A DNA stretch of 64,000 nt, from the NCBI RefSeq assembly GCF_002261345.1, contig NZ_NEVT01000009.1:248001-312000 (forward strand). Direction: 5' to 3'. The position numbers were made by a program, and so were the translations under genes. Each line of letters opens with the position of its first letter. Positions within the stretch are counted from its first letter, which is position 1. Shown here piece after piece: positions 1 through 64,000 of this stretch. The notes under the pieces are model-generated. The model worked only from the letters and a program-made list of their open reading frames with translations, had not been told where the DNA came from and searched no databases. The stretch is from Bordetella genomosp. 2. Lineage in GTDB: Bacteria; Pseudomonadota; Gammaproteobacteria; Burkholderiales; Burkholderiaceae_B.

Positions 1-521
1 TGCGCGGCCACCATGCGCAGGCGCGCATCCTGATGTACGCCTCTGCGGCGCTGCGCCGCCACGCGGCGGCGCGCGGCTGCCGGCTGGTCGAGCGCGATGC
101 GCACATCGTGGCGCTGGCCCTGGACAAGCGCTTCGGCTATGCCGCGCTGGCCGACGCCGCGCACGAGTTGGCGCGCGGCGCGCGCCTGGTGGTGAGCAAC
201 CCCGACCTGACGCACCCGGGACCGGACGGCCGGCAGGTGCCGGAGACCGGCGCCCTGCTGCAGGCCGTGCGGGCCTGCGCCGGCGTGGCGTCCTGGCATA
301 TGGTGGGCAAGCCAGAGCCGGCCATGTTCGAGGAAGGGCTGCGCCGCCTGGGCGGCGCGCCGCACGACACCCTGGTCATCGGCGACAACCCGCTGACCGA
401 CGGCGCCGGCGCCGCGCGCGCCGGCCTGCCCTGTCTGCTGCTGGGCCACGACGCGGGCGCGGCCGCGGCCACGCCCGCGCAACTGCTCGCGCTGGACGAC
501 GCCCCGCTCAGTAGCGCTTGA
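1..521 (+). CDS. HAD-superfamily phosphatase, 3' part (5' end outside window)
   Basis: The reading frame is open to the left edge, so the N-terminal part, with the nucleophile aspartate motif, is missing. What remains is the C-terminal half of a HAD type IIA sugar/phosphoglycolate-type phosphatase. An SNPD segment near residue 65 matches the cap region, GKPEP carries the conserved lysine, and GDNPLTDGAGA is the acidic motif that holds Mg2+. Family members dephosphorylate small sugar phosphates or nucleotides in the cytosol; the substrate cannot be read from the sequence. The stop codon overlaps the end of the opposing regulator gene by 14 bp. I am sure of the superfamily but not of the substrate. 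Confidence 0.8.
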   Translation, partial: RGHHAQARILMYASAALRRHAAARGCRLVERDAHIVALALDKRFGYAALADAAHELARGARLVVSNPDLTHPGPDGRQVPETGALLQAVRACAGVASWHMVGKPEPAMFEEGLRRLGGAPHDTLVIGDNPLTDGAGAARAGLPCLLLGHDAGAAAATPAQLLALDDAPLSSA

Positions 522-1410
522 GCGACAGCACGTTGAAGGTGCGCTTCAGGGTGTCGACCGACTTGTCGTAGTTGGCCAGCGCCAGGCAGGCGATCAGCGC
601 GTCGATGATGGCGAGCTGCGCCAGCCGGCTGGTCATGGCCTCGGTGCGGAAGCGCGTCTCGCGCGCCATGGTGTGCAGCAGCACATCGGCGAAGGGCTGG
701 ATCGGCGACTTGCCGAAGTTGGTGATGCAGATGGTGCGCGCGCCGGCCTCTTTGGCCAGGCGCGTGGCCAGCACGGTTTCGTGGGTGCTGCCCGAATGCG
801 AGATGGTCAGCACGGCCACGTCGGGCCCGGTCAGCGACGCGCTGATGGCCTGCACGTGCGAATCGGTGACCGCGGTGGCGTTCAGGCCGATGCGCAGCAT
901 CCGGTAGTGCGCGTCCTCGGCGATGGTGGCCGAGCTGCCGATGCCGTAGATCTCGATGCGGCGCGCCTGCGCGAGCAGCCGCACGGCCTGTTCCAGGGCC
1001 TGTGTGTCGAGCACCGAGGCGGTTTCCTGCAGGGCCTGGATATTGCTCTGGAAGATCTTGCCCACCACCGTGCCGGCGCTGTCCTCGGGCGCAAGGTCTT
1101 CGTGGATGTACTGCACTGGCCGGACGATTTCCTGCGCCAGGGCGATCTTCAGTTGCTGGAAACCCGTGGCGCCCACCATTTTGCAGAAGCCGATGACGCT
1201 GCCTTCGCTGGACTCGGTTTTCTCGGCCACTTCGCTGACCGACATGTGCACCACCTGGGCGGGGTGCCGGATCACGAATTCGCCGATGCGCTGCGTGGCG
1301 GGGCCCATGGACGACAGCAGGCTTTCGATGCGCGCCAGCATGGCGGGCGGCGCCGCATGGGTGGCGGGAGCTTCGGCGCCGGAGGCTGCGGGCTTCTTGG
1401 TAGTGGCCAT
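508..1410 (-). CDS. MurR/RpiR family transcriptional regulator
   Basis: This 300-residue protein has the two-domain plan of RpiR/MurR regulators. An N-terminal helix-turn-helix (about residues 25-100, with SVSEVAEKTESSEGSVIGFCK as recognition region) is followed by a C-terminal SIS sugar-phosphate-binding domain (about 125-270, with GIGSS and SHSGST phosphosugar-binding loops). Such proteins usually sense a phosphorylated sugar and repress a nearby catabolic gene. The gene runs convergently into the HAD phosphatase with a 14 bp overlap, so the two may act on the same sugar-phosphate route. That link is inference from position only. Confidence 0.88.
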   Translation of the reverse strand: MATTKKPAASGAEAPATHAAPPAMLARIESLLSSMGPATQRIGEFVIRHPAQVVHMSVSEVAEKTESSEGSVIGFCKMVGATGFQQLKIALAQEIVRPVQYIHEDLAPEDSAGTVVGKIFQSNIQALQETASVLDTQALEQAVRLLAQARRIEIYGIGSSATIAEDAHYRMLRIGLNATAVTDSHVQAISASLTGPDVAVLTISHSGSTHETVLATRLAKEAGARTICITNFGKSPIQPFADVLLHTMARETRFRTEAMTSRLAQLAIIDALIACLALANYDKSVDTLKRTFNVLSLKRY

Positions 1411-1476
1411 GGCGTGACAATCAGGGGAGCGGCCATTCTCTCACAGCCACATGACGCGCCGCCACGCCGGCGGTAT

Positions 1477-2700
1477 TCAGCCCGGCCGGCCGTCCACTCG
1501 CGGACGCGCCAGCCGGGGCGCGTAGGCCAGCGCGTACAGCGTGAAGCCCAGCACCCAGCACAACGCGGCGCCGTAGAGCCAATGCAGGAAGCCGGCCGGC
1601 CAGACCAGCGGCCCCAGCACGCGCAACACGGCGGCGGCGACGACCAGCCAGTAGGCCGCGACCTCGGCGCGGCCCGCCGCCAGCCGCCGGCCCGTATGGC
1701 CCAGCGCCGTGCGGGTGATCATGGCGATGATGGCCGTGCCCACCACGCCCACCGCGAAGGCGTGCTCTGCCACGCCGGGCATCACCCAGCCCAGCGCGCT
1801 GGCTGCCAGCAGCAGGAAGCTGACCGGCAGCCAGGCGTACGCCAGGTGCAGGATCCACAGAATGGGCCGGTTGCCCACCGCATAGCCGCGCCAGCCCGCC
1901 ACCCGCACCGCCAGCAATGCGCCGGCCAGCGCAGCCAGCGGCGCCATCAGCCAGCCGGGCGCGGCCAGCACCCAGGCCAGCAGCGCCAGGATGGTCGCCC
2001 CCAGGATGGGTTTGCCCAGCCCGGGATACGACTTCAGGCGAAAGCCGGGCACGGCATTGGTCGTGAACATGGGCAGCACGCGCGCGCCGATCACCACCAC
2101 GAACAGCACGGGCAGGGCCAGGCCCGCCACGCACACGCGCAGCGCCAGGCCGGGTTCGCCCAGCCAGGCGCAGGCATGAAAGAGCAGGTTGACGGCGCCG
2201 TACACCCACAGCGCGAGGGCGAGCGGGTAATTGCGGCGATTGCCCGCGCGCCGCAGCACGCGCGTGAAGGCCAGCGCCGCCAGCGGCAGGAACAGCCCGT
2301 CGAGCAAGGTCGCCAGCCACAGCGGGCCGGACCACATAGCCACGCGGCCGGCCAGCCACAGCGCGGTCAGGGCCGCCAGCGCCGGGCCGGCCGGCGTGTC
2401 GACGCCGGTCCAGGCGCGGCCGGCGGTAAACAGAAAACCCACGACGATCGCGGCGGCGAAGCCGAACACCATTTCGTGCGCATGCCACAGCAGGGCCAGG
2501 CCCATGGCGCCGGCGCCCGGCGGCGGCAGCAGGCCGGCCAGCTGCCCCGCCCAGACCGCCACCGCCACGGCGGCGAACAGCGCGCCGCACAGGTAGAAGG
2601 GCCGGAAGCCCAGGGCGAACAGGGCCCAGCCCGAAGGCGGCGCTTGCCGGGGCTCGGCGGGCCGGTGCAAGGAAGAAGGAGAAAGGGGGATCTGGACCAT
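1477..2700 (-). CDS. nnrS: NnrS family multi-pass membrane protein
   Basis: About 407 residues, with roughly a dozen hydrophobic segments and the NnrS hallmarks: an early FRPFYLCGALFA stretch, HAHEMVFGF, and later FTTNAVPGFR. NnrS is a haem- and copper-containing inner-membrane protein linked to nitric oxide and nitrosative stress tolerance in denitrifiers and relatives. I placed the start at the ATG at 2700 (MVQIPLSP). An in-frame ATG at 2739 would add 13 residues, and neither start has a strong ribosome-binding site. No nitrite or NO reductase gene is next to it. The gene is transcribed away from the amino-acid binding protein across a 254 bp shared upstream region. Confidence 0.88.
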   Translation of the reverse strand: MVQIPLSPSSLHRPAEPRQAPPSGWALFALGFRPFYLCGALFAAVAVAVWAGQLAGLLPPPGAGAMGLALLWHAHEMVFGFAAAIVVGFLFTAGRAWTGVDTPAGPALAALTALWLAGRVAMWSGPLWLATLLDGLFLPLAALAFTRVLRRAGNRRNYPLALALWVYGAVNLLFHACAWLGEPGLALRVCVAGLALPVLFVVVIGARVLPMFTTNAVPGFRLKSYPGLGKPILGATILALLAWVLAAPGWLMAPLAALAGALLAVRVAGWRGYAVGNRPILWILHLAYAWLPVSFLLLAASALGWVMPGVAEHAFAVGVVGTAIIAMITRTALGHTGRRLAAGRAEVAAYWLVVAAAVLRVLGPLVWPAGFLHWLYGAALCWVLGFTLYALAYAPRLARPRVDGRPG

Positions 2701-2954
2701 GGCTGTCGGACAAAAAAATGGCGCCGTGCGGATGGGCACGGCTGTGCACGAGTCTACCCGCGCGGCGCAACGCCAACGGCCATCGCGCCGATGTCGGCGG
2801 CCTATTACGCAAATGTTTGCGCTTCCGCAAAATGCCTGGTCGCGTATATCTTACGACGATCAGGTTATTTGGCGAGCCGCGACGGGCTGGCTAAGCTGTC
2901 GGGCTCCGGAATGCGGCCGGCGCTGTGGCGGCCGCGCTTATGGGGAAGCACACC
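2701..2954. promoter_or_regulatory. Divergent regulatory region nnrS / amino-acid binding protein
   Basis: This 254 bp gap lies between two divergently transcribed genes and has no convincing ORF. It is less GC-rich than the surroundings. It contains a palindrome at 2808-2821 (CGCAAA, 2 bp, TTTGCG), directly followed by a second GCAAAA motif, which looks like an operator for a dimeric regulator. The regulator is unknown. Confidence 0.4.
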
Positions 2955-3971
2955 ATGAAGATTGCAAGAACATTGATCGGCGCCGCCCTGCTGGCCGGCG
3001 CCATGGCCGGCGCGCAGGCCGCCACCCTGGACGTCGTGCGCGAACGGGGCGAACTGCGCTGCGGCACCACGACCGGCTTTGCCGGCTTCTCGGCGCCGGA
3101 CGCCAAAGGCGTATGGCGCGGCCTGGACGTCGACCTGTGCCGCGCGATTGCCGCCGCGGTGTTCGGCGACGCCGGGAAGATCAAGGTCGTGCCGCTGAAT
3201 TCGCAGCAGCGCTTCACGGCGCTGCAGTCGGGCGAGGTCGATGTGCTGACGCGCAACACCACGGTGACCCAGCAGCGCGATACGGCGCTGGGCATCATCC
3301 ATGCCGGCATCAATTTCTACGACGGGCAGGGTTTCCTGGTGCCCAGGTCGCTGGGCGTGAAGCACGCCACCGAGCTCAATGGCGCGACCATATGCCTGCA
3401 GACCGGCACGTCCAACGAGAACACGCTGGCCGACTGGGCGCGCGCGCACAAGGTGGAATACAAGCCGGTGGTCATCGAGACCTTCAATGAAGTGGTCAAC
3501 GCCTTCGCCTCGGGACGCTGCGACGTGTTCAGCACCGATGCCTCCGGCCTGGCCTCCATCCGCATCTCCAAGCTGCAGAACCCCGACGACTACCTGGTGC
3601 TGCCCGAGATCATCTCGAAAGAGCCGCTGGGGCCGTTCGTGCGCCAGGGCGACGACGCCTGGCTGAACATCGTGCGCTGGTCGCTGTCGGCAATGATCGA
3701 GGCCGAGGAATACGGCATCACCTCCGCCAACGTGGACCAGCAGACCAACAGCGCCAACCCGAATATCCGCCGCATCCTGGGCGTGACGCCGGGCGCCGGC
3801 GCCAACATGGGCCTGGACGAAAAGTGGGCCTACAACATCATCAAGCAGGTGGGCAACTACGGCGAGAGCTTCGACCGCAACGTGGGCGCCGGCAGCCCGC
3901 TGAAGATCGAGCGCGGGCTGAACGCGCAATGGCGCGATGGCGGCCTGATGTACGCGCTGCCCATACGCTGA
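2955..3971 (+). CDS. Polar amino-acid ABC transporter substrate-binding protein (AapJ/BztA-like)
   Basis: 338 residues with a clear signal peptide (MKIART, hydrophobic core, cleavage after AGAQA). The mature protein begins TLDVVRERGELRCG and continues with a GLDVDLCRAIAAAVFGD segment, typical of the general L-amino-acid periplasmic receptors AapJ/BztA. GGGG-rich TGG-AAG spacing (ribosome-binding site GGGGAAG at 2942) selects the ATG at 2955 over upstream in-frame codons. In the usual aapJQMP operon the two permeases and the ATPase follow. Here an unrelated gene lies opposite, so this receptor must share a transporter encoded elsewhere or be an orphan. Confidence 0.9.
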   Translation: MKIARTLIGAALLAGAMAGAQAATLDVVRERGELRCGTTTGFAGFSAPDAKGVWRGLDVDLCRAIAAAVFGDAGKIKVVPLNSQQRFTALQSGEVDVLTRNTTVTQQRDTALGIIHAGINFYDGQGFLVPRSLGVKHATELNGATICLQTGTSNENTLADWARAHKVEYKPVVIETFNEVVNAFASGRCDVFSTDASGLASIRISKLQNPDDYLVLPEIISKEPLGPFVRQGDDAWLNIVRWSLSAMIEAEEYGITSANVDQQTNSANPNIRRILGVTPGAGANMGLDEKWAYNIIKQVGNYGESFDRNVGAGSPLKIERGLNAQWRDGGLMYALPIR

Positions 3972-3984
3972 AGCCGGCAGCGCG

Positions 3985-4014
3985 GCGGCTGGGGGGAATT
4001 GAACCCCCCGCCGC
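3985..4014. terminator. Strong GC hairpin between convergent genes
   Basis: An 11 bp stem (GCGGC + GGGGGG pairing with CCCCCC + GCCGC, one bulged T) encloses a 7-nt loop, and sits between the binding protein and the opposing small-protein gene. No U-run follows, so factor-independent termination is uncertain, but the position fits a bidirectional stop. On the minus strand the inner part reads GGGGG-TTCAATT-CCCCC, the same shape as a tRNA T-arm. Confidence 0.5.
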
Positions 4015-4533
4015 TCAATTGATGCTGTAGCCGCGGCCCTTGAAGCACGCGCCCATGGCGCGGCTGTACGATTCGGTAGCGACGCCGGTGGTGTATTCGC
4101 TGATGTTGTCGGGGTCGAAACCGCTCTGGTTCATGGCCCAGCGGCGGCATTCGGCGCGGTCGCGCGCCTGCTGGGCATCGCTCTGGCCCTTGGCCGGGTA
4201 GGCGATGACATCCAGGCTGGACGAGGCCGCAATGCGCGGCGTCGAATACGTGACAGTGGGCGCCACGTAGGTGACGGGCGGGGCGGCATAGACCGGCGCC
4301 GGGTAGGCCACCGGCGGGTAGTACACGGGCGGCGACACATACGTGACGCCGCTGTAGCCATAGCGCGGCCCGCTGCTGAGCGCCAGCGCCACGCCGGCGC
4401 CCAGCAGCGCCGCGCCGCCCACCCACCAGCCGGAGTAATAGCCGCCATGGTAGCGGCCATGGGCCGAGGCCTGGCCGCTGGCCGTGGCCAGCAGGGCGGC
4501 CGCGACGGCCGCGCACCAAAATCGGGACTTCAT
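4015..4533 (-). CDS. Small exported Tyr/Pro-rich protein of unknown function
   Basis: 172 residues. A signal peptide (MKSRFW, AAVAAALLATASG, cleavage near QASA-HG) is followed by a short Gly/Tyr-rich stretch, a glycine-rich hydrophobic segment (WVGGAALLGAGVALAL, about residues 37-52) that could anchor it or form a glycine zipper, and a Tyr/Val/Pro-rich linker (YVSPPVYYPPVAYPAP). The C-terminal domain (about 115-172) holds Cys pairs (AECRRWA and GACFKGRGYSIN) and resembles the end domain of other envelope lipoprotein-like proteins with RARAxCxxxxGY endings. Likely periplasmic or envelope-associated. I do not recognise a specific function. Confidence 0.7.
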   Translation of the reverse strand: MKSRFWCAAVAAALLATASGQASAHGRYHGGYYSGWWVGGAALLGAGVALALSSGPRYGYSGVTYVSPPVYYPPVAYPAPVYAAPPVTYVAPTVTYSTPRIAASSSLDVIAYPAKGQSDAQQARDRAECRRWAMNQSGFDPDNISEYTTGVATESYSRAMGACFKGRGYSIN

Positions 4534-4754
4534 GTTCGTCTTTCCTGAAAATCACTGGCCGCCGGCGCCGCGGGCATGCCGTGGAGAGAAACGCGGGCGG
4601 GAACAGCCATATGTACTTTACTCCCGCGCCGCGGGCCTGTCGCGCGCCAGGCCGGCGCGCCATGTAAAAGCGGCATCACGGCGTTTCAAGGGCGCGGCGC
4701 CCGGGCCGGGCCGCCATTGGAAGAACGGCGCCGCGGTATGCAAAAATCCGGCCC

Positions 4755-5519
4755 ATGCCTTTTGACAATCGCTTGCAGAAAAATTCCCTGGCCGCGCAGG
4801 CCGCCCAATTGCCGGCCGCCTGGCAAGCGGCGTTCCAGCAACCCGACGTGGCCCGGGCGCTGCGCGAGGTGACCGCCTACGTCGAGCAGCGGCTGGCCGA
4901 GGGCGCCGTGGTGTATCCGGCCACCCCGTTCCGGGCCCTGGAGGGGCTGGTTCCGGCCGAAGTGCGGGTGGTGATCCTGGGCCAGGACCCCTACCATGGC
5001 CCCGGCCAGGCGCAGGGCCTGGCCTTCTCGGTGCCCGACGATTGCAAGCGCCCGCCCAGCCTGCGCAACATTTTCAACCAGATCGCCCAGGACCACCCGG
5101 GCACGCCGCTGCCGCGCGGCAACGACTTGTCGCGCTGGACGCGCCAGGGCGTGCTGCTGTTGAACACCGCGCTTACCGTGGAAGACGGCCAGCCGGCTTC
5201 GCACGCCAGGCGCGGCTGGGAAACGGTGACGGACGCCCTGATCAGCCTGGTGGCGCGCGACCCCGCCCCCAAGGCTTTCTTGCTGTGGGGCGCGCATGCG
5301 CAAGCCAAGCAGGTGTTGCTGCCCGACCACAGTGGCCATCTGGTGCTGACCGCCAACCACCCCTCGCCGCTGTCCGCGCGGCGCCCCCCTGTGCCGTTCC
5401 TGGGCTGCGGCCATTTCGCCCAGGTCAATGCCTGGCTGGCCACCCAAGGCAAAGCCCCTATTGACTGGACCACCGAAGAAAACCAAGGGGATGTACGCCA
5501 GGGCGAATTCGGGTTATGA
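4755..5519 (+). CDS. ung: Uracil-DNA glycosylase, family 1
   Basis: 254 residues, full length for the family. Removes uracil from DNA as the first step of base excision repair. The water-activating loop GQDPYHG is at residues 76-82 (catalytic Asp78), the uracil-binding LLNTALTVE at 135-143, and the minor-groove intercalation loop HPSPLS at 202-207, so all active-site parts are intact. The start ATG at 4755 gives the usual short N-terminus. The gene is monocistronic in appearance and is followed by a 270 bp gap before the helicase gene. Confidence 0.97.
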   Translation: MPFDNRLQKNSLAAQAAQLPAAWQAAFQQPDVARALREVTAYVEQRLAEGAVVYPATPFRALEGLVPAEVRVVILGQDPYHGPGQAQGLAFSVPDDCKRPPSLRNIFNQIAQDHPGTPLPRGNDLSRWTRQGVLLLNTALTVEDGQPASHARRGWETVTDALISLVARDPAPKAFLLWGAHAQAKQVLLPDHSGHLVLTANHPSPLSARRPPVPFLGCGHFAQVNAWLATQGKAPIDWTTEENQGDVRQGEFGL

Positions 5520-5792
5520 TCGCGGCACTGCACAAATTTGTGCCGGCATTAAATCCGCGCCCTGAGTAGCACCACGCGGTCACTGACGCAGTTTGTCGGG
5601 TCAGCTTCCCGACCCCATGCCGGTCACCATCGATTCCTGACCTCCTTTCCTTTCGCCTCGCGCTTCACATACAGCGCGCCGCGCGCACGGTTGTTCCGGT
5701 CGGCCCGATGCTCCATCAACCGTCGCCCGGACCCGCCGCTTTTCCTTCGGCTCGCCTGGCACATGCGCCGCTTTGCGCGGCAAGGACAAGGT
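5520..5792 (+). promoter_or_regulatory. Long leader region upstream of the rhlE-like helicase
   Basis: This 273 bp gap precedes the helicase start. It contains a small hairpin at 5595-5613 (GTCGGG, 7-nt loop, CCCGAC) and pyrimidine-rich stretches. An in-frame upstream start could extend the helicase by up to 34 residues, but the extension is unlike the family. A long structured leader is common for cold-inducible DEAD-box genes; regulation here is only inferred. Confidence 0.3.
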
Positions 5793-7583
5793 ATGTCTTT
5801 CGAAACCCTGGGTCTCGCGCCCACTCTGCTGTCGGCCCTGCAAGAGGCCGGCTTTTCCGCCCCCACGCCCGTCCAGGCCGCCGCCATTCCGCAGGCCCTG
5901 GCCGGCCATGACCTGATGGTCTCGTCGCAGACCGGCAGCGGCAAGACCGCCGCCTTCATGCTGCCCGCCCTCAACCGTATCGCCGGCCAGCCCGGCAACA
6001 AGGGCGTGGGCGTGCAAGTGCTGGTGCTGACCCCGACGCGCGAACTGGCCCTGCAAGTCACCGAGGCGACCGGCTCGTACGGCCGCAATCTGCCCGGCCT
6101 GCGCACCGCCACCGTGGTGGGCGGCATGCCCTACGGTGCCCAGCTCAAGGCGCTGTCGCGCCGCGTCGACGTGCTGGTGGCCACGCCCGGCCGGCTGATC
6201 GACCACCTGAAGGCCGGCCGCGTCAAGCTGAACACCGTGCACACCCTGGTGCTGGATGAAGCCGACCGCATGCTGGACATGGGCTTCATCGAAGATATCG
6301 AAACCATCGTCGAGCGCCTGCCCGAGCAGCGCCAGACGCTGCTGTTCTCGGCCACGCTGGATGGCACCGTGGCCAAGCTGGCCGCGCGCATGATGCGCGA
6401 ACCGCAGCGCATCGAAATGGCGGCCCAGAAAGAAAAGCACGCCAATATCACGCAAAGCCTGCTGTACGCCGACGACGCCAGCCACAAGATGCAGCTGCTC
6501 GACCACGTGTTGCGCGACGCCAAGCTGGACCAGGCGATTGTCTTCACCGCCACCAAGCGCGGCGCCGACGACCTGGCCGACCGCCTGGCCGACCAGGGCT
6601 TTGCCGCCGCCGCCCTGCACGGCGACATGAATCAGCGCCAGCGCACCCGCACGCTGACCCAGTTGCAGCGCGGCCAGTTGCGCGTCCTGGTGGCCACCGA
6701 CGTGGCGGCGCGCGGCATCGACGTGCAAGGCATCAGCCACGCCGTCAACTTCGACCTGCCCATGCAGGCCGAAGACTACGTGCACCGCATCGGCCGCACC
6801 GGCCGCGCCGGCCGTGATGGCCAGGCCTTCACGCTGGCGACCCACGCGGAACGCCACAAGGTGCGCCGCATCGAGCATTACATCGGCCAGTCGATCACTC
6901 CGGAAACCATTGCCGGCCTGGAACCCAAGCGTACGCCGCGCCCCTATGCCGGCGGTCCCGGCCGTGGCGGCAAGCCGTTCGGCAAGCGCCCCGGAGGTTT
7001 CGGCGGCGATCGCCCGCAATCGCGCGAGGGCCGGGGCTTCCGCGCCGATGCGCAGCGCGAGGGCGGCTGGCGCGGCCATGACGCCAAGCCCCGCGAGGGC
7101 GGCTTCCGCGGCGAGTTCCAGCCGCGCGAAGGCGGCTGGCGCGGCCGCGACGAGCGCCCCGCCCGTCCGGCCGGCGAGCGCGATTTCCGGCCCGCCCGCG
7201 CCTTTGGCGAGCGCCCGCAACACGGCGACTGGCGCGCCGAGCGCGACGCCCGCCCGACGGCCGGGTACGAACCGCGCCCGCACCGCGACGGCGCCCGGCG
7301 CGGCGAGTTCCAACCGCGCGGCGAATTCCAACCTCGTGGCGAGTTCAAGCCGCGCGGTGAATTCAAGCCGCGCAGTGAGTTCAAGCCGCGCGGGGACTTC
7401 CAGCCCCGTGGCGAATTCCAGCCCCGCGGTGAATTCCAGCCCCGCCAGGCGCGCGGCGAAGGCGATTTTCGTGGCGCCGAGCGCCGTCCCGGCGGCTTCC
7501 GGCCGTCGACCAAGCCGTTCGCGCAACGCGCCGGCGGCCCGTCCAAGCACTACGGCAAACCCGGCGGCCCGCGCCGCGGCTAA
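5793..7583 (+). CDS. rhlE: DEAD-box ATP-dependent RNA helicase, RhlE type, with repeat tail
   Basis: 596 residues from the ATG at 5793, chosen because AAGGACAAGG lies just upstream and the protein begins MSFETLGLAP as in RhlE. Core motifs are all present: FSAPTPVQ (Q motif, about 21-28), SQTGSGKT (Walker A, 45-52), PTREL (81-85), DEAD (155-158), SAT (186-188), and HRIGRTGRAGR in domain 2. The helicase core ends near residue 385. The remaining 210 residues are an Arg/Gly-rich basic tail with eight tandem hexapeptides (GEFQPR/GEFKPR, 7302-7445), expected to be disordered and to bind RNA. Function: RNA unwinding in ribosome assembly or decay. Confidence 0.93.
   Translation: MSFETLGLAPTLLSALQEAGFSAPTPVQAAAIPQALAGHDLMVSSQTGSGKTAAFMLPALNRIAGQPGNKGVGVQVLVLTPTRELALQVTEATGSYGRNLPGLRTATVVGGMPYGAQLKALSRRVDVLVATPGRLIDHLKAGRVKLNTVHTLVLDEADRMLDMGFIEDIETIVERLPEQRQTLLFSATLDGTVAKLAARMMREPQRIEMAAQKEKHANITQSLLYADDASHKMQLLDHVLRDAKLDQAIVFTATKRGADDLADRLADQGFAAAALHGDMNQRQRTRTLTQLQRGQLRVLVATDVAARGIDVQGISHAVNFDLPMQAEDYVHRIGRTGRAGRDGQAFTLATHAERHKVRRIEHYIGQSITPETIAGLEPKRTPRPYAGGPGRGGKPFGKRPGGFGGDRPQSREGRGFRADAQREGGWRGHDAKPREGGFRGEFQPREGGWRGRDERPARPAGERDFRPARAFGERPQHGDWRAERDARPTAGYEPRPHRDGARRGEFQPRGEFQPRGEFKPRGEFKPRSEFKPRGDFQPRGEFQPRGEFQPRQARGEGDFRGAERRPGGFRPSTKPFAQRAGGPSKHYGKPGGPRRG
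7302..7445 (+). repeat. Eight tandem 18-bp repeats inside the helicase tail
   Basis: Eight consecutive 18-bp units encode GEFQPR, GEFQPR, GEFKPR, GEFKPR, SEFKPR, GDFQPR, GEFQPR, GEFQPR. Units differ at silent third positions and at the Q/K codon. The period is a multiple of three, so copy-number change would keep the frame. Confidence 0.9.
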
Positions 7584-7619
7584 ACCGCACGGCAGGGGCG
7601 GCATGGGACAATAACGCCC

Positions 7620-8813
7620 ATGCAACGCCCTGCCACTGCCTCCCTCCCCGCTCTCGACCCGGACAGCGCGCGCCACAGCGCGCGCGCCGCCGCCCACCTG
7701 CGCCAGGCCATCGGCGCGGCGGGCGGCTGGCTGCCGTTCGATCAATGGATGGCGCAAGCGCTTTATGCGCCGGGCCTGGGCTATTACGCCGCCGGCGCGC
7801 TCAAGCTGGCCGCGCCGGCCGTGGATGCGCGCGGCATGCCCATCGCGGCGGGCGATTTCGTCACCGCGCCGGAACTGACGCCATTGTTCGGTCACACCGT
7901 GGCCCGGCAAGTGGCGCAGGTGCTGGCCGACACCGGCACGGCCACCGTACTGGAATTCGGCGCCGGCACCGGCGCCCTGGCCGACAGCGTGCTGGCCGGG
8001 CTGGACGCGCTCGGCGTGTCCGCCGACTACCGCATCATCGAAGTCTCGGCCGACCTGCGCGCGCGCCAGCAGGCACGCCTGGCGCCGCATGGCGCCCGCG
8101 TGCAGTGGCTGGACGCGCTGCCAACCAGTTTTTCGGGCTGCGTGCTGGCCAACGAAGTGCTCGACGCCATGCCGGTATCGCTATTCCGCTGGAGCGAGGC
8201 CGGCGCCGTGCTGGAGCGCGGCGTGGCCCTGGACGCGAACGGCGACTTCGCCTGGGACGACCGGCCGGCCGGCGCGCCATTGGCGCAGGCGGTGGCGGCG
8301 CGCATGCCGCCGCTACCCGGCTATGTATCCGAGATCAACCTGCAGGCCGAGGCCTGGATGCGGGCAATGGGCGGCTGGCTGGCGTGCGGCGCCGCCCTGC
8401 TGTTCGATTACGGCTTCCCGCGCCGCGAGTACTACCATCCGCAGCGCGCCGGCGGCACGCTGATGTGCCATCTGCGCCACCATGCCCACGCCGACCCGCT
8501 GGTCGCCCCGGGCGTACAGGACATCACCGCCCATGTCGATTTCACCGCCATGGCCGACGCGGCGCTCGAGGCCGGCCTGCAGGTGCTGGGCTATACCTCG
8601 CAGGCGCGCTTCCTGATGAACGCCGGGCTGGCGGAACTGCTGGCGCGGCACGATCCAGCCGATGCGCGCGCCTATGCGCAGGCGGTGGCGCCGGTGCAGA
8701 AACTCCTGAGCGAAGCCGAGATGGGCGAGCTGTTCAAGGTGCTGGCCGTGGGCCGCGACATCGCCGCGCCGCTGCGCGGCTTCGCGCGCGGCGACCGGCT
8801 GGCGGCGCTGTAG
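7620..8813 (+). CDS. SAM-dependent methyltransferase, MidA/NDUFAF7 family
   Basis: 397 residues. The N-terminal family signature WLPFDQWMAQALYAPGLGYYAAG and GDFVTAPELTPLFG are followed by the SAM-binding motif LEFGAGTGALAD (about residues 101-112) and ANEVLDAMPV (about 178-187). The eukaryotic member NDUFAF7 methylates an arginine in respiratory complex I; bacterial targets are not established. The start lies 36 bp after the helicase stop on the same strand, so co-transcription is possible. It is followed by a palindromic repeat that could end the transcript. Confidence 0.9.
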   Translation: MQRPATASLPALDPDSARHSARAAAHLRQAIGAAGGWLPFDQWMAQALYAPGLGYYAAGALKLAAPAVDARGMPIAAGDFVTAPELTPLFGHTVARQVAQVLADTGTATVLEFGAGTGALADSVLAGLDALGVSADYRIIEVSADLRARQQARLAPHGARVQWLDALPTSFSGCVLANEVLDAMPVSLFRWSEAGAVLERGVALDANGDFAWDDRPAGAPLAQAVAARMPPLPGYVSEINLQAEAWMRAMGGWLACGAALLFDYGFPRREYYHPQRAGGTLMCHLRHHAHADPLVAPGVQDITAHVDFTAMADAALEAGLQVLGYTSQARFLMNAGLAELLARHDPADARAYAQAVAPVQKLLSEAEMGELFKVLAVGRDIAAPLRGFARGDRLAAL

Positions 8814-8844
8814 GCGGCGCGCCCGGCAGGTCGGCAGGGCGGCA

Positions 8845-8875
8845 GGTGTCTGACACCCTACGGGAGTCAGACACC
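8845..8875. repeat. GGTGTCTGAC palindromic repeat hairpin, copy 1
   Basis: A perfect 10 bp stem (GGTGTCTGAC and GTCAGACACC) with an 11-nt loop lies just after the methyltransferase gene. The same stem and loop size recur at 18951-18981, and related palindromes at 22217-22280 and 50478-50664. It may serve as a transcription end or mRNA-stabilising element. Confidence 0.85.
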
Positions 8876-9079
8876 GAGCTACGACTTAGCCGCGCGCACA
8901 GCGGTGCCAGCACCTCCGCAGCCTGACACCCGGGAATGGGCCGCGTACGGAGCGGCCGCGCAGCACGCGGCGGGCCGCTCGATCGCCCATGCGGCGTTTG
9001 CCTGGCGCGGCACAATATCGGAAACTGTCTGGCGCCGGCGCTGATGCCGGATACCCCGGACAATGCCACGGAGACCTTC

Positions 9080-9463
9080 ATGCCCCCTTCATCGCTCGAC
9101 GGGCGCCGCATTCTCGTTGTCGAAGACGAAGCGATGATCGCCATGCTGCTCGAGGTTCACCTGGCCGATTTCGGATGCGAGGTCGCGGGCTCGGCGAACA
9201 GCGTGCGGGCGGCGCTGCAGCTGATCGAAGACGAGCCGGGCGCCGACGCCGCGATCCTCGACATGAACCTGGCCGGTGAACCCGTCAACCCGGTGGCCCG
9301 CGCGCTTTCGGCCAGGCGCATTCCGTTCCTGTTCCTGACCGGATACGGCAGCCAGCCTGTCGAGGCCTACCCGGATGCGCCGGTGCTGGGCAAGCCGCTG
9401 GAAGTCAATCAACTGCGCCGGGCGCTGGAGCAGATCTCGGCGCCTGGCCGATCGACCCCGTGA
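9080..9463 (+). CDS. Single-domain response regulator (CheY-like receiver)
   Basis: 127 residues consisting only of a receiver domain: acidic pocket VVEDE (residues 14-17), phospho-acceptor Asp61 in AAILDMNL, Thr87 in FLTGYG and Lys105 in LGKPLE. It has no DNA-binding output domain, so it signals by protein contact. The ATG at 9080 has GGAG upstream. An in-frame ATG at 9044 would add 12 residues. The gene ends inside the 3' end of the opposing HWE kinase gene (59 bp overlap), which makes that kinase its likely partner. The pairing is inferred from position. Confidence 0.88.
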   Translation: MPPSSLDGRRILVVEDEAMIAMLLEVHLADFGCEVAGSANSVRAALQLIEDEPGADAAILDMNLAGEPVNPVARALSARRIPFLFLTGYGSQPVEAYPDAPVLGKPLEVNQLRRALEQISAPGRSTP

Positions 9464-10514
9464 CGCCGTCCTGGCGCCACGGCAGGCACAGCTCGACATG
9501 CAACCCCGAGGCCAGCCACTGGCGCGACAGCGTGCCGCCCAGCTGCGCCACGCACCGGTCGATGAGCGCAGAACCCAGCCCGGCGCGCGTCGGCTGACAC
9601 ACCGCCGGGCCGCCGTTTTCGGTCCAGCGGATCACGATGTCGTCCGGCGCGCGGTGCCACTGGACTGCAAGCCTGGCGCCCGACACCGATAGCGCGCCGT
9701 ATTTGGCGGCATTGGTGGCCAATTCGTGGATGATCATGGCCACCGATTGCGCGGCCATCGGCGCCAGCGGCAGCGCCGGCCCTTGCAGCCAGACGCCGCT
9801 TTCATCGCTTTTCATGTAAGGCGCCAGCTCCTCGGTGACCAGCTGGGCCAGGTCGGCGCCCGCCCAGCTGCTATGGGCCAGCAGGTTATGGGCGCGGGCC
9901 AGCGTCCGCAAACGGCCATCCAGCGCCGCGCGGTAACTGGGCACATCCGGGGCTACGGTCAGGGCGACGAACGACTGCATGACCGACAACAGATTATTGG
10001 CGCGATGATTCACTTCGTGCAGCAACAGCCGCTGCCGCTCCTCGGCCTCCTTGCGCTCGGTGATGTCGACCAGCATGTTGATGCCGCCGACGATATTGCC
10101 TTGGGCATCGCGCAAAGGCGTCGGATAGGGCAGGAACACAATGCGGGAACCGTCGGGGCGTTCGGCGATCGCTTCCACTCCCCGCACCTCGCGCCCTTCC
10201 TTCAGCGCCACGGCCATCGGGCATTCGTCAGGCCGCATGGGGCTTCCGTCCAGGCGGTACAAGCGCCAGGTCACGCACCATTCGTCCGATCCCAGGATGG
10301 GGCGGCGGCCCGACAAGGTGACGGCAGCCTCGTTATAGAAGGTGATGCGGCCCTGTGCATCGGTGGTGTAGATGGCGGCCGGCAGTGCATTCAACAAGCC
10401 GTGATACAGGAATTCCTGGATGATCCCGGGCGGCTCGGCGGCCTCGCGAGGGGCGGCCTGCGGCGTCTCGCCGGCGGGCAGCGGCGCCGGGCGCGGTGGT
10501 TGCGGGGTATTCAT
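9405..10514 (-). CDS. HWE-family sensor histidine kinase with PAS domain
   Basis: 369 residues with no membrane segment, hence cytosolic. A PAS sensor domain spans about 35-155, followed by the phospho-acceptor region HEVNHRANN (His170). The ATPase domain has the HWE hallmarks: His263 in [15 protein letters not shown], and WTE at 297-299 in RWTENGG. The start ATG overlaps the stop of cca by 4 bp (ATGA at 10511-10514), so it is translationally coupled to cca. HWE kinases act in light, stress and general stress signalling, mostly in alphaproteobacteria. The signal sensed here is unknown. Confidence 0.92.
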
Positions 10515-11638
10515 TCATCCTCCTTGCCGAAGCGCGATACCGCCGCGAGCGTGCGCAGGCGCGCCTCGTGCAACGCCGGCTTGATGCGCGCCGGGTCGCC
10601 CGCGCATTGGCGGGCGATGGCGCCGGCATCCACGGCGCGCACCGCCTCGGCGCGGCGTTGCCAGGCCGGCAGGTCGATCGCGGCCACCACCGCCGCCGCC
10701 TGCAACAGCGCGATGAAACGGTCCGGCTTGCGCAGCGCGTCGCAAGACTCGATCAGCGCCAATTGGGCGGCGGGATCGGCGGCGCCGGCCTGGTCCACCA
10801 CGCGCGGCAGCAGGCGCGCCTGGTCGGCGCAGTCGGTCGGCACGCGCAGGCGGCGGGCTAGCGCATCGCGCTCGGGCGTCAACCGGCACAACAGGGCATA
10901 GCGGCCCGGCAGCGCCAGGTCCGTGCCGGCGGCGCGGTCCAGGTCGGCGCCCACCGTCTCCACCCCCTGCAATTCGGGCATCACGCGCGCCAGGGCGCCG
11001 GATTGCCGCAGCACGTCCAGCATGCGCGACGGCGTGGCCGCCATCAAGCCGCGCGACAACTCTTTCCAGACCCGTTCCGGCACCAGCGCATCCGCCTCGC
11101 CGGCATCCACCATGCGGCGGCACAAGGCCAGGGTCTCGGGCGCCACGGAAAATTCGCCGAAGCGCGCGGCGAAGCGGCCCAGGCGCAGGATGCGCACCGG
11201 GTCCTCGGCGAACGCCTCGCCCACGTGCCGCAGCACGCGCGCCCGAATGTCGGCCGCGCCATTGAGCGGATCCAGCAGTTCGCCTTGCGGCGTGCGGGCA
11301 ATGGCATTGACGGTCAGGTCGCGGCGGCGCAGGTCCTGCTCCAGCGTGACGTCCGCGCCCGTATAGAAGGTGAAGCCCTTGTAGCCGCGCCCCGATTTGC
11401 GCTCGGTACGCGCCAGGGCGTATTCCTCTTTGGTGCGCGGATGCAGGAACACGGGGAAATCGCCGCCCACCGGGATGAAGCCGCGCTGCGCCATGTCCTC
11501 GGGCGTGGCGCCCACCACGACCCAGTCGCGATCGCCCGCCGGCAGGCCCAGCAGGTCGTCGCGCACGGCGCCGCCCACGATATATACCTGTAAGCCGGCG
11601 CAGTCCGGATCGGCCGGCAGGTCGGGCGCGGCGTTCAC
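10511..11638 (-). CDS. cca: CCA-adding tRNA nucleotidyltransferase
   Basis: 375 residues. Adds or repairs the 3' CCA of tRNAs. Class II signature motifs are present: [13 protein letters not shown] near the N-terminus, GDRDWVVVG with the catalytic Asp pair, [11 protein letters not shown], and [16 protein letters not shown]. The start is a GTG at 11638 whose bases overlap the stop of slt (GTGA, 11635-11638); no upstream start is better. The protein ends near residue 375, shorter than enterobacterial Cca (about 412), and I see no C-terminal HD phosphohydrolase motif. It is the middle gene of slt-cca-kinase. Confidence 0.95.
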
Positions 11639-13722
11639 GGCAGCTCGGCCGTGCGCACCGTGGGCGGCTCGATGCGGCCGAGCCGCGCCTTCAGCGACTG
11701 CGGCTGCCCGGTAAACATGGCGGCGTAATACGTGGCGTTGGACATCACGTGCTTGACGTACAGGCGCGTCTCGGTGAACGGGATGGTCTCGGCGAAGATG
11801 GCGCCCTCGACCGGATGCGACAACGTGGCGCGCCAGGTCTTCGGCCGGCCCGGACCGGCGTTGTAGCCGGCGCTGGCCAGCACCTGCGAGCCATCCAGGC
11901 CATTGAGCACGATGCTCAGGTAATTGGTGCCCAGGACGGTGTTGGTGTCGAAATCGTTGACGCTGGACGGCGAATAGTCGGCCATGCCGATCTTGCGCGC
12001 CACCCATTTGGCGGTGGCGGGCATGAGCTGCATCAGCCCCGAGGCGCCTACATGCGAACGCGCGTTCATGACGAAGCGCGATTCCTGGCGGATCAGCCCG
12101 TACACCCAGGCGGGGTCGAGGGCGATGGCGTTGGCCTGGGCGGTGACCCGGCCCTCGAACGGCGCGATGTAGCGCTGGGTGAAGTCGACTTCTTTCTCGG
12201 TGCGCTCCGAGGTGTTGACGACGCGGTCGTAGATGTCTTCGGCGCGCGCCAGCTCGGCGGCGGCCAGCAATTGGCGGTCGGACATGCCGCGCAACGCGAA
12301 ATTCCATTCGCCCACCGCCTCGGACCGCCAGCCCAGCCGGAACAGGTGCACGGCGCGGCGCAGGCCGGCATTGGCGCGCGCCTCGGCCATTTCCTGGTCG
12401 GTGACCGGCGCCGGCCGCGGCGGCACCGTGATGCGGCGGCCGAGTTCCTCGGCCGCCAGCTGGCCATAGAAGTTGTATTGGTCGGCGATGCTGGCATAGC
12501 CCTGCTGCGCCTGGGCGGCGCGGCCGCGCGCCGCGTCGCTGCGCGCCTTCCAGTAGACCCATACCGGCTCGGCCTGCTGGGCGGCCGGCATCAGCTCGAT
12601 GGCCGCATGGACCCAGCGCCAGTCGATCTTGGGCTGGCGCAGGGCCGAGCGCACGCGCCACGCGCCGTTGTAGTCGGTCAGCGCGATGTCGCCGGCTTCG
12701 CGGTACCAGGCGTCCGCCCGGCTGTCGAGATTCAGCGCCGCGATCAGCGCATACTGACTGCGCACCCAGGCCAGGTTCGACTTGGGCAGGTTATTGGCCC
12801 ATTCGCGCCGCAAGTAGGAATCGGCCACGTCGAGGTCCTGGCGCGCCAGGCGCGCCAGCGCCACGGTGGCCAGTTCCTTTTCATTGCGGCCCACCAACTG
12901 GTGATCGCGCCGGGTCAGCCACTTCATGGGGCTCTTGAGCAGCGCGTCGAAAGTCTTCTGGTCCTTGAGCTCGAAGATGTAGCCGGCGAACTTGCGCGCA
13001 TCGCCGACCCGGTCGGTCTCGATGGCGGCGCGCAGCTGCGGCTGGATCTCGTCCCAGCCCAGCACCCCGTCGGCGACGAGCTGATCGTAGAGGTTCCAGC
13101 AGTCCCGGCCTGGCGAGAAGGCCTCGAGCGCCTGCCTGGCGGTGGCGCGCTGGCCGGTCATGTGGCGCGCTTCGAGGATGGCGCAGCGGGTCTGCGCATT
13201 GGCGTCGGGGACGTCGCCCAGTTCGCGCGCGGTCTCGAAATCGCCGCTGCGCGCCGCCGACAGGATCCAGCTGCCGCGCAGCCGCTCGGCCAGGTAGGTG
13301 CCGGCGTGGTCTTTCAGGAAGCGCGCCGCTTCGGCCTTGGGCTGCACGCCGCCGGGCGGATTCCAGAGCTGGTAGCGCAGCAGCCAGTAGTCCGGGTAGC
13401 TGCCCAGCAGGTCGCTGCGCGCCTGCGGCGCCAGCATGGCCAGCACCGACCACTGCTTGCGCTCGTTGGCTTCGCGAGCCGCGATGACCGCATCCCGGGC
13501 GGGCGTCTGCGCCGTGGGCGGCAGGCCGGCCAGCTTGACCGGCGGCACGGCGATCGCCGGGCGGGCGGCCTGTGCCGGGGCGGCCGGCGCGTGCCCCTGC
13601 TGGGCATCGACCGACGAGCAGGCTGCGGTGAACAGGGCCAGTACGGGCAGCCAGCGCCGCGCCCCGCGGGGCTCGAACGTGCTGGATTTCTGATAAGGTC
13701 CTGATTCAAGCCACTGCCGCAT
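11635..13722 (-). CDS. slt: Soluble lytic murein transglycosylase (Slt70-type)
   Basis: 695 residues. It cleaves peptidoglycan between MurNAc and GlcNAc with 1,6-anhydro formation in the periplasm. A basic stretch and hydrophobic segment ([16 protein letters not shown]) form a signal peptide, possibly of lipoprotein type although the lipobox is poor. A long alpha-superhelical region follows, then the catalytic domain with GLIRQESRF (catalytic Glu), [13 protein letters not shown] and [10 protein letters not shown] near the C-terminus. I chose the ATG at 13722; a GTG at 13755 would run into the divergent gene. It heads a tightly overlapped operon with cca and a histidine kinase. Confidence 0.92.
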
Positions 13723-13733
13723 TGTCGACCCGC

Positions 13734-14417
13734 ATGAACATTCGAAATTCCGCACAGAATAACGCAGTCGCGCTACGCGCGCGATTGCGGCAAGCCCGCG
13801 CCGACCTGCCCGCCGCGCAACGCGACCGCGGCGGCCTGCTGATGCGCGGACGCCTGTTCACCTGGCTCAATGCCGCGCGCGACCAGGCCGTCAAGCGCGG
13901 CGCCCGCCCTCCCGCCACGGTGGCGGCATTCTGGCCGCTGGAACACGAGCCCGACCTGCGCCCGCTGCTCGACCAATGGGCGCAGGCCGGCATCGCCGTC
14001 GCGCTGCCGGCCATCCGCGAGCCCGCCGCGCCGCTCGAGTTCCGCGCCTGGACTCCCGGCGCCGCCTTGCGCGCCGGCCCGTACAACGTGCAAGAGCCGG
14101 CCGCCGACAGTCCGCTGCTGCGCCCCGACGTGGTCCTGGTGCCCACGCTCGGCTACACCCTGCAGGCCGACCGCCTGGGCTACGGCGGCGGCTATTACGA
14201 CCGTACGCTCGCCGCGCTGCAGCGCGACGGCCAGCCCTGCACCACCATCGGCGTGGCCTGGAACGAAGGCCTGATCGACAGCGACGACTACCAGCCGGCC
14301 GAGCACGACGTGCGGCTCGATGCCGTGCTCACGCCCGACGGCTGGGTGCCCGAGCCGCCGCTGCTGGGTCCCGGCGCGCCCACCGGCGGCAGCCTGGGGT
14401 CGTACGTGCTGCGCTGA
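13734..14417 (+). CDS. ygfA: 5-formyltetrahydrofolate cyclo-ligase family protein
   Basis: 227 residues. Converts 5-formyl-THF to 5,10-methenyl-THF with ATP. The family's N-terminal basic helix (ALRARLRQARADLPAAQRD), the substrate-loop region LVPTLGYTLQADRLGYGGGYYDRTL and the late GVAWNEGL segment are present. The start ATG at 13734 lies only 11 bp from the start of the divergent slt gene, so the promoter must lie inside slt. In many proteobacteria this gene sits near 6S RNA; I found no 6S-like sequence here. A GC hairpin at 14424-14442 follows the stop. Confidence 0.9.
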   Translation: MNIRNSAQNNAVALRARLRQARADLPAAQRDRGGLLMRGRLFTWLNAARDQAVKRGARPPATVAAFWPLEHEPDLRPLLDQWAQAGIAVALPAIREPAAPLEFRAWTPGAALRAGPYNVQEPAADSPLLRPDVVLVPTLGYTLQADRLGYGGGYYDRTLAALQRDGQPCTTIGVAWNEGLIDSDDYQPAEHDVRLDAVLTPDGWVPEPPLLGPGAPTGGSLGSYVLR

Positions 14418-14423
14418 CCGTCC

Positions 14424-14442
14424 GCCGGCGCGGCGCGCCGGC
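14424..14442 (+). terminator. GC-rich hairpin after the cyclo-ligase gene
   Basis: An 8 bp perfect stem (GCCGGCGC and GCGCCGGC) with a 3-nt loop starts 7 bp after the stop codon. There is no T-run, so it is a weak candidate for termination. Confidence 0.35.
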
Positions 14443-14532
14443 CAGCGCGGCCCCTTTGCCATCCTTGACGATTGCCGCGCCGGGCCCTCGGGCCGCGCGG
14501 CGCCTTGCTGCGCCCCCATAGGAAGCAGCATC

Positions 14533-14547
14533 GCACCACTTTGGTGC
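14533..14547. promoter_or_regulatory. NtrC-type enhancer site
   Basis: The palindrome GCACC-N5-GGTGC (spacer ACTTT, flanked on the right by A) fits the well-known enterobacterial NtrC site pattern TGCACC-N5-GGTGCA in both arms and spacing, apart from the first T. It lies about 90-105 bp upstream of a sigma-54-type promoter, the usual enhancer distance. Confidence 0.65.
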
Positions 14548-14636
14548 ACGCCGCTCAGGGCCAACCCGCCTACCTGCGCGGCGGGCCTTCTGCTACAACG
14601 ACTACAGGCCCACGGACATCCCGTGCCCGCGGGACC

Positions 14637-14652
14637 TGGCATAAGGGTTGCT
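14637..14652 (+). promoter_or_regulatory. Sigma-54 (-24/-12) type promoter of the Anbu operon
   Basis: TGGCAT-N5-TTGCT has the invariant GG and GC and the exact spacing of the RpoN consensus (TGGCAC-N5-TTGCW). It differs only at the last base of the -24 block. It points toward the ATP-grasp gene whose ATG is at 14749, leaving about an 85-nt leader. Confidence 0.65.
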
Positions 14653-14748
14653 TGATTGCAGTCGGCGCGTCCGCCCACGCGCCCACGTTTCGGGCCGCAG
14701 GCTCCATCCGGATCACGCGGCCGGCCCGGACCGGTACAAGGAGGAGCC

Positions 14749-16182
14749 ATGCAGCATCCCCAGCCCGCCCCCGCGGCGGCGTATGACGAAATGGTCGACG
14801 CCCACGGCGAAGTGCGCCCTCACTACCAGGCGTTCTCGCAGTGGCTGGCGCAAGAGCCCGAAGACGCCATGGCGGCGCGCCAGATCGAGGCCGACCTGAG
14901 CTTCCGGCGCGTCGGCATCACTTTTTCGGTGGCCGGCGACGAGGCCGGCACCGAGCGGCTGATCCCGTTCGACCTGATCCCCCGCATCATCCCCGCCGAC
15001 GAATGGCAGCGGCTGGACGCCGGCCTGAAGCAGCGCGTGCGGGCGCTGAACCTGTTCATCCACGACATCTACCACGGCCACGAGATCGTGCGCGCGGGCG
15101 TGGTGCCGGCCGAACAGGTATTCCTGAATGCGCAGTACCGCCCCGAAATGCAGGACGTGGACGTGGCCGAGGACATCTACTGCCACATTGCCGGCGTGGA
15201 CATCGTGCGGGCCGGGGCCGGCGAGTTCTATGTGCTGGAAGACAATCTGCGCGTGCCCTCCGGCGTGTCGTACATGCTGGAAAACCGCAAGATGTCGATG
15301 CGCCTGATGCCCGACGTATTCGGGCGTGTGAAGGTCAAGCCGGTGGCGCATTACCCGGACCTGCTGCTGGACAACCTGCGCGAAGTGGCGCCGCGCAGCA
15401 TCGACGCCCCGACGGTCGTCGTGCTGACCCCTGGCATGTACAACTCCGCATACTTCGAGCATGCCTTCCTGGCCCAGCAGATGGGGGTGGAGCTGGTCGA
15501 GGGCCAGGACCTGTTCGTCGAGCAGAACACCGTGTACATGCGCACCACGCAGGGGCCGCGCCGCGTGGACGTGATCTACCGGCGGGTGGACGACGACTTC
15601 CTCGACCCGCTGTCGTTCCGCGCCGATTCGGCGCTGGGCGTGCCCGGCCTGCTGTCGGTGTACCGGGCCGGGCGCGTCACGCTGGCCAACGCCATCGGCA
15701 CCGGCATCGCCGACGACAAGTCCACTTACCAGTACGTGCCCGACATGATCCGCTTCTACCTGAAGGAAGAGCCGATCCTGGCCAATGTGCCCACCTGGCG
15801 CTGCGCGCGGCCCGACGAGCTGTCGCACGTGCTGGCCCACATGCACGAACTGGTGGTCAAGGAAGTGCACGGCGCCGGCGGCTACGGCATGCTGGTGGGC
15901 CCGGCCGCGACGCGCGCGCAGGTCGAGGCCTTCAAGGCGCGGGTGCGCGCCAACCCGGCCAACTACATCGCCCAGCCCACCCTGGCGCTGTCGACCATCC
16001 CCACCTATGTCGAGGCCGGCGTGGCGCCACGCCACGTCGACCTGCGCCCTTACGTGCTGTGCGGCAAGGACATCCGCACCGTGCCCGGCGGGTTGTGCCG
16101 CGTGGCCCTGGTGGAGGGCTCGCTGGTGGTCAACAGCAGCCAGGGCGGCGGCACCAAGGACACCTGGGTACTGGGAGACTGA
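14749..16182 (+). CDS. Circularly permuted ATP-grasp protein (DUF404/DUF407), Anbu cluster
   Basis: 477 residues beginning at an ATG preceded by AAGGAGGAG. The sequence matches the circularly permuted ATP-grasp family: SFRRVGITFSVAG, IPFDLIPRIIPADEW, FIHDIYHGHEI, the central EDNLRVPSGVSYMLENR, VDVIYRRVDDDFLDP, and VKEVHGAGGYGMLVGP. ATP-grasp enzymes join a carboxylate to an amine via acyl phosphate, so a peptide or amide ligase activity is likely, but no substrate is established. It is the first gene of a four-gene unit with alpha-E, transglutaminase and Anbu, only 2 bp before the next gene. Two upstream elements predict nitrogen control. Confidence 0.93.
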   Translation: MQHPQPAPAAAYDEMVDAHGEVRPHYQAFSQWLAQEPEDAMAARQIEADLSFRRVGITFSVAGDEAGTERLIPFDLIPRIIPADEWQRLDAGLKQRVRALNLFIHDIYHGHEIVRAGVVPAEQVFLNAQYRPEMQDVDVAEDIYCHIAGVDIVRAGAGEFYVLEDNLRVPSGVSYMLENRKMSMRLMPDVFGRVKVKPVAHYPDLLLDNLREVAPRSIDAPTVVVLTPGMYNSAYFEHAFLAQQMGVELVEGQDLFVEQNTVYMRTTQGPRRVDVIYRRVDDDFLDPLSFRADSALGVPGLLSVYRAGRVTLANAIGTGIADDKSTYQYVPDMIRFYLKEEPILANVPTWRCARPDELSHVLAHMHELVVKEVHGAGGYGMLVGPAATRAQVEAFKARVRANPANYIAQPTLALSTIPTYVEAGVAPRHVDLRPYVLCGKDIRTVPGGLCRVALVEGSLVVNSSQGGGTKDTWVLGD

Positions 16183-16184
16183 CC

Positions 16185-17135
16185 ATGCTGAGCCGCACCG
16201 CCGACAACCTGTTCTGGATGTGCCGCTACATCGAGCGCGCCGAGAACACCGCCCGCATGCTGGACGTCAACCTGCAGATGTCGCTGCTGCCGCAGGATGC
16301 GCAAGCGCGCGACGGCCTGTGGCGCGCCGTGCTGCGCATCTCGGAACTGCAGCACGGCTACGACGCGCGCTACCCCGCCGTCACGCCGCTGGACGTGCTG
16401 CACTACATGGTGCGCGAACCGCACAACCAGTCGTCCATCTACGCCTGCCTGCGCGCCGCGCGCGAGAATGCACGCGCCGTGCGCGGCAGCCTGACCACCG
16501 AAGTCTGGGAAACCTACAACGCCACCTGGCTGGAACTGCAGAAGCACCTGCAGACCAACCTGCCCGAACGCAATCCAGGCGAGTTCTTCGAATGGGTCAA
16601 GTTCCGCGCCCACCTGGCACGCGGCGTCACCATCGGCACCATGCTGGAAGACGAGGCGCTGCACTTCCTGCGGCTGGGCATGCACCTGGAACGCGCCGAC
16701 AACACGGCGCGGCTGCTCGACGTGAAATTCCACGAAGACGACGGCGACCACCCCGCGCGCGCCAGCCGGCACAGCGAGTTCTATCGGTGGTCGGCGCTGC
16801 TGAGCTCGGTGTCGGGGCTGGAGATCTACCGCAAGGTGTACCGCGACGTGATCACGCCGGACCGGGTGGCCGAACTGCTGATCCTGCGCCCGGACATGCC
16901 GCGTTCGCTGCTGGCCTCGGTGCAGGCGCTCAACGAGGACCTGGCGCGCGTGTCGAACCAGCGCTCGGCCGAGACCGAGCGGCGCGCCGGCATGCTGCAC
17001 GCCGAACTGCGCTACGCGCGCGTCGAGGACATCCTGCATAGCGGCCTGCACCGCTACCTGGAGCGCTTCCTCGACCGCATCAACGACCTGGGCAACCGCA
17101 TCAGCCAGGATTTCCTGGTCCCGCTGGCCGCCTGA
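16185..17135 (+). CDS. Alpha-E domain protein, Anbu cluster
   Basis: 316 residues, mostly alpha-helical. It starts MLSRTADNLFWMCRYIERAENTARMLDV, the diagnostic opening of the alpha-E family; a second LGMHLERADNTARLLDVKF repeat of the same motif occurs near residue 165. These proteins are almost always encoded beside a circularly permuted ATP-grasp protein and a transglutaminase, and the fused forms in other species suggest one enzyme complex. Biochemical function is unknown. It starts 2 bp after the previous stop and is followed 10 bp later by the transglutaminase gene. Confidence 0.93.
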   Translation: MLSRTADNLFWMCRYIERAENTARMLDVNLQMSLLPQDAQARDGLWRAVLRISELQHGYDARYPAVTPLDVLHYMVREPHNQSSIYACLRAARENARAVRGSLTTEVWETYNATWLELQKHLQTNLPERNPGEFFEWVKFRAHLARGVTIGTMLEDEALHFLRLGMHLERADNTARLLDVKFHEDDGDHPARASRHSEFYRWSALLSSVSGLEIYRKVYRDVITPDRVAELLILRPDMPRSLLASVQALNEDLARVSNQRSAETERRAGMLHAELRYARVEDILHSGLHRYLERFLDRINDLGNRISQDFLVPLAA

Positions 17136-17145
17136 GGAGCCCCGC

Positions 17146-17949
17146 ATGAAGCATTTGATCAGGCACCTGACGCAGTACCGCTACACCGCGCCGGTCGGCT
17201 ACAGCATCCAGACCCTGCGCCTGACGCCGCGTCCCGACGAGCACCAGCGCACGCGGCGCTGGCGCATCGACGCGCCAGGCCCGCTGCAGCAGCAGGTCGA
17301 CGCCTACGGCAACATCACGCATGTGCTGACCCTGACCCGCCCGCACGACAGCATCGAGCTGAGCGTAACCGGCCAAGTCGACATCGACGAGCTGCCCGAC
17401 GGGCGGCTGCGCCCCGAAGACAACCGCCTGCCGGTGCACGCCTATTGCGTGCCGACGCCGCTGACCCAGGCCGACGACCCGATACGGGAGTTCGTGCATG
17501 CCGCCCTGCCCGGCGGCCTGCGCACCCCAGCCGACGCGCTGGCCCTGGCCGGCGCCATCTGCGACCGGGTGGCCTACGAACCGGGCACCACCGACGTCAC
17601 CACCGCCGCCGGCCAGGTGTTGACGCTGGGCCATGGGGTGTGCCAGGACCACGCCCACCTGTTCCTGGCCTGCGTGCGCGGGCTGGGCATCCCGGCCCGG
17701 TATGTGAGCGGCTACCTGTACACCGAGGCCGAGCATGCCGCCAGCCACGCCTGGGCCGACGTATGGCTGGCCGATGTCGGCTGGACCAGCATCGATATCA
17801 CCAACCGCCAGTTTGCCTCGGAATGCCACTGCCGCCTGGCGGTGGCGCGCGACTACGACTCGGCCTCGCCGGTGCGCGGGGTGCGCCACGGCGGCGGCGA
17901 GGAATCGATGACGGTCTCGGTCCAGGTGCAGGCGGCCGGCCAGCAGTAA
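17146..17949 (+). CDS. Transglutaminase-like protease/amidase, Anbu cluster
   Basis: 267 residues. An N-terminal beta-rich domain (YRYTAPVGYSIQTLRLTPRP) precedes the papain-like transglutaminase core. The triad is visible: Cys166 in GVCQDHAH, His201 in SHAWADVW, Asp217 in SIDITN. Bacterial members act as amide-bond hydrolases or ligases in the cytosol. The close linkage with an ATP-grasp ligase and a proteasome-like peptidase suggests that one enzyme makes and another breaks an amide linkage; that is inference. No signal peptide is present. Confidence 0.93.
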   Translation: MKHLIRHLTQYRYTAPVGYSIQTLRLTPRPDEHQRTRRWRIDAPGPLQQQVDAYGNITHVLTLTRPHDSIELSVTGQVDIDELPDGRLRPEDNRLPVHAYCVPTPLTQADDPIREFVHAALPGGLRTPADALALAGAICDRVAYEPGTTDVTTAAGQVLTLGHGVCQDHAHLFLACVRGLGIPARYVSGYLYTEAEHAASHAWADVWLADVGWTSIDITNRQFASECHCRLAVARDYDSASPVRGVRHGGGEESMTVSVQVQAAGQQ

Positions 17950-18029
17950 TTGGGGTCGATTCACGGGCGCGGCCGGCACGCCGCCCGGTTCCCCCCTACA
18001 ATACGCCAGCCGTTTTCCACCGTACGACC

Positions 18030-18890
18030 ATGACCTACTGTGTAGCCGCCCGCCTGGACGCGGGCCTGGTTTTCCTGTCCGACTCGCGCACCAACGCGGG
18101 CGTGGACCAGATCAGCGTTGCCCGCAAGCTGAACGTCTTCGAGCAACCCGGCGACCGCGTCATGGTGCTGCTGACCTCCGGCAACCTGGCGATCAGCCAG
18201 GCCGTGGTGAACCTGCTGGCCCAGCTCGACGGCGACAGCCCCGATTCCCTCTGGTCGGCGCCCGACATGTATGAAGCCGCCCGCCGCGTGGGCGAGGCCG
18301 TGCGCCGCGTGCACGAGCGCGACGCCGAGGCGCTCAGCGAGCACGGCGTGGATTTCAACATCAACCTGATCTTCGGCGGCCAGATCGGCGCCGAGCGCTG
18401 CCGCCTGTTCCAGATCTATTCGGCCGGCAACTTCATCGAGGCCAGCCCGGACGTCCCGTACGTGCAGATCGGCGAGGCCAAGTACGGCAAGCCCATCCTC
18501 GACCGCGTGCTGCGCTCCGACACGTCGCTGGACGAGGCCGCCAAGTGCGCGCTGATTTCCATGGACTCGACGCTGCGCTCGAATATCTCGGTCGGCCTGC
18601 CGCTGGACATGCTGGTGTACGAAGCCGGCGCGCTGCGCGTCACGCACTTCGCCCACATCGACGAAGACAACGAGTACTTCCGCATGATCCGCAAGACCTG
18701 GGGCGAACGCCTGCGCCAGGTCTTCGCCGAAATCGCCGACCCCAGCTGGACCGACGCTGGCGCGAGCGGCTCGCTGGCCGCCGCGGGCCGCCTGCACCAG
18801 CCGCACCGGCTCACCCCGGGCGGCGCCGACGCGACACCCGCGCCGCTGCAAGTGCTGGCGCAGGACCCGGGCAAGTCGCAAGCCAGCTGA
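18030..18890 (+). CDS. anbu: Anbu, proteasome-like peptidase subunit
   Basis: 286 residues. Anbu is a bacterial homologue of proteasome beta subunits. Removal of Met exposes Thr2 (MTYCVAARLD) as the N-terminal nucleophile without a propeptide; Asp18 in SDSRTNAG and Lys33 in VARKLN match the proteasome Asp17/Lys33 pair. Other family parts are SGNLAISQ and FGGQIGAERCRLF. Anbu assembles into open helical or ring-like particles rather than closed barrels, and its substrate is unknown. About 45 residues at the C-terminus, after the conserved domain, are Ala/Gly/Pro-rich and probably flexible. It is the last gene of the cluster, 80 bp after the transglutaminase. Confidence 0.95.
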   Translation: MTYCVAARLDAGLVFLSDSRTNAGVDQISVARKLNVFEQPGDRVMVLLTSGNLAISQAVVNLLAQLDGDSPDSLWSAPDMYEAARRVGEAVRRVHERDAEALSEHGVDFNINLIFGGQIGAERCRLFQIYSAGNFIEASPDVPYVQIGEAKYGKPILDRVLRSDTSLDEAAKCALISMDSTLRSNISVGLPLDMLVYEAGALRVTHFAHIDEDNEYFRMIRKTWGERLRQVFAEIADPSWTDAGASGSLAAAGRLHQPHRLTPGGADATPAPLQVLAQDPGKSQAS

Positions 18891-18950
18891 TCGTTCCGGT
18901 TCCAGTTGCCTGGCGCCCGCAGGGCTGATCCTTTCCGGTTCACGTTTTCA

Positions 18951-18981
18951 GGTGTCTGACGCCCGCAGGGTGTCAGACACC
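18951..18981. repeat. GGTGTCTGAC palindromic repeat hairpin, copy 2
   Basis: The stem (GGTGTCTGAC and GTCAGACACC) and the 11-nt loop length are the same as in the copy at 8845-8875, with a different loop sequence. It sits between the converging ends of anbu and metF, where it could stop transcription from both sides. Confidence 0.85.
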
Positions 18982-19008
18982 TGCGATGACACCAATGCGG
19001 GAGCGCGA

Positions 19009-19863
19009 TCAGGCGACGCCAGCCGACGCAAGATCGAGCTGGCGCCAGATGCCGAGGGTCGCCTCGGCGTGGTTCAGCGTATAGAAATGCAGGCCCGGCG
19101 CGCCGTTGTCGAGCAGGTTCTGGCACAGGTCGGCCATCACGTCCACGCCGAATGCGCGTATGGAAGCCTTGTCGTCGCCGAACTCGGCCAGCCGCAGGCG
19201 GATCCAGCGCGGGATCTCGGCGCCGCACATTTCCGAGAACCGGACCAGCTGCGAGTGGTTGGTGATCGGCATGATGCCGGGCACGATGGGAATGGACACG
19301 CCCTTGGCCTGGGCGCGGTCGACGAAGTCGAAATAGGCGTCGGCGTTGAAGAAGTACTGCGTGATGGCGGCGTCCGCGCCGGCGTCGACCTTGGCCACGA
19401 AGTGGGCCAGGTCGGCGGCCGGGCTGGCCGCCTGCGGGTGCATCTCGGGATAGGCCGCCACTTCGATGTGGAAGGCGTCGCCGGTTTCCTGGCGGATGAA
19501 AGCCACCAGGTCGGCCGCGTAGCGCAGCTCGCCGGCATCGCCGCCCATGCCCGAAGGCAGGTCGCCGCGCAACGCCACCAGGCGGCGCACGCCCTGCTCG
19601 CGATAAGCGGCCAGGATCTCGCGCAGGTTGTCGCGGGTGGCGCCGATGCACGACAAGTGCGGCGCGGCATCGCAGCCCAGGTTCTGCAGCATGCGCACCG
19701 TGTCGGCCGTGCCGGCGCGGGTCGAGCCGCCCGCCCCGAAAGTGACGCTGACATAACGCGGCTGGATGGCCAGCATCTGCTTGGCCGCGCGCACCAGCCG
19801 CTCTTGGGCGGCGATGTCGCGCGGGGGGAAGAACTCCAGGCTCAGGGCGGGGGTGGAAGTCAT
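19009..19863 (-). CDS. metF: 5,10-methylenetetrahydrofolate reductase
   Basis: 284 residues. A flavoprotein that makes 5-methyl-THF for methionine synthesis. SLEFFPPRD at the start carries the catalytic Glu, SVTFGAGGSTR and ALRGDLPSG form the FAD/folate site, and AITQYFFNADAYFDFVD is the family signature. The ATG at 19861-19863 overlaps the stop of the upstream holin-like gene by one base (TGATG), so the genes are coupled. It is the last gene of the ahcY operon and therefore falls under the SAH riboswitch. Confidence 0.96.
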   Translation of the reverse strand: MTSTPALSLEFFPPRDIAAQERLVRAAKQMLAIQPRYVSVTFGAGGSTRAGTADTVRMLQNLGCDAAPHLSCIGATRDNLREILAAYREQGVRRLVALRGDLPSGMGGDAGELRYAADLVAFIRQETGDAFHIEVAAYPEMHPQAASPAADLAHFVAKVDAGADAAITQYFFNADAYFDFVDRAQAKGVSIPIVPGIMPITNHSQLVRFSEMCGAEIPRWIRLRLAEFGDDKASIRAFGVDVMADLCQNLLDNGAPGLHFYTLNHAEATLGIWRQLDLASAGVA

Positions 19864-20198
19864 CAGGGAATCAGTCGGGAAAGCAGGCCGGAAATGATGC
19901 TGTACAAAATGGCGCCCGCCACCGCCCACCAGAACCCGTTGACCTGGAAGCCGCGCAGGATGGACCCGGCCAGCCAGAACAACAAGGCGTTGAGCACGAT
20001 GAGGAACAGGCCCAGGGTGACGATGGTGATGGGCAGCGTCAGCAACACCAGCACCGGCTTGACCAGCATGTTCAACAGGCCCAGCACCAGCGCGGCGACC
20101 AGCGCCGAGCCGAAGCTGGCGACGGTGATGCCGGGCAGCAGGTAGGCCACGGCCAGCAAGGCGACGGCATTCAAGAGCCAGACGAGTATCAAGGTCAT
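19863..20198 (-). CDS. Four-helix membrane protein, phage-holin-like family (DUF360)
   Basis: 111 residues with four transmembrane segments and hardly any soluble part (LVWLLNAVALLAVAYLL, SALVAALVLGLLNML, ITIVTLGLFLIVLNALLFWLAG, WWAVAGAILYSIISGLL). It belongs to the widespread mycobacterial-holin-superfamily type of membrane proteins, which are mostly chromosomal and unrelated to phage lysis. The ATG at 20198 follows GGAG. It lies between ahcY and metF in one operon and overlaps metF by one base. Why a holin-like protein belongs to the methyl cycle is unknown. Confidence 0.85.
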   Translation of the reverse strand: MTLILVWLLNAVALLAVAYLLPGITVASFGSALVAALVLGLLNMLVKPVLVLLTLPITIVTLGLFLIVLNALLFWLAGSILRGFQVNGFWWAVAGAILYSIISGLLSRLIP

Positions 20199-20274
20199 TG
20201 TGTTCTCCGGTAGGCGCCAGGACAGGCGGGACATGCCGCGCCGGGCGGGCGCGGCATGTCCCTATTGTGCTACA

Positions 20275-21693
<1,419 letters not shown>

Positions 21694-21795
21694 GTGTGTG
21701 CTCCGGTAAAGATTCAACGGCAATGTGCGCATTGCGGACGGCCGTGCGGAACACCTATGAGACCGGCGCCCGCCCTTGCCGCCGTCGTTGCGACA

Positions 21796-21914
21796 AAGGT
21801 GAGCGCCGTTGCTGGGCGCCACGACTGCGGCGCCCGGAAAGATTCCTGAGCCTGGCGGCCCCTGCGTACCGCCCGCATGGCGGGCAGCCGGAGGTCGTCG
21901 CAGCGCTCCTCAGG
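21796..21914 (-). ncRNA. S-adenosylhomocysteine (SAH) riboswitch of ahcY
   Basis: Read on the minus strand, the leader has the conserved blocks of the SAH riboswitch in order: CCTGAGGAGCGCTGCGAC, then GCCAGGCTCAGG, then CAACGGCGCTCACC. CCTGAG (21909-21914) pairs with CTCAGG (21845-21850) as the closing P1 stem. GCGCT in the first block can pair with the late AACGGCGCTCACC, giving the long-range contact of this class. Binding of SAH is known to turn on ahcY expression in related betaproteobacteria and pseudomonads. Confidence 0.93.
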
Positions 21915-21924
21915 ACTGGATCGA

Positions 21925-21952
21925 ATTGTACCGGCTGATGGGAGGCGTGCAA
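21925..21952 (-). promoter_or_regulatory. Sigma-70-type promoter of the ahcY operon
   Basis: On the minus strand TTGCAC (21947-21952), a 16 bp spacer and TACAAT (21925-21930) place the transcription start a few bases before the first riboswitch nucleotide at 21914. Confidence 0.7.
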
Positions 21953-22023
21953 ACCGGTTGACGTTGGTTTGCCGTGGCTGGATTGGTTGGTTGATAGATT
22001 GATTGATAGTGAGTTCTTGAGAC

Positions 22024-22153
22024 GCCCGTGCCTGCCGGCGAGACCGGATCGGCCACGTCGGTCGGCTCGGGCGCGCCACCAGGCGCCCTCGGCCCCCTGC
22101 GGGGGCTGCCCTCCCTCCAACTGGCCGCTCCGGTCTCGCCGGCAGGCACGGGC
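22024..22153 (+). repeat. Structured repeat element, copy 1: shared 76-nt core with private hairpin arms
   Basis: Perfect 25-nt inverted arms (22024-22048 and 22129-22153) flank a 76-nt core (22051-22126) that itself begins GGCCA and ends TGGCC and so extends the stem. The core is rich in short self-complementary blocks (GGCGCGCCACCAGGCGCC, CCCCCTGCGGGGG). The same core, inverted, occurs at 22410-22485 with only two base differences, but with unrelated arms. Confidence 0.85.
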
Positions 22154-22216
22154 TCGCAATGTCTCGTATCGGGGCAATACCGGTGCCGGACATCACATGT
22201 GGGAAGCCTCATATGC

Positions 22217-22280
22217 GGTGTCAGACACCCCCGTGCACAGTCGTGCTTAATGAGACGATGTCCCCGGGGTGTCTGACACC
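22217..22280. repeat. GGTGTCAGACACC palindrome pair
   Basis: GGTGTCAGACACCCC at 22217-22231 and its reverse complement at 22266-22280 form a 15 bp stem with a 34-nt loop. Each arm is itself close to a palindrome, of the same family as copies at 8845, 18951 and 50478-50664. Confidence 0.8.
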
Positions 22281-22380
22281 CACATCAACACACCAAGGTG
22301 GCACGACGATGCGCACGGCGCCCACACCAACGGGCCCCATCGCCAACGGTCCAGCGGACCACCGCATGCCGCTGTTGTGA

Positions 22381-22514
22381 GTCCAGGGCGGGGCTGGGGC
22401 GTGCGGGACGGCCAGTTGGAGCGAGGGCAGCCCCCGCAGGGGGCCGAGGGCGCCTGGTGGCGCGCCCGAGCCGAGCGACGTGGCCGGCCCGCACGCCCCA
22501 GCCCCGCCCTGGAC
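22381..22514 (-). repeat. Structured repeat element, copy 2 (inverted)
   Basis: Perfect 27-nt inverted arms (22381-22407 and 22488-22514) flank the inverted 76-nt core at 22410-22485. The arms (starting GTCCAGGGCGGGG) share no sequence with those of copy 1, although the core is 74/76 identical. The two copies could also pair with each other across about 280 nt. Confidence 0.85.
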
Positions 22515-22572
22515 GCCCTACTGCGATCCCTGGCCGCTATGGCCGCCGGCCTGCATGAAAAGAATCAAGCCA

Positions 22573-23631
22573 TTAAGGCGACGCCGTGGCCGCCGGCCCC
22601 GCCGCAATCGGCCAGTCCGCCGCGCCGGCCGGGGTCAGCGGCACCAGCGCTTCGAGCAGGTCCTGGGCGATCTTCTCCCAGGTGCGCTTGAGCGCGCCCT
22701 CGCGCACGCCGGCCCGGTCCAGTTCCAGCGCCTGGCGGCACGCCATGCCCAGGTCGTCGTTGACGAAACCGGTCGCGCCCGCCTCGATCACCGCCAGCGG
22801 CGCCTCGGTATGGAAGGCCGCCACCGGCGTGCCGCAAGCCATGGCTTCCAGCATCACCAGGCCGAACGTGTCGGTCAGGCTGGGAAAAACGAACACGTCG
22901 GCGGCCGAGTAATACGCGGGCAGCTTCTCGTCCGGCTGCATGCCGGTGAAATGCGCCTCGGGATACGCCTTGCGCAGGCGCGCCTCGTCCGGACCGGCGC
23001 CGACCACCACCTTGCTGCCCGGCAAATCCAGCGACAGGAACGCATCCAGGTTCTTCTCGCGCGCCACCCGCCCGACATTCAGGAAAATCGGCCGCGGCAA
23101 ATCGCCGAAGGCATCGCGCGGGCCCGGCCGGAAATGCGCCGCGTCCACGCCGCGCGACCAGACCTGCAGGTTTGCCAGGCCGCGCGCCGCGACGATGTCG
23201 CGCACCGTCGGCGTAGGCACCAGCACCCGCGCCGACGGCCGGTGGAACCAGCGCATGTAGCGCCACGGCAGCGACGCCGGGATCCCCATGCGGGCCTGCA
23301 GATAATCGGGAAACAGCGTGTGGAACGACGTGGTGAAGCGCCAGCCCCGGCGCAGCGCCATGCGGCGCGCCGCCACGCCAAGAGGGCCCTCGGTGGCGAT
23401 GTGCAGCGCGTCCGGCACCGTGTCGCCCAGGATGCGGCGCAACTGCCGGCCCGGCGTCAGGCACAGCCGCAGCTCGGGCTCGGAGGGCGCCGGAATGGTG
23501 CGCGAACCCTGCGGGCTGACCACGATCAGCTCATGGCCCCACTGGGTCAGCAGACGCTGCATGGTGGTCCAGGTGCGGACCACGCCATTGACTTGCGGCG
23601 GCCAGGCATCGGTGACGAGGACAATGCGCAT
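22573..23631 (-). CDS. Glycosyltransferase family 4 (GT-B fold), mannosyl- or glucosyltransferase-like
   Basis: 352 residues. N-terminal domain starts MRIVLVTDAWPPQVNGVVRTW with the typical glycine-rich acceptor loop; HIATEGPLG and FTTSFHTLFPDYL follow. The donor domain has NVGRVAREKNLDAFL, VGAGPDEARLRK, and the EX7E-type segment FPSLTDTFGLVMLEAMACGTPVAA. It most resembles GDP-mannose- or UDP-sugar-dependent transferases that glycosylate membrane lipids, so a glycolipid product at the inner membrane is likely, but the sugar is not readable. A start further upstream (23661) is less likely. It is not in an obvious operon. Confidence 0.88.
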   Translation of the reverse strand: MRIVLVTDAWPPQVNGVVRTWTTMQRLLTQWGHELIVVSPQGSRTIPAPSEPELRLCLTPGRQLRRILGDTVPDALHIATEGPLGVAARRMALRRGWRFTTSFHTLFPDYLQARMGIPASLPWRYMRWFHRPSARVLVPTPTVRDIVAARGLANLQVWSRGVDAAHFRPGPRDAFGDLPRPIFLNVGRVAREKNLDAFLSLDLPGSKVVVGAGPDEARLRKAYPEAHFTGMQPDEKLPAYYSAADVFVFPSLTDTFGLVMLEAMACGTPVAAFHTEAPLAVIEAGATGFVNDDLGMACRQALELDRAGVREGALKRTWEKIAQDLLEALVPLTPAGAADWPIAAGPAATASP

Positions 23632-23748
23632 CGGGCGACCCCCGGGCGGAAAAGTGGGCAATAGCGGGATTTAGCCTGCCCAATATGACACACCCACGAC
23701 AGAAATGTGACCTGCCAGAGACAGCCCGGCCGCGCCGCGGCGCCCCCG

Positions 23749-23988
23749 CTAGCCCTTGCGGCGCGGGTAGCCCTGGGCGCGGATGCGCTGCCACACGGCC
23801 TGCTTTTCCGCGTCGGTCATGAACACCCAGTTGGCCACCTCCATGGCCGTACGGCCGCAGCCGCGGCAGATATCGTCGAACAGGGTGGAACACACGGCCA
23901 CGCAGGGAGAATCGCTGGCGGCCAGGCTGCGCTGGGCCGCGGCATCGGGCGCGGCAACGGCGGCGTGATCGGGAGGGGTGTTGCTCAT
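23749..23988 (-). CDS. DUF1289 small cysteine-rich protein
   Basis: 79 residues. The conserved domain SPCVAVCSTLFDDICRGCGRTAMEVANWVFMTDAEKQAVWQRI holds four cysteines (CxxxC and CxxC), suggesting a metal or Fe-S site; family function is unknown. It lies 74 bp after the alpha/beta hydrolase gene on the same strand and could be the tail of that operon. Confidence 0.85.
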   Translation of the reverse strand: MSNTPPDHAAVAAPDAAAQRSLAASDSPCVAVCSTLFDDICRGCGRTAMEVANWVFMTDAEKQAVWQRIRAQGYPRRKG

Positions 23989-24062
23989 CTACGAAGCTTA
24001 GCACCCGCAGTGCGTTCCCTTTTAGATGCCCCTGCCGCCGGGTCGGGTCAACCGCAAGGCGT

Positions 24063-24947
24063 TCAGCGGAACAGCCGCGCCGCCTCCTCCAGCACCAGCT
24101 CGGGCACCTCCTCGGCCAGGTAATGCGCGCCTGGCAGGGCGCGGCCCGCGACATCGTCGGCAACCGCCCGCCACAGCCCCAGCACATCGAAATTGCGGCC
24201 CACCGCGCCACGCTCGCCCCAGAACACGCGCACCGGCATGCGCAGCCGTTCGCCGCTCTGCCGGCCGGCGCGGTCATGTTCCAGGTCCACCGTAGCCGAC
24301 GCGCGATAGTCTTCGCACACGCCCGTCGCCCAGCCCGGCAGCCCGGCGCAGCGCTCGTACTCGGCCAGGGCGCGCGGCGCGAACAGCGCCAGCCCGCCGG
24401 GCCGGCCACCCATCACCGAGCGCACATAGAAGGCCGGGTCGCGGCCGATCATGGTTTCCGGCAGGGGCGCCGGCTGGGTCAGCCAGAACCAATGGAAATA
24501 GGCCTGCGCGAAGGCGCGCGTGGTGCCTTCGTACATATCGAGAGTCGGCGCAATGTCCAGCAGCATCATGCGCCCCACCCGCCCGGCGTGGTCCAGCCCC
24601 AGGCGGTGCGCCACGCGGGCGCCGCGGTCATGCGCCAGCACGTCGAAATGCTCGAACCCCAGGGCCACCATCAGGTCGGCCATGTCGCGCGCCATCTCGC
24701 GCTTGGAATGCGCGGCGTGGCCGGCCGAGGCCGGCGGCTTGTCGCTGTCGCCATAGCCGCGCAAGTCGGCGGCGACGCAGGTGTGATGACGGGTCAGCTC
24801 GGGCCAGACCCGGTGCCAGATGACATGGGTCTGGGGATGCCCGTGCAGCAGCAGCAAGGGCGGCCCCTCCCCCTGCACGCGGGCGGCGATGCGGATGCCG
24901 TTGACGGAAAAACTGCGCAGCGGCAGGTCGAAGAGCGTGTCGGTCAC
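24063..24947 (-). CDS. Alpha/beta hydrolase, fluoroacetate/haloacetate dehalogenase-like
   Basis: 294 residues. LLLLHGHPQTHVIWHRV carries the oxyanion region, and the nucleophile elbow reads AHDRGARVAHRLGLDH, with Asp as the nucleophile exactly as in haloacetate dehalogenases. DLRGYGDSDKP and the late GAHYLAEEVPE (catalytic His) complete the family pattern. Asp-nucleophile members split C-halogen bonds or epoxides by an ester intermediate. The gene lies 33 bp after leuD, so it probably belongs to the bug-leuC-leuD unit; an acid formed or consumed there is the likely substrate, but that is inference. Confidence 0.85.
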   Translation of the reverse strand: MTDTLFDLPLRSFSVNGIRIAARVQGEGPPLLLLHGHPQTHVIWHRVWPELTRHHTCVAADLRGYGDSDKPPASAGHAAHSKREMARDMADLMVALGFEHFDVLAHDRGARVAHRLGLDHAGRVGRMMLLDIAPTLDMYEGTTRAFAQAYFHWFWLTQPAPLPETMIGRDPAFYVRSVMGGRPGGLALFAPRALAEYERCAGLPGWATGVCEDYRASATVDLEHDRAGRQSGERLRMPVRVFWGERGAVGRNFDVLGLWRAVADDVAGRALPGAHYLAEEVPELVLEEAARLFR

Positions 24948-24980
24948 GATGCGTTTCCTCGCATGATGCCGGCGGGCCGG

Positions 24981-25631
24981 TCAGCCCGCCGCGTCCAGCC
25001 GGGCGCGCACGCGGCGCGCGGTATCTTTCAGCCAGGGGTGGCGCGCCCAGTGGGCGGCCTCGTAGCGGGCCACCGCGTCCAGCTGCGCCAGCGTGGCGCC
25101 GACCATGTCCCGCCCATGGGCGAACATGTCGCGATGCCGGGCCGACAACTGGAACGACGCCGCCCAGCCATCCGCCGTCCGCACCCGGCCGGCCAGCACG
25201 TCGATCTCGACGCGCGGGCTGGCGGTATTGGACACCCGTTGCAACAGCGCGTCCACGTCCGGGGCCGGCAGGGCCACCAGCAACAGGCCGTTGTTCAAGG
25301 CGTTGAAGAAGAAGATCTCGCCGAAGCTCGGCGCGATGACCGCGCGGATGCCGAACTGCTGCAGCCCCCAGACCGCGTGCTCGCGGCTGGAACCGCAGCC
25401 GAAGTTGGGGCCGGCCACCAGTATCGACGCGCCCGCATAGGCCGGCTGGTTGAGCACGCACTCGGCGCGCGGCGCGCCCGCCGCGTCGAAGCGCAGGTCG
25501 TACAGCAAGCCGCGGTCCAGCCCGGCCTTGTCGACGATGCGCAGGAACTGCTTGGGCATGATCTGGTCGGTGTCCAGGTTGCTGAGCGGCAGCGGGGCGG
25601 CAATGCCCGCGATCAGGGAAGATGTCGTCAT
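24981..25631 (-). CDS. leuD: 3-isopropylmalate dehydratase small subunit (or paralogous hydro-lyase)
   Basis: 216 residues. Small (swivel) subunit of an aconitase-family hydro-lyase; forms a heterodimer with the LeuC-like protein. LSNLDTDQIMPKQFLR at the N-terminus, NFGCGSSREHAVWGLQQFGIRAVIAPSFGEIFFFNA and NGLL are the signature blocks. The start ATG overlaps the leuC stop by 4 bp (25628-25631). The context, with a tricarboxylate receptor and hydrolase instead of leuA or leuB, makes a catabolic role (for example on citraconate or methylmalate-type acids) as plausible as leucine synthesis. Confidence 0.9.
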   Translation of the reverse strand: MTTSSLIAGIAAPLPLSNLDTDQIMPKQFLRIVDKAGLDRGLLYDLRFDAAGAPRAECVLNQPAYAGASILVAGPNFGCGSSREHAVWGLQQFGIRAVIAPSFGEIFFFNALNNGLLLVALPAPDVDALLQRVSNTASPRVEIDVLAGRVRTADGWAASFQLSARHRDMFAHGRDMVGATLAQLDAVARYEAAHWARHPWLKDTARRVRARLDAAG

Positions 25632-27049
25632 GCTGCCTGCTCCAGGTCGCGCGCGTCGACGATGCGGCCGGCCAGCGCGGCGGCCGCCGCCATGGCGGGG
25701 CTCATCAGGTGCGTGCGGCCGCCGCGGCCCTGGCGGCCCTCGAAATTGCGGTTGGTGGTGGACGCGCAGCGTTCCCCCGGGCGCAGCACGTCGTCGTTCA
25801 TGGCCAGGCACATCGAGCAGCCGGGCTGGCGCCACTCGAAGCCAGCCTCGATCAACTGGGCGGCAATGCCCTCGGCCTCGGCCTGCGCCCGCACCGCGCC
25901 CGAACCCGGCACCACCATGGCGCGCACGCCGGGCGCGACCCGGCGGCCGCGCACCAGCCCCGCCACCTCCCGCAAGTCCTCGATGCGGCCATTGGTGCAG
26001 GAACCGATGAAGACGCGGTCGATCGGCACCCCGGCGATCGGCGTGCCCGGCGCCAGGCCGATGTAGTCGACGGCCTTGCGCAGCGCGATGCGCGCCAGCG
26101 CGTCCGGCTCCGCCTCCGGGTCGGGCACCGCGCCGGTCACCGGCAGCGCCTGGTCGGGGCTGGTGCCCCAGGTCACGAACGGCGCGATGGCGGCGGCGTC
26201 GAACGCGTGCTCTGCCTCGAAGCGCGCGTCGGCATCCGTATACAAGGTGCGCCAATGCGCGCGGGCCTGCGCCAGTTCGGCGGCGTCGAGGTGGCGGGCG
26301 CGCGCCTCGACATAAGCGCGGGTGGTGGCGTCGGGCGCGATCAGCGCGGCGCGCGCGCCCGCTTCCACGGTCATGTTGCACAAGGTCATGCGCGCCTCCG
26401 CCGACAGGCCGGCGATGGCCTCGCCGCAGTATTCCACCGCATAGCCCCGCGCGCCCTGCGCGCCCAGCCGATGCACCACATAGATCACCAGGTCCTTGGC
26501 CGACACGCCCGCGCCCAGGCGCCCGTCGACGCGGATCCGCAGGTTGCGCGCCACGCGGTACACCAGCGTCTGGGTGGCGAGAATGTGCTCCACTTCGGAC
26601 GTGCCGATTCCGAAGCCCAGCGCGCCCAGCGCCCCGTAGGTGGTGGTATGGCTGTCGCCGCACAGCACCACCATGCCCGGCAGGATCATGCCGTGCTCGG
26701 GCGCCACCACATGTTCGATACCCTGCAGCGGGTCGGTGGTGTCGAACAGGGCGATGTCCTGCTCGTCGCAGTTGCGCCTGAGGTTGCGCGCCTGCAGGGC
26801 GGCGTCCGGCTGCGCGATGACCCGCGCCGCGGCAGGCACCGGGTGCGTGGGAATGACATGGTCCACCACCGCCATCTGCTGGCCCGGCCGCAGCACCCCG
26901 CGCCCGCGCGCCGCCAGGCCGCTGAAGGCCTGCGGGCTGGTGTACTCGTTCATGATGTGCAGGTCGACGTACAGCAGCACGTGCTCGTCGTCGATGCGGG
27001 CCACCTCGTGGCTGGCGACCAGTTTGTCGTAAAGCGTCATGCCGGGCAT
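25628..27049 (-). CDS. leuC: 3-isopropylmalate dehydratase large subunit (or paralogous hydro-lyase)
   Basis: 473 residues. Aconitase-family large subunit with a 4Fe-4S cluster; the three ligands are Cys in FIGSCTNGR and the pair in GCSMC. VCGDSHTTTYGALGALGFGIGTSEVEH and the late NRNFEGRQGRGGRTHLMSPAMAAAAALAG are intact. GAGGA about 10 nt upstream supports the ATG at 27049, though a second ATG lies 9 bp downstream. It stands in an operon with a Bug receptor and an Asp-type hydrolase and is divergent from a LysR gene, unlike a biosynthetic leu operon. Confidence 0.92.
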   Translation of the reverse strand: MPGMTLYDKLVASHEVARIDDEHVLLYVDLHIMNEYTSPQAFSGLAARGRGVLRPGQQMAVVDHVIPTHPVPAAARVIAQPDAALQARNLRRNCDEQDIALFDTTDPLQGIEHVVAPEHGMILPGMVVLCGDSHTTTYGALGALGFGIGTSEVEHILATQTLVYRVARNLRIRVDGRLGAGVSAKDLVIYVVHRLGAQGARGYAVEYCGEAIAGLSAEARMTLCNMTVEAGARAALIAPDATTRAYVEARARHLDAAELAQARAHWRTLYTDADARFEAEHAFDAAAIAPFVTWGTSPDQALPVTGAVPDPEAEPDALARIALRKAVDYIGLAPGTPIAGVPIDRVFIGSCTNGRIEDLREVAGLVRGRRVAPGVRAMVVPGSGAVRAQAEAEGIAAQLIEAGFEWRQPGCSMCLAMNDDVLRPGERCASTTNRNFEGRQGRGGRTHLMSPAMAAAAALAGRIVDARDLEQAA

Positions 27050-27107
27050 GATCCGGGTCCTCGATGTGCAACGCCCGCGGCACCGCGCCGCGGGCCGAGC
27101 GGGTGCG

Positions 27108-28088
27108 TCAGTTGGGGGTAATGCCGGCGGCCTGGATGACGTCGGCCCAGCGGGTCATCTCGGCCGCCACCATGCGGTCGGTCTCCTCGGGGGTGGAGAT
27201 CAGCGCCTCGAATCCTTCCTTGCGCATGCGCTCGGCAATCTCGGGGGAACGCAGCGCCTCGCCCAGGCTGGCGTTGAGCAGGTCCACCACCGCCTGCGGC
27301 GTGCCGGCCGGCGCGCTGATGACGAACCAGGTATTGAACTCGTAGTCGGGCAAGCCCGACTCGGCGATGGTCGGCACATCGGGCAGCAGCGGCGAGCGCG
27401 TCTTGCCGGTCACGCCCAGCGGCTTGAGCTTGCCGCCGTCGACCTGCGGCTTGGCCGCCGACAGCACTGGAAAGCTCATCTGCACCTGGCCGCTGATGGT
27501 GTCCAGCATGGCCGGCCCGCCGCCCTTGTACGGCACATGCAGGATCTGCGTCTGCGAGACCGACTTGAACAGCTCGGCCGCCATGTGGAAGGTGCTGCCG
27601 GTGCCGGCCGAGCCGAAGCTCACTGCGTTGGCCGGCCGGGCGCGCACATAGGCCAGCAGCTCGGCCACGCTGTTGACGGGCAGGCTATTAGTGACTGTCA
27701 GCACATGCTGCGAGGTCGCCACCGTGCCGACCGAGCGCAGGTCCTTGCGCGTGTCGAACGGCATGTCCTTGAACAGCGACGGGTTGATCGCCAGCGACAT
27801 GGTGTTGATGGACAGCGTGTAGCCGTCCGGCCGGGCGCGGGCCACCGCCGCCATGCCGATATTGCCCGAAGCGCCGGCGCGGTTCTCGATCACCACGCTC
27901 TGCCCCAGTTGCTTGGCCCAGGCATCGGCGATCAGGCGCGCGGTGATGTCCACGCTGCCGCCCGGCGCAAAGGGCGCCACCAGGGTGATGGCCCGCTGCG
28001 GGAAGTCCTGGGCCAGTGCGGGGGCGGCCGCCGTGCAGGCAGCCAGGCTGGCAGCGGATATGAAGCGCCGGAAAACGGATGTAGCCAT
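27108..28088 (-). CDS. Tripartite tricarboxylate transporter substrate-binding protein (Bug family)
   Basis: 326 residues. A signal peptide (MATSVFRRFISAASLAAC, cleavage after APALA) precedes the mature start QDFPQRAITLVAPFAPGGSVDITARLIAD, the Bug family opening. VIENRAGASGNIGMAAVARARPDGYTL and ILHVPYKGGGPAMLDTISGQVQM are diagnostic blocks. Bug proteins bind carboxylates in the periplasm and feed TctAB-type permeases, most of which are encoded elsewhere; Bordetella relatives have very many orphan Bugs. It is the first gene ahead of leuC and is divergent from a LysR regulator. Confidence 0.93.
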   Translation of the reverse strand: MATSVFRRFISAASLAACTAAAPALAQDFPQRAITLVAPFAPGGSVDITARLIADAWAKQLGQSVVIENRAGASGNIGMAAVARARPDGYTLSINTMSLAINPSLFKDMPFDTRKDLRSVGTVATSQHVLTVTNSLPVNSVAELLAYVRARPANAVSFGSAGTGSTFHMAAELFKSVSQTQILHVPYKGGGPAMLDTISGQVQMSFPVLSAAKPQVDGGKLKPLGVTGKTRSPLLPDVPTIAESGLPDYEFNTWFVISAPAGTPQAVVDLLNASLGEALRSPEIAERMRKEGFEALISTPEETDRMVAAEMTRWADVIQAAGITPN

Positions 28089-28226
28089 GGGGTCTCCTCT
28101 GGGGTGGGCCGCCGCGCGGCCTTGGTGTGATGTTGTGCGGCCAGTGTATAGGCCCATCTTGTTCTTATAATTAATGCCTGGATAAACCTTTATTTAATTC
28201 AATTTAATAATTGGCGAGGCCTGCGC
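28089..28226. promoter_or_regulatory. Divergent AT-rich promoter region bug-leuCD / LysR
   Basis: The 138 bp gap is strikingly AT-rich (28160-28211) for this genome, including TTATAATTAA and an ATTTAATTCAATTTAATAATT run. LysR-type regulators usually bind such a shared region and control both the divergent operon and their own gene. No exact operator can be named. Confidence 0.45.
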
Positions 28227-29150
28227 GTGGATGCCCTGTCCGACCTGGCTTTCTTCTCGCTGCTGGTCAAGCACGGCAACCTGTCGGCTGCCGCGCGCGA
28301 ACTGGGGCTCACGCCGCCCGCGGTGAGCACGCGGCTGGCGAACCTGGAGCGCCGGCTCGGCGTGCGGCTGCTCAACCGCACCACGCGGCGCGTCAGCGTC
28401 ACCCAGGAAGGCGAGCTGTACCTGGCCGAAGGCGGCCGCATCCTGGCCGACCTGGAAGCGCTGGAACGCAACGTGGCCAGCGCGCGGGCGCAGCCGCGCG
28501 GGCTGCTGCGCCTGAATGCCACCTTCGGCTTCGGCCGCGCCCATATCGTGCCGGCGGTGGCGGACTTCGTGCGGCAGTATCCCGATGTGGAAGTGCAGAT
28601 GCGGCTGACCGACAGGCCGGTCAGCCTGCTGGACGAGGGCTTCGACGTCGCCGTGCGCTTCGGCGAGATCCCCGACGCGCGCCTCACCGCCCGCAAGATC
28701 GCCTCGAACCGGCGCCTGCTGTGCGCCTCGCCCCAGTACCTGGCCGCCCACGGCGAGCCCCGTGCGCCGGGCGACCTGCAGCGCCATCGCTGCATCGTGG
28801 TGCGCGAGAACGACGTGGCCTACGGCACCTGGCACCTGCGCGCCGGGCAGCGCGTCGAGTCCGTGAAAGTGCGCGGCCCGCTCAGTTCCAACGACGGGCA
28901 GAGCGCCCTGGAATGGGCCCTGGCCGGCCACGGCATCGTCATGCGCTCGGAATGGGAAACCGCGGCCTATCTGCGCTCGGGCCGCCTGCGGCAGGTGCTG
29001 CCCGACTGGGACACGCCGCCCGCCGATATCCATGCGCTCTATCCGGAACGCCTGAACCTGCCGGCCAAGACCGTGGCGTTCGTGGATTTCCTGGTACAGC
29101 GCTTCGCCGGCCATGTGCGGACGCCGGGCAGCGACGAGAACGTGTGGTAA
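28227..29150 (+). CDS. LysR family transcriptional regulator (probable controller of bug-leuCD)
   Basis: 307 residues. N-terminal winged helix-turn-helix (MDALSDLAFFSLLVKHGNLSAAARELGLTPPAVSTRLANLERRLGVRLLNRTTRRVSVT) and a C-terminal co-inducer domain (from about residue 90; GLLRLNATFGFGRAHIVPAV, LLDEGFDVAVRFGE). The sequence belongs to the large CrgA-like group of LysR proteins. Divergent orientation to the Bug-leuCD operon suggests it senses the transported acid. Confidence 0.92.
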   Translation: MDALSDLAFFSLLVKHGNLSAAARELGLTPPAVSTRLANLERRLGVRLLNRTTRRVSVTQEGELYLAEGGRILADLEALERNVASARAQPRGLLRLNATFGFGRAHIVPAVADFVRQYPDVEVQMRLTDRPVSLLDEGFDVAVRFGEIPDARLTARKIASNRRLLCASPQYLAAHGEPRAPGDLQRHRCIVVRENDVAYGTWHLRAGQRVESVKVRGPLSSNDGQSALEWALAGHGIVMRSEWETAAYLRSGRLRQVLPDWDTPPADIHALYPERLNLPAKTVAFVDFLVQRFAGHVRTPGSDENVW

Positions 29151-29175
29151 TTCAGGGCGAGGGAGTTTTCTGGAA

Positions 29176-29637
29176 ATGAACGGGATTTTTACGGCACGGG
29201 AAAGCGAGTTCGACGCCCTTGCCGCCCTGTGGGAAGCGTCGGTCAGGGCCACGCACGACTTCCTGCGGGAAGCCGATATCGCCGGGTTGCACCAACGAGT
29301 TCGCCACGAATATCTTCACGCGGTCGCGCTGCGCGTCTTCAAGAACGAATCGGGCCATGTCCTCGGATTCGTCGGCGTCGCGGACGGCAAGGTCGAGATG
29401 CTGTTCATCGCGCCGCAGGCGCGCGGGCAGGGGATCGGCAGGCAACTGTTGCGGCATGCCGTCGAACAGATGGGCGCCACGGCGCTGGACGTGAACGAAC
29501 AAAACCCCCAGGCGGTGGGGTTCTACCAGCGCCAGGGGTTCGTCATCGTCGGCCGCTCGCCGGTCGACGGCCAGGGCAATCCTTTTCCGCTGCTGCACAT
29601 GCGGCTGGACGCGGCGCGCCAGGCCGCGCGGCCTTGA
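29176..29637 (+). CDS. GNAT family N-acetyltransferase, YjaB-like
   Basis: 153 residues. The acetyl-CoA-binding motif A is FIAPQARGQGIGRQLLRHAV (about residues 76-95), followed by ALDVNEQNPQAVGFYQRQGFVIVGRSPVDGQGNPFPLLHM, a pattern typical of YjaB-like acetyltransferases. The substrate is unknown. The ATG at 29176 follows a GGGAG sequence and lies 25 bp after the LysR stop, so both may share a transcript. Confidence 0.88.
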   Translation: MNGIFTARESEFDALAALWEASVRATHDFLREADIAGLHQRVRHEYLHAVALRVFKNESGHVLGFVGVADGKVEMLFIAPQARGQGIGRQLLRHAVEQMGATALDVNEQNPQAVGFYQRQGFVIVGRSPVDGQGNPFPLLHMRLDAARQAARP

Positions 29638-29671
29638 ACGCCACCGGATCCGGCGGGCATGCTAATGAAAA

Positions 29672-29692
29672 ACCCCGCCACCAGGGCGGGGT
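29672..29692 (-). terminator. Rho-independent terminator of metK
   Basis: On the minus strand an 8 bp stem (ACCCCGCC and GGCGGGGT) with a 5-nt loop is followed by a T run (TTTTTC) just after the metK stop. On the plus strand it could also stop transcripts from the GNAT gene. Confidence 0.85.
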
Positions 29693-29713
29693 CTTGCTCC
29701 ATGCGCGGAAGGA

Positions 29714-30877
29714 TCAGGCGCTGGCCTTGAGGGCCTGCGCCTTGTCCGTGGCTTCCCACGAGAACTCCGGCTCGGCGCGGCCGAAGTGGCCATAGGCGGC
29801 CGTCTTGGCGTAGATGGGGCGCAGCAGGTCGAGCATGTTGACGATGCCCTTGGGGCGCAGGTCGAAATGCTCGCGCACCAGCTTGGCGATCTGGTCGTCG
29901 GGGATGACGCCGGTGCCTTCGGTGTAAACCGTGATGTTGATGGGCTCGGCCACGCCGATGGCATAGCTGACCTGCACCTGGCACTGGCGCGCCAGGCCCG
30001 CGGCCACCACGTTCTTGGCCACGTAGCGCGCCGCATAGGCGGCCGAGCGGTCGACCTTGGAGGGGTCCTTGCCCGAGAACGCGCCGCCGCCGTGCGGGCA
30101 GGCGCCGCCGTAGGTGTCGACGATGATCTTGCGGCCGGTCAGGCCGCAGTCGCCCTGCGGGCCGCCGATGACGAAGCGTCCGGTGGGGTTCACCAGGAAC
30201 TTGGTCTTGGGCGTGATCAGGCCGTCGGGGAAGCTGGGCCGGATGATGTCTTCGATGACCGCTTCGTGGATGGCGGATTGCGAGATCTCGGGCGCGTGCT
30301 GGGTGGACAGCACCACGGTGTCGACCTCGACCGGACGGCCGTCGACGTAGCGGAACGTGACCTGCGACTTGGCGTCCGGGCGCAGCCACGGCAGGCGGCC
30401 GTCCTTGCGCAGTTCGCTCTGGCGCTGCACCAGGCGGTGCGCGTACCAGATGGGCGCCGGCATCAGGTCGGGGGTTTCGTCGCAGGCGTAGCCGAACATC
30501 AGGCCCTGGTCGCCGGCGCCCTGGTTGAGGTAGTCCTCGGACTTGCGATCCACGCCCTGGGCGATGTCGGGCGATTGCTTGTCGTAGGCCACCAGCACCG
30601 CGCAGCCCTTGTAGTCGATGCCGTAGTCGGTGTTGTCGTAGCCGATGCGACGGATGGTGTCGCGCGCGACCTGGATGTAGTCGACGTTGGCCGTGGTGGT
30701 GATCTCGCCGGCCAGCACCACCAGCCCGGTATTGCACAGCGTCTCCGCGGCAACGCGGGCGTTGGGGTCCTGCGTGAAGATGGCGTCGAGGATGGAATCG
30801 GAGATCTGGTCGGCGACCTTGTCGGGGTGCCCTTCCGAGACGGATTCAGAGGTGAAGAGGAAATCGTTGTTGGCCAC
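29714..30877 (-). CDS. metK: S-adenosylmethionine synthetase
   Basis: 387 residues. Makes S-adenosylmethionine from methionine and [41 protein letters not shown], and [23 protein letters not shown] (phosphate and K+/Mg2+ sites) are intact. The best start is a GTG at 30877 (GTGGCCAACAACGAT) with AAGGACG upstream; no in-frame ATG fits the family N-terminus. A SAM-II-like riboswitch precedes it and a strong terminator follows. Confidence 0.97.
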
Positions 30878-30969
30878 GGATGCGTCCTTACGAAACCGGC
30901 GGGGCCGGCACACAGGTTTGACGAGGCGCGTTGCGCCCCGGACCTGAACCTGACATGACGATCTGGGCG

Positions 30970-31050
30970 CGACGCTTTAGCGGATTTTGCCCGGGCCGCG
31001 TACCCGCGCCCCCGGCGTCGCCCCGCAAGTTGTCGGTTAACTCGGCGACT
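30970..31050 (-). ncRNA. SAM-II-like riboswitch upstream of metK
   Basis: On the minus strand a P1 stem (GTCGCC 31044-31049 with GGCGAC 31017-31022) encloses a loop with GAGTTAACCGACAACTTGC, matching the SAM-II loop pattern ATTTAACCG...TTGC. After an extra hairpin (CCGGG-GG-CGCG-GGTA-CGCG-G-CCCGG, about 30991-31014) comes CGCTAAAGCG (30973-30982), matching the SAM-II GCTAAA block that forms the pseudoknot. In SAM-II, ligand binding hides the ribosome-binding site. The gene context (SAM synthetase) supports the call. The inserted hairpin makes it longer than the minimal alphaproteobacterial form. Confidence 0.75.
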
Positions 31051-31056
31051 CGGGCC

Positions 31057-31062
31057 ATTTTA
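31057..31062 (-). promoter_or_regulatory. Probable -10 element of metK
   Basis: TAAAAT on the minus strand lies about 8 bases before the first riboswitch nucleotide. The -35 region is not well conserved. Confidence 0.4.
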
Positions 31063-31148
31063 GGCGAAAATGCCCGCTTCTTGCTGATCGCGCATCCATA
31101 CCTGTTTCCGGCGCCCGCCCCGAAGGGGCGCGCCGACCCACGCCCCGC

Positions 31149-32033
31149 ATGCTGCTTGCCCTGTTCCGCGCCGTCGCCCTGCTCCCCCTGCCCGTGCTGC
31201 ACGCGGCCGGACGCGTGCTGGGCCGCCTGATCTACGCCTGGCCGGGGCGTTATCGCCAGCGCCTGCGCGCCAATGCCGCGCAGGCCGGCTATCCCGACGC
31301 CGCCTTCGCGCGCCGCGCCGCCGCCGAGACCGGCGCGATGATCCTGGAAATGCCCAAGGTCTGGTTCCGCAGCGCGGAAAGCCTGTCCAAGGTGGTTTCC
31401 GACGATTTCCACGTGGTCGAGGCCGCGCTGGCCGAAGGCCGCGGCATCCTGTTCCTGACGCCGCACCTGGGCTGCTTCGAGATCACCGCCCGCTACGTGG
31501 CGGTGGCGCGCCGCACCCCCGTCACGGTGATGTTCCGCCCGCCGCGCATCGCGGCGCTGGCGCCGCTGCTGGAAACCGCCCGCAACACCTCCGGCCTGAA
31601 GGCGGTGCCGGCCACCATGCAGGGCGTGCGCGAGTTCGTGCGCACCCTGCGCCGCGGCGAATCGGTCGGGCTGCTGCCCGACCAGGCGCCCGGCGAAGGG
31701 GAAGGCGTGTGGGCGCCGTTCTTCGGCCGCATGGCCTACACCATGACGCTGCCCGGCAAGCTCGCCGCGCAGACGCAGGTCGCCGTCATCGTGGTGGCGG
31801 GCGAACGCCTGCCGCGCGGGCGCGGCTGGCGCGTGCATTTCGCGCGCGTGCCGGAACCCCTGCCGGCCGACCCGCAAGCCCAGGCCGCGCTGTTCAACGC
31901 CGCCATGGAAGGCTTGATCCGCCGCATTCCGCACCAGTACCTGTGGAGCTACAACCGCTACAAGACCCCGCGCGGCGCGCCGCCCCCGCCCCCCGCGCCC
32001 GCTGCCGAAACCGCCTTGCCGCCCCATGACTGA
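31149..32033 (+). CDS. lpxL: Lipid A late acyltransferase, LpxL/HtrB family (first of two)
   Basis: 294 residues. Transfers a secondary acyl chain from acyl-ACP to lipid A precursor at the inner membrane. N-terminal hydrophobic segment, the HX4E active site in LTPHLGCFEITARY, and DQAPGEGEGVWAPFFG (family block with acyl-chain pocket) are visible. It overlaps the next lpxL by 8 bp. Classical bordetellae have two adjacent LpxL enzymes with different chain positions; I cannot tell from sequence which is LpxL1 or LpxL2. The tail after residue 275 is Pro-rich. Confidence 0.92.
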   Translation: MLLALFRAVALLPLPVLHAAGRVLGRLIYAWPGRYRQRLRANAAQAGYPDAAFARRAAAETGAMILEMPKVWFRSAESLSKVVSDDFHVVEAALAEGRGILFLTPHLGCFEITARYVAVARRTPVTVMFRPPRIAALAPLLETARNTSGLKAVPATMQGVREFVRTLRRGESVGLLPDQAPGEGEGVWAPFFGRMAYTMTLPGKLAAQTQVAVIVVAGERLPRGRGWRVHFARVPEPLPADPQAQAALFNAAMEGLIRRIPHQYLWSYNRYKTPRGAPPPPPAPAAETALPPHD

Positions 32034-32916
32034 ATTCAAGACGCGCGCCCTGGCCTGGCTGTTCGCCTGGTTCGCCCGCCTGCGCCCGGCCACCCGCCTC
32101 AGATTGGGCGCCGCCCTGGGCTGGTTGACCCTGAAACTGGCCCGCTCGCGCGCGCGCATCGTGCGCCTGAACCTGCGCCTGTGCTTCCCCGACCAGCCCG
32201 AGGCAGTACGCGAACGCTGGGCCCGCGAGCACTTCCGCGCGCTGGCGCAGACCATCGTGGACCGCGGCGTGCTCTGGTACGGCACGCCCGAGGCCGTGCG
32301 CGAGCTGGTCACCCAGACCGGCGCCGACCGCATCAACGACCACATCGCCCAGGGGCACACGGTGATCCTGCTGGCGCCGCATTTCGTGGCCCTGGACGCG
32401 GCCGCCACCCGGCTCACCATGGAAGTGCCCAGCAGCGCCACCATGTACACGCCGCAGAGCGACCCGGCCGTCGACACCATCGTGCGCGTCGGCCGCGCCC
32501 GCTTCAACGAGGTCTTCCTGGTCAACCGCAAGGACGGCGTGCGCGAGCTCATCCGCCACCTGCGCGCGCCGCGGCCGGTCTACTACCTGCCCGACATGGA
32601 TTTCGGCCGCGCCGGCGCGGTGTTCGTGCCGTTCTTCGGGGTGCCGGCCGCCACCCTGCTGGCCACGGCCCAGCTGGCCCGCAAATGGAATGCCGTCGTC
32701 ATGCCGGTGGCCGATTTCTGGGACCCCGCCACCGGCCGCTATCACGTCGAAGTCCTGCCGCCGCTCGCAGACTTCCCGGGCGACGGCAGCCTCGAAGACG
32801 CCACGGCGCGCCTGAACCGCGAGATCGAAACCCTGGTGCGGCGCTGCCCCAGCCAGTACTACTGGGTGCACCGGCGCTTCAAGACCCGCCCGCTGGGCGA
32901 GCCGAAGTTCTATTGA
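32026..32916 (+). CDS. lpxL: Lipid A late acyltransferase, LpxL family (second of two)
   Basis: 296 residues. HX4D active site in LAPHFVALDAAA, YYLPDMDFGRAGAVFVPFFG and YYWVHRRFKTRP are the LpxL blocks. A hydrophobic N-terminus (ALAWLFAWFARL) anchors it in the inner membrane. Only moderate similarity to the preceding protein suggests different acyl chain or position. The 8 bp overlap (32026-32033) implies translational coupling. The next gene, dapF, starts 36 bp later, so lpxL-lpxL-dapF-DUF484-xerC is probably one transcript. Confidence 0.92.
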   Translation: MTEFKTRALAWLFAWFARLRPATRLRLGAALGWLTLKLARSRARIVRLNLRLCFPDQPEAVRERWAREHFRALAQTIVDRGVLWYGTPEAVRELVTQTGADRINDHIAQGHTVILLAPHFVALDAAATRLTMEVPSSATMYTPQSDPAVDTIVRVGRARFNEVFLVNRKDGVRELIRHLRAPRPVYYLPDMDFGRAGAVFVPFFGVPAATLLATAQLARKWNAVVMPVADFWDPATGRYHVEVLPPLADFPGDGSLEDATARLNREIETLVRRCPSQYYWVHRRFKTRPLGEPKFY

Positions 32917-32952
32917 CGCCAACGCGGCCGCGTAATGGGCGATAATCGCCTC

Positions 32953-33849
32953 ATGATGTGGAACTTCACCAAAATGCACGGCGCGGGCAACGACTTCGTC
33001 GTGCTCGACGGCGTGCGCCAGGCCATCCAGATGACGCCCGAGCGCGCGCGCGCCCTGGCCGACCGCCACTTCGGCATCGGCGCCGACCAGATCCTCCTGG
33101 TCGAGGCCGCCACGCGCCCCGACGCCGACTTCCGCTATCGCATCTTCAACGCCGACGGCTCCGAGGTCGAGCACTGCGGCAATGGCGCGCGCTGCTTCGT
33201 GCGCTTCGTGCACGAACAGCGCCTGTCCGACCGCAACCCGCTGCGCGCCGAGATCGCCACCGGCATCCTGGTGCTGGACGAAGGCGACGACGAGCAGGTC
33301 ACGGTCGACATGGGCGTGACCCGCTTCGACCCCGCCGCCCTGCCGTTCGACACCAGCGGGCTGGCCGCCACGGAACAGGGGCAGGATACCCTCTGGCAGC
33401 TCGACCTGCCCGACGCGCCCGCCGGCCTGCCGTGCAGCGTGCAGGTGTCGGCCGTGGCCATCTCCAACCCGCACGCCGTGCAACAGGTCGATGACGTCGA
33501 CACCGCGCCGGTGGCCGCCATCGGGCCGCTCATCGAACGCCATCCGCGCTTCCCCAGGCGCGTCAACGTCGGCTTCATGCAGGTGGTCGACCGCCACGTC
33601 ATCCGGCTGCGCGTCTACGAGCGCGGCGCCGGCGAAACCCTGGCCTGCGGCACCGGCGCCTGCGCGGCGGTGGCTGCCGGCATCCGGCGCGGCCTGCTCG
33701 ACTCGCCCGTGCGCGTGCACACGCGCGGCGGCACGCTCACGGTCGACTGGAACGGCGAACGCCTGCGCATGACCGGCCCCGCCGCCTCGGTCTTTTCGGG
33801 CCAGGTCGATATCGACAAACTGGTCTTTTCCCTGGCCCTTGGCCGCTAG
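32953..33849 (+). CDS. dapF: Diaminopimelate epimerase
   Basis: 298 residues. Converts LL- to meso-diaminopimelate for lysine and peptidoglycan synthesis. The two catalytic cysteines are in [10 protein letters not shown] and [10 protein letters not shown], as in all Dap[14 protein letters not shown] is the N-terminal signature. Two adjacent ATG codons (32953 and 32956) are both possible starts. It is followed by DUF484 and xerC, a gene order conserved across many proteobacteria. Confidence 0.96.
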
Positions 33850-33886
33850 CGCGGCTCCCTTCAGCGCCAACAGGCCCTACACGCTC

Positions 33887-34561
33887 ATGACTGACACCGC
33901 TCTCACCGCCCAGGACGTGGCGGCTTTCCTGCAGGACAACCCGGATTTCTTCGTCCAGCACGCCGAGGTCTTCGCCACGCTGCGCGTGCCTCACCCGCAT
34001 GGCGCGCAGGCCATTTCGCTGGGCGAGCGGCAGATCCTCACCCTGCGCGAACGCAATCGCGAGCTCGAATGGCGGCTCAACGAGCTGGTGCACCAGGCCG
34101 ATTCCAACGAGGCCATCGGCGATCACGTCGCGCAATGGTGCTGCCGCCTGCTCGGCGAGACCGACCCGCAGCACCTGCCCGGCGAAATCGCCCTGGGCCT
34201 GGCCCAGCAGTTCGACCTGAACCACGTGGCGTTGCGCTTGTGGAACCTGGCGGGGCTGCCGCCCACCGGCTACGGCGAACCGGTCTCCTCGGACGTACAG
34301 GCTTTCGCCGACAGCCTCAAGGCCCCCTATTGCGGCCCCGACACCGGTTTCGAAGCGGCCGGCTGGCTCGACGCCAAGCCCCAGTCGCTGGCCCTGGTCC
34401 CGCTGCGCCTGGAGGCCGACCAGCCCAGCGTGGGCCTGCTGGTGCTGGGGTCGGACGACCCCGAGCGCTTCAGCCCGGAAATGGGCACGGTCTTCCTCGA
34501 GGCCATCGGCCGGCTCTCCTCGGCGGCGCTGCGCCGCCTCGCCACCTCGGCCGACCGCTGA
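33887..34561 (+). CDS. DUF484 family protein (GAF-like)
   Basis: 224 residues. Begins MTDTALTAQDVAAFLQDNPDFFVQHAEVFATLRVPHPHG, the family opening; then a coiled-coil stretch (LGERQILTLRERNRELEWRLNELVHQA) and a GAF-like C-terminal domain. Function is not established. It sits between dapF and xerC as in Pseudomonas and E. coli relatives. The start was set by homology to the family N-terminus; an upstream in-frame ATG overlaps dapF. Confidence 0.9.
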   Translation: MTDTALTAQDVAAFLQDNPDFFVQHAEVFATLRVPHPHGAQAISLGERQILTLRERNRELEWRLNELVHQADSNEAIGDHVAQWCCRLLGETDPQHLPGEIALGLAQQFDLNHVALRLWNLAGLPPTGYGEPVSSDVQAFADSLKAPYCGPDTGFEAAGWLDAKPQSLALVPLRLEADQPSVGLLVLGSDDPERFSPEMGTVFLEAIGRLSSAALRRLATSADR

Positions 34562-34602
34562 TCCCGGCACATTCGGTGGCCGCCCATCCGTCCGCAACCG
34601 CC

Positions 34603-35577
34603 ATGACGACCACCGAATCGCCCCCGCCGCTGCCGCAGCCGATGGACGCCTGGCTGCAGCACTTGCGGGCGTACCGGCGCTATTCCCCCCATACGCTGGA
34701 CGGCTACCGGCGCGACCTGCGCCAGCTGGCCGCGCTGGCAGGCGCGGCGCGCCTGCCGCTGGAGCAGCTCGCCAACGGCCACATCCGCCAGTTCGTCGCG
34801 CGCCTGCATGCCCAGGGCCTGGGGCCGCGCAGCCTGGCGCGCACATTGGCCGCCTGGCGCGGCTTCTATCAATGGTGGGCGCCGGTCGCGGGGCTGCCCG
34901 GCAATCCGGCCAGCGGCGTGCGCGCGCCCAAGGCGGCGCGCGGGCTGCCCAAGGCCCTGTCGGTGGAACAGGCCCAGGCCCTGCTCGACAACACGCCCGC
35001 GCGGCTGGCCACCGAGCCCGCCGCGCTGCGCGACCAGGCCATGTTCGAACTGCTGTATTCCAGCGGCCTGCGGCTGTCGGAACTGGTCGGGCTGGACCTG
35101 CGGTACGAGCGATCGCCGGATTACGAATCGCGCAGCTGGCTGAACCTGGCCGACGCCGAAGTCACCGTGCTGGGCAAGGGCGGCAAGCGGCGCAGCGTGC
35201 CGGTGGGCCAGGCGGCCCTGGCCGCGCTGCAGCGCTGGATCGAAGCGCGCCCCCAGCTGGCGGCCGCGGCGGCAACGCCGTCCGACGCCGCCGCCCTGTT
35301 CGTCGGCGCGCGCGGGCGGCGCATCGCGCCGCGGGTGGTGCAGCTGCAGCTGGCCAAGGTCGCGCAGGCCGCCGGCCTGCCGGCCCACGTGCATCCGCAC
35401 GTGCTGCGCCACAGCTTCGCCAGCCACGTGCTGCAATCCGCGCAGGACCTGCGCGCCGTACAGGAGATGCTGGGCCACGCCAACATCTCCACCACCCAGA
35501 TCTACACCCGGCTGGACTTCCAGCACCTGGCCAAGGCCTACGACCAGGCGCACCCGCGCGCCGGCCGCAAGTCCTGA
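34603..35577 (+). CDS. xerC: Site-specific tyrosine recombinase XerC
   Basis: 324 residues. Acts with XerD at dif to resolve chromosome dimers. The N-terminal SAM-like DNA-binding domain (MDAWLQHLRAYRRYSPHTLDGYRRDLRQL) precedes the catalytic domain with Arg in GLRLSELVGL, Lys in GKGGKRR, HVLRHSFASH, GHANISTTQ and the nucleophile Tyr in IYTRLDF. An insertion of about 12 residues (YERSPDYESRSW) between the Arg helix and beta hairpin is a feature I know from betaproteobacterial XerC. It ends convergently 13 bp from the znuD-like gene. Confidence 0.95.
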   Translation: MTTTESPPPLPQPMDAWLQHLRAYRRYSPHTLDGYRRDLRQLAALAGAARLPLEQLANGHIRQFVARLHAQGLGPRSLARTLAAWRGFYQWWAPVAGLPGNPASGVRAPKAARGLPKALSVEQAQALLDNTPARLATEPAALRDQAMFELLYSSGLRLSELVGLDLRYERSPDYESRSWLNLADAEVTVLGKGGKRRSVPVGQAALAALQRWIEARPQLAAAAATPSDAAALFVGARGRRIAPRVVQLQLAKVAQAAGLPAHVHPHVLRHSFASHVLQSAQDLRAVQEMLGHANISTTQIYTRLDFQHLAKAYDQAHPRAGRKS

Positions 35578-35590
35578 CGCCGGCCCGGGG

Positions 35591-37666
35591 TCAGTACGTG
35601 ACCCGTACCCCCAGCATCACGCTGCGGCCCGGCAAGGGGGCCACGCGCGAGATGAACGAGGCATGGTTGTAGGCCAGCTTGTCCAGCAGGTTGTTGCCGC
35701 GCACATACACTTCGTAGGCGGCCTCGGCGCCCAGTCCGCCGCGATAGCTGACCACCGCGTTGACCATGTCATAGCCGGGCGTGCTGGACTCGTAGTCGGC
35801 CAGGTCGTTCTGGCGGAACACATGGTAGTACTCCACGCCGCCCGACCACTGGCGCCATTTCGCGTCGGCGCGCAGGCCCAGGCGCGCGGCCGGGATGCGC
35901 GGCAGGTTGCCGTCGCCGCCGGTCAGCTTGCCGCGCACATAGTCGCCGAACACCGCCGCCGAGAACACCTTGGTGAACTGGTGGCGCACCTCGCCTTCCA
36001 GGCCGGCGAACTCCGCGTCGTGCTGCGTGTACTCGATCAGGCGGAAGTCCTCGAACTGGTCCAGCGTGTCGGCGTAGATGTAGTTCTTCACGCGGTTGTG
36101 GAAGGCGCTCAGGCTGAAGGTGGTATCGCCCGCGTGCTTGCGCAGCGTCAGGTCGATGTTGTGCGAGGTTTCCTTGCCCAGGTCGGGGTTGCCGATCTCA
36201 TAGGTATTGGTGGCCAGGTGCACGCCGTCGGCGTACAGCTCCTGCGCCGACGGCAGCCGCTGCGAGCGCGACAGCGACAGGGCCAGCGAATACTGCGGCG
36301 CGAAGTCCCAGATGGCGGCGGCCGACAGCGAGGTGCCGGACTGGCTCGAGCGCGGCTGCCCGCCCTCGGGTGAAATGCGCTGCCAGTCCTGGCGCGCGCC
36401 CACCTCGAAGCGCCAGTCGGCCAACCGATACTCCTCCAGCAGGAAGATGCCGGTCGAACGCGTTTCGCTGCGCGGCAGGAAGGCTTCTTCACCGTCGGCG
36501 CTGAAATCGCTGAAGGCGTTCTGCATGCCGATGACGCCGCGCCAGCCGTACAGCGGCTTGTGCTCCAGCTCCAGGCGCGCATCGTAGCCGCGGTTCTTGA
36601 AGGTGGTGCCGACTTCGCCGCCTTCGATTTCCTGGTGCTGGTAGTCGGTCAGCCCGCCGCGGAAGCGCACTTTCTCAAAGCCGGCGAACGGCTCGCGATA
36701 CTCGGCGCGCAGGTCGACCCGGTCGCTGCGCAGCTTCACATACGGCACGCCGCCGTGCTCATGCTCGTGATCGTGCCCGTCGCCGTGCTCATCGCCGTGC
36801 TCGCCTTCGCCATGATCGTGGCCGTCATGCCCGCCGCAATGCAGGTGCGAGCCGTGCGGGTGGCAACCCTCGTATTCATGATTGTGGCCGGGCAGGCCAT
36901 ACTTGCTTTCCAGGTATGTATAGGCCACGCCGACGTAGCCGCGCGGCGTCACCCAGGACAGGCCGACGCTGCCTTGCGCCGATTCGCTGTACGAGCCCTC
37001 CAGCTTGCCGCCAGGCCAATCGGGCACGTCGTAGTCGCTGGTGCGGCGCTTCATGCCTTCGACCCGCACCGCGAACTGGCCGGTGCCCGCGGTGATGCCG
37101 ACCGCGCCCGCGCGCTCGCGAGTGCCGGTGGCGCCGCGCACTTCCGCCTCGGCCTCGACGCCGCGTTCCGGCACCGCGGTGGGAATCTTGCGGTCCAGCA
37201 CGTTGACCACCCCGCCAATGGCCCCGCCGCCGTACAGCAGCGTGGCCGGCCCGCGCAGCACTTCGATGCGCTCGGCCAGCAGCGGCTCGGTCGTCACCGC
37301 GTGGTCGGGCGAAATGCCGGAAGCATCCATCAGCTCGGACCCATCGGACAGCACCTTGACGCGCGGCGCGGTCTGGCCGCGGATGACCGGCCGGCTGGCG
37401 CCGCCGCCGAACGTGTCGGAATGAATGCCCGGCAGGCCGTTCAGCGTATCGCCCAAGGTGCCCTGGCGGCGCTCGATCAGCGCGTCGCCATCCACCACCA
37501 GGGCCGGCAGCGCCATGCTGTCGGCGTCCAGTCCCAGCGGGCTGGCCGAGACGATGACCGGCGCCAGCGTGGGCGCCGCGTCCGGCGCGGCCGGCTGCTG
37601 CGCCTGGACCGCCGGCGCCAGGGCCAGAGACAAGGCAAGCGCCAGGGGCTGCGGTTTGAAATCCAT
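35591..37666 (-). CDS. znuD: TonB-dependent outer-membrane receptor, ZnuD-like (zinc)
   Basis: 691 residues. Signal peptide (LALALSLALAPAVQA), plug domain with LNGLPGIHSDTFGGGASRPVIRGQ and VEVLRGPATLLYGGGAIGGVVNV, then a 22-strand barrel ending in a C-terminal aromatic-like RVTY. An extracellular loop at about residues 265-305 is packed with His, Asp, Glu and a Cys pair, typical of zinc receptors of the ZnuD family. The ATG at 37666 has GGGAAGGG upstream; a second ATG at 37678 is less well placed. Zur-type palindromes lie upstream, and znuABC and zur are in the same locus. Confidence 0.92.
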   Translation of the reverse strand: MDFKPQPLALALSLALAPAVQAQQPAAPDAAPTLAPVIVSASPLGLDADSMALPALVVDGDALIERRQGTLGDTLNGLPGIHSDTFGGGASRPVIRGQTAPRVKVLSDGSELMDASGISPDHAVTTEPLLAERIEVLRGPATLLYGGGAIGGVVNVLDRKIPTAVPERGVEAEAEVRGATGTRERAGAVGITAGTGQFAVRVEGMKRRTSDYDVPDWPGGKLEGSYSESAQGSVGLSWVTPRGYVGVAYTYLESKYGLPGHNHEYEGCHPHGSHLHCGGHDGHDHGEGEHGDEHGDGHDHEHEHGGVPYVKLRSDRVDLRAEYREPFAGFEKVRFRGGLTDYQHQEIEGGEVGTTFKNRGYDARLELEHKPLYGWRGVIGMQNAFSDFSADGEEAFLPRSETRSTGIFLLEEYRLADWRFEVGARQDWQRISPEGGQPRSSQSGTSLSAAAIWDFAPQYSLALSLSRSQRLPSAQELYADGVHLATNTYEIGNPDLGKETSHNIDLTLRKHAGDTTFSLSAFHNRVKNYIYADTLDQFEDFRLIEYTQHDAEFAGLEGEVRHQFTKVFSAAVFGDYVRGKLTGGDGNLPRIPAARLGLRADAKWRQWSGGVEYYHVFRQNDLADYESSTPGYDMVNAVVSYRGGLGAEAAYEVYVRGNNLLDKLAYNHASFISRVAPLPGRSVMLGVRVTY

Positions 37667-37681
37667 TTCCCTTCCCATGAA

Positions 37682-37720
37682 CGTTATATCATTTCAAAAC
37701 TAGCGAATGATATAACATAT
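37682..37720. promoter_or_regulatory. Two Zur-type half-palindromes upstream of znuD
   Basis: GTTATATCATT at 37683-37693 and its exact inverted copy AATGATATAAC at 37706-37716 are separated by 12 bp. Each resembles the box TGTTAT-ATC-ATAACA found before zur/znuC, with the same ATC spacer. They lie 17-55 bp before the znuD start, where binding would block transcription. Confidence 0.65.
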
Positions 37721-37808
37721 CACCTCGATTTACAGCAGAAAATCGCGTGCCTGGGGAAGGCAGGCAGGGCCGGCCGCGCCACGCGCGGCGGCTGTCATGA
37801 AGGCGGGT

Positions 37809-38846
37809 TCAGGCGCCGCCGGCGAGCTGCCCGCCCAGCAACAGCAGGCCCAGCAGCAAAATGGAGAGGGCGGCCAGCGCCTCGATGGCCATGCGCGCGC
37901 GCGCCGCGCCGGCGGTAGAAAGGCGGGCGCTGAAGCGCGTGGCCGCGCTGCCGGCCAGCACGGCGAACACCGCCAGCAGCGCCACGGTCAAGCCCGTGCC
38001 CAGGCCCATCGCCAGGGCCGCTGCAATGCCGGCCACGAAAAACCCCTGCGACAAGGCGAACACCAGCACGATGAGCGCCCCGCTGCACGGCCGCAGGCCC
38101 ATCGCCAGGATGGCTGACACGGCCTTGCGCCATTCGAGCGCGCCGGCGACCTGCTCCGCGGCGGGCGCGTGCGCATGCCCGCAACCGCAGGCGCCATGAT
38201 CGTGCGCCGCGGCGTGCCCGTGAGCGTGGCCATGGCCATGGCCATGTTCATGCGCATGCGCATGCGCCGGTGCATGAGGAGGATCCCGCCGCGCGCCGCG
38301 GCGCAGCCAGGGCCGCACCGCCTTGGCCCAGACCAACCAGGCTCCCAGCAGGGTGATCAACACATAAGACGCGGTTTCCAGCCAGCGAGTGGCGCGGTTC
38401 ATGGCCGGCGCGGTGGCGTGCAGCAGCCACGCCAACACCGCCACCAGCGCGATCGCCACCAGCGCCTGCAACAGCGCCGACAGCAAGGCCAGCACCGCGC
38501 CGTTGCGGGCGGTCTGGCGGTTGGCCAGCACGTAGGAGGCGATCACCGCCTTGCCGTGACCGGGCCCCAGCGCATGGAACACGCCGTACGCGAACGACAG
38601 CCCCAGCAGGCCCCATGCCGCCGTGCCGTCGGCCTGCCAGGCGCGCACCGCGCCGGTCAGTTGCCGATAGAAATGCGTCTGCCAGGCCGACACCTGCCCG
38701 AACAGCGCCGCCAGCCAGTCCGGGCCGGCCCAGCCGGCGCCGCTCTCCGGCACGCCGAATGGATGCGCGCCCTGTGCCCACGCCAGCCCCGGGGCCAGCC
38801 ACAACAACAATAGCCATGCAACGGCGCGCGACCGGCTCATCGACAC
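37809..38846 (-). CDS. NicO/RcnA-family metal permease with His-rich loop (ZevB-like)
   Basis: 345 residues. Signal-like first helix, then six or more membrane segments, with GLSFAYGVFHALGPGHGKAVIASYVLA (HX4D-like metal path) and SAILAMGLRPCSGALIVLVFAL. A cytosolic or periplasmic loop (about residues 190-235) is a run of His-Ala, His-Gly and Cys residues. NicO proteins move Ni2+ or Co2+, but the partner DUF1007 gene directly upstream, overlapping by 10 bp, is the arrangement of the Haemophilus ZevAB zinc system. It lies inside the zinc locus and probably belongs to the znu transcript. Confidence 0.85.
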   Translation of the reverse strand: MSMSRSRAVAWLLLLWLAPGLAWAQGAHPFGVPESGAGWAGPDWLAALFGQVSAWQTHFYRQLTGAVRAWQADGTAAWGLLGLSFAYGVFHALGPGHGKAVIASYVLANRQTARNGAVLALLSALLQALVAIALVAVLAWLLHATAPAMNRATRWLETASYVLITLLGAWLVWAKAVRPWLRRGARRDPPHAPAHAHAHEHGHGHGHAHGHAAAHDHGACGCGHAHAPAAEQVAGALEWRKAVSAILAMGLRPCSGALIVLVFALSQGFFVAGIAAALAMGLGTGLTVALLAVFAVLAGSAATRFSARLSTAGAARARMAIEALAALSILLLGLLLLGGQLAGGA

Positions 38847-39468
38847 GCCACCTCGACGCGGTGAGTCAGGCCCTTGGTGATGGCGAACAGTTCTTCCGGC
38901 AAGGCGTCCGGGTCGGCCGGGATGGCGGCCAGTTGCTGCATGGTCTTCCAGTCGAGTTCGCGCGGCGGCTGGTAGGCCGGCGCGCAGCCGGCCGGCGCGT
39001 CGGCCAGGGCCACGGCGCCCGGCGCGTCGAACGCGTAGGCGACGAAGTAAGTGGGATCGTAGATGTCGAACCGCACGCCCTGCGCGCCCGGCGCCACCGG
39101 CTGCGCCAGCGGCAAGGTGAACGACAGGGTCAGGCGCTGGTCTTGCGGATTCCAGCGCACCGTCGCGTCGCGCGGCTCGCCAAACGCCAGGGTCTGCCCG
39201 CCCAGCGTCGCGCGCGTGAAATAGTGCGAGATCGGCTCGCCCAGGGCGCTCATCCAGTCGCGCGCCATGCCCTGCAGCGTCTCGGCCGGCAGGCTGCCGT
39301 CGGGGCCTTTTTCCAGGCCCTGGGTGGTATAGGCGCCGAACATTTCATCGAATTGCCAGTCCTGCTGGATGGCGGCGATGCGCCCCTGCGGGTCGAACGC
39401 AATGCGCGCCCGGGCGTCGATCCACATATGCGGATGAGCCTGTACCGCTGGCGCAGTGCAGGCCATGA

Positions 39469-40482
<1,014 letters not shown>

Positions 40483-40494
40483 GTCGTTCTCCTA

Positions 40495-41370
40495 TTAGCG
40501 GTATGACGGCCGGCGATGCCAGACCAGGTGGTGCAGCAGGCCGCCCTGCGACCCACAGGCGACGGACACCAGGTAGAGCAGCCCCGCCGCCAGGATGATG
40601 GCCGGCGAGGCGGGCAGGTTGTAGTGGTACGAGACCAGCAGCCCGGCGATGCCCGCGACCACGCCCAGCGCCGCGGCCAGCACGATCTGCGCGGCCGCCG
40701 TGGGCAGCCAGAAGCGCGCCGCCGCGGCGGGCAGCATCATCATGCCCACCACCATCAGCGTGCCCAGCACCTGGAAGCCGGCCACCAGGTTCAGCACCAC
40801 CAGCACCAGGAACACCATGTGGGCCAGCGTGCCTCCGCCCCCGCTGGCCCGCAGGAAGCCCGGGTCCAGGCATTCCGCCACCAGCAGGCGGTACAGCACG
40901 GCCAAGATCAGCAGCGTAGCGCTGGCCGCGCTGGTCACCAGCAGCAGCGCCGCGTCGTCCAGTCCCAGCACGGTGCCGAACAGCACATGCAGCAGATCCA
41001 TGTTCGAGCCGCGCACCGACACCAGCAGCACGCCCAGGCCCAGCGATATCAAATAGAACGCCGCAAAACTGGCGTCTTCGCGCAGCGGGGTCAGGCGCGC
41101 CACCAGGCCGGCCAGCAGCGCCACCGCCAGGCCGGTGACCAGGCCGCCCAGCAGCATCGCGCCCCATGACAAGCCGGCCAGCAGGAAGCCCGCCGCCACG
41201 CCGGGCAGGATGGCGTGCGACATCGCGTCGCCCATCAGGCTCATGCGGCGCAGCACCAGGAACACGCCCAGGGGCGCGGCGCCCAGCGCCGCCGCGCAGG
41301 TGCCCGCCAGGGCGCGGCGCATGAACCCATAATCGAGGAATGGCGCGACCGCCCAGTCGAACAGATTCAC
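40495..41370 (-). CDS. znuB: Zinc ABC transporter permease
   Basis: 291 residues with about eight membrane segments; FMRRALAGTCAAALGAAPLGVFLVLRRMSLMGDAMSHAILPGVAAGFLL is the ZnuB signature and includes the EAA-type cytoplasmic loop. The start is a GTG at 41370 overlapping the znuC stop (GTGA, 41367-41370), and no better ATG exists nearby. It forms the membrane channel with ZnuC as ATPase and ZnuA as receptor. Confidence 0.93.
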   Translation of the reverse strand: MNLFDWAVAPFLDYGFMRRALAGTCAAALGAAPLGVFLVLRRMSLMGDAMSHAILPGVAAGFLLAGLSWGAMLLGGLVTGLAVALLAGLVARLTPLREDASFAAFYLISLGLGVLLVSVRGSNMDLLHVLFGTVLGLDDAALLLVTSAASATLLILAVLYRLLVAECLDPGFLRASGGGGTLAHMVFLVLVVLNLVAGFQVLGTLMVVGMMMLPAAAARFWLPTAAAQIVLAAALGVVAGIAGLLVSYHYNLPASPAIILAAGLLYLVSVACGSQGGLLHHLVWHRRPSYR

Positions 41371-42104
41371 AGCCACGGCCCCGCGGCGCCGCGCGCGGCG
41401 GACAGGTTGGCGGCCGTCAGCACCTCGCCGGTGGCGCCCCAGGCCACCGGCCGCCCCGCCAGCAGCAAGGTGTGCGAGAAATGGCGCCGCACCAGCCCCA
41501 GGTCGTGCAGCACCGCGATCACCGTGCGGCCTTCGCGGTGCAGGCTGCACAGCAACTGCATCAGCGTATCGGCGGTGTCGCTGTCGACCGCGGCGAAGGG
41601 TTCATCCAGCAGCAACACCTGGGCATCCTGCACCAGCAGCCGCGCGAACAGGGCCCGCTGCATCTGTCCGCCCGACAGCGTGCCGACGATGCGGCCGGCC
41701 TGGTCGGCCAGCCCGACGGTTTCCAGCGCCTGCCAGGCGCACCGCGTCTCCCGCCGCCCGAAGCCGCGCCAGGCCCCGACGCGGCGCCAGGCCCCCATGG
41801 CGACCATGTCCAGCACCGTGACGGGAAACCCGCGATCCAGGTCGGCCGCCTGCGGCAGCCAGGCCAGCCGCGCGCGCTCGGCCGCGGCGACCCGCACCGT
41901 GCCGGCCAGCGGCCGCAGCAGGCCCATGATGCCCTTGACCAGCGTGGATTTGCCGGCGCCGTTCGGCCCCACGATGGCCGTCATCGAACCGCGCTCGAAG
42001 CCGCCCGAGACGGCGCGCACGGCCGGCTGCCCGCGCCAGCCGAAGGCGGCCTCGTGCAGCGCAATGACCGGCGCGCCAGCGCCGGATTCCGCCCGCGGGC
42101 CCAT
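41367..42104 (-). CDS. znuC: Zinc ABC transporter ATP-binding protein
   Basis: 245 residues from the ATG at 42104. Walker A GPNGAGKST, the signature LSGGQMQRALFARLL, Walker B QVLLLDEPFAAVD and switch His in VLHDLG are all intact. Longer upstream starts would run through an independent small ORF in another frame. The start overlaps the stop of that small membrane ORF by one base (TGATG), so it is probably translated together with it. It drives import through ZnuB. Confidence 0.93.
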   Translation of the reverse strand: MGPRAESGAGAPVIALHEAAFGWRGQPAVRAVSGGFERGSMTAIVGPNGAGKSTLVKGIMGLLRPLAGTVRVAAAERARLAWLPQAADLDRGFPVTVLDMVAMGAWRRVGAWRGFGRRETRCAWQALETVGLADQAGRIVGTLSGGQMQRALFARLLVQDAQVLLLDEPFAAVDSDTADTLMQLLCSLHREGRTVIAVLHDLGLVRRHFSHTLLLAGRPVAWGATGEVLTAANLSAARGAAGPWL

Positions 42105-42253
42105 CAGGCGGGGCCCCACCAGCCCAGCGCCCAGCCGGCCAGCGCCCATAGCGCCGCGGCGGCGGCCAGGGCGATGGCCAGCCGGCCGGCGGCCGAGGCG
42201 CGCAGGGCGGAGCGAAGAGGCCGGGCGGAGACGGCCGAAACATTGTGAGACAT
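42104..42253 (-). CDS. Small membrane protein at the head of the znu operon
   Basis: 49 residues from the ATG at 42253 (66 if the ATG at 42304 is used). A basic N-terminus (RPLRSALRASAAGRLA) precedes one hydrophobic segment (IALAAAAALWALAGWALGWWGPA), so it is a single-pass membrane peptide. The stop overlaps the znuC start by one base, and a Zur-type box lies just upstream, so it would be the first gene of the zinc operon. I do not recognise the family; coding status rests on position and composition. Confidence 0.55.
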   Translation of the reverse strand: MSHNVSAVSARPLRSALRASAAGRLAIALAAAAALWALAGWALGWWGPA

Positions 42254-42306
42254 ATTCGAGAGCAAGATGCTGCAACAAGAACGAGGGCAAGCCCATCGCA
42301 CCATAA

Positions 42307-42321
42307 TGTTATATCATAACA
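42307..42321. promoter_or_regulatory. Zur box between zur and the znu operon
   Basis: TGTTAT-ATC-ATAACA is a perfect palindrome with a 3-nt centre and fits the Zur box type TGTTATANTATAACA. It lies between the divergent zur gene and the small ORF-znuC operon, so it can control both and give Zur autoregulation. Confidence 0.8.
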
Positions 42322-42406
42322 AACATGGCATGCCGCCGGGCCGGCAGTCCCCGCCGGCCGCGTTTTCTGCTACCTTCGCGTAAATTCCCGCACTGCCCGG
42401 CCTCCA

Positions 42407-42916
42407 ATGTCTACCTCATCCCGCTCGACCCGCTCCGACCCCATAGCCGAGCAACTGCGCACCGCCGAATCGCTCTGTGCACAGCGCGGCCGGCGCCTGA
42501 CCCCCATCCGTCGCAAGGTGCTGGAATTACTGCTGCGCCACGGCCGCAGCCTGAAGGCCTATGAATTGCTCGACGCCATGCGCGCCGTGCATCCCGGCGC
42601 GGCGCCGCCCACCGTCTACCGCGCGCTCGAGTTCCTGATGGACGAAGGGCTGATCCACCGCCTCGATGCGGTCAATGCCTGGACGGCCTGCCACGACGCG
42701 GCCGGCGCGCCGCACGACCTGCTGGTAGTCTGCACGGGCTGCGGCGCCGTGGCCGAGGTCAGCGACCCGGCCATGAGCCGCCAGCTGGCCGAACGGGTGG
42801 CCCAGACCGGCTTCGCGCTGGCCACGCACGAGACGGAAATCCGCGCCTTGTGCCCCCAGTGCCAGCAGAAGCAGCCGGCCGGCGCCCACCACCACCATCA
42901 CGGCCATACGCACTGA
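42407..42916 (+). CDS. zur: Zinc uptake regulator, Fur family
   Basis: 169 residues. N-terminal winged helix (LTPIRRKVLELLLRHGRSLKAYELLDAM, recognition part PPTVYRAL at 67-74), then the dimer and metal domain. Two Cys pairs (109/112 and 149/152) form the structural zinc site; the C-terminal HHHHHGHTH tail is unusual in length. Zn-loaded Zur represses zinc uptake. The assignment as Zur rather than Fur rests on the tail, the divergent znu operon and the nearby palindrome. Confidence 0.92.
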   Translation: MSTSSRSTRSDPIAEQLRTAESLCAQRGRRLTPIRRKVLELLLRHGRSLKAYELLDAMRAVHPGAAPPTVYRALEFLMDEGLIHRLDAVNAWTACHDAAGAPHDLLVVCTGCGAVAEVSDPAMSRQLAERVAQTGFALATHETEIRALCPQCQQKQPAGAHHHHHGHTH

Positions 42917-42921
42917 GCGCG

Positions 42922-42945
42922 CAAGCGGAAAAATCACGCCGCTTG
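42922..42945 (+). terminator. Weak hairpin after zur
   Basis: A 7 bp stem (CAAGCGG and CCGCTTG) with a 10-nt loop follows 5 bp after the zur stop, without a T-run. Together with the 240 bp gap to the next gene it suggests that zur ends here and cobW has its own promoter. Confidence 0.35.
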
Positions 42946-43157
42946 AATTTCCGCAATACATCCCCATATAACTCTATCTATTGGATTGCGGCACCGTTTC
43001 CGGGCGCCCTGCCGGGGCATTTGCCAGGGTTGGCCCGGGGTTTGCCCCCCCGCCCTTACTGTGCTGTAATCCTGCGTCCGGCCGCAACAGTGGCCGCCCG
43101 TAGTCCGCGCCCGAGCCGCGCCCCTGCGCCTCCGCGCCTTCAGCTTTTCGCCTTGCC

Positions 43158-44258
43158 ATGAATACCCAGCGCAGTTTGGACAAAATGGTTCCCGTCACCA
43201 TCCTCACCGGCTTTCTCGGTGCGGGCAAGACCACCCTGCTCAAGCGCATCCTCACCGAATACCACGGCCGGCGCGTCGCGGTCATCGAGAACGAATTCGG
43301 GCCGGAAAGCATCGACAACGATCTGCTCGTGCAAGACAGCGAGGAAGAGATCATCGAGCTGAGCAACGGCTGCGTGTGCTGCACGGTGCGCGGCGACCTG
43401 ATGCGCACCTTGTCCGACCTGCGCGCCAAGCGCGAGGCCGGCCAGCTCAGCTTCGAGCGCGTCATCCTCGAAACCACCGGCATGGCCAACCCCGGCCCGG
43501 TATGCCAGACGTTCTTCATGGACGACGACATTGCCGAGTACTACCGCCTGGATGCGGTGGTCACCGTGGTGGACGCCAAGCACGGCATGGCCACGCTCGA
43601 CGCCCAGACCGAAGCCCAGAAGCAGGTCGGCTTCGCCGACCGCATCCTGGTCTCGAAGAAAGACCTGGTCAACGAGGCCGACTACGAAGCGCTGCGCGCC
43701 CGGCTGGTGCGCATCAACCCGCGCGCGCCCATTTCGCCGGTCAACTTCGGCGACGCCGACCTGAAGTCCATCATCGACATCAGCGGCTTCAACCTGAACT
43801 CCATTCTCGACATCGACCCGGACTTCCTGGCCGATGAACACCCCGACGCCGCGCACAGCCACGCCCACGGGCATGACCACGACCACGATCATGACCACGA
43901 AGGCGAATGCGGCGACCATTGCCATCACGATCACCACCATCATCACCACCACCACGACGACGAGATCGGCGCGTTCGTCTTCCGCTCCAACAAGCCCTTC
44001 GATCCCGCGCGGCTCGAGGAATTCCTGGGCGGCGTGGTGCAGGTGTACGGCCCCGACCTGATGCGCTACAAAGGCATCCTGTACATGAAGGGCATCAACC
44101 GCCGCATGCTGTTCCAGGGCGTGCACATGATGATGGGCGCCGAACCCGGCAAGCCGTGGACCGCGGCCGAAAAACCATTCACCAAGATGGTCTTCATCGG
44201 CCGCAAGCTGCCCCAGGAGATTTTCACCCGGGGCTTGGAGCAGTGCCTGGCAGGCTAA
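43158..44258 (+). CDS. CobW-family GTPase / zinc metallochaperone
   Basis: 366 residues. GTPase motifs GFLGAGKTT (residues 18-26), ETTGMANP (switch), and SKKDL (base specificity) are present; the CVCC metal motif is at 72-75. A His/Asp-rich stretch at about 233-262 ends in eight consecutive His and should bind zinc. The C-terminal CobW domain follows. Such proteins deliver Zn2+ to client enzymes when zinc is scarce. It is next to zur, but I see no Zur box directly upstream. An internal ATG at 43185 is an alternative start. Confidence 0.9.
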   Translation: MNTQRSLDKMVPVTILTGFLGAGKTTLLKRILTEYHGRRVAVIENEFGPESIDNDLLVQDSEEEIIELSNGCVCCTVRGDLMRTLSDLRAKREAGQLSFERVILETTGMANPGPVCQTFFMDDDIAEYYRLDAVVTVVDAKHGMATLDAQTEAQKQVGFADRILVSKKDLVNEADYEALRARLVRINPRAPISPVNFGDADLKSIIDISGFNLNSILDIDPDFLADEHPDAAHSHAHGHDHDHDHDHEGECGDHCHHDHHHHHHHHDDEIGAFVFRSNKPFDPARLEEFLGGVVQVYGPDLMRYKGILYMKGINRRMLFQGVHMMMGAEPGKPWTAAEKPFTKMVFIGRKLPQEIFTRGLEQCLAG

Positions 44259-44314
44259 TGCCGCCATCCCGACGCGCGACCCGCGCCAGGATCGATTCAT
44301 AGTGGAGTGTTTTC

Positions 44315-44779
44315 ATGGCTACCAAGGCAGCAACCAAAAAATCAAGCAAGTCGACGAGCGATACGGCGATTGATCTGCCCAGCGAGGAAGAATTGCTGGC
44401 CATGCCCGAGTCCGACTACATGAACGAGCGCCAGCTGGCGTTCTTCAAAGAGCGGCTCAAGCAACTCGAACAGGACATCCTGGCCAACGCCGGCGAGACC
44501 ACCGAGCACCTGCGCGAAACCCAGTTCGTGCCCGACCCGGCCGACCGCGCCACCATCGAGGAAGAACACGCGCTCGAGCTGCGCACCCGCGACCGCGAGC
44601 GCAAGCTGCTCAAGAAAGTGCAACAGTCTATTGCCCGCATCGACAGCGGCGAATACGGCTGGTGCGAGGAAACCGGCGAACCCATCGGCATTCCCCGCCT
44701 GCTGGCCCGCCCCACCGCCACCCTGTCGCTCGAAGCGCAGGAACGGCGCGAGATGCGCCAGAAGCTGTACGGCGACTGA
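44315..44779 (+). CDS. dksA: RNA polymerase-binding factor DksA lacking the zinc-finger cysteines
   Basis: 154 residues. It binds the secondary channel of RNA polymerase and works with ppGpp in the stringent response. The coiled-coil tip residues are present (Asp77 and Ala79 in DPADRAT). Of the four zinc-binding Cys in E. coli DksA only Cys117 remains; the others are Thr120, Ser138 and Ala141. This form is known in alpha- and betaproteobacteria and does not need zinc. A strong terminator follows. Confidence 0.95.
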   Translation: MATKAATKKSSKSTSDTAIDLPSEEELLAMPESDYMNERQLAFFKERLKQLEQDILANAGETTEHLRETQFVPDPADRATIEEEHALELRTRDRERKLLKKVQQSIARIDSGEYGWCEETGEPIGIPRLLARPTATLSLEAQERREMRQKLYGD

Positions 44780-44809
44780 GCCCGTCCCTGCTTATCGCCC
44801 GCCTTGCCA

Positions 44810-44841
44810 GGGCCGCCGCGGAGCACCGCGGCGGCCCTTTT
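44810..44841 (+). terminator. Rho-independent terminator of dksA
   Basis: A perfect 12 bp GC stem (GGGCCGCCGCGG and CCGCGGCGGCCC) with a 4-nt loop AGCA is followed by TTTT, 31 bp after the dksA stop. Confidence 0.92.
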
Positions 44842-44891
44842 CCATTCCGCTGCCGGGTGGATAATGGACGACGCGGCCGCGGCCGCCGCGC

Positions 44892-44919
44892 CTTGAAATC
44901 GCCCGCTTCGCCCCCAGCT
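44892..44919 (+). promoter_or_regulatory. Heat-shock (sigma-32-type) promoter of hslVU
   Basis: CTTGAAA at 44892-44898 matches the sigma-32 -35 element, and CCCCCAGCT starting at 44911 matches the CCCCAT-type -10, with a 12-13 bp spacer. It lies about 25 bp before the hslV start, as in other hslVU operons. Confidence 0.65.
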
Positions 44920-44942
44920 AGGGCCTTCATAGGAAGGAAAGC

Positions 44943-45482
44943 ATGGAACAATTTCACGCCACCACCATCGTCTGCGTGCGCCGCGGCAACCGCGTCGCGC
45001 TGGGCGGCGATGGCCAGGTCACCCTGGGCAACGTCGTCATCAAGGGCACGGCCCGCAAGATCCGCCGCCTGTACCACGACAAGATCCTGGCCGGCTTCGC
45101 CGGCGCCACGGCCGATGCCTTCACCTTGCAGGAACGCTTCGAAGCCAAGCTGGAAAAGCACCAGGGCAACCTGATGCGCGCCGCCGTCGAACTGACCCGC
45201 GACTGGCGCACCGACCGCGTGCTGCGCCGCCTGGAGGCCATGCTGATCGTGGCCGACGCCGAGCACACCCTGGTGCTGACCGGCAACGGCGACGTCCTCG
45301 AACCCGAGCACGGCCTGGCCGCGATCGGCTCGGGCGGCGCCTACGCCCAGTCGGCCGCGCTGGCGCTGCTGCGCAATACCGAGCTGTCGCCCCAGGAGAT
45401 CGTCAAGCAGTCGCTGGAGATCGCCGGCGACATCTGCATCTACACCAACCAGAACCACGTCATCGAAACCCTGGGCGACTAA
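44943..45482 (+). CDS. hslV: ATP-dependent protease subunit HslV
   Basis: 179 residues. The N-terminal threonine protease of the HslUV complex. A six-residue leader (MEQFHA) is removed to expose Thr7 in [20 protein letters not shown] and [13 protein letters not shown] are family blocks. It forms a double hexameric ring. It is followed after 39 bp by hslU and preceded by a heat-shock-type promoter. Confidence 0.96.
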
Positions 45483-45521
45483 GCCGCCGGCGCAAGCCGG
45501 CCGCAGCAAGGATTCCGCTTT

Positions 45522-46856
45522 ATGTCCGCATCCACCATGACCCCCGGAGAAATCGTCTCCGAGCTCGACAAGTACATCATCGGCCAGAACCGCGCCAAGC
45601 GCGCGGTGGCCGTGGCGCTGCGCAACCGCTGGCGGCGCCAGCAGGTGGCCGAGCCGCTGCGCCACGAGATCCACCCCAAGAACATCCTGATGATCGGCCC
45701 CACCGGCGTGGGCAAGACCGAGATCGCGCGCCGCCTGGCGAAGCTGGCCAACGCGCCGTTCATCAAGATCGAAGCCACCAAGTTCACCGAGGTCGGCTAC
45801 GTGGGGCGCGATGTCGACACCATCATCCGCGACCTGACCGAATACTCCATCAAGCAGACGCGCGAGCTGGAGATGCGGCGCGTGCGCACCCAGGCCGAGG
45901 ATGCCGCCGAGGACCGCATCCTCGACGTGCTGGTGCCGCCCGCGCGCAACGCCGCCGGCCAGCCGGACCGCAGCGAAGAAGGCAGCGCCCGCCAGACGTT
46001 CCGCAAGCGGCTGCGCGAGGGCAAGATCGACGACCTGGAAGTCGAGATCGAGGTCGCCCAGCCCATGCCGCAGATGGACGTCATGACGCCGCCCGGCATG
46101 GAAGAAATGGCCGAGCAGCTGCGCGGCATGTTCGCCGGCCTGGCGCGCGACAAGAAAAAACCCAAGAAAATGAAGGTCAGAGAAGCCTTCAAGCTGATCG
46201 TCGAGGAAGAGGCCGCCAAGCGCATCAACGAAGACGACCTGCGCACCGCCGCCATCGCCAACGTCGAGCAGAACGGCATCGTGTTCCTGGACGAGATCGA
46301 CAAGATCGCCGCGCGCCAGGAAACCGGCGGCGCGGACGTCTCGCGCCAGGGCGTGCAGCGCGACCTGCTGCCGCTGGTGGAAGGCACCACCGTCAACACC
46401 CGCTACGGCATGGTGCGTACCGACCACATCCTGTTCATCGCCTCGGGCGCGTTCCACCTGTCGCGCCCCTCGGACCTGATCCCCGAACTGCAGGGGCGCT
46501 TCCCGATCCGCGTCGAACTGGAATCGCTGTCGGCCCAGGACTTCGTGCGCATCCTGTCGGACACCGACGCCTCGCTGATCAAGCAATACTCGGCGCTGCT
46601 GGCCACCGAAGAAGTGCAGCTCGACTTCACGCAGGACGGCATCGAACGGCTGGCCGAACTGGCGTTCTCGGTCAACGAGCGCACCGAGAACATCGGCGCG
46701 CGGCGCCTGTACACGGTCATGGAAAAGCTGCTGGAAGAGCTGTCGTTCGACGCCGCCGCCAGCAGCGGCAAGACGATCAAGGTCGACGCCGCCTACGTGG
46801 ATGCGCAGCTGTCGGAAGCCGCCGCCAGCCAGGACCTGGCGCGCTACGTGCTGTAA
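45522..46856 (+). CDS. hslU: ATP-dependent protease ATPase subunit HslU
   Basis: 444 residues. AAA+ unfoldase for HslV. Start region [36 protein letters not shown], Walker [10 protein letters not shown], Walker [11 protein letters not shown], the I-domain (about 110-240, with many charged residues), the sensor-1 region and arginine finger, and C-terminal DLARYVL which activates HslV, are all present. Cooperative degradation of misfolded proteins in the cytosol is the known role. Confidence 0.96.
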
Positions 46857-46867
46857 CCAGGGCTGGC

Positions 46868-46888
46868 GCGCGGCCCGGCGGGCCGCGC
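46868..46888. terminator. Hairpin between hslU and cusF-like gene
   Basis: A 9 bp perfect GC stem (GCGCGGCCC and GGGCCGCGC) with a 3-nt loop lies between converging genes. No T-run, so it may work with Rho or as a bidirectional brake. Confidence 0.5.
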
Positions 46889-46897
46889 CGCGCCGGC

Positions 46898-47224
46898 CTA
46901 CTTGCTGATTTCCGTGACGACGTAGCTGCCGTTCTTGCGCGTCGCCGTGAAGCGCACGCTGTCGCCGGCCTTGATGCCAGCCAGCTGGGCCGGGTCGGCC
47001 TGGTACACCAGCGTCATGGCGGGCAGGCCCAGGGCCGAGATCTCGCCGTGCTTGATCGTCACCTTGCCGGCCGCGGCGTCCACCCGGCGCACCTCGCCGC
47101 TGGCGCTGGCGGTGGCCTGCGTCTCCTGGGAAGCCGCCTGGGCGGGCGCCGGACCGGCGGCCCACAGGGCCAGTCCCGCGGCGGCCAGCAGCGCCAGGGC
47201 CCCCATTGTGCGCGCTCGTTTCAT
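46898..47224 (-). CDS. CusF-like periplasmic copper-binding protein, reduced ligand set
   Basis: 108 residues. Signal peptide (LALLAAAGLALWAAG, cleavage near AQA-ASQ) and one CusF-type OB-like domain (GEVRRVDAAAGKVTIKHGEISALGLPAMTLVYQ). CusF binds Cu(I) with His, two Met and a stacked Trp. Here the His and one Met (PAM) are present, but Trp is Leu and the second Met is Leu, so the metal site is weakened or altered. The ATG at 47224 has GGAG at proper distance; the ATG at 47230 is too close to it. No CusA, CusB or CusC gene is nearby. Confidence 0.85.
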   Translation of the reverse strand: MKRARTMGALALLAAAGLALWAAGPAPAQAASQETQATASASGEVRRVDAAAGKVTIKHGEISALGLPAMTLVYQADPAQLAGIKAGDSVRFTATRKNGSYVVTEISK

Positions 47225-47365
47225 CTGCATTGCTCCTTGTTGCCTGCGGCGCCGGCAAACGGCGCCGTCCGTACAGGTACAGGATAACGCGTTCGCGCGC
47301 CCGGGCCCGGCACTACACTAGGGCTTTGTCCGCTCGACAACACCTCCAGACCCAAGGAATCCGCA

Positions 47366-47926
47366 ATGGGCAACCGACTCTCCGCCATCGCCACCCGCAC
47401 CGGCGACGATGGCACCACCGGCCTGGGCGACGGCAGCCGCACGCCGAAAGACGCGCCGCGCATCGCCGCGCTGGGCGACGTGGACGAGCTGAACAGCGTC
47501 ATCGGCCTGCTGCGCGCCGAACCCCTGCCCGATGCGGTCCAGGCCGACCTGGACACCATCCAGCACGACCTGTTCGACCTGGGCGCCGAACTCTGCATTC
47601 CCGGCCACACGGCCATCGAGCCGGACCAGCTCACCTTCCTGGACCAGCGCCTGGCGCAGTACAACGAGGCCCTGCCGCCGCTGCGCGAGTTCATCCTGCC
47701 GGGGGGCGGCCGCGCGGCCGCGCTGGCGCACTTGGCCCGCACCGTGGCGCGCCGCGCCGAGCGTTCGGTGGTGGCACTGGGCCGCGACGAACCCGTCAAT
47801 GCCCCGGCGCGGCAGTACCTGAACCGGCTGTCGGACCTGATGTTCGTGCTGGCGCGGCACCTGAACCGCGCCCAGGGCACGGGCGATGTATTCTGGACCA
47901 GCAAGCATTCGCGCGTGCAACCCTAG
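47366..47926 (+). CDS. Cob(I)alamin adenosyltransferase, PduO type
   Basis: 186 residues. Converts cob(I)alamin and ATP to adenosylcobalamin. The N-terminal TRTGDDGTTGLGDGSRTPKDAPR is the ATP-binding signature, followed by GDVDELNSVIGLLR and, later, RRAERSVVALGRDEPVNAPARQYLNRLSDLMFVLAR. It is full length for the family and stands alone 17 bp before the rmlB gene; the two may share a transcript but have no evident functional link. Confidence 0.94.
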   Translation: MGNRLSAIATRTGDDGTTGLGDGSRTPKDAPRIAALGDVDELNSVIGLLRAEPLPDAVQADLDTIQHDLFDLGAELCIPGHTAIEPDQLTFLDQRLAQYNEALPPLREFILPGGGRAAALAHLARTVARRAERSVVALGRDEPVNAPARQYLNRLSDLMFVLARHLNRAQGTGDVFWTSKHSRVQP

Positions 47927-47942
47927 GGCGATCGGATCTTCC

Positions 47943-49004
47943 ATGAGCATTCTCGTCACCGGCGGCGCGGGCTTCATCGGCGCGAACTTCGTGCTGGACT
48001 GGCTCGGCCGGACCGATGAGCCGGTCATCAACCTCGACAAGCTCACCTATGCCGGCCACGCCGGCAACCTGGCGAGCCTGCGGGACGACCCTCGCCATCT
48101 GTTCGTGCAGGGCGACATCGCCGACGCCGCGCTGGTGGCCGACCTGCTGCGCAGGCACCAGCCCCGCGCGGTGCTGAACTTCGCGGCCGAATCGCACGTC
48201 GACCGCGCCATCCGCGGACCCGAGGCCTTCATCCAGACCAACGTCGCGGGCACCTTCCAGCTGCTGGAAGCGGTGCGCGCCTACTGGAACACCCTGGCGG
48301 GCGAGGCGCGCGATGCGTTCCGCTACCTGCAAGTGTCCACCGACGAGGTCTACGGGTCGCTGGCGCCCGGCGCGCCGGCCTTCGCCGAAGGCGATCCGTA
48401 CCGTCCCAACAACCCCTATTCGGCCAGCAAGGCGGCCGCCGACCACCTGGTGCGGGCCTACGGGCACACCTACGGGCTGCCGGTGCTGACCTCGCATTGC
48501 CCCAACAACTACGGCCCGCGCCAATTCCCCGAAAAGCTGATCCCGCTGCTGATCCACCGCGCGCTGGCCGGCCAGCCGCTGCCGCTGTACGGGGACGGCG
48601 CCCATGTGCGCGACTGGCTGTATGTCGAGGACCACTGCGCCGGGCTGCGCCGCGTCCTGCAGGCTGGCGAGCCCGGGCAGGCCTACCATATCGGCGCCGG
48701 CCAGGAACGCAGCAACCTGCAGGTGGCGCAAGCGCTGTGCGCCCTGCTCGACGCCTGCCGGCCCCGCGACGGCGGGCGCTCGTACCACGAGCTGATCACC
48801 TTCGTACGCGACCGGCCGGGCCACGACCGGCGCTATGCCATCGACGCCGGCAAGATCCAGCGCGAATTGGGTTGGCGCCCGGCGCACGACTTCGAGTCGG
48901 GGCTGCGCGCCACCGTGCAGTGGTACCTGGACCATGCCCAATGGGTGGCGGACGTGGCGGGCGGCGCCTATCGCCAGTGGATCCAGACCCAATACACGCC
49001 ATGA
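47943..49004 (+). CDS. rmlB: dTDP-glucose 4,6-dehydratase
   Basis: 353 residues. Second step of dTDP-L-rhamnose synthesis. NAD-binding TGGAGFIGANFVLDW, STDEVYG with catalytic Thr-Asp-Glu, YSASKAAADHLVRAY with the Tyr-Lys pair, and NNYGPRQFPEKLIP are all intact. The ATG at 47943 sits in a TTCCATGAGC context. Its stop overlaps the rmlD start by 4 bp. Rhamnose would go to lipopolysaccharide or other surface glycans. Confidence 0.95.
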   Translation: MSILVTGGAGFIGANFVLDWLGRTDEPVINLDKLTYAGHAGNLASLRDDPRHLFVQGDIADAALVADLLRRHQPRAVLNFAAESHVDRAIRGPEAFIQTNVAGTFQLLEAVRAYWNTLAGEARDAFRYLQVSTDEVYGSLAPGAPAFAEGDPYRPNNPYSASKAAADHLVRAYGHTYGLPVLTSHCPNNYGPRQFPEKLIPLLIHRALAGQPLPLYGDGAHVRDWLYVEDHCAGLRRVLQAGEPGQAYHIGAGQERSNLQVAQALCALLDACRPRDGGRSYHELITFVRDRPGHDRRYAIDAGKIQRELGWRPAHDFESGLRATVQWYLDHAQWVADVAGGAYRQWIQTQYTP

Positions 49005-49909
49005 AGATACTCTTGCTCGGCGCCACCGGCCAGGTAGGCAACGCGTTGCGGCGCACGCTGCTGCCGCTGGGCGGCGTGGCGGCGCCGCCGCGCGCGCAGG
49101 CGGACCTGGCCGACCTGGACGCGCTGCGGGCCCTGCTGCAGGCGCAGGCGCCGCGGGTGATCGTGAATGCCGCCGCGCACACGGCGGTCGACCGCGCACA
49201 GGAGCATCCGGGCGAGGCCTTCCGCGTCAACGCCGAGGCGGTGGCGGTGCTGGCCGCGCACGCGCGGCAGCACGACGCGCTGCTGCTGCACTATTCCACC
49301 GACTATGTCTTCGACGGTCTGAAGGCGGACGCCTATCGCGAAACCGATGCCGCCGCGCCGCTCAATGAATACGGTCGCTCGAAGCTGGCCGGCGAAGAAG
49401 CCATCCGGGCCAGCGGCTGCCGCGCGCTGATCTTGCGCACCAGCTGGGTATACGGCGCGCACGGCCGCAATTTCGTCAAGACGGTGCTGCGGCTGGCGCG
49501 CGAGCGCGACGAGCTGCGCGTGGTGGACGACCAGCACGGCGCCCCCACCTCGGCCGAGCTGATCGCCGACGTGACCGCGCTGGCGCTGGCCGCCTACGGC
49601 CGGCACCAGCTGGCCGAAGGCCTGTACCACTTGAGCGCGGCCGGACGCGCCAGCTGGCACGACCTGGCGCGCCGCACGGTCGAGCGGGCCCGCCGCAACG
49701 GCGCGCCGCTGCGGCTGCGGCCCGAGCGCATCCGCGCCATCGCCACGGAGGACTATCCCCTGCCCGCGCCGCGGCCGCGCAATTCGCTGCTGGATACCGG
49801 CCTGCTGTCCGGCGCGCTGGGGCTGGACCTGCCGGACTGGACCGTGCACCTGGACCGCACGGTAGACTGTCTGACCCGCCCGTTCGACGCCCTGTCCGAC
49901 GCCTCATGA
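49001..49909 (+). CDS. rmlD: dTDP-4-dehydrorhamnose reductase
   Basis: 302 residues. Last step of dTDP-L-rhamnose synthesis, NADPH dependent. GATGQVGNALRRTL (nucleotide-binding), NAAAHTAVDRAQEHP, STDYVFDG, and YGRSKLAGEEAIR (Tyr-Lys) are seen. It overlaps rmlB by 4 bp (ATGA) at its start and rmlC by 4 bp at its end, so the three genes form one tightly coupled operon. Confidence 0.94.
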   Translation: MKILLLGATGQVGNALRRTLLPLGGVAAPPRAQADLADLDALRALLQAQAPRVIVNAAAHTAVDRAQEHPGEAFRVNAEAVAVLAAHARQHDALLLHYSTDYVFDGLKADAYRETDAAAPLNEYGRSKLAGEEAIRASGCRALILRTSWVYGAHGRNFVKTVLRLARERDELRVVDDQHGAPTSAELIADVTALALAAYGRHQLAEGLYHLSAAGRASWHDLARRTVERARRNGAPLRLRPERIRAIATEDYPLPAPRPRNSLLDTGLLSGALGLDLPDWTVHLDRTVDCLTRPFDALSDAS

Positions 49910-50451
49910 AAATCACGCCCCTGGCCATTCCCGATGTCGTGCTGATCGAGCCGGATGTATTCAGCGACGCGCGCGGCTTCTTCTACGAGAGCTACAACGC
50001 CGAGCGCTTCGCGGCCGCGCTCGGCCGCCAGCCGCGCTTCGTGCAGGACAACCACTCGCGCTCGGCGCGCCACGTGGTGCGCGGCCTGCATTACCAGATC
50101 CGCCAGCCGCAGGCCAAGCTGGTGCGCGCGATCGTCGGCGAGGTCTACGACGTGGCGGTGGACTTGCGCCGGTCCTCGCCCACTTTCGGGCGCTGGGCCG
50201 GCGCCCTGCTGTCGGCCGACAACAAGCGCCAGCTATGGATACCGGAGGGCTTCGCGCACGGGTTCATGGTGCTGTCGGACGCCGCCGAGACCCTGTACAA
50301 GGCCACCGACTACTATGCCCCGCAGCACGAGCGCTGCCTGCGCTGGGACGACCCGGCCATCGGCATCGAGTGGCCACGCACGGCGGACGTGATCGTGTCG
50401 CAGAAAGACGAGCGCGGGCTGGCGCTGGCGGACGCGGAGACGTATCCGTAA
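49906..50451 (+). CDS. rmlC: dTDP-4-dehydrorhamnose 3,5-epimerase
   Basis: 181 residues. Third step of the rhamnose route. Family blocks: VLIEPDVFSDARGFFYESYN, QDNHSRSARHVVRGLHYQ (with the catalytic His in the GLHYQ region), PEGFAHGFMVLSD and YKATDYYAPQHERCLRWDDPAIGIEWP. The order rmlB-rmlD-rmlC is known from other species, but rmlA (glucose-1-phosphate thymidylyltransferase) does not follow here and must lie elsewhere. Confidence 0.95.
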   Translation: MKITPLAIPDVVLIEPDVFSDARGFFYESYNAERFAAALGRQPRFVQDNHSRSARHVVRGLHYQIRQPQAKLVRAIVGEVYDVAVDLRRSSPTFGRWAGALLSADNKRQLWIPEGFAHGFMVLSDAAETLYKATDYYAPQHERCLRWDDPAIGIEWPRTADVIVSQKDERGLALADAETYP

Positions 50452-50477
50452 GCGGCGGGGCATGGCGGGCTGGGAAG

Positions 50478-50664
50478 GTGTCTCGGAAGGTGTCAGACAC
50501 CCCGCGAGACGCCCCACGCAGGCAACGACCGCCGCATGGGGTGTCTGACACCTGGAGCGCGTTGCAGGGCGGAGGCGTCAGACACCGCAGGGTGCCTGAC
50601 ACTTGTAGACACCTGGATGGTGTTGCATCGTGGCGGTGTCAGACACCTTCCGGTGTCTGACACC
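50478..50664. repeat. Cluster of GGTGTCTGACACC palindromes
   Basis: Between the converging rmlC and lipA genes lie at least six copies of the palindrome or near-copies: 50489-50501, 50540-50552, 50574-50586, 50591-50603 (degenerate), 50635-50647 and 50652-50664. The last two form a 13 bp stem with a 4-nt loop TTCC. An outer near-palindrome, GGTGTCTCG and CGAGACGCC, encloses the first copy. No gene is visible in this 243 bp gap. Confidence 0.85.
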
Positions 50665-50694
50665 TGGGTACGCACCTGTGCAGTTGCGCCGCGT

Positions 50695-51693
50695 TCAGTT
50701 GACGCCGGCCGCGTGTGCCTGCTCGTCGGCGTGGTACGACGAGCGCACCATGGCGCCCACCGCCGCGTGCGAGAAGCCCATGGCGTAGGCTTCGCGCTCG
50801 AACATGGCGAAGGTGTCCGGGTGCACATAGCGCAGCACCGGCAGGTGATGTTCCGACGGCTGCAGATACTGGCCGATGGTGAGCATGTCCACGCCATGGG
50901 CGCGCATGTCGCGCATGACCTGCAGGATTTCTTCGTCGGTTTCGCCCAGGCCCAGCATCAGGCCGGACTTGGTCGGCACTTCGGGGTGCAGCTGCTTGAA
51001 CTCGGCCAGCAGCTTCAGCGAATGCGCGTAGTCGGAGCCCGGGCGCGCCTGCTTGTACAGGCGCGGCACGGTTTCCAGGTTGTGGTTCATGACGTCGGGC
51101 GGACCGGCGTTCAGGATGGCCAGCGCGCGCTCCAGGCGGCCGCGGAAATCGGGCACCAGGATCTCGATGCGCGTGCTGGGCGACAGGGCGCGGATGCGCG
51201 AGATGCAGTCGACGAAATGGGCGGCGCCGCCGTCGCGCAGGTCGTCGCGGTCGACCGAGGTGATCACCACGTACGACAGCTTGAGCGCCGCGATGGTGCG
51301 CGCCAGGTTCTCGGGTTCGCTGGCATCGAGCGGGTCGGGCCGGCCGTGCCCCACGTCGCAGAACGGGCAGCGGCGCGTGCACTTGTCGCCCATGATCATG
51401 AACGTGGCCGTGCCCTTGCCGAAGCATTCGCCGATGTTGGGGCACGAGGCCTCTTCACAGACGGTGTGCAGGTTGTGCTCGCGCAGGATGCGCTTGATGT
51501 CGTAGAAGCGCGAGCCCGGCGCGGCCGCCTTGACGCGGATCCACTCGGGCTTCTTCAGGCGCTCGGCCGGCACGATCTTGATGGGAATGCGCGCGGTCTT
51601 GGCCTGCGACTTCTGCTTCTGCGTGGCATCGTAGGCGGCCGGGGCGGCGGCCTGCGATTCGTTCGAGGAATGGGAGGGCTCGAGCGTGGACAT
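50695..51693 (-). CDS. lipA: Lipoyl synthase
   Basis: 332 residues. Radical-SAM enzyme that inserts two sulfurs into octanoyl chains on lipoyl domains. The auxiliary cluster motif [12 protein letters not shown] and the radical-SAM motif [13 protein letters not shown] are intact. About 45 residues at the N-terminus are extra and low-complexity. It is the last gene of the operon dat-DUF493-lipB-lipA, 67 bp after lipB. Confidence 0.97.
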
Positions 51694-51760
51694 TCGTCAC
51701 CTTCGTCTTGACCGCTCGCCGTTCGGGAAAACACCGCGCGATCCGAGAGAAAAAGGCATT

Positions 51761-52402
51761 TTAGCGCGTTGCGTCCTGCGGCCGCGGCAGCGCGGCCAGC
51801 AAGCGGGCCGCCAGGCGCTCGCCCACGGCCGCCAGATCGTGCCGCGCGCCGCATACAGCCATGTCGACAGTACGCAGGCCTTCATAGCCGCAGGGGTTGA
51901 TGCCCAGGAAGGGCGCCAGGTCCATGTCGACGTTCAGCGCCACGCCGTGATAGGCGTAGCCGTTGCGGATCTTGATGCCCAGCGCGGCGATCTTGGCCAG
52001 TTCGCCGCCCGGCCCCTGCGGCACGTATACGCCCGGTGCGCCGGGTTTGCGGCAGGCGCCGGCGATGCCGAAGTCGGCCAATGTGCCGATGGCCGCCGCT
52101 TCGAGCAGCTGCACGTATTCGCGCACGAACAGCCCGGCGCGGCGCAGGTCGAACAAGGCGTACGCCACCACCTGGCCGGGCCCGTGGTACGTGACCTGGC
52201 CGCCGCGATCGCACTGCACCACCGGAATGGCGCCGGGATTGAGCAGGTGTTCGGGCTTGCCGGCCTGGCCCAGCGTGTAGACGGGCGCGTGCTCGCACAG
52301 CCAGACCTGGTCGGCCGTGCCGGCATGCCGCGCGGCGGTGAACGCCCGCATGTCCTGCCATACCGGCGTGTAGTCCGCCGGCCGGGGCAACCACTTGATC
52401 AT
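51761..52402 (-). CDS. lipB: Octanoyltransferase
   Basis: 213 residues. Moves octanoate from acyl-ACP to lipoyl domains, supplying the substrate for LipA. Family blocks: [36 protein letters not shown], the catalytic Lys in [13 protein letters not shown] and catalytic Cys in GINPCGYEG. It is 17 bp downstream of the DUF493 gene and 67 bp upstream of lipA. Confidence 0.95.
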
Positions 52403-52419
52403 GGCGTGCGCCCGGCCGC

Positions 52420-52695
52420 CTACAGGACGATCGACACCATGGGGTGCCCGTGCAGCGCCCGATACAGGTTGTCGAGCTGCTCGCGCGAAGTGGCGCGCAC
52501 GGTGAAGGTCAGGCCGATGTAGTTGCCGCCCTTGCTGGGCCGCATCTCGACCTTGGCCGGATCGAATTCCGGATCGAACTGCAGCACGACGTCGGTCATG
52601 GTCTGCGCGAAATCGGGATGCTGCTTGCCCATGACTTTGATGGGAAAGTCGGACGGGTACTCGATCAGCGAGTCTTCGGGCGGGATATGGTGCAT
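52420..52695 (-). CDS. DUF493 (YbeD family) small protein
   Basis: 91 residues with an ACT-like beta-alpha fold in known relatives. [26 protein letters not shown] and [38 protein letters not shown] are the family blocks. E. coli ybeD also lies between dacA and lipB. Function is unknown; a role in lipoate supply is inferred from conserved neighbourhood only. Confidence 0.92.
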
Positions 52696-52716
52696 GGCGG
52701 ATCGGCCGCGTAGGGC

Positions 52717-53583
52717 CTACAGGGCGGCGATACGGGCATCATAACCCGCGCGGATCCGGGCATAAACGGGGCCAGGCTTGCCGCTGCCCACCGGTTTGCC
52801 GTTGTAGGACGTTGCCGGCAACACCTCTTTGGTGGCCGAGGTCACCAGCAGCTCGTCGGCGGCGGCCACTTCGTCCTCGGTGATGCGGCGTGCCTCGAAC
52901 GGGATGCCGGCCTCGGCCGCCAGCTCGCCCATCAGGCCGTAGCGGATGCCTTCCAGGATGAGGTTGTTCTTCGGCGGGGCCAGCAACTTGCCGTTCGACA
53001 CGACCCAGATATTGCTGGACGAGCCTTCGGTGAGGAAGCCATCGCGGAACTGCGCGACTTCGTCCGCGCCAGCCTCGACCGCCTGCTGGCGCGCCAGCAC
53101 GTTGCCGAGCAGCGAGACCGACTTGATCTCGCAGTGCAGCCAGCGCTCGTCGGGAATGCCGATCAGGCTGATGCCCTGCTCGCGCTGCGCCGCCGAGGGC
53201 GGATTGAACACCGTGGCCATGCCGAACACGGTCGGCGGCACGGCCTGCGCCGGGAAAGCGTGGTCGCGCTTGTAGACGCCGCGCGTGACCTGCAGGTACA
53301 CGATGCAGGTGGGGGTAGCCGAACGGCTGGCCAGCTGGCCGATGAGATCGAGCCAGGCCGCGCGGTCCATCGGCTGCGCGATGCGCAGCGCCTTCAGGCT
53401 GCGATCCAGGCGGTCGAGGTGCTCGGTCATGCGGAACGGCTTGCCGTCGTAGACCGGCACCACCTCGTAGATGCCGTCGCCGAAAATGAACCCGCGGTCC
53501 AGCACCGAGATCTTGGCCTCGTCGGCCCGCATGAACTCGCCGTTGAGATACACCTGGCTGTCGCCCGGCATGCCCGGAATCAT
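52717..53583 (-). CDS. dat: D-amino-acid transaminase (class IV aminotransferase)
   Basis: 288 residues. PLP enzyme interconverting D-alanine and D-glutamate for cell-wall building. Start at the ATG at 53583 after [41 protein letters not shown] and the catalytic Lys region [28 protein letters not shown], then [11 protein letters not shown], mark the D-amino-acid/branched-chain type IV family; the D-alanine type is the better fit by the [11 protein letters not shown] and neighbourhood with dacA. It begins after the dacA terminator and leads dat-DUF493-lipB-lipA. Confidence 0.88.
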
Positions 53584-53601
53584 GGATGGCTCCTCAAAAG
53601 G

Positions 53602-53625
53602 AAAAAGGGGCGGCACGCCCGCCCC
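53602..53625 (-). terminator. Rho-independent terminator of dacA
   Basis: On the minus strand a 7 bp GC stem (GGGGCGG and CCGCCCC) with a 5-nt loop is followed by TTTTT, 16 bp after the dacA stop and 19 bp before the dat start. It separates dacA from the dat-lip genes, perhaps only in part. Confidence 0.85.
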
Positions 53626-53640
53626 GCAATGGCTGGATGA

Positions 53641-54882
53641 TTATTGGAACTTGCGCTTGACCATGTCGACCAGGCGGCCAAAGAAGCCCGCGCGCTCGAC
53701 GTCGCTCTGCACCACCAGCGGCTCGCTGCGCAGCGTCTTGCCATCGAGCGTGAGCTGCAGCGTGCCGACCTGCTGGCCCTTGGACAACGGCGCGACCAGG
53801 GGATCGGTGCGCTGCGCCACCGGCTTGACCTCGGCCGACTTGCCGCGCGGCACGGTCAGCCACACAGGGCTGGGCGGCCCCAGCTTGACGGTCTCGACCG
53901 TGCCTTCCCAGACGCGCGCGTCCAGGCCGGGCTGGCTCTGGCCATAGAGCTGGACCGTATCGAAATTCTGGAAGCTCCAGTTCAGCAGCTTCAGGCTTTC
54001 CTCGGCGCGGGTGGCCTCGCTGTCGGCGCCGGCCAGCACCGTGAGCACGCGCCGGTCGCCGCGCAGCGCCGTCGACACCAGGCAATAGCCGGCCGCCTCG
54101 GTATGGCCGGTCTTCATGCCGTCCACGGACGGGTCGGCCCACAGCAGGCGGTTGCGGTTGGGCTGCGTGATCTTGTTGTAGGTGTACTCTTTCTGCTTGT
54201 AGTAGTGGTAGTAGTCGGGGTGATCCTTGATCAGCGCGGCCGACAGGATGGCCAGGTCGGCCACCGTGGTCATGTGCTGCGGATCGGGCAGGCCGGTGGC
54301 GTTCATGAAATGCGTATGGGCCATGCCCAGCCGCTCGGCTTCCTGGTTCATCAGGGCGGCGAAGGCCGACTCGCTGCCGCCCACCGCCTCGGCCAGCGCC
54401 ACCGAGGCGTCATTGCCGGACTGCACGATCATGCCCTGGATGAGCTCGTCGACCGTAACCGGCTTGCGCGGCTCGATGAACATGCGCGAGCCGCCGGTGC
54501 GCCAGGCATGCTCGGACACCGGCACCTGCTGTTCGAGCGTGAGGCGTTTTTCCTTCAGCGCATTGAACACCACGTAGGCGGTCATGATCTTGGTCAGCGA
54601 GGCGGGCTCGATCTGCATGTCCGGGTTGGACGATGCCAGCACCTGGCCGCTGTTGACGTCGATGGTGATCCAGGCGCGCGCGGCGATAGTGGGCGCCGGC
54701 ACTGCCGACAGTTCCGCGACGGGCGCCACGGCCGCGGCGGGCGCCGAGGCGGTGGCGGGGCCCGCCGGCTGCTGCTGCGCCCAGGCGGGCGCGGAAGCCG
54801 CCATCAGCGCCGACAACACGGCGCCTGCGAGCGCGCGGCGGGGGAACGCAACAGAAGACGGAAAGGAACGGTTTTTTTTCAT
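53641..54882 (-). CDS. dacA: D-alanyl-D-alanine carboxypeptidase (PBP5/6 type)
   Basis: 413 residues. Trims the terminal D-Ala from peptidoglycan pentapeptides in the periplasm. Signal peptide (ALAGAVLSALMAASAPAWA), then SLTK with catalytic Ser95 and Lys98, SGN at 155-157 and KTG in DGMKTGHTEAAG. The C-terminal PBP5-associated beta domain is followed by an amphipathic membrane-binding end (FGRLVDMVKRKFQ). The start is followed by eight A residues in a row (54872-54879). Confidence 0.95.
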   Translation of the reverse strand: MKKNRSFPSSVAFPRRALAGAVLSALMAASAPAWAQQQPAGPATASAPAAAVAPVAELSAVPAPTIAARAWITIDVNSGQVLASSNPDMQIEPASLTKIMTAYVVFNALKEKRLTLEQQVPVSEHAWRTGGSRMFIEPRKPVTVDELIQGMIVQSGNDASVALAEAVGGSESAFAALMNQEAERLGMAHTHFMNATGLPDPQHMTTVADLAILSAALIKDHPDYYHYYKQKEYTYNKITQPNRNRLLWADPSVDGMKTGHTEAAGYCLVSTALRGDRRVLTVLAGADSEATRAEESLKLLNWSFQNFDTVQLYGQSQPGLDARVWEGTVETVKLGPPSPVWLTVPRGKSAEVKPVAQRTDPLVAPLSKGQQVGTLQLTLDGKTLRSEPLVVQSDVERAGFFGRLVDMVKRKFQ

Positions 54883-55006
54883 CGGCAAAGAGTCCACGAT
54901 CAAGGGCCCCCGGCTTGGGGGGCAAAAAGCTGCATCATTATAGGCAGGGGATGGGACCGCGACGGCGCGGCAACGTTCCGCGCCGCATCCGGCAGGTAAC
55001 GCGATG

Positions 55007-55666
55007 CTACGCCTGGTCGAGCGCGACCTTGAGCCGCGCCTGCACCAGGGCGCGCAGCACCAGCAGCTTGCCGTGGAAGAAATGCGACGCGCCGGGCACG
55101 ACCACCACCGGAATGTCGCGCGGCCGGGCCCAGTCGAGGGTTTCCGACAGCGGCACCACGTCGTCCTGCTCGCCATGCACCATCAGGGTATCGGCCGGCA
55201 CCGCGATTTCGCCTTGCTGAAAGCGCTGCACCGCGGCGCCCATCAGCATCAGCGCAGCAGGCAGGGTGGGATCGCCGGCTTCGGCCAGGCCGGCGTAGGT
55301 CTGCGCGGCCACCGCGGTGCCGAACGAAAAGCCCGCCAGCACCCACGGCGCCGTGGCCAGGTCGGGATGGCGTTCGCGCATTTGCGCCACCAGCGCCAGC
55401 ATGTCGCGGGTTTCGCCGCGCGCCTTGTCGAACTCGCCTTCGGACTGGCCCACGCCGCGGAAATCCGGCCGCACCGCCACCAGGCCATGCTGCACGCAGG
55501 CGCGCGCGATGGTCGTGACGACCTTGTTGTCGCGCGCGCCCCCTTGCAATGAATGGGGATGCAAGACCAGCGCCCAGCCGCGCGGCGCCTGCGCGGGCCA
55601 GTCGATGGCGCAATCGATGCGGCCGGCCTCGCCGGTGAAGATCTGGGTTTCGGTGCGTGCGGGCAT
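55007..55666 (-). CDS. Alpha/beta hydrolase, dienelactone-hydrolase-like/YfhR-type
   Basis: 219 residues. [15 protein letters not shown] and the nucleophile elbow [11 protein letters not shown] (catalytic Ser) match short alpha/beta hydrolases; [19 protein letters not shown] (Asp) and [14 protein letters not shown] (His) complete the triad. These proteins act on acyl esters; no substrate can be named. It lies 124 bp upstream of dacA on the same strand and is divergent from birA (start-to-start gap 89 bp). Confidence 0.88.
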
Positions 55667-55755
55667 GGATGAAAGCTGTCGGAAAACGCGTAGACTGCAT
55701 GTTACCAACCCGCGCCGCGGCCCGGCCTGGCGCGCATGCCCTTACAATCGCCGCC

Positions 55756-56607
55756 ATGCTTATCGATGCCCGCCATACCGAGCTACCCGCGCCCGAGGCG
55801 CTGGCGCGCGAACTGTCCGCGCGGCTGGACGGTTTCCAGGACATCGCCTGGACGGCCAGCACCGGCTCCACCAACGCCAACCTGCTGGCGCGCGCCCGCG
55901 CCGGCGCCGGCTCATGGCTGCAGGGCACCCACCTGCAGCAGACCGGCCGCGGGCGGGCCGGCCGCACCTGGCAGAACCGCGTCGGCGCGGCCCTGATGTT
56001 CTCGTGCGCCTTTCCGGTCCGCATGCCGGCCGGCCGCCTGCCCGCGCTGTCGCCGCTGGCCGGCCTGGCGGCTTGCGAAGCGCTGCGCCTGCTGGCCGGC
56101 GGCGCCGGCGGCCTGTGCGTCAAGTGGCCCAACGACGTGCAATGGCACGACGCCAAGCTGGCCGGGGTCCTGGTCGAATCGACCCGCGATCCGCACGTGC
56201 CGGGCGGCTACACGGTGGTGATCGGCATGGGCCTGAACCTGCGCGACGCCGACACCCTGTCGCAGGCGCTGGGCCGCTCCGTGGCGGACTGGAGCTGCGT
56301 CATCGAGCAATCCGGCAGCCGGCCGGTCAGCGCCGCCGACATCGTCTGCGCGGTCGCCGCCGCCTGGCGCGAGGCGGTGCGCGAACTGGAAAGCAGCGGC
56401 TTCGGGGCCTTCGGCCGCCGCTTCGACGCGGTCGACGCCCTGGCGGGACGCGCCGTCAATGTCGTGGACCAGGGCACGGTGCTGTTCAGCGGCACCGCGT
56501 GCGGCCTGGACGACCAGGGCCGCCTGCAGCTGCAGACCGCCCAGGGGCTGGTGCCCGTCTCGGTCGGCGAAGTGTCCATCCGCCCGCAAACCACGGCCCC
56601 AGCATGA
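55756..56607 (+). CDS. birA: Biotin--[acetyl-CoA carboxylase] ligase, monofunctional
   Basis: 283 residues. Attaches biotin to biotin carboxyl carrier protein. [11 protein letters not shown] and [13 protein letters not shown] (biotin/AMP loop), [19 protein letters not shown] and IGMGLNL are present. It lacks an N-terminal helix-turn-helix, so it cannot repress bio genes as E. coli BirA does. The stop overlaps the coaX start by 4 bp (56604-56607), which fits a fused or coupled pair in bordetellae. Confidence 0.93.
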
Positions 56608-57410
56608 TCCTGCTCATCGACTCCGGCAATAGCCGCCTCAAAGTGGGCTGGCTGGACCCCGACCACCCCGACAGCCCGCGCGAGCCGGCCGCCATTGCCT
56701 TCGAGACGCTGGACCCGGACGCCCTGGGCGACTGGCTGGGCACCCTGGCGCGCCGCCCGGCGCTGGCGCTGGGCGTCAACGTGGCCGGGGCGGCGCGCGG
56801 CGACGGCATCGGCGCGGCGCTGGCGCGCCACGGCTGTCCGGTGCACTGGATCACCTCGCGCGCCGAACTGCTCGGCCTGCGCAACCGCTATACCCAGCCC
56901 GCCCAGCTCGGCGCCGACCGCCTGGTATCGCTGCTGGGCGTGCGCAGCCGCCTGCCGCGGGACCACGCGCCGTTCGTGCTGGCCTCGTTCGGCACCGCCA
57001 CCACCCTCGACACGGTCGGCCCCGACGATGTCTTCATCGGCGGGCTGATCCTGCCCGGCCCGGCCCTGATGCGCAGCTCGCTGGCGCGCGGCACCGCCAA
57101 CCTGCCGCTGGCCGACGGCCCGGTCACCGCCTTCCCGACCGATACCCACCAGGCCATCTCGTCCGGCGTCGCCGCCGCGCAGGCCGGCGCCGTGGCGCGC
57201 CAATGGCTGGCCGCCTGCCGGCATTTCGGCCGGCAGGCCGACATTTATGTGGCCGGCGGCGGCTGGCCCGAGGTACAACAGGAAACCGAACGCCTGCTGG
57301 CCGAAGCGGGTGGCGCGGCCGGCGCTCCGCCCGCGCCCGTCTACCTGGACCGCCCCGTGCTGGACGGCCTGGCGCTGCTGGCCGCGCAGCCGGACCCGCA
57401 AACCTTCTGA
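56604..57410 (+). CDS. coaX: Type III pantothenate kinase (CoaX/Baf)
   Basis: 268 residues. First step of CoA synthesis; the Bordetella homologue was first found as Baf, Bvg accessory factor, needed for toxin gene expression. [18 protein letters not shown] (phosphate loop with catalytic Asp), [29 protein letters not shown] and [23 protein letters not shown] are all family blocks. It is translationally coupled to birA. A small ORF follows 10 bp later. Confidence 0.95.
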
Positions 57411-57420
57411 GCTTTCGCCC

Positions 57421-57570
57421 ATGCGTGTGCTTTTCGTGCTGATCGTGGTCGCCAACCTGTGGGTCTACGCCCTGGGGCAGGGCTGGCTGGGCGGCCGGCC
57501 CGACGACGCCGGCCGCGATGCCGCCGCGGGACAGGAGCTGCACCCCGAGCGGGTGAAGATCCGCCCCTGA
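57421..57570 (+). CDS. Short single-pass membrane protein, resembles N-terminus of a SPOR-domain protein
   Basis: 49 residues: one hydrophobic segment (LFVLIVVANLWVYALGQGWLG) followed by a short polar tail ending PERVKIRP. In several other betaproteobacteria the gene after coaX encodes a similar start joined to a SPOR domain; here the protein ends before any SPOR domain. It could be a shortened derivative or a small protein in its own right. It lies 10 bp after coaX on the same strand. Confidence 0.55.
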   Translation: MRVLFVLIVVANLWVYALGQGWLGGRPDDAGRDAAAGQELHPERVKIRP

Positions 57571-57599
57571 AGCCAGGGCTCTTTCAGAATGAGCAGGCC

Positions 57600-58481
57600 C
57601 TAGCCCGGCAGCCGCGCGTACTGCACCACCGCCGTTTCCCGGAACGCTTCGATCAGCGCCAGCCGCGGCGACCCACGCGACCAGATCAGGCCGAAACGGC
57701 GCGGCTCGCACGGCGCCGGCAGGTCCAGCGTGGCCAGCCCGAGCCGTTCGATGACGCCATTGGTCGAGCGGGGCAGGATGGCCACGCCCAGGTCCCGGCT
57801 GACCATCACGGCAATCGATTCGATCGCGTTCAACTCGAACCGGTCGCGCGGCGTAATGCCGACGCGACGCAGATAATCGTCCACATGGCGCCCGCTCCAG
57901 TCGCTGCGCCGATAGCGGATGAACGGTTCGCTCGCCAGCAGGCGGTGCGGATCCGCGCCGGCATGGCGCGGCGCGGCCGCCAGCACGTAGGGTTCTTCGC
58001 GCAGCAGTTGCCAGCCCAGGCTTTTGGACAGCGGATAAGGCGCCTCCAGCGCGATCGCGGCATCCAGTTCGCCGCTCTCGATCGCGGGGTAGAAGCGCGC
58101 CGAGTGTCCCGGCTGGATCTCGACGTTGACCAGCGGATGACGCCGCACCAGTTCCTCCAGGATGGCCGGCACCATCGAATTCAAGGCGGTGTTGCCCGCG
58201 CCCAGCCGGAGCTCACCCATGACCTCGTCGGAGCGGGCCAGATAGCGGATCTGTTCGATGCGTTCCAGTACGTCGCGCATGGGCGCCAGCAATTCGGTCG
58301 CCTTGGCGGTCAGGTGCACCGTGCGGCCGGCGCGCGCCACCAGCGCGGCGCCCAGCTCCTGCTCCAGCGCGCGGATCTGTTGCGCCACCGCGCCGTGGGT
58401 CAGGCCCAGCCGGCGCGCGGCCTCCGCCATCGAGCCGTGGCGGGCCACTGCGATCAGGGTCGTCAGGAAATCGGTGTTCAT
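57600..58481 (-). CDS. LysR family transcriptional regulator (probable controller of the CoA-ester cluster)
   Basis: 293 residues. N-terminal winged helix (MNTDFLTTLIAVARHGSMAEAARRLGLTHGAVAQQIRALEQELGAALVARAGRTVHLT), then a type-2 periplasmic-fold effector domain (about 90-290). Divergent from the lyase-CoA transferase-cyclase-Bug cluster with an 86 bp gap between starts, so it is likely to regulate it. Confidence 0.9.
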   Translation of the reverse strand: MNTDFLTTLIAVARHGSMAEAARRLGLTHGAVAQQIRALEQELGAALVARAGRTVHLTAKATELLAPMRDVLERIEQIRYLARSDEVMGELRLGAGNTALNSMVPAILEELVRRHPLVNVEIQPGHSARFYPAIESGELDAAIALEAPYPLSKSLGWQLLREEPYVLAAAPRHAGADPHRLLASEPFIRYRRSDWSGRHVDDYLRRVGITPRDRFELNAIESIAVMVSRDLGVAILPRSTNGVIERLGLATLDLPAPCEPRRFGLIWSRGSPRLALIEAFRETAVVQYARLPG

Positions 58482-58567
58482 GATGATAGATATTCTATCG
58501 TCTGATCATACGCCGCCTTTCCCCTGGCGCGGGCAGGCACCACCAGAATACGGGTCAGGAGACCCTC

Positions 58568-59413
58568 ATGAGAAGCAAGCTGTTCGTCCCGGCATCGCGC
58601 CCGGAACTCTTCGACAAAGCCGTGAACAGCGCGGCGGACGCCCTGTCTTTTGACCTGGAGGACGCGGTCGCGCCGGAGTGCAAGGAGTCGGCGCGGGCCG
58701 GGCTCGCGGACTGGCTGGCGGAACCGGGCCGCGCCAGCCAGCTGAAGCAACATGCAAAGAAAATTATCGTCCGCGTCAATGCAGTCGATACACCGCACTT
58801 CGCCGGCGACCTGGCGGCCCTGGCCAGGCTGCCGGTTGATATCCTCAATGTGCCCAAAACCGAAAGCGCCGCTGCGGTGCGCGCCGCCATCGACGCGGCG
58901 ACGCAAGCCGGCTTCAACGGCGACTTCCTGATCAATGTCGAGACCCCGCTCGGGCTGGCGCGGGCAGCCGAGCTGGCAGGCGCCCATGAGCGCGTCGCGG
59001 GCCTGCAGTTGGGCCTGGCCGACCTGTGCGAGCCGCTCGGGATCGACCGCTACCAGCCGCGCACCCTGCACGCGCTGATGCTGGCGCTGCGTGTGGCGGC
59101 CGGCGCCGCCGGCAAGTTCGCCATGGATGCCGCATACCCGCGCGTGTCCGACCCGGACGGCTTTCGTGCCGAGGCGCAGCTGGCCCGCTCGCTCGGCCTG
59201 CTGGGCAAATCCTGCATCCATCCCAGCCAGATCGCCATCGCCAATGACGTTTTTGGCTTCAGCGCCGCGGAAATCGACGCCGCCCAGCGGATCGTGGCCG
59301 CCAGCCGCGCACATCCCGGCGTAGGCGCGTTCCTGCTGGACGGCAAGATGATCGACGCCCCCTTCGTGCGCCGCGCCCGCGACGTGCTGCTGGCCGCCGG
59401 CCGGCCCGCCTGA
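58568..59413 (+). CDS. CitE-like CoA-ester lyase (HpcH/HpaI aldolase family)
   Basis: 281 residues. The TIM-barrel start MRSKLFVPASRPELFDKAVNSAADALSFDLEDAVAP (metal-binding Asp/Glu) and KIIVRVNAVDTPHFAGDL, then INVETPLGLARAAELA (metal-binding Glu) are typical of malyl-, citramalyl- and beta-methylmalyl-CoA lyases. It would split a C4-C6 acyl-CoA into acetyl-CoA and a keto acid. CAGGAGA lies just before the ATG. It is the first gene of a five-gene same-strand cluster; the partner CoA transferase is next. Confidence 0.9.
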   Translation: MRSKLFVPASRPELFDKAVNSAADALSFDLEDAVAPECKESARAGLADWLAEPGRASQLKQHAKKIIVRVNAVDTPHFAGDLAALARLPVDILNVPKTESAAAVRAAIDAATQAGFNGDFLINVETPLGLARAAELAGAHERVAGLQLGLADLCEPLGIDRYQPRTLHALMLALRVAAGAAGKFAMDAAYPRVSDPDGFRAEAQLARSLGLLGKSCIHPSQIAIANDVFGFSAAEIDAAQRIVAASRAHPGVGAFLLDGKMIDAPFVRRARDVLLAAGRPA

Positions 59414-59438
59414 GCCGACCTCTTACACAGACTGGACC

Positions 59439-60647
59439 ATGACATCACACGTTTCCCCGGACGGCCTGCCGCTGGCCGGCATCAAAGTGCTGGACCTGAG
59501 CGCCTACATTGCCGGCCCCTATGGTTGCGCGCTGCTCGGCGACATGGGTGCGGAGATCATCAAGATCGAACCGCCGGAAGGCGACAACCTGCGCAAGTAT
59601 CCCTCCACGCTGGCGGCGGAGAGCCGCGCGTTTCTGGGCATTAACCGCAACAAGCGCGGCCTTTGCCTCAATCTCAAGAGCGAGCCGGGCTACGAGGTGC
59701 TGACGCGCCTGGTACGCGAAGCGGACGTATTGGTACACAACTTCCGGCCAGGCGTGCCCGAGCGGCTGCGCATCGATTACGCCACACTGGCCGCGCTGAA
59801 TCCCCGGCTGGTCTACTGCGCCATGACCGGCTACGGCGCGAAGGGTCCGATGGCCCGCCATGCCGGCTACGACCAGGTGCTGCAGTCGATGACGGGCATG
59901 TGCGCCTCCCAGGGCAAGGCAGATGGCCCGCCCGAGATCCTGTACGGCTCGGTGGTCGACTATTACGGCGCGGCGCTGATCTCCAACGGCGTCGCGGCCG
60001 CCCTCTACCAGCGCGAGCGCACCGGCCGGGGCCAGGCCATCGAAGTGTCGCTGCTGGGCGCCGCGCTGGCGATGCAGTCGGCGCGCCTGGTCTACGCCGA
60101 GGGCGAACCCCTGCACATCGAACGCGACATGCGTTCGGGCGGGATCACAGGCATCCACCCCACCGGCGAGGGCTACCTGTACATTTCCGCCAACACGCCC
60201 CATTTCTGGCAGGCGCTGTGCACCCACCTGGGCTTGCCCGACTTGGCCGGGCATCCGGATTACGACACCGTGAAAAAGCGCGCCGCCCAGGCCGCCGTGC
60301 TGATCCCCCTGGTGCGCCGGGCGCTGGCGGCCGACACCGCGCGCAACTGGGCCGAGCGTTTCGGCCAGAGCGTGCCTTGCGCGGTGGTCAACCGGGTGGA
60401 GGACATGTTCGATCACCCCCAGGTCCGGGCCATGGGCTTTCTGCGCGAGTATGAGAACACCCAGGCGGGCAAGTACCTGGGGCTGGCGCGCTGGGCTCAC
60501 TTCGGCGCGCAGGATGAAGCCGCGCCGCCTTCCGCTCCGGCCCCCGGCGCGCCGGGCCTGGGCCAGCACAGCCGCGCGATCCTGGCCGACCTCGGCTATG
60601 CAGACGCGGACATCGAACGGCTGCTCCGCGAAGCAGCGGTGCTGTAG
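59439..60647 (+). CDS. Family III CoA transferase (CaiB/BaiF)
   Basis: 402 residues. KVLDLSAYIAGPYGCALLGDMGAEIIKIEPPEGDNLRKYPSTLAAESRAFLGINRNKRGLCLNLKSEPG is the family start; the catalytic Asp is within NGLSAAGGATYGAAGPDAD-type context, here near SVVDYYGAALISNGVAAALYQRERTGRGQ (SVVDYYGA). Such enzymes move CoA between acids. With the lyase upstream it would activate a dicarboxylic acid such as a malate or citramalate analogue. The stop is 37 bp before the next gene. Confidence 0.9.
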   Translation: MTSHVSPDGLPLAGIKVLDLSAYIAGPYGCALLGDMGAEIIKIEPPEGDNLRKYPSTLAAESRAFLGINRNKRGLCLNLKSEPGYEVLTRLVREADVLVHNFRPGVPERLRIDYATLAALNPRLVYCAMTGYGAKGPMARHAGYDQVLQSMTGMCASQGKADGPPEILYGSVVDYYGAALISNGVAAALYQRERTGRGQAIEVSLLGAALAMQSARLVYAEGEPLHIERDMRSGGITGIHPTGEGYLYISANTPHFWQALCTHLGLPDLAGHPDYDTVKKRAAQAAVLIPLVRRALAADTARNWAERFGQSVPCAVVNRVEDMFDHPQVRAMGFLREYENTQAGKYLGLARWAHFGAQDEAAPPSAPAPGAPGLGQHSRAILADLGYADADIERLLREAAVL

Positions 60648-60684
60648 GCTGCGTCCCGTACCAAGATCAAAGGAGACATCCACC

Positions 60685-61689
60685 ATGGAACCGGCTTCGC
60701 GCTACAGCCGCCGGCCCGACGGGTCGAACTGGGGGGATTTCGGTCCCGACGACCAGCTGGGCACCCTGAATTTCATGGACCGCCAGGCGCGGCTCGCCGC
60801 GATCGCCGAAATACGCGAAGGGCTGTCTTTTTCATTGAGCCTGCCGCTGACCGTGCCGCGCGCGCCGGTGCTCAACCCCAGGCGCAAAGGCCCGGTTATC
60901 CGGCCGGCCGAGAAGACCGGCGTGCCGGTCTACCGTTATCCCCTGGCGCGCGATGTGCCCGGCGCCACGGACGTCATCAGCGACGACAGCGTCACGCTGT
61001 CGCCGCAGTATTCCACTCAATGGGACGCACTCGGCCATGTCAACACGCTGTTCGATGCGCATGGCAACGGCACGGCTGCTCCCGTCGGCTACAACGGCTT
61101 CACAGTGAGCGAGCCGCATGCCGACGGCTTCGCCGGCACGCGCGACCTGTCGATCGCGCCCATGGCACGGCATGGCATCCAGGGGCGCGGCGTGCTGGTC
61201 GACCTGCGCGCGCACTTCGGCGACGCACAGCGCAAGGTTTCGCATGCCGACCTGATGGCGGTCATGCGCAGCGATGGCATCAGCGTGCGGCCGGGGGACG
61301 TACTGTGCCTGCACACCGGCCTGGCGGATCTGGCGCTTACCCTGGACGATGCCGAGCAGGAGCGCCTGCGCACCAGTTGCGCGGTCCTCGACGGCGACGA
61401 CCCGGCGCTGCTGGCCTGGATCAAGGACAGCAGGATCGCCGCCATTGCCGCCGACAACCACGCCGTGGAGTTGCGCAACCACAGCCTGCGCGCCGGCCAG
61501 GGAGCGCTCCTGCCGCTGCACGAGCAATGCCTGGTCAAGCTGGGCCTGCCGCTGGGCGAGCTCTGGCATCTGACCCCCCTGGCGCGCTGGCTGCGCGAAC
61601 ACGGCCGCCACGCCTTTTTCCTGACCGCCGCGCCCATCCATGTCCCGGGACTGGTGGGCGCTCCGGTCAACCCCATCGCGACCGTCTGA
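60685..61689 (+). CDS. Cyclase family protein (kynurenine formamidase-like fold)
   Basis: 334 residues from an ATG with AAAGGAGA upstream. The conserved cyclase-type metal region is STQWDALGHV, plus HGIQGRGVLVDL and TGLADLALTLDD later; the classical HxGTHxD motif is replaced by QWDxLGH, as in the longer subgroup of the family. Members hydrolyse cyclic or linear amides, lactones or enols. The gene is inside the CoA-transferase/lyase cluster, so it likely opens or prepares the growth substrate. The substrate is not known. Confidence 0.82.
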   Translation: MEPASRYSRRPDGSNWGDFGPDDQLGTLNFMDRQARLAAIAEIREGLSFSLSLPLTVPRAPVLNPRRKGPVIRPAEKTGVPVYRYPLARDVPGATDVISDDSVTLSPQYSTQWDALGHVNTLFDAHGNGTAAPVGYNGFTVSEPHADGFAGTRDLSIAPMARHGIQGRGVLVDLRAHFGDAQRKVSHADLMAVMRSDGISVRPGDVLCLHTGLADLALTLDDAEQERLRTSCAVLDGDDPALLAWIKDSRIAAIAADNHAVELRNHSLRAGQGALLPLHEQCLVKLGLPLGELWHLTPLARWLREHGRHAFFLTAAPIHVPGLVGAPVNPIATV

Positions 61690-61747
61690 CGACGGCGCAC
61701 CACAACCGAGAAATCACTGAACGTCCCCGCACAGGAGGAGGATAAAC

Positions 61748-62725
61748 ATGAGCAAAACCACGACATGGCGCTGGAGCGCGCTGGCGGCCGCCGCCGCGAT
61801 CGGCCTGGCCGGCCTGCCGGCACACGCGGCCGGGTATCCGGGCGAGCCGATCACCCTGGTAGTGCCGTATTCGGCCGGCGGCGGCGCCGACAACGCCGCC
61901 CGCATCATCGCCGAGGGCATGAGCGCGGTGGCCGGCCAGAGCGTAGTGATCGAGAACAAGGGCGGCGCCAGCGGCTCGATCGGCGCCGCCTATGTGGCGC
62001 GCGCCAAGCCCGACGGCTACACCGTCCTGTACGACGCTTCCGCCTTCGCCATCAACCCCGTGCTGCGCAAGCTGCCCTATGACGCCAAGAAGGATTTCAT
62101 CCCGGTCTCGCAAGCCGTGACCGTGCCCAACATCCTGGTGGCGGCGACCGGCTCGGCGTTCAACAGCCTGCCGGACTTCATCCAGGCGGCCAAGGCCAAG
62201 CCGGGCCGCTACACCTATGCCTCGTACGGTCCGGGCAGCCTCGCCCAGATGGCCGGCGAACTGCTGAAGAAGGACGCGGACATCGACGTCCTGCACGTGC
62301 CCTACAAGGGCGGCGCGCCAGCCATCGTCGACGTCATGGGCGGCCAGGTCGACGTGTATTTCGCCAACGCCGCTTCCAGCCTGAACTACGTGACGGGCGG
62401 CAAGCTCAAGGCGCTGGCCATCTCCTCGGCCCGGCGCATGCCCGAGCTACCGGACGTGCCGACCGTCGCCGAGGCGGGCATCGCCGATTTCGACGTCGCC
62501 GAGTGGAACGGTTTCTTCCTGCCCGCCGGCACGCCGCCGGAGGTCGTCGCCAAGCTGCAGGATATTGTGCAGAAAGCGCTGGCACGCCCCGAAACTCGCG
62601 ACAAGCTGGCCAAGCTGGGCCTGACCGCCGTGGGCTCCAGCGCGGTAGACTTCGCCCAGTTCATCGCCGCCGAAGAAGCCCGCTGGGCGGATGTGGTCAA
62701 GGCCAACCACATCAGCGTGAACTGA
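61748..62725 (+). CDS. Tripartite tricarboxylate transporter substrate-binding protein (Bug family)
   Basis: 325 residues. AGGAGGAGGAT precedes the ATG. Signal peptide (WSALAAAAAIGLAGLPAHA) followed by AGYPGEPITLVVPYSAGGGADNAARIIAEGM. VIENKGGASGSIGAAYVARAKPDGYTV and VLHVPYKGGAPAIVDVMGGQVDVYF are Bug motifs. It delivers an organic acid from the periplasm to a permease encoded elsewhere. A terminator follows directly. Confidence 0.93.
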   Translation: MSKTTTWRWSALAAAAAIGLAGLPAHAAGYPGEPITLVVPYSAGGGADNAARIIAEGMSAVAGQSVVIENKGGASGSIGAAYVARAKPDGYTVLYDASAFAINPVLRKLPYDAKKDFIPVSQAVTVPNILVAATGSAFNSLPDFIQAAKAKPGRYTYASYGPGSLAQMAGELLKKDADIDVLHVPYKGGAPAIVDVMGGQVDVYFANAASSLNYVTGGKLKALAISSARRMPELPDVPTVAEAGIADFDVAEWNGFFLPAGTPPEVVAKLQDIVQKALARPETRDKLAKLGLTAVGSSAVDFAQFIAAEEARWADVVKANHISVN

Positions 62726-62744
62726 AGCAGATTCGTGCGCGCAG

Positions 62745-62772
62745 ACGGCCGGGAATCTTCCCGGCCGTTTTT
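62745..62772 (+). terminator. Rho-independent terminator after the bug gene
   Basis: A 10 bp perfect stem (ACGGCCGGGA and TCCCGGCCGT) with a 4-nt loop followed by TTTTT, 19 bp after the stop. It separates the cluster from the next gene, which therefore may be expressed at a lower level or by readthrough. Confidence 0.92.
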
Positions 62773-62811
62773 CTGCCCGGCATGACGCCATCCACCCTGG
62801 GGGAATGCACC

Positions 62812-63264
62812 ATGAGCCGCAAAGACGATTTCGAACAAGGCCTGGCCAACCGCCGCGCCGTGCTGGGCGATGCCTGGGTCGAACGCTCGCTGGCACGGGC
62901 CACCGGCTTCACCGCCGATTACCAGAACCTGATCACCCGCTACGCGTGGCACGATATCTGGAGCCGCCCGGGCCTGCCGCACAAGTCGCGCCGCATGATG
63001 GTGCTGGCCGTGACGCTCGCGCTGGGCCGCTGGGAAGAATTCGAGCTGCACGTGCGCGCCGCCCTCACCGCCGCCGATGCCTCGCGCTTGACGCCCGACG
63101 AGCTCAAGGAGGTGCTGCTGCAGAACGCCATCTATGCGGGGGTGCCAGCCGCCAACACGGCCTTCAACCTGGCCCAGGACATTCTGCGCGAGGTCGCCGG
63201 CGACATCGGCTACGCCCTGGAGCCTGCCGACCCCGCCGCGGCGGACCCCTTGGCCGGCGGTTGA
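62812..63264 (+). CDS. Carboxymuconolactone decarboxylase family protein (PcaC-like)
   Basis: 150 residues. Ends of the helical bundle: MSRKDDFEQGLANRRAVLGDAWVERSLARATGFTADYQNLITRYAWHDIWSRPGLPHKSRRMMVLAVTLALGRWEEFELHVRAALTAADASRLTPDELKEVLLQNAIYAGVPAANTAFNLAQD. This is PcaC-like in length and pattern, with the conserved His in ELHVRAA and the C-terminal YAGVPAANTA region. PcaC decarboxylates gamma-carboxymuconolactone in aromatic degradation, but no other pca gene is near. It starts 40 bp after the terminator. Confidence 0.88.
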   Translation: MSRKDDFEQGLANRRAVLGDAWVERSLARATGFTADYQNLITRYAWHDIWSRPGLPHKSRRMMVLAVTLALGRWEEFELHVRAALTAADASRLTPDELKEVLLQNAIYAGVPAANTAFNLAQDILREVAGDIGYALEPADPAAADPLAGG

Positions 63265-63286
63265 CGCCGGTCGCCCGCCGCCACGC

Positions 63287-64000
63287 CTATAACCAGCGCG
63301 CCAGCGCCGCCAGCGTACGCTGCGTGGCGCCGGCGTGCCCGGCCGCCCAGCGCCGGGCGGCCTGCCCCATGGCCTGGCGGCGCGCGTCGTCGTCCAGCAG
63401 CGCCAGCGCGGCATCCAGGGCCGCCGGGGCATCGGGCGCGCGCAGCGCGGCGCCCGCGGCGATGGCGTCCTCGGCCGCCTGCTTGAAATTGTCCGTATGC
63501 GGTCCCACCACCACCGGCACGCCGGCCGCGCAGGCCTCGATCAGGTTCTGCCCGCCCAGGGGCGCAAAGCTCCCCGCCACGATGGCGACATCGGCGGCGG
63601 CATAGTAGAACGCCATCTCGCCCAGCGTATCGCCCAACACGGCGTCGACCTCGCCCGCCACCGGCGGCAGCGCCTGGTCCGGCGCCGCGGCCCGCGACCG
63701 CCGCACGTGGACCAAGCCGGCCGCGCGCAACTGCGCATCGGCCTCGTCGAAGCGCTGCGGGTGCCGGGGAATCAGCAGGTACAGCACCGGCCGGCCGCCG
63801 CCCGCGCGCGCGCGCATGGCGGGCGCGAACATCGCCTCCTCGCCCTCGCGCGTGCTGGCCACCGCCACGACCGGCCGGCCGAGCGCGCGGCGCCAGGCCT
63901 GCCCGGCCTGGACCTGGTCCGGCGGCAGGGCCAGGTCGAATTTCAGGTTGCCGGTCACCTGCACGGCGCGCGCCCCGGCCTGCTCCAGGCGCCGGGCATC
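63287..64000 (-). CDS. waaA: 3-deoxy-D-manno-octulosonic acid transferase, C-terminal part (cut by window)
   Basis: The frame is open to the right edge; the window holds the C-terminal 237 residues. DARRLEQAGARAVQVTGNLKFDL links the two GT-B domains, VAVASTREGEE begins the donor domain, and LIPRHPQRFDEA, GDTLGEMAFYYAAADVAIVAGSFAPLGGQNLIEACAAGVPVVVGPHTDNFKQ are diagnostic WaaA blocks. The enzyme puts Kdo on lipid A precursor at the inner membrane, a step that precedes the LpxL acylations encoded at 31-33 kb. The N-terminal acceptor domain lies outside. Confidence 0.93.
   Translation of the reverse strand, partial: DARRLEQAGARAVQVTGNLKFDLALPPDQVQAGQAWRRALGRPVVAVASTREGEEAMFAPAMRARAGGGRPVLYLLIPRHPQRFDEADAQLRAAGLVHVRRSRAAAPDQALPPVAGEVDAVLGDTLGEMAFYYAAADVAIVAGSFAPLGGQNLIEACAAGVPVVVGPHTDNFKQAAEDAIAAGAALRAPDAPAALDAALALLDDDARRQAMGQAARRWAAGHAGATQRTLAALARWL

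Follow-up and report, generated by a model that had tools for sequence, protein, structure and literature searches.

A predicted nitrogen-starvation promoter before the three-gene core of an Anbu cluster in Bordetella genomosp. 2

The proteasome-like Ntn hydrolase Anbu, whose first description the literature places in 2008, is reported to be inactive as a recombinant protein on the standard proteasome substrates tried (PMC6376114). A cluster that includes an Anbu gene lies within a 64,000-nt stretch of the genome of Bordetella genomosp. 2 (the whole of which is referred to here as the window), and it raises two questions: what switches the cluster on, and whether Anbu is part of what is switched. 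The original prediction was that the entire proteasome-like system comes under NtrC/sigma-54 nitrogen control. The best explanation overall, to which we assign a probability of roughly 0.7, is that a nitrogen-starvation promoter serves a three-gene core of the cluster and that Anbu is probably expressed separately.

Pfam assignments bear out the predicted four-gene unit, all of it on the forward strand. A circularly permuted ATP-grasp ligase (14749..16182, ATG at 14749; PF14403 and PF04174, CP_ATPgrasp_2; solved homologue 3n6x) is followed by the all-helical alpha-E protein (16185..17135; PF04168, Alpha-E), a transglutaminase-like, papain-fold protein (17146..17949; PF01841 and PF08379, Bact_transglu_N and Transglut_core) and Anbu (18030..18890; PF00227, Proteasome). 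This is the gene order of the Anbu operon, with intergenic gaps of 2, 10 and 80 bp. No solved structure matches the alpha-E protein in sequence at an E-value of 0.1, and its predicted model is confident (mean pLDDT 95). Cys, His and Asp motifs were located in the transglutaminase-like protein, and Anbu matches the solved Anbu chains 5loy, 5nyw, 5nyj, 5nyf and 5lox, with all three catalytic residues present (Thr1, Asp17 and Lys32, numbered as in PMC6376114).

Upstream of the ATP-grasp gene, the two regulatory elements were found where the original prediction had put them and in the orientation it gave, each without a second exact match in the window. The first is an enhancer-like NtrC-type palindrome, GCACC-N5-GGTGC (14533..14547), and the second a sigma-54 -24/-12 box, TGGCAT-N5-TTGCT (14637..14652, + strand), with its GG and GC at the correct spacing; the geometry of sigma-54 promoters would place the transcription start at 14663 (+ strand), 12 nt past the -12 GC. 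Shuffled sequence yields 0.15 matches to TGGCAYN5TTGCW. When one mismatch is allowed the palindrome has 14 matches in the window against 10.2 expected, a number so near chance that the palindrome alone is weak evidence and its pairing with the sigma-54 box is what counts. Between 60 and 250 bp upstream of the box, a search allowing two mismatches gives just this one NtrC site.

The genome as a whole (5.02 Mb) holds 59 exact palindromes, and its sigma-54 consensus sites number 16. Any one of these sites would have an exact palindrome 60-220 bp upstream with a probability of 0.0019 by chance; three of the 16 have one (P = 3.7e-6), namely those of the Anbu cluster, glutamine synthetase and one further gene. 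The host encodes NtrB and NtrC equivalogs scoring above cut-off, along with two copies of RpoN.

Whether Anbu answers to this promoter is another matter. The hexamer TACAAT (17997..18002, + strand), 33 bp before the Anbu ATG, resembles the -10 element of a probable separate promoter. It was followed through the family sample, drawn from 39 family genomes other than the host's own, minus two fragmentary matches (G012 and G051). TANAAT stands before Anbu in 22 of 24 four-gene family loci (0.68 in shuffles), 17 of them with TACAAT itself, and the hexamer is far rarer outside the family. It occurs before neither alpha-E (0/24) nor the transglutaminase gene (0/24), imperfect controls in that these stretches are largely coding. 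No -35 partner was found, and a simple consensus gives no promoter. Anbu is probably expressed independently from this housekeeping-type -10 element, outside the centre of the nitrogen response.

Parts of the literature favour another view, in which all four genes form one operon that NtrC switches as a unit for bulk or tagged protein degradation in nitrogen starvation. We consider this unlikely. In its favour, 24 family loci have Anbu behind the core and in the same orientation, and read-through from the core is possible, there being no terminator-like site between the transglutaminase gene and Anbu (one listed site sits inside Anbu). Papers on Anbu also cite its induction under nitrogen limitation, by which they mean the Pseudomonas putida operon PP_2685-PP_2688, with its Anbu-type and transglutaminase genes; that induction was attributed to NtrB/NtrC (Hervas et al. 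2008/2009, cited in PMC5666114, PMC6376114 and PMC7801951). Against it stand the conserved -10 element before Anbu, the opposite strand of Anbu in four of the five cyanobacterial loci where it is near the core, and an RNA-seq table for wild-type P. putida, in which Anbu changes 1.12-fold and the other three genes rise 11-15-fold. The paper containing this table cites two earlier studies that saw induction of Anbu or of the entire operon. In the rpoN mutant the three core genes are still induced 14-20-fold, and urea transporter genes likewise, so no sigma-54 dependence is seen in that table. The part of the original prediction that concerned an NtrC/sigma-54 promoter is supported by its conservation, by the host's NtrB, NtrC and RpoN and by the like layout of two other promoters of the genome, those of glutamine synthetase and the ammonium transporter; the switching of the proteasome-like system as one unit finds no support in the Anbu hexamer, the P. 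putida values or the cyanobacterial gene arrangement.

How far the promoter is conserved was judged from the upstream scan that had been proposed along with it. A near-consensus sigma-54 box precedes orthologous clusters at 59 of 130 proteobacterial loci on the forward strand, compared with 7 of 130 for the reverse strand, and 50 of 60 matches fall 50-149 bp upstream. The result is unchanged once near-duplicates are removed (55/121 forward, 7/121 reverse); the 121 omit L234, whose genome, identical with that of L073, had entered both sets, and eight more near-duplicates. Among the family four-gene Anbu loci the box, with at most one mismatch, is found in 18 of 24 (0.40 in shuffles) and box and palindrome together in 16 of 24 (0.03 in shuffles), though these loci are kin by descent and the shuffle comparisons overstate their independence. 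Palindromes with N4 or N6 spacing occur at none of the 24. All told, eight of these loci are without the pair and six without the box, two same-genus genomes among them.

The pair is scarcer elsewhere: 5 of 63 order and class loci, 5 of 29 named loci, and none of 14 family loci without Anbu nearby. The 63 were hand-chosen, for score and spread of families, from 118 class genomes with a match other than the host's own, and the named set holds 80 loci, minus two that start at a contig edge (L201 and L219) and with the Pleurocapsa genome counted once (L248). Within that set the sigma-54 box precedes 17 of 29 Proteobacteria loci and 5 of 46 loci of other phyla, a group that takes in three deltaproteobacterial or Desulfuromonas loci and, among its five matches, the unclassified L245, in which all four genes are present.

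Such conservation bears on the quite improbable reading that both elements are chance or remnant and that some other promoter drives the cluster. A candidate would be the -10-like hexamer TACAAC (14594..14599, + strand), which alignment within the genus finds in all four copies examined as TACAAC, TACAAG or TAAAAC. Of the four genomes of the genus that were sampled and carry the gene, two have lost the sigma-54 box; both encode NtrC, retain the hexamer as TACAAC or TAAAAC and keep the ATP-grasp frame open. On the other side, the -24/-12 box and palindrome hold their position from genus to genus, at rates far beyond those of shuffled sequence and of the reverse strand.

A second line of evidence for the three-gene core comes from Cyanobacteria, where the consensus of NtcA-activated promoters is GTAN8TAC (PMC3898017, whose main text makes no mention of the gene-family terms sought). 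This exact box lies upstream of the ATP-grasp gene at 12 of 32 cyanobacterial loci (1.23 in shuffles), against none with N7 and three with N9 spacing, and it is absent from the other 20; removal of four near-duplicates leaves 10 of 28. There are 11 boxes in 8,000 bp of upstream sequence versus 14 in 185,704 bp elsewhere (P = 1.5e-9), a density 17-fold higher than in the remainder of 20 loci, and NtcA scores above cut-off in all three genomes tested. That said, a -10 element at canonical activation spacing accompanies the box at 3 of 30 loci (0.12 in shuffles), so the predicted sites fit activation or repression. Taken with Anbu's own conserved -10 element, the boxes before the cyanobacterial ATP-grasp gene suggest that the switch belongs to the core. 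There are about even odds that this core is a widespread nitrogen-scarcity module which different phyla have put under unrelated master regulators: NtrC/sigma-54 for Proteobacteria, NtcA for Cyanobacteria and perhaps GlnR/TnrA for Bacillota. Anbu would then be a separately promoted, optional partner. A marine survey finds the core domains co-varying with urea domains.

From the elements observed, their conservation and the presence of the regulators, we infer the following course of events. Phosphorylated NtrC would bind the palindrome and loop to sigma-54 polymerase at the -24/-12 box, and the resulting transcript would carry the ATP-grasp, alpha-E and transglutaminase genes, which together would make up a nitrogen-scarcity module. 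Our preferred biochemical reading, a tentative one, is a ligase-hydrolase cycle, with alpha-E as partner, that may help to release or protect scavenged nitrogen: the ATP-grasp enzyme would link an amine-bearing substrate to a carrier acid, and the amide would later be cut by the transglutaminase-like cysteine enzyme. What NtrC and NtcA switch on in nitrogen scarcity is scavenging, not the building of stores. The amide-linked nitrogen store of the original prediction, which a ligase and amidase-type folds encoded together might suggest, is for that reason a poor fit and very improbable, since stores form in excess; inspection of the recurrent neighbours by eye also picked out no store protein or polymerase.

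Predicted nitrogen control suggests a definite growth condition under which to seek the substrate of Anbu, and a separate Anbu promoter, if real, would explain the conflicting expression reports. The occurrence of nitrogen-control sites in two phyla, each for a regulator unrelated to the other's, directs the search towards nitrogen metabolism and the three core enzymes.

Close counterparts of the promoter stand in the same genome. Before glutamine synthetase (identified, like the ammonium transporter, by Pfam) stand the same box and an exact palindrome at an offset of 100 bp, compared with 104 bp at the Anbu cluster, so that the two share one geometry; glutamine synthetase has two NtrC sites with at most one mismatch, whereas the Anbu cluster has one. 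The ammonium-transporter promoter has the same box, with a palindrome of one mismatch offset by 109 bp, but this box lies about 430 bp before its gene, with space for another gene between. Nitrogen control by NtrC is already in print for such clusters, so that the regulatory reading is supported and not new in kind. The Burkholderia cenocepacia H111 cluster I35_5080-5083 (BCAM1233-1236) is 6.0- to 9.4-fold lower in an ntrC mutant and is also sigma-54 regulated (PMC5491218). It shares with the present locus its DUF404/407 ATP-grasp, DUF403 alpha-E and transglutaminase genes; the fourth gene, however, encodes a large transglutaminase-domain protein, and the description of the cluster there lists no Anbu, which also argues against a single four-gene unit. 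NtcA is unrelated to NtrC, yet the promoters it activates answer the same signal, nitrogen scarcity, and cyanobacterial orthologues carry its box before the same ATP-grasp gene.

The four genes of the cluster follow one another on the forward strand, ATP-grasp at 14749-16182, alpha-E at 16185-17135, transglutaminase-like at 17146-17949 and Anbu at 18030-18890, and a 331-bp intergenic region lies between the ATP-grasp gene and a folate cyclo-ligase gene (13722-14417, also forward). The original prediction placed this cluster under NtrC/sigma-54 nitrogen control, and both of the elements it claimed are indeed present, an NtrC-type palindrome (GCACC-N5-GGTGC, 14533-14547) and a -24/-12 box (TGGCAT-N5-TTGCT, 14637-14652). 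Across the whole genome the box pattern TGGCAYN5TTGCW occurs at 16 sites. Seven of these are preceded, within 300 bp, by an NtrC palindrome carrying no more than one mismatch; at three the palindrome is exact (P = 3.7e-6). The palindrome-box offset of 104 bp at the Anbu cluster compares with 100 and 67 bp at glutamine synthetase and 109 bp at the ammonium transporter, both genes identified by Pfam, the transporter's box lying about 430 bp before its gene. NtrC (TIGR01818) and NtrB are encoded in the genome, both above cut-off, as are two RpoN genes (L005, L006), one of which, read by eye, apparently has its own sigma-54 consensus box upstream (L020). A small gene in three same-genus genomes likewise has a sigma-54 box and, 110-120 bp upstream of it, an NtrC site, exact in two copies (L025, L314) and with one mismatch in the other (L318); the L314 copy has a Pfam ABM match (antibiotic biosynthesis monooxygenase).

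The ATP-grasp gene was detected in 40 of 121 genomes of a family sample (E 1e-30) and 119 of 370 of a class sample (E 1e-120). Loci were fetched from the family (37 of the 39 other than the window's own), the order (3) and the class (60), together with 80 named loci among the matches listed by a scan of genome contigs. Among 24 four-gene family loci, the window included, the box is found in 18 with at most one mismatch (shuffles 0.40) and in 15 exactly (0.00), and box and palindrome together in 16 (0.03), shuffle comparisons that overstate independence because the loci are related by descent, a relatedness that the reverse-strand and spacing controls carry as well; palindrome spacing controls gave 0 and 0. 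Family loci with no Anbu in 6.5 kb have the box in 5/14 cases and the pair in 0/14. Box and pair counts are 19/63 and 5/63 for order and class loci, 17/29 and 5/29 for named Proteobacteria (among the matches listed), 5/46 and 0/46 for other phyla, and 0/32 each for cyanobacteria. Of the 130 proteobacterial loci, 59 have the box on the forward strand and 7 on the reverse; most hits (50 of 60) fall 50-149 bp upstream of the ATP-grasp match. These sets count one genome twice and hold some near-duplicates, whose removal leaves the box at 55/121 forward versus 7/121 reverse, and the four-gene family set at 16/21 for the box and 14/21 for the pair. All four genes of the Anbu cluster are also carried by a Klebsiella pneumoniae plasmid typed as conjugative (pKp_SB612_1, L166), where the ATP-grasp gene has a near-consensus sigma-54 box, TGGCAT-N5-ATGCT, 66 bp upstream. 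In Paenibacillus (L164) the ATP-grasp leader, read by eye, contains one exact GlnR/TnrA-type box, TGTNAN7TNACA.

Within the genus the arrangement has not been uniformly kept. One of five same-genus genomes sampled (G015) gave no match to the ATP-grasp gene, and the -24/-12 box is absent at its aligned leader position in two other copies (genomes G103 and G053). In both, the ATP-grasp frame is open, NtrC is kept, and box-plus-palindrome promoters are retained at glutamine synthetase (palindromes exact) and the ammonium transporter (one mismatch). A TACAAC/TACAAG/TAAAAC element lies upstream of the cluster in all four same-genus copies. We infer that the G103 and G053 lineages passed from nitrogen-controlled to ordinary expression of the cluster.

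Anbu probably has a promoter of its own. In the 24 four-gene family loci, with core spacing measured to the profile match, the gap from ATP-grasp to alpha-E spans -7 to 18 bp at 23 loci and is 81 bp at the remaining one, and that from alpha-E to transglutaminase is 9 to 67 bp; core genes are thus mostly tightly spaced, in contrast to the 35 to 132 bp before the Anbu start codon. Within 100 bp of that start, TANAAT occurs in 22/24 loci (shuffles 0.68) and TACAAT in 17/24 (0.30), and at 14 of these 17 loci it sits 32-36 bp ahead of the codon. Applied upstream of alpha-E and of transglutaminase, the test gave 0/24 each, though both stretches are largely coding. Beyond the family the TANAAT signal weakens, to 9/28 (shuffles 2.58) and 8/21 (0.80), and no -35 partner was recognised for the -10-like hexamer.

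Published expression data bear on both promoters. Anbu induction by nitrogen starvation in Pseudomonas putida is cited in PMC5666114 and PMC6376114, and PMC7801951, which ascribes NtrB/NtrC control to PP_2685-2688, cites two earlier studies in which Anbu or the operon was induced. In its table Anbu changes by 1.12 in the wild type and the other three genes by 11 to 15; the corresponding values in a relA/spoT mutant are 4.81 and 17 to 37, and in an rpoN mutant the core is still induced, 14 to 20. A cluster of DUF404/407, DUF403 and transglutaminase is described in PMC5491218 as sigma-54 regulated and 6.0- to 9.4-fold lower in an ntrC mutant, and in marine metagenomes these domains co-vary with urea metabolism domains (PMC3597751).

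In cyanobacteria a second regulator may act on the ATP-grasp gene. The ATP-grasp gene is present in 35 of 146 genomes of a phylum sample (E 1e-140), and 32 loci were tested, 30 from that sample and two others. NtcA was above cut-off in all three cyanobacterial genomes reached through the contig scan, among the matches listed. Its consensus, GTAN8TAC (PMC3898017), lies upstream of ATP-grasp in 12/32 loci (shuffles mean 1.23, maximum 4), with 0 for GTAN7TAC and 3 for GTAN9TAC; near-duplicates removed, the count is 10/28 and the controls 0 and 3. In 20 longer loci the 8,000 upstream bases hold 11 boxes, versus 14 in the remaining 185,704 (P = 1.5e-9). As a caution, only 3/30 loci have a -10 at the canonical distance, and NtcA can also repress (PMC3898017). 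In these 20 loci, one of which ends early at a contig edge, alpha-E follows ATP-grasp in 13 and Anbu occurs in five, four downstream on the opposite strand and one upstream on the same strand; an NtcA box lies within 300 bp of one of the five Anbu genes. NtcA control of this gene unit was not reported among the papers listed in a search that took in main texts and a minority of subscription papers, nor did term look-ups in PMC9284123 and PMC3898017 show it. Six cyanobacterial loci (L198, L282, L283, L293, L296, L297) share a further protein close to the ATP-grasp gene; the copy inspected has a Met/Pro-rich repeat tail.

The window Anbu matches solved Anbu chains and has Thr1, Asp17 and Lys32, and it extends 46 residues (18750-18887) beyond the point where its alignment with the best-matching chain ends. 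Directly past its stop stands one pair of a short palindromic repeat, GGTGTCNGACACC, which has 11 copies in the window with at most one mismatch (0.12 expected), often closely paired (8845, 8863, 18951, 18969, 22217, 22268, 50489-50664). Further on, an SAH riboswitch (Rfam RF01057, 46.7 bits, 21794-21917, reverse strand) lies near the 5' side of a frame named by eye as S-adenosylhomocysteinase-like (20275-21822). For alpha-E, a sequence search found no solved homologue; its predicted model is confident and all-helical (pLDDT 95), Foldseek gave that model no significant match to a solved structure, and its invariant residues over 54 sequences include W11, R14, E17, R18, R93, E169 and R170. In the transglutaminase the Cys, His and Asp motifs are present, and the ATP-grasp protein has a match in 3n6x, a structure deposited under the name of putative glutathionylspermidine synthase.

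On the best reading of the regulation, nitrogen scarcity would activate the three-gene core. The original prediction suggested an amide-linked nitrogen store or tag; because NtrC and NtcA both act in scarcity, we prefer to a store a ligase-hydrolase cycle that may serve in nitrogen scavenging. Such a cycle would have parallels in glutathionylspermidine metabolism, where a cysteine amidase is paired with an ATP-grasp ligase, and in polyamine breakdown, which uses carrier-acid ligation.
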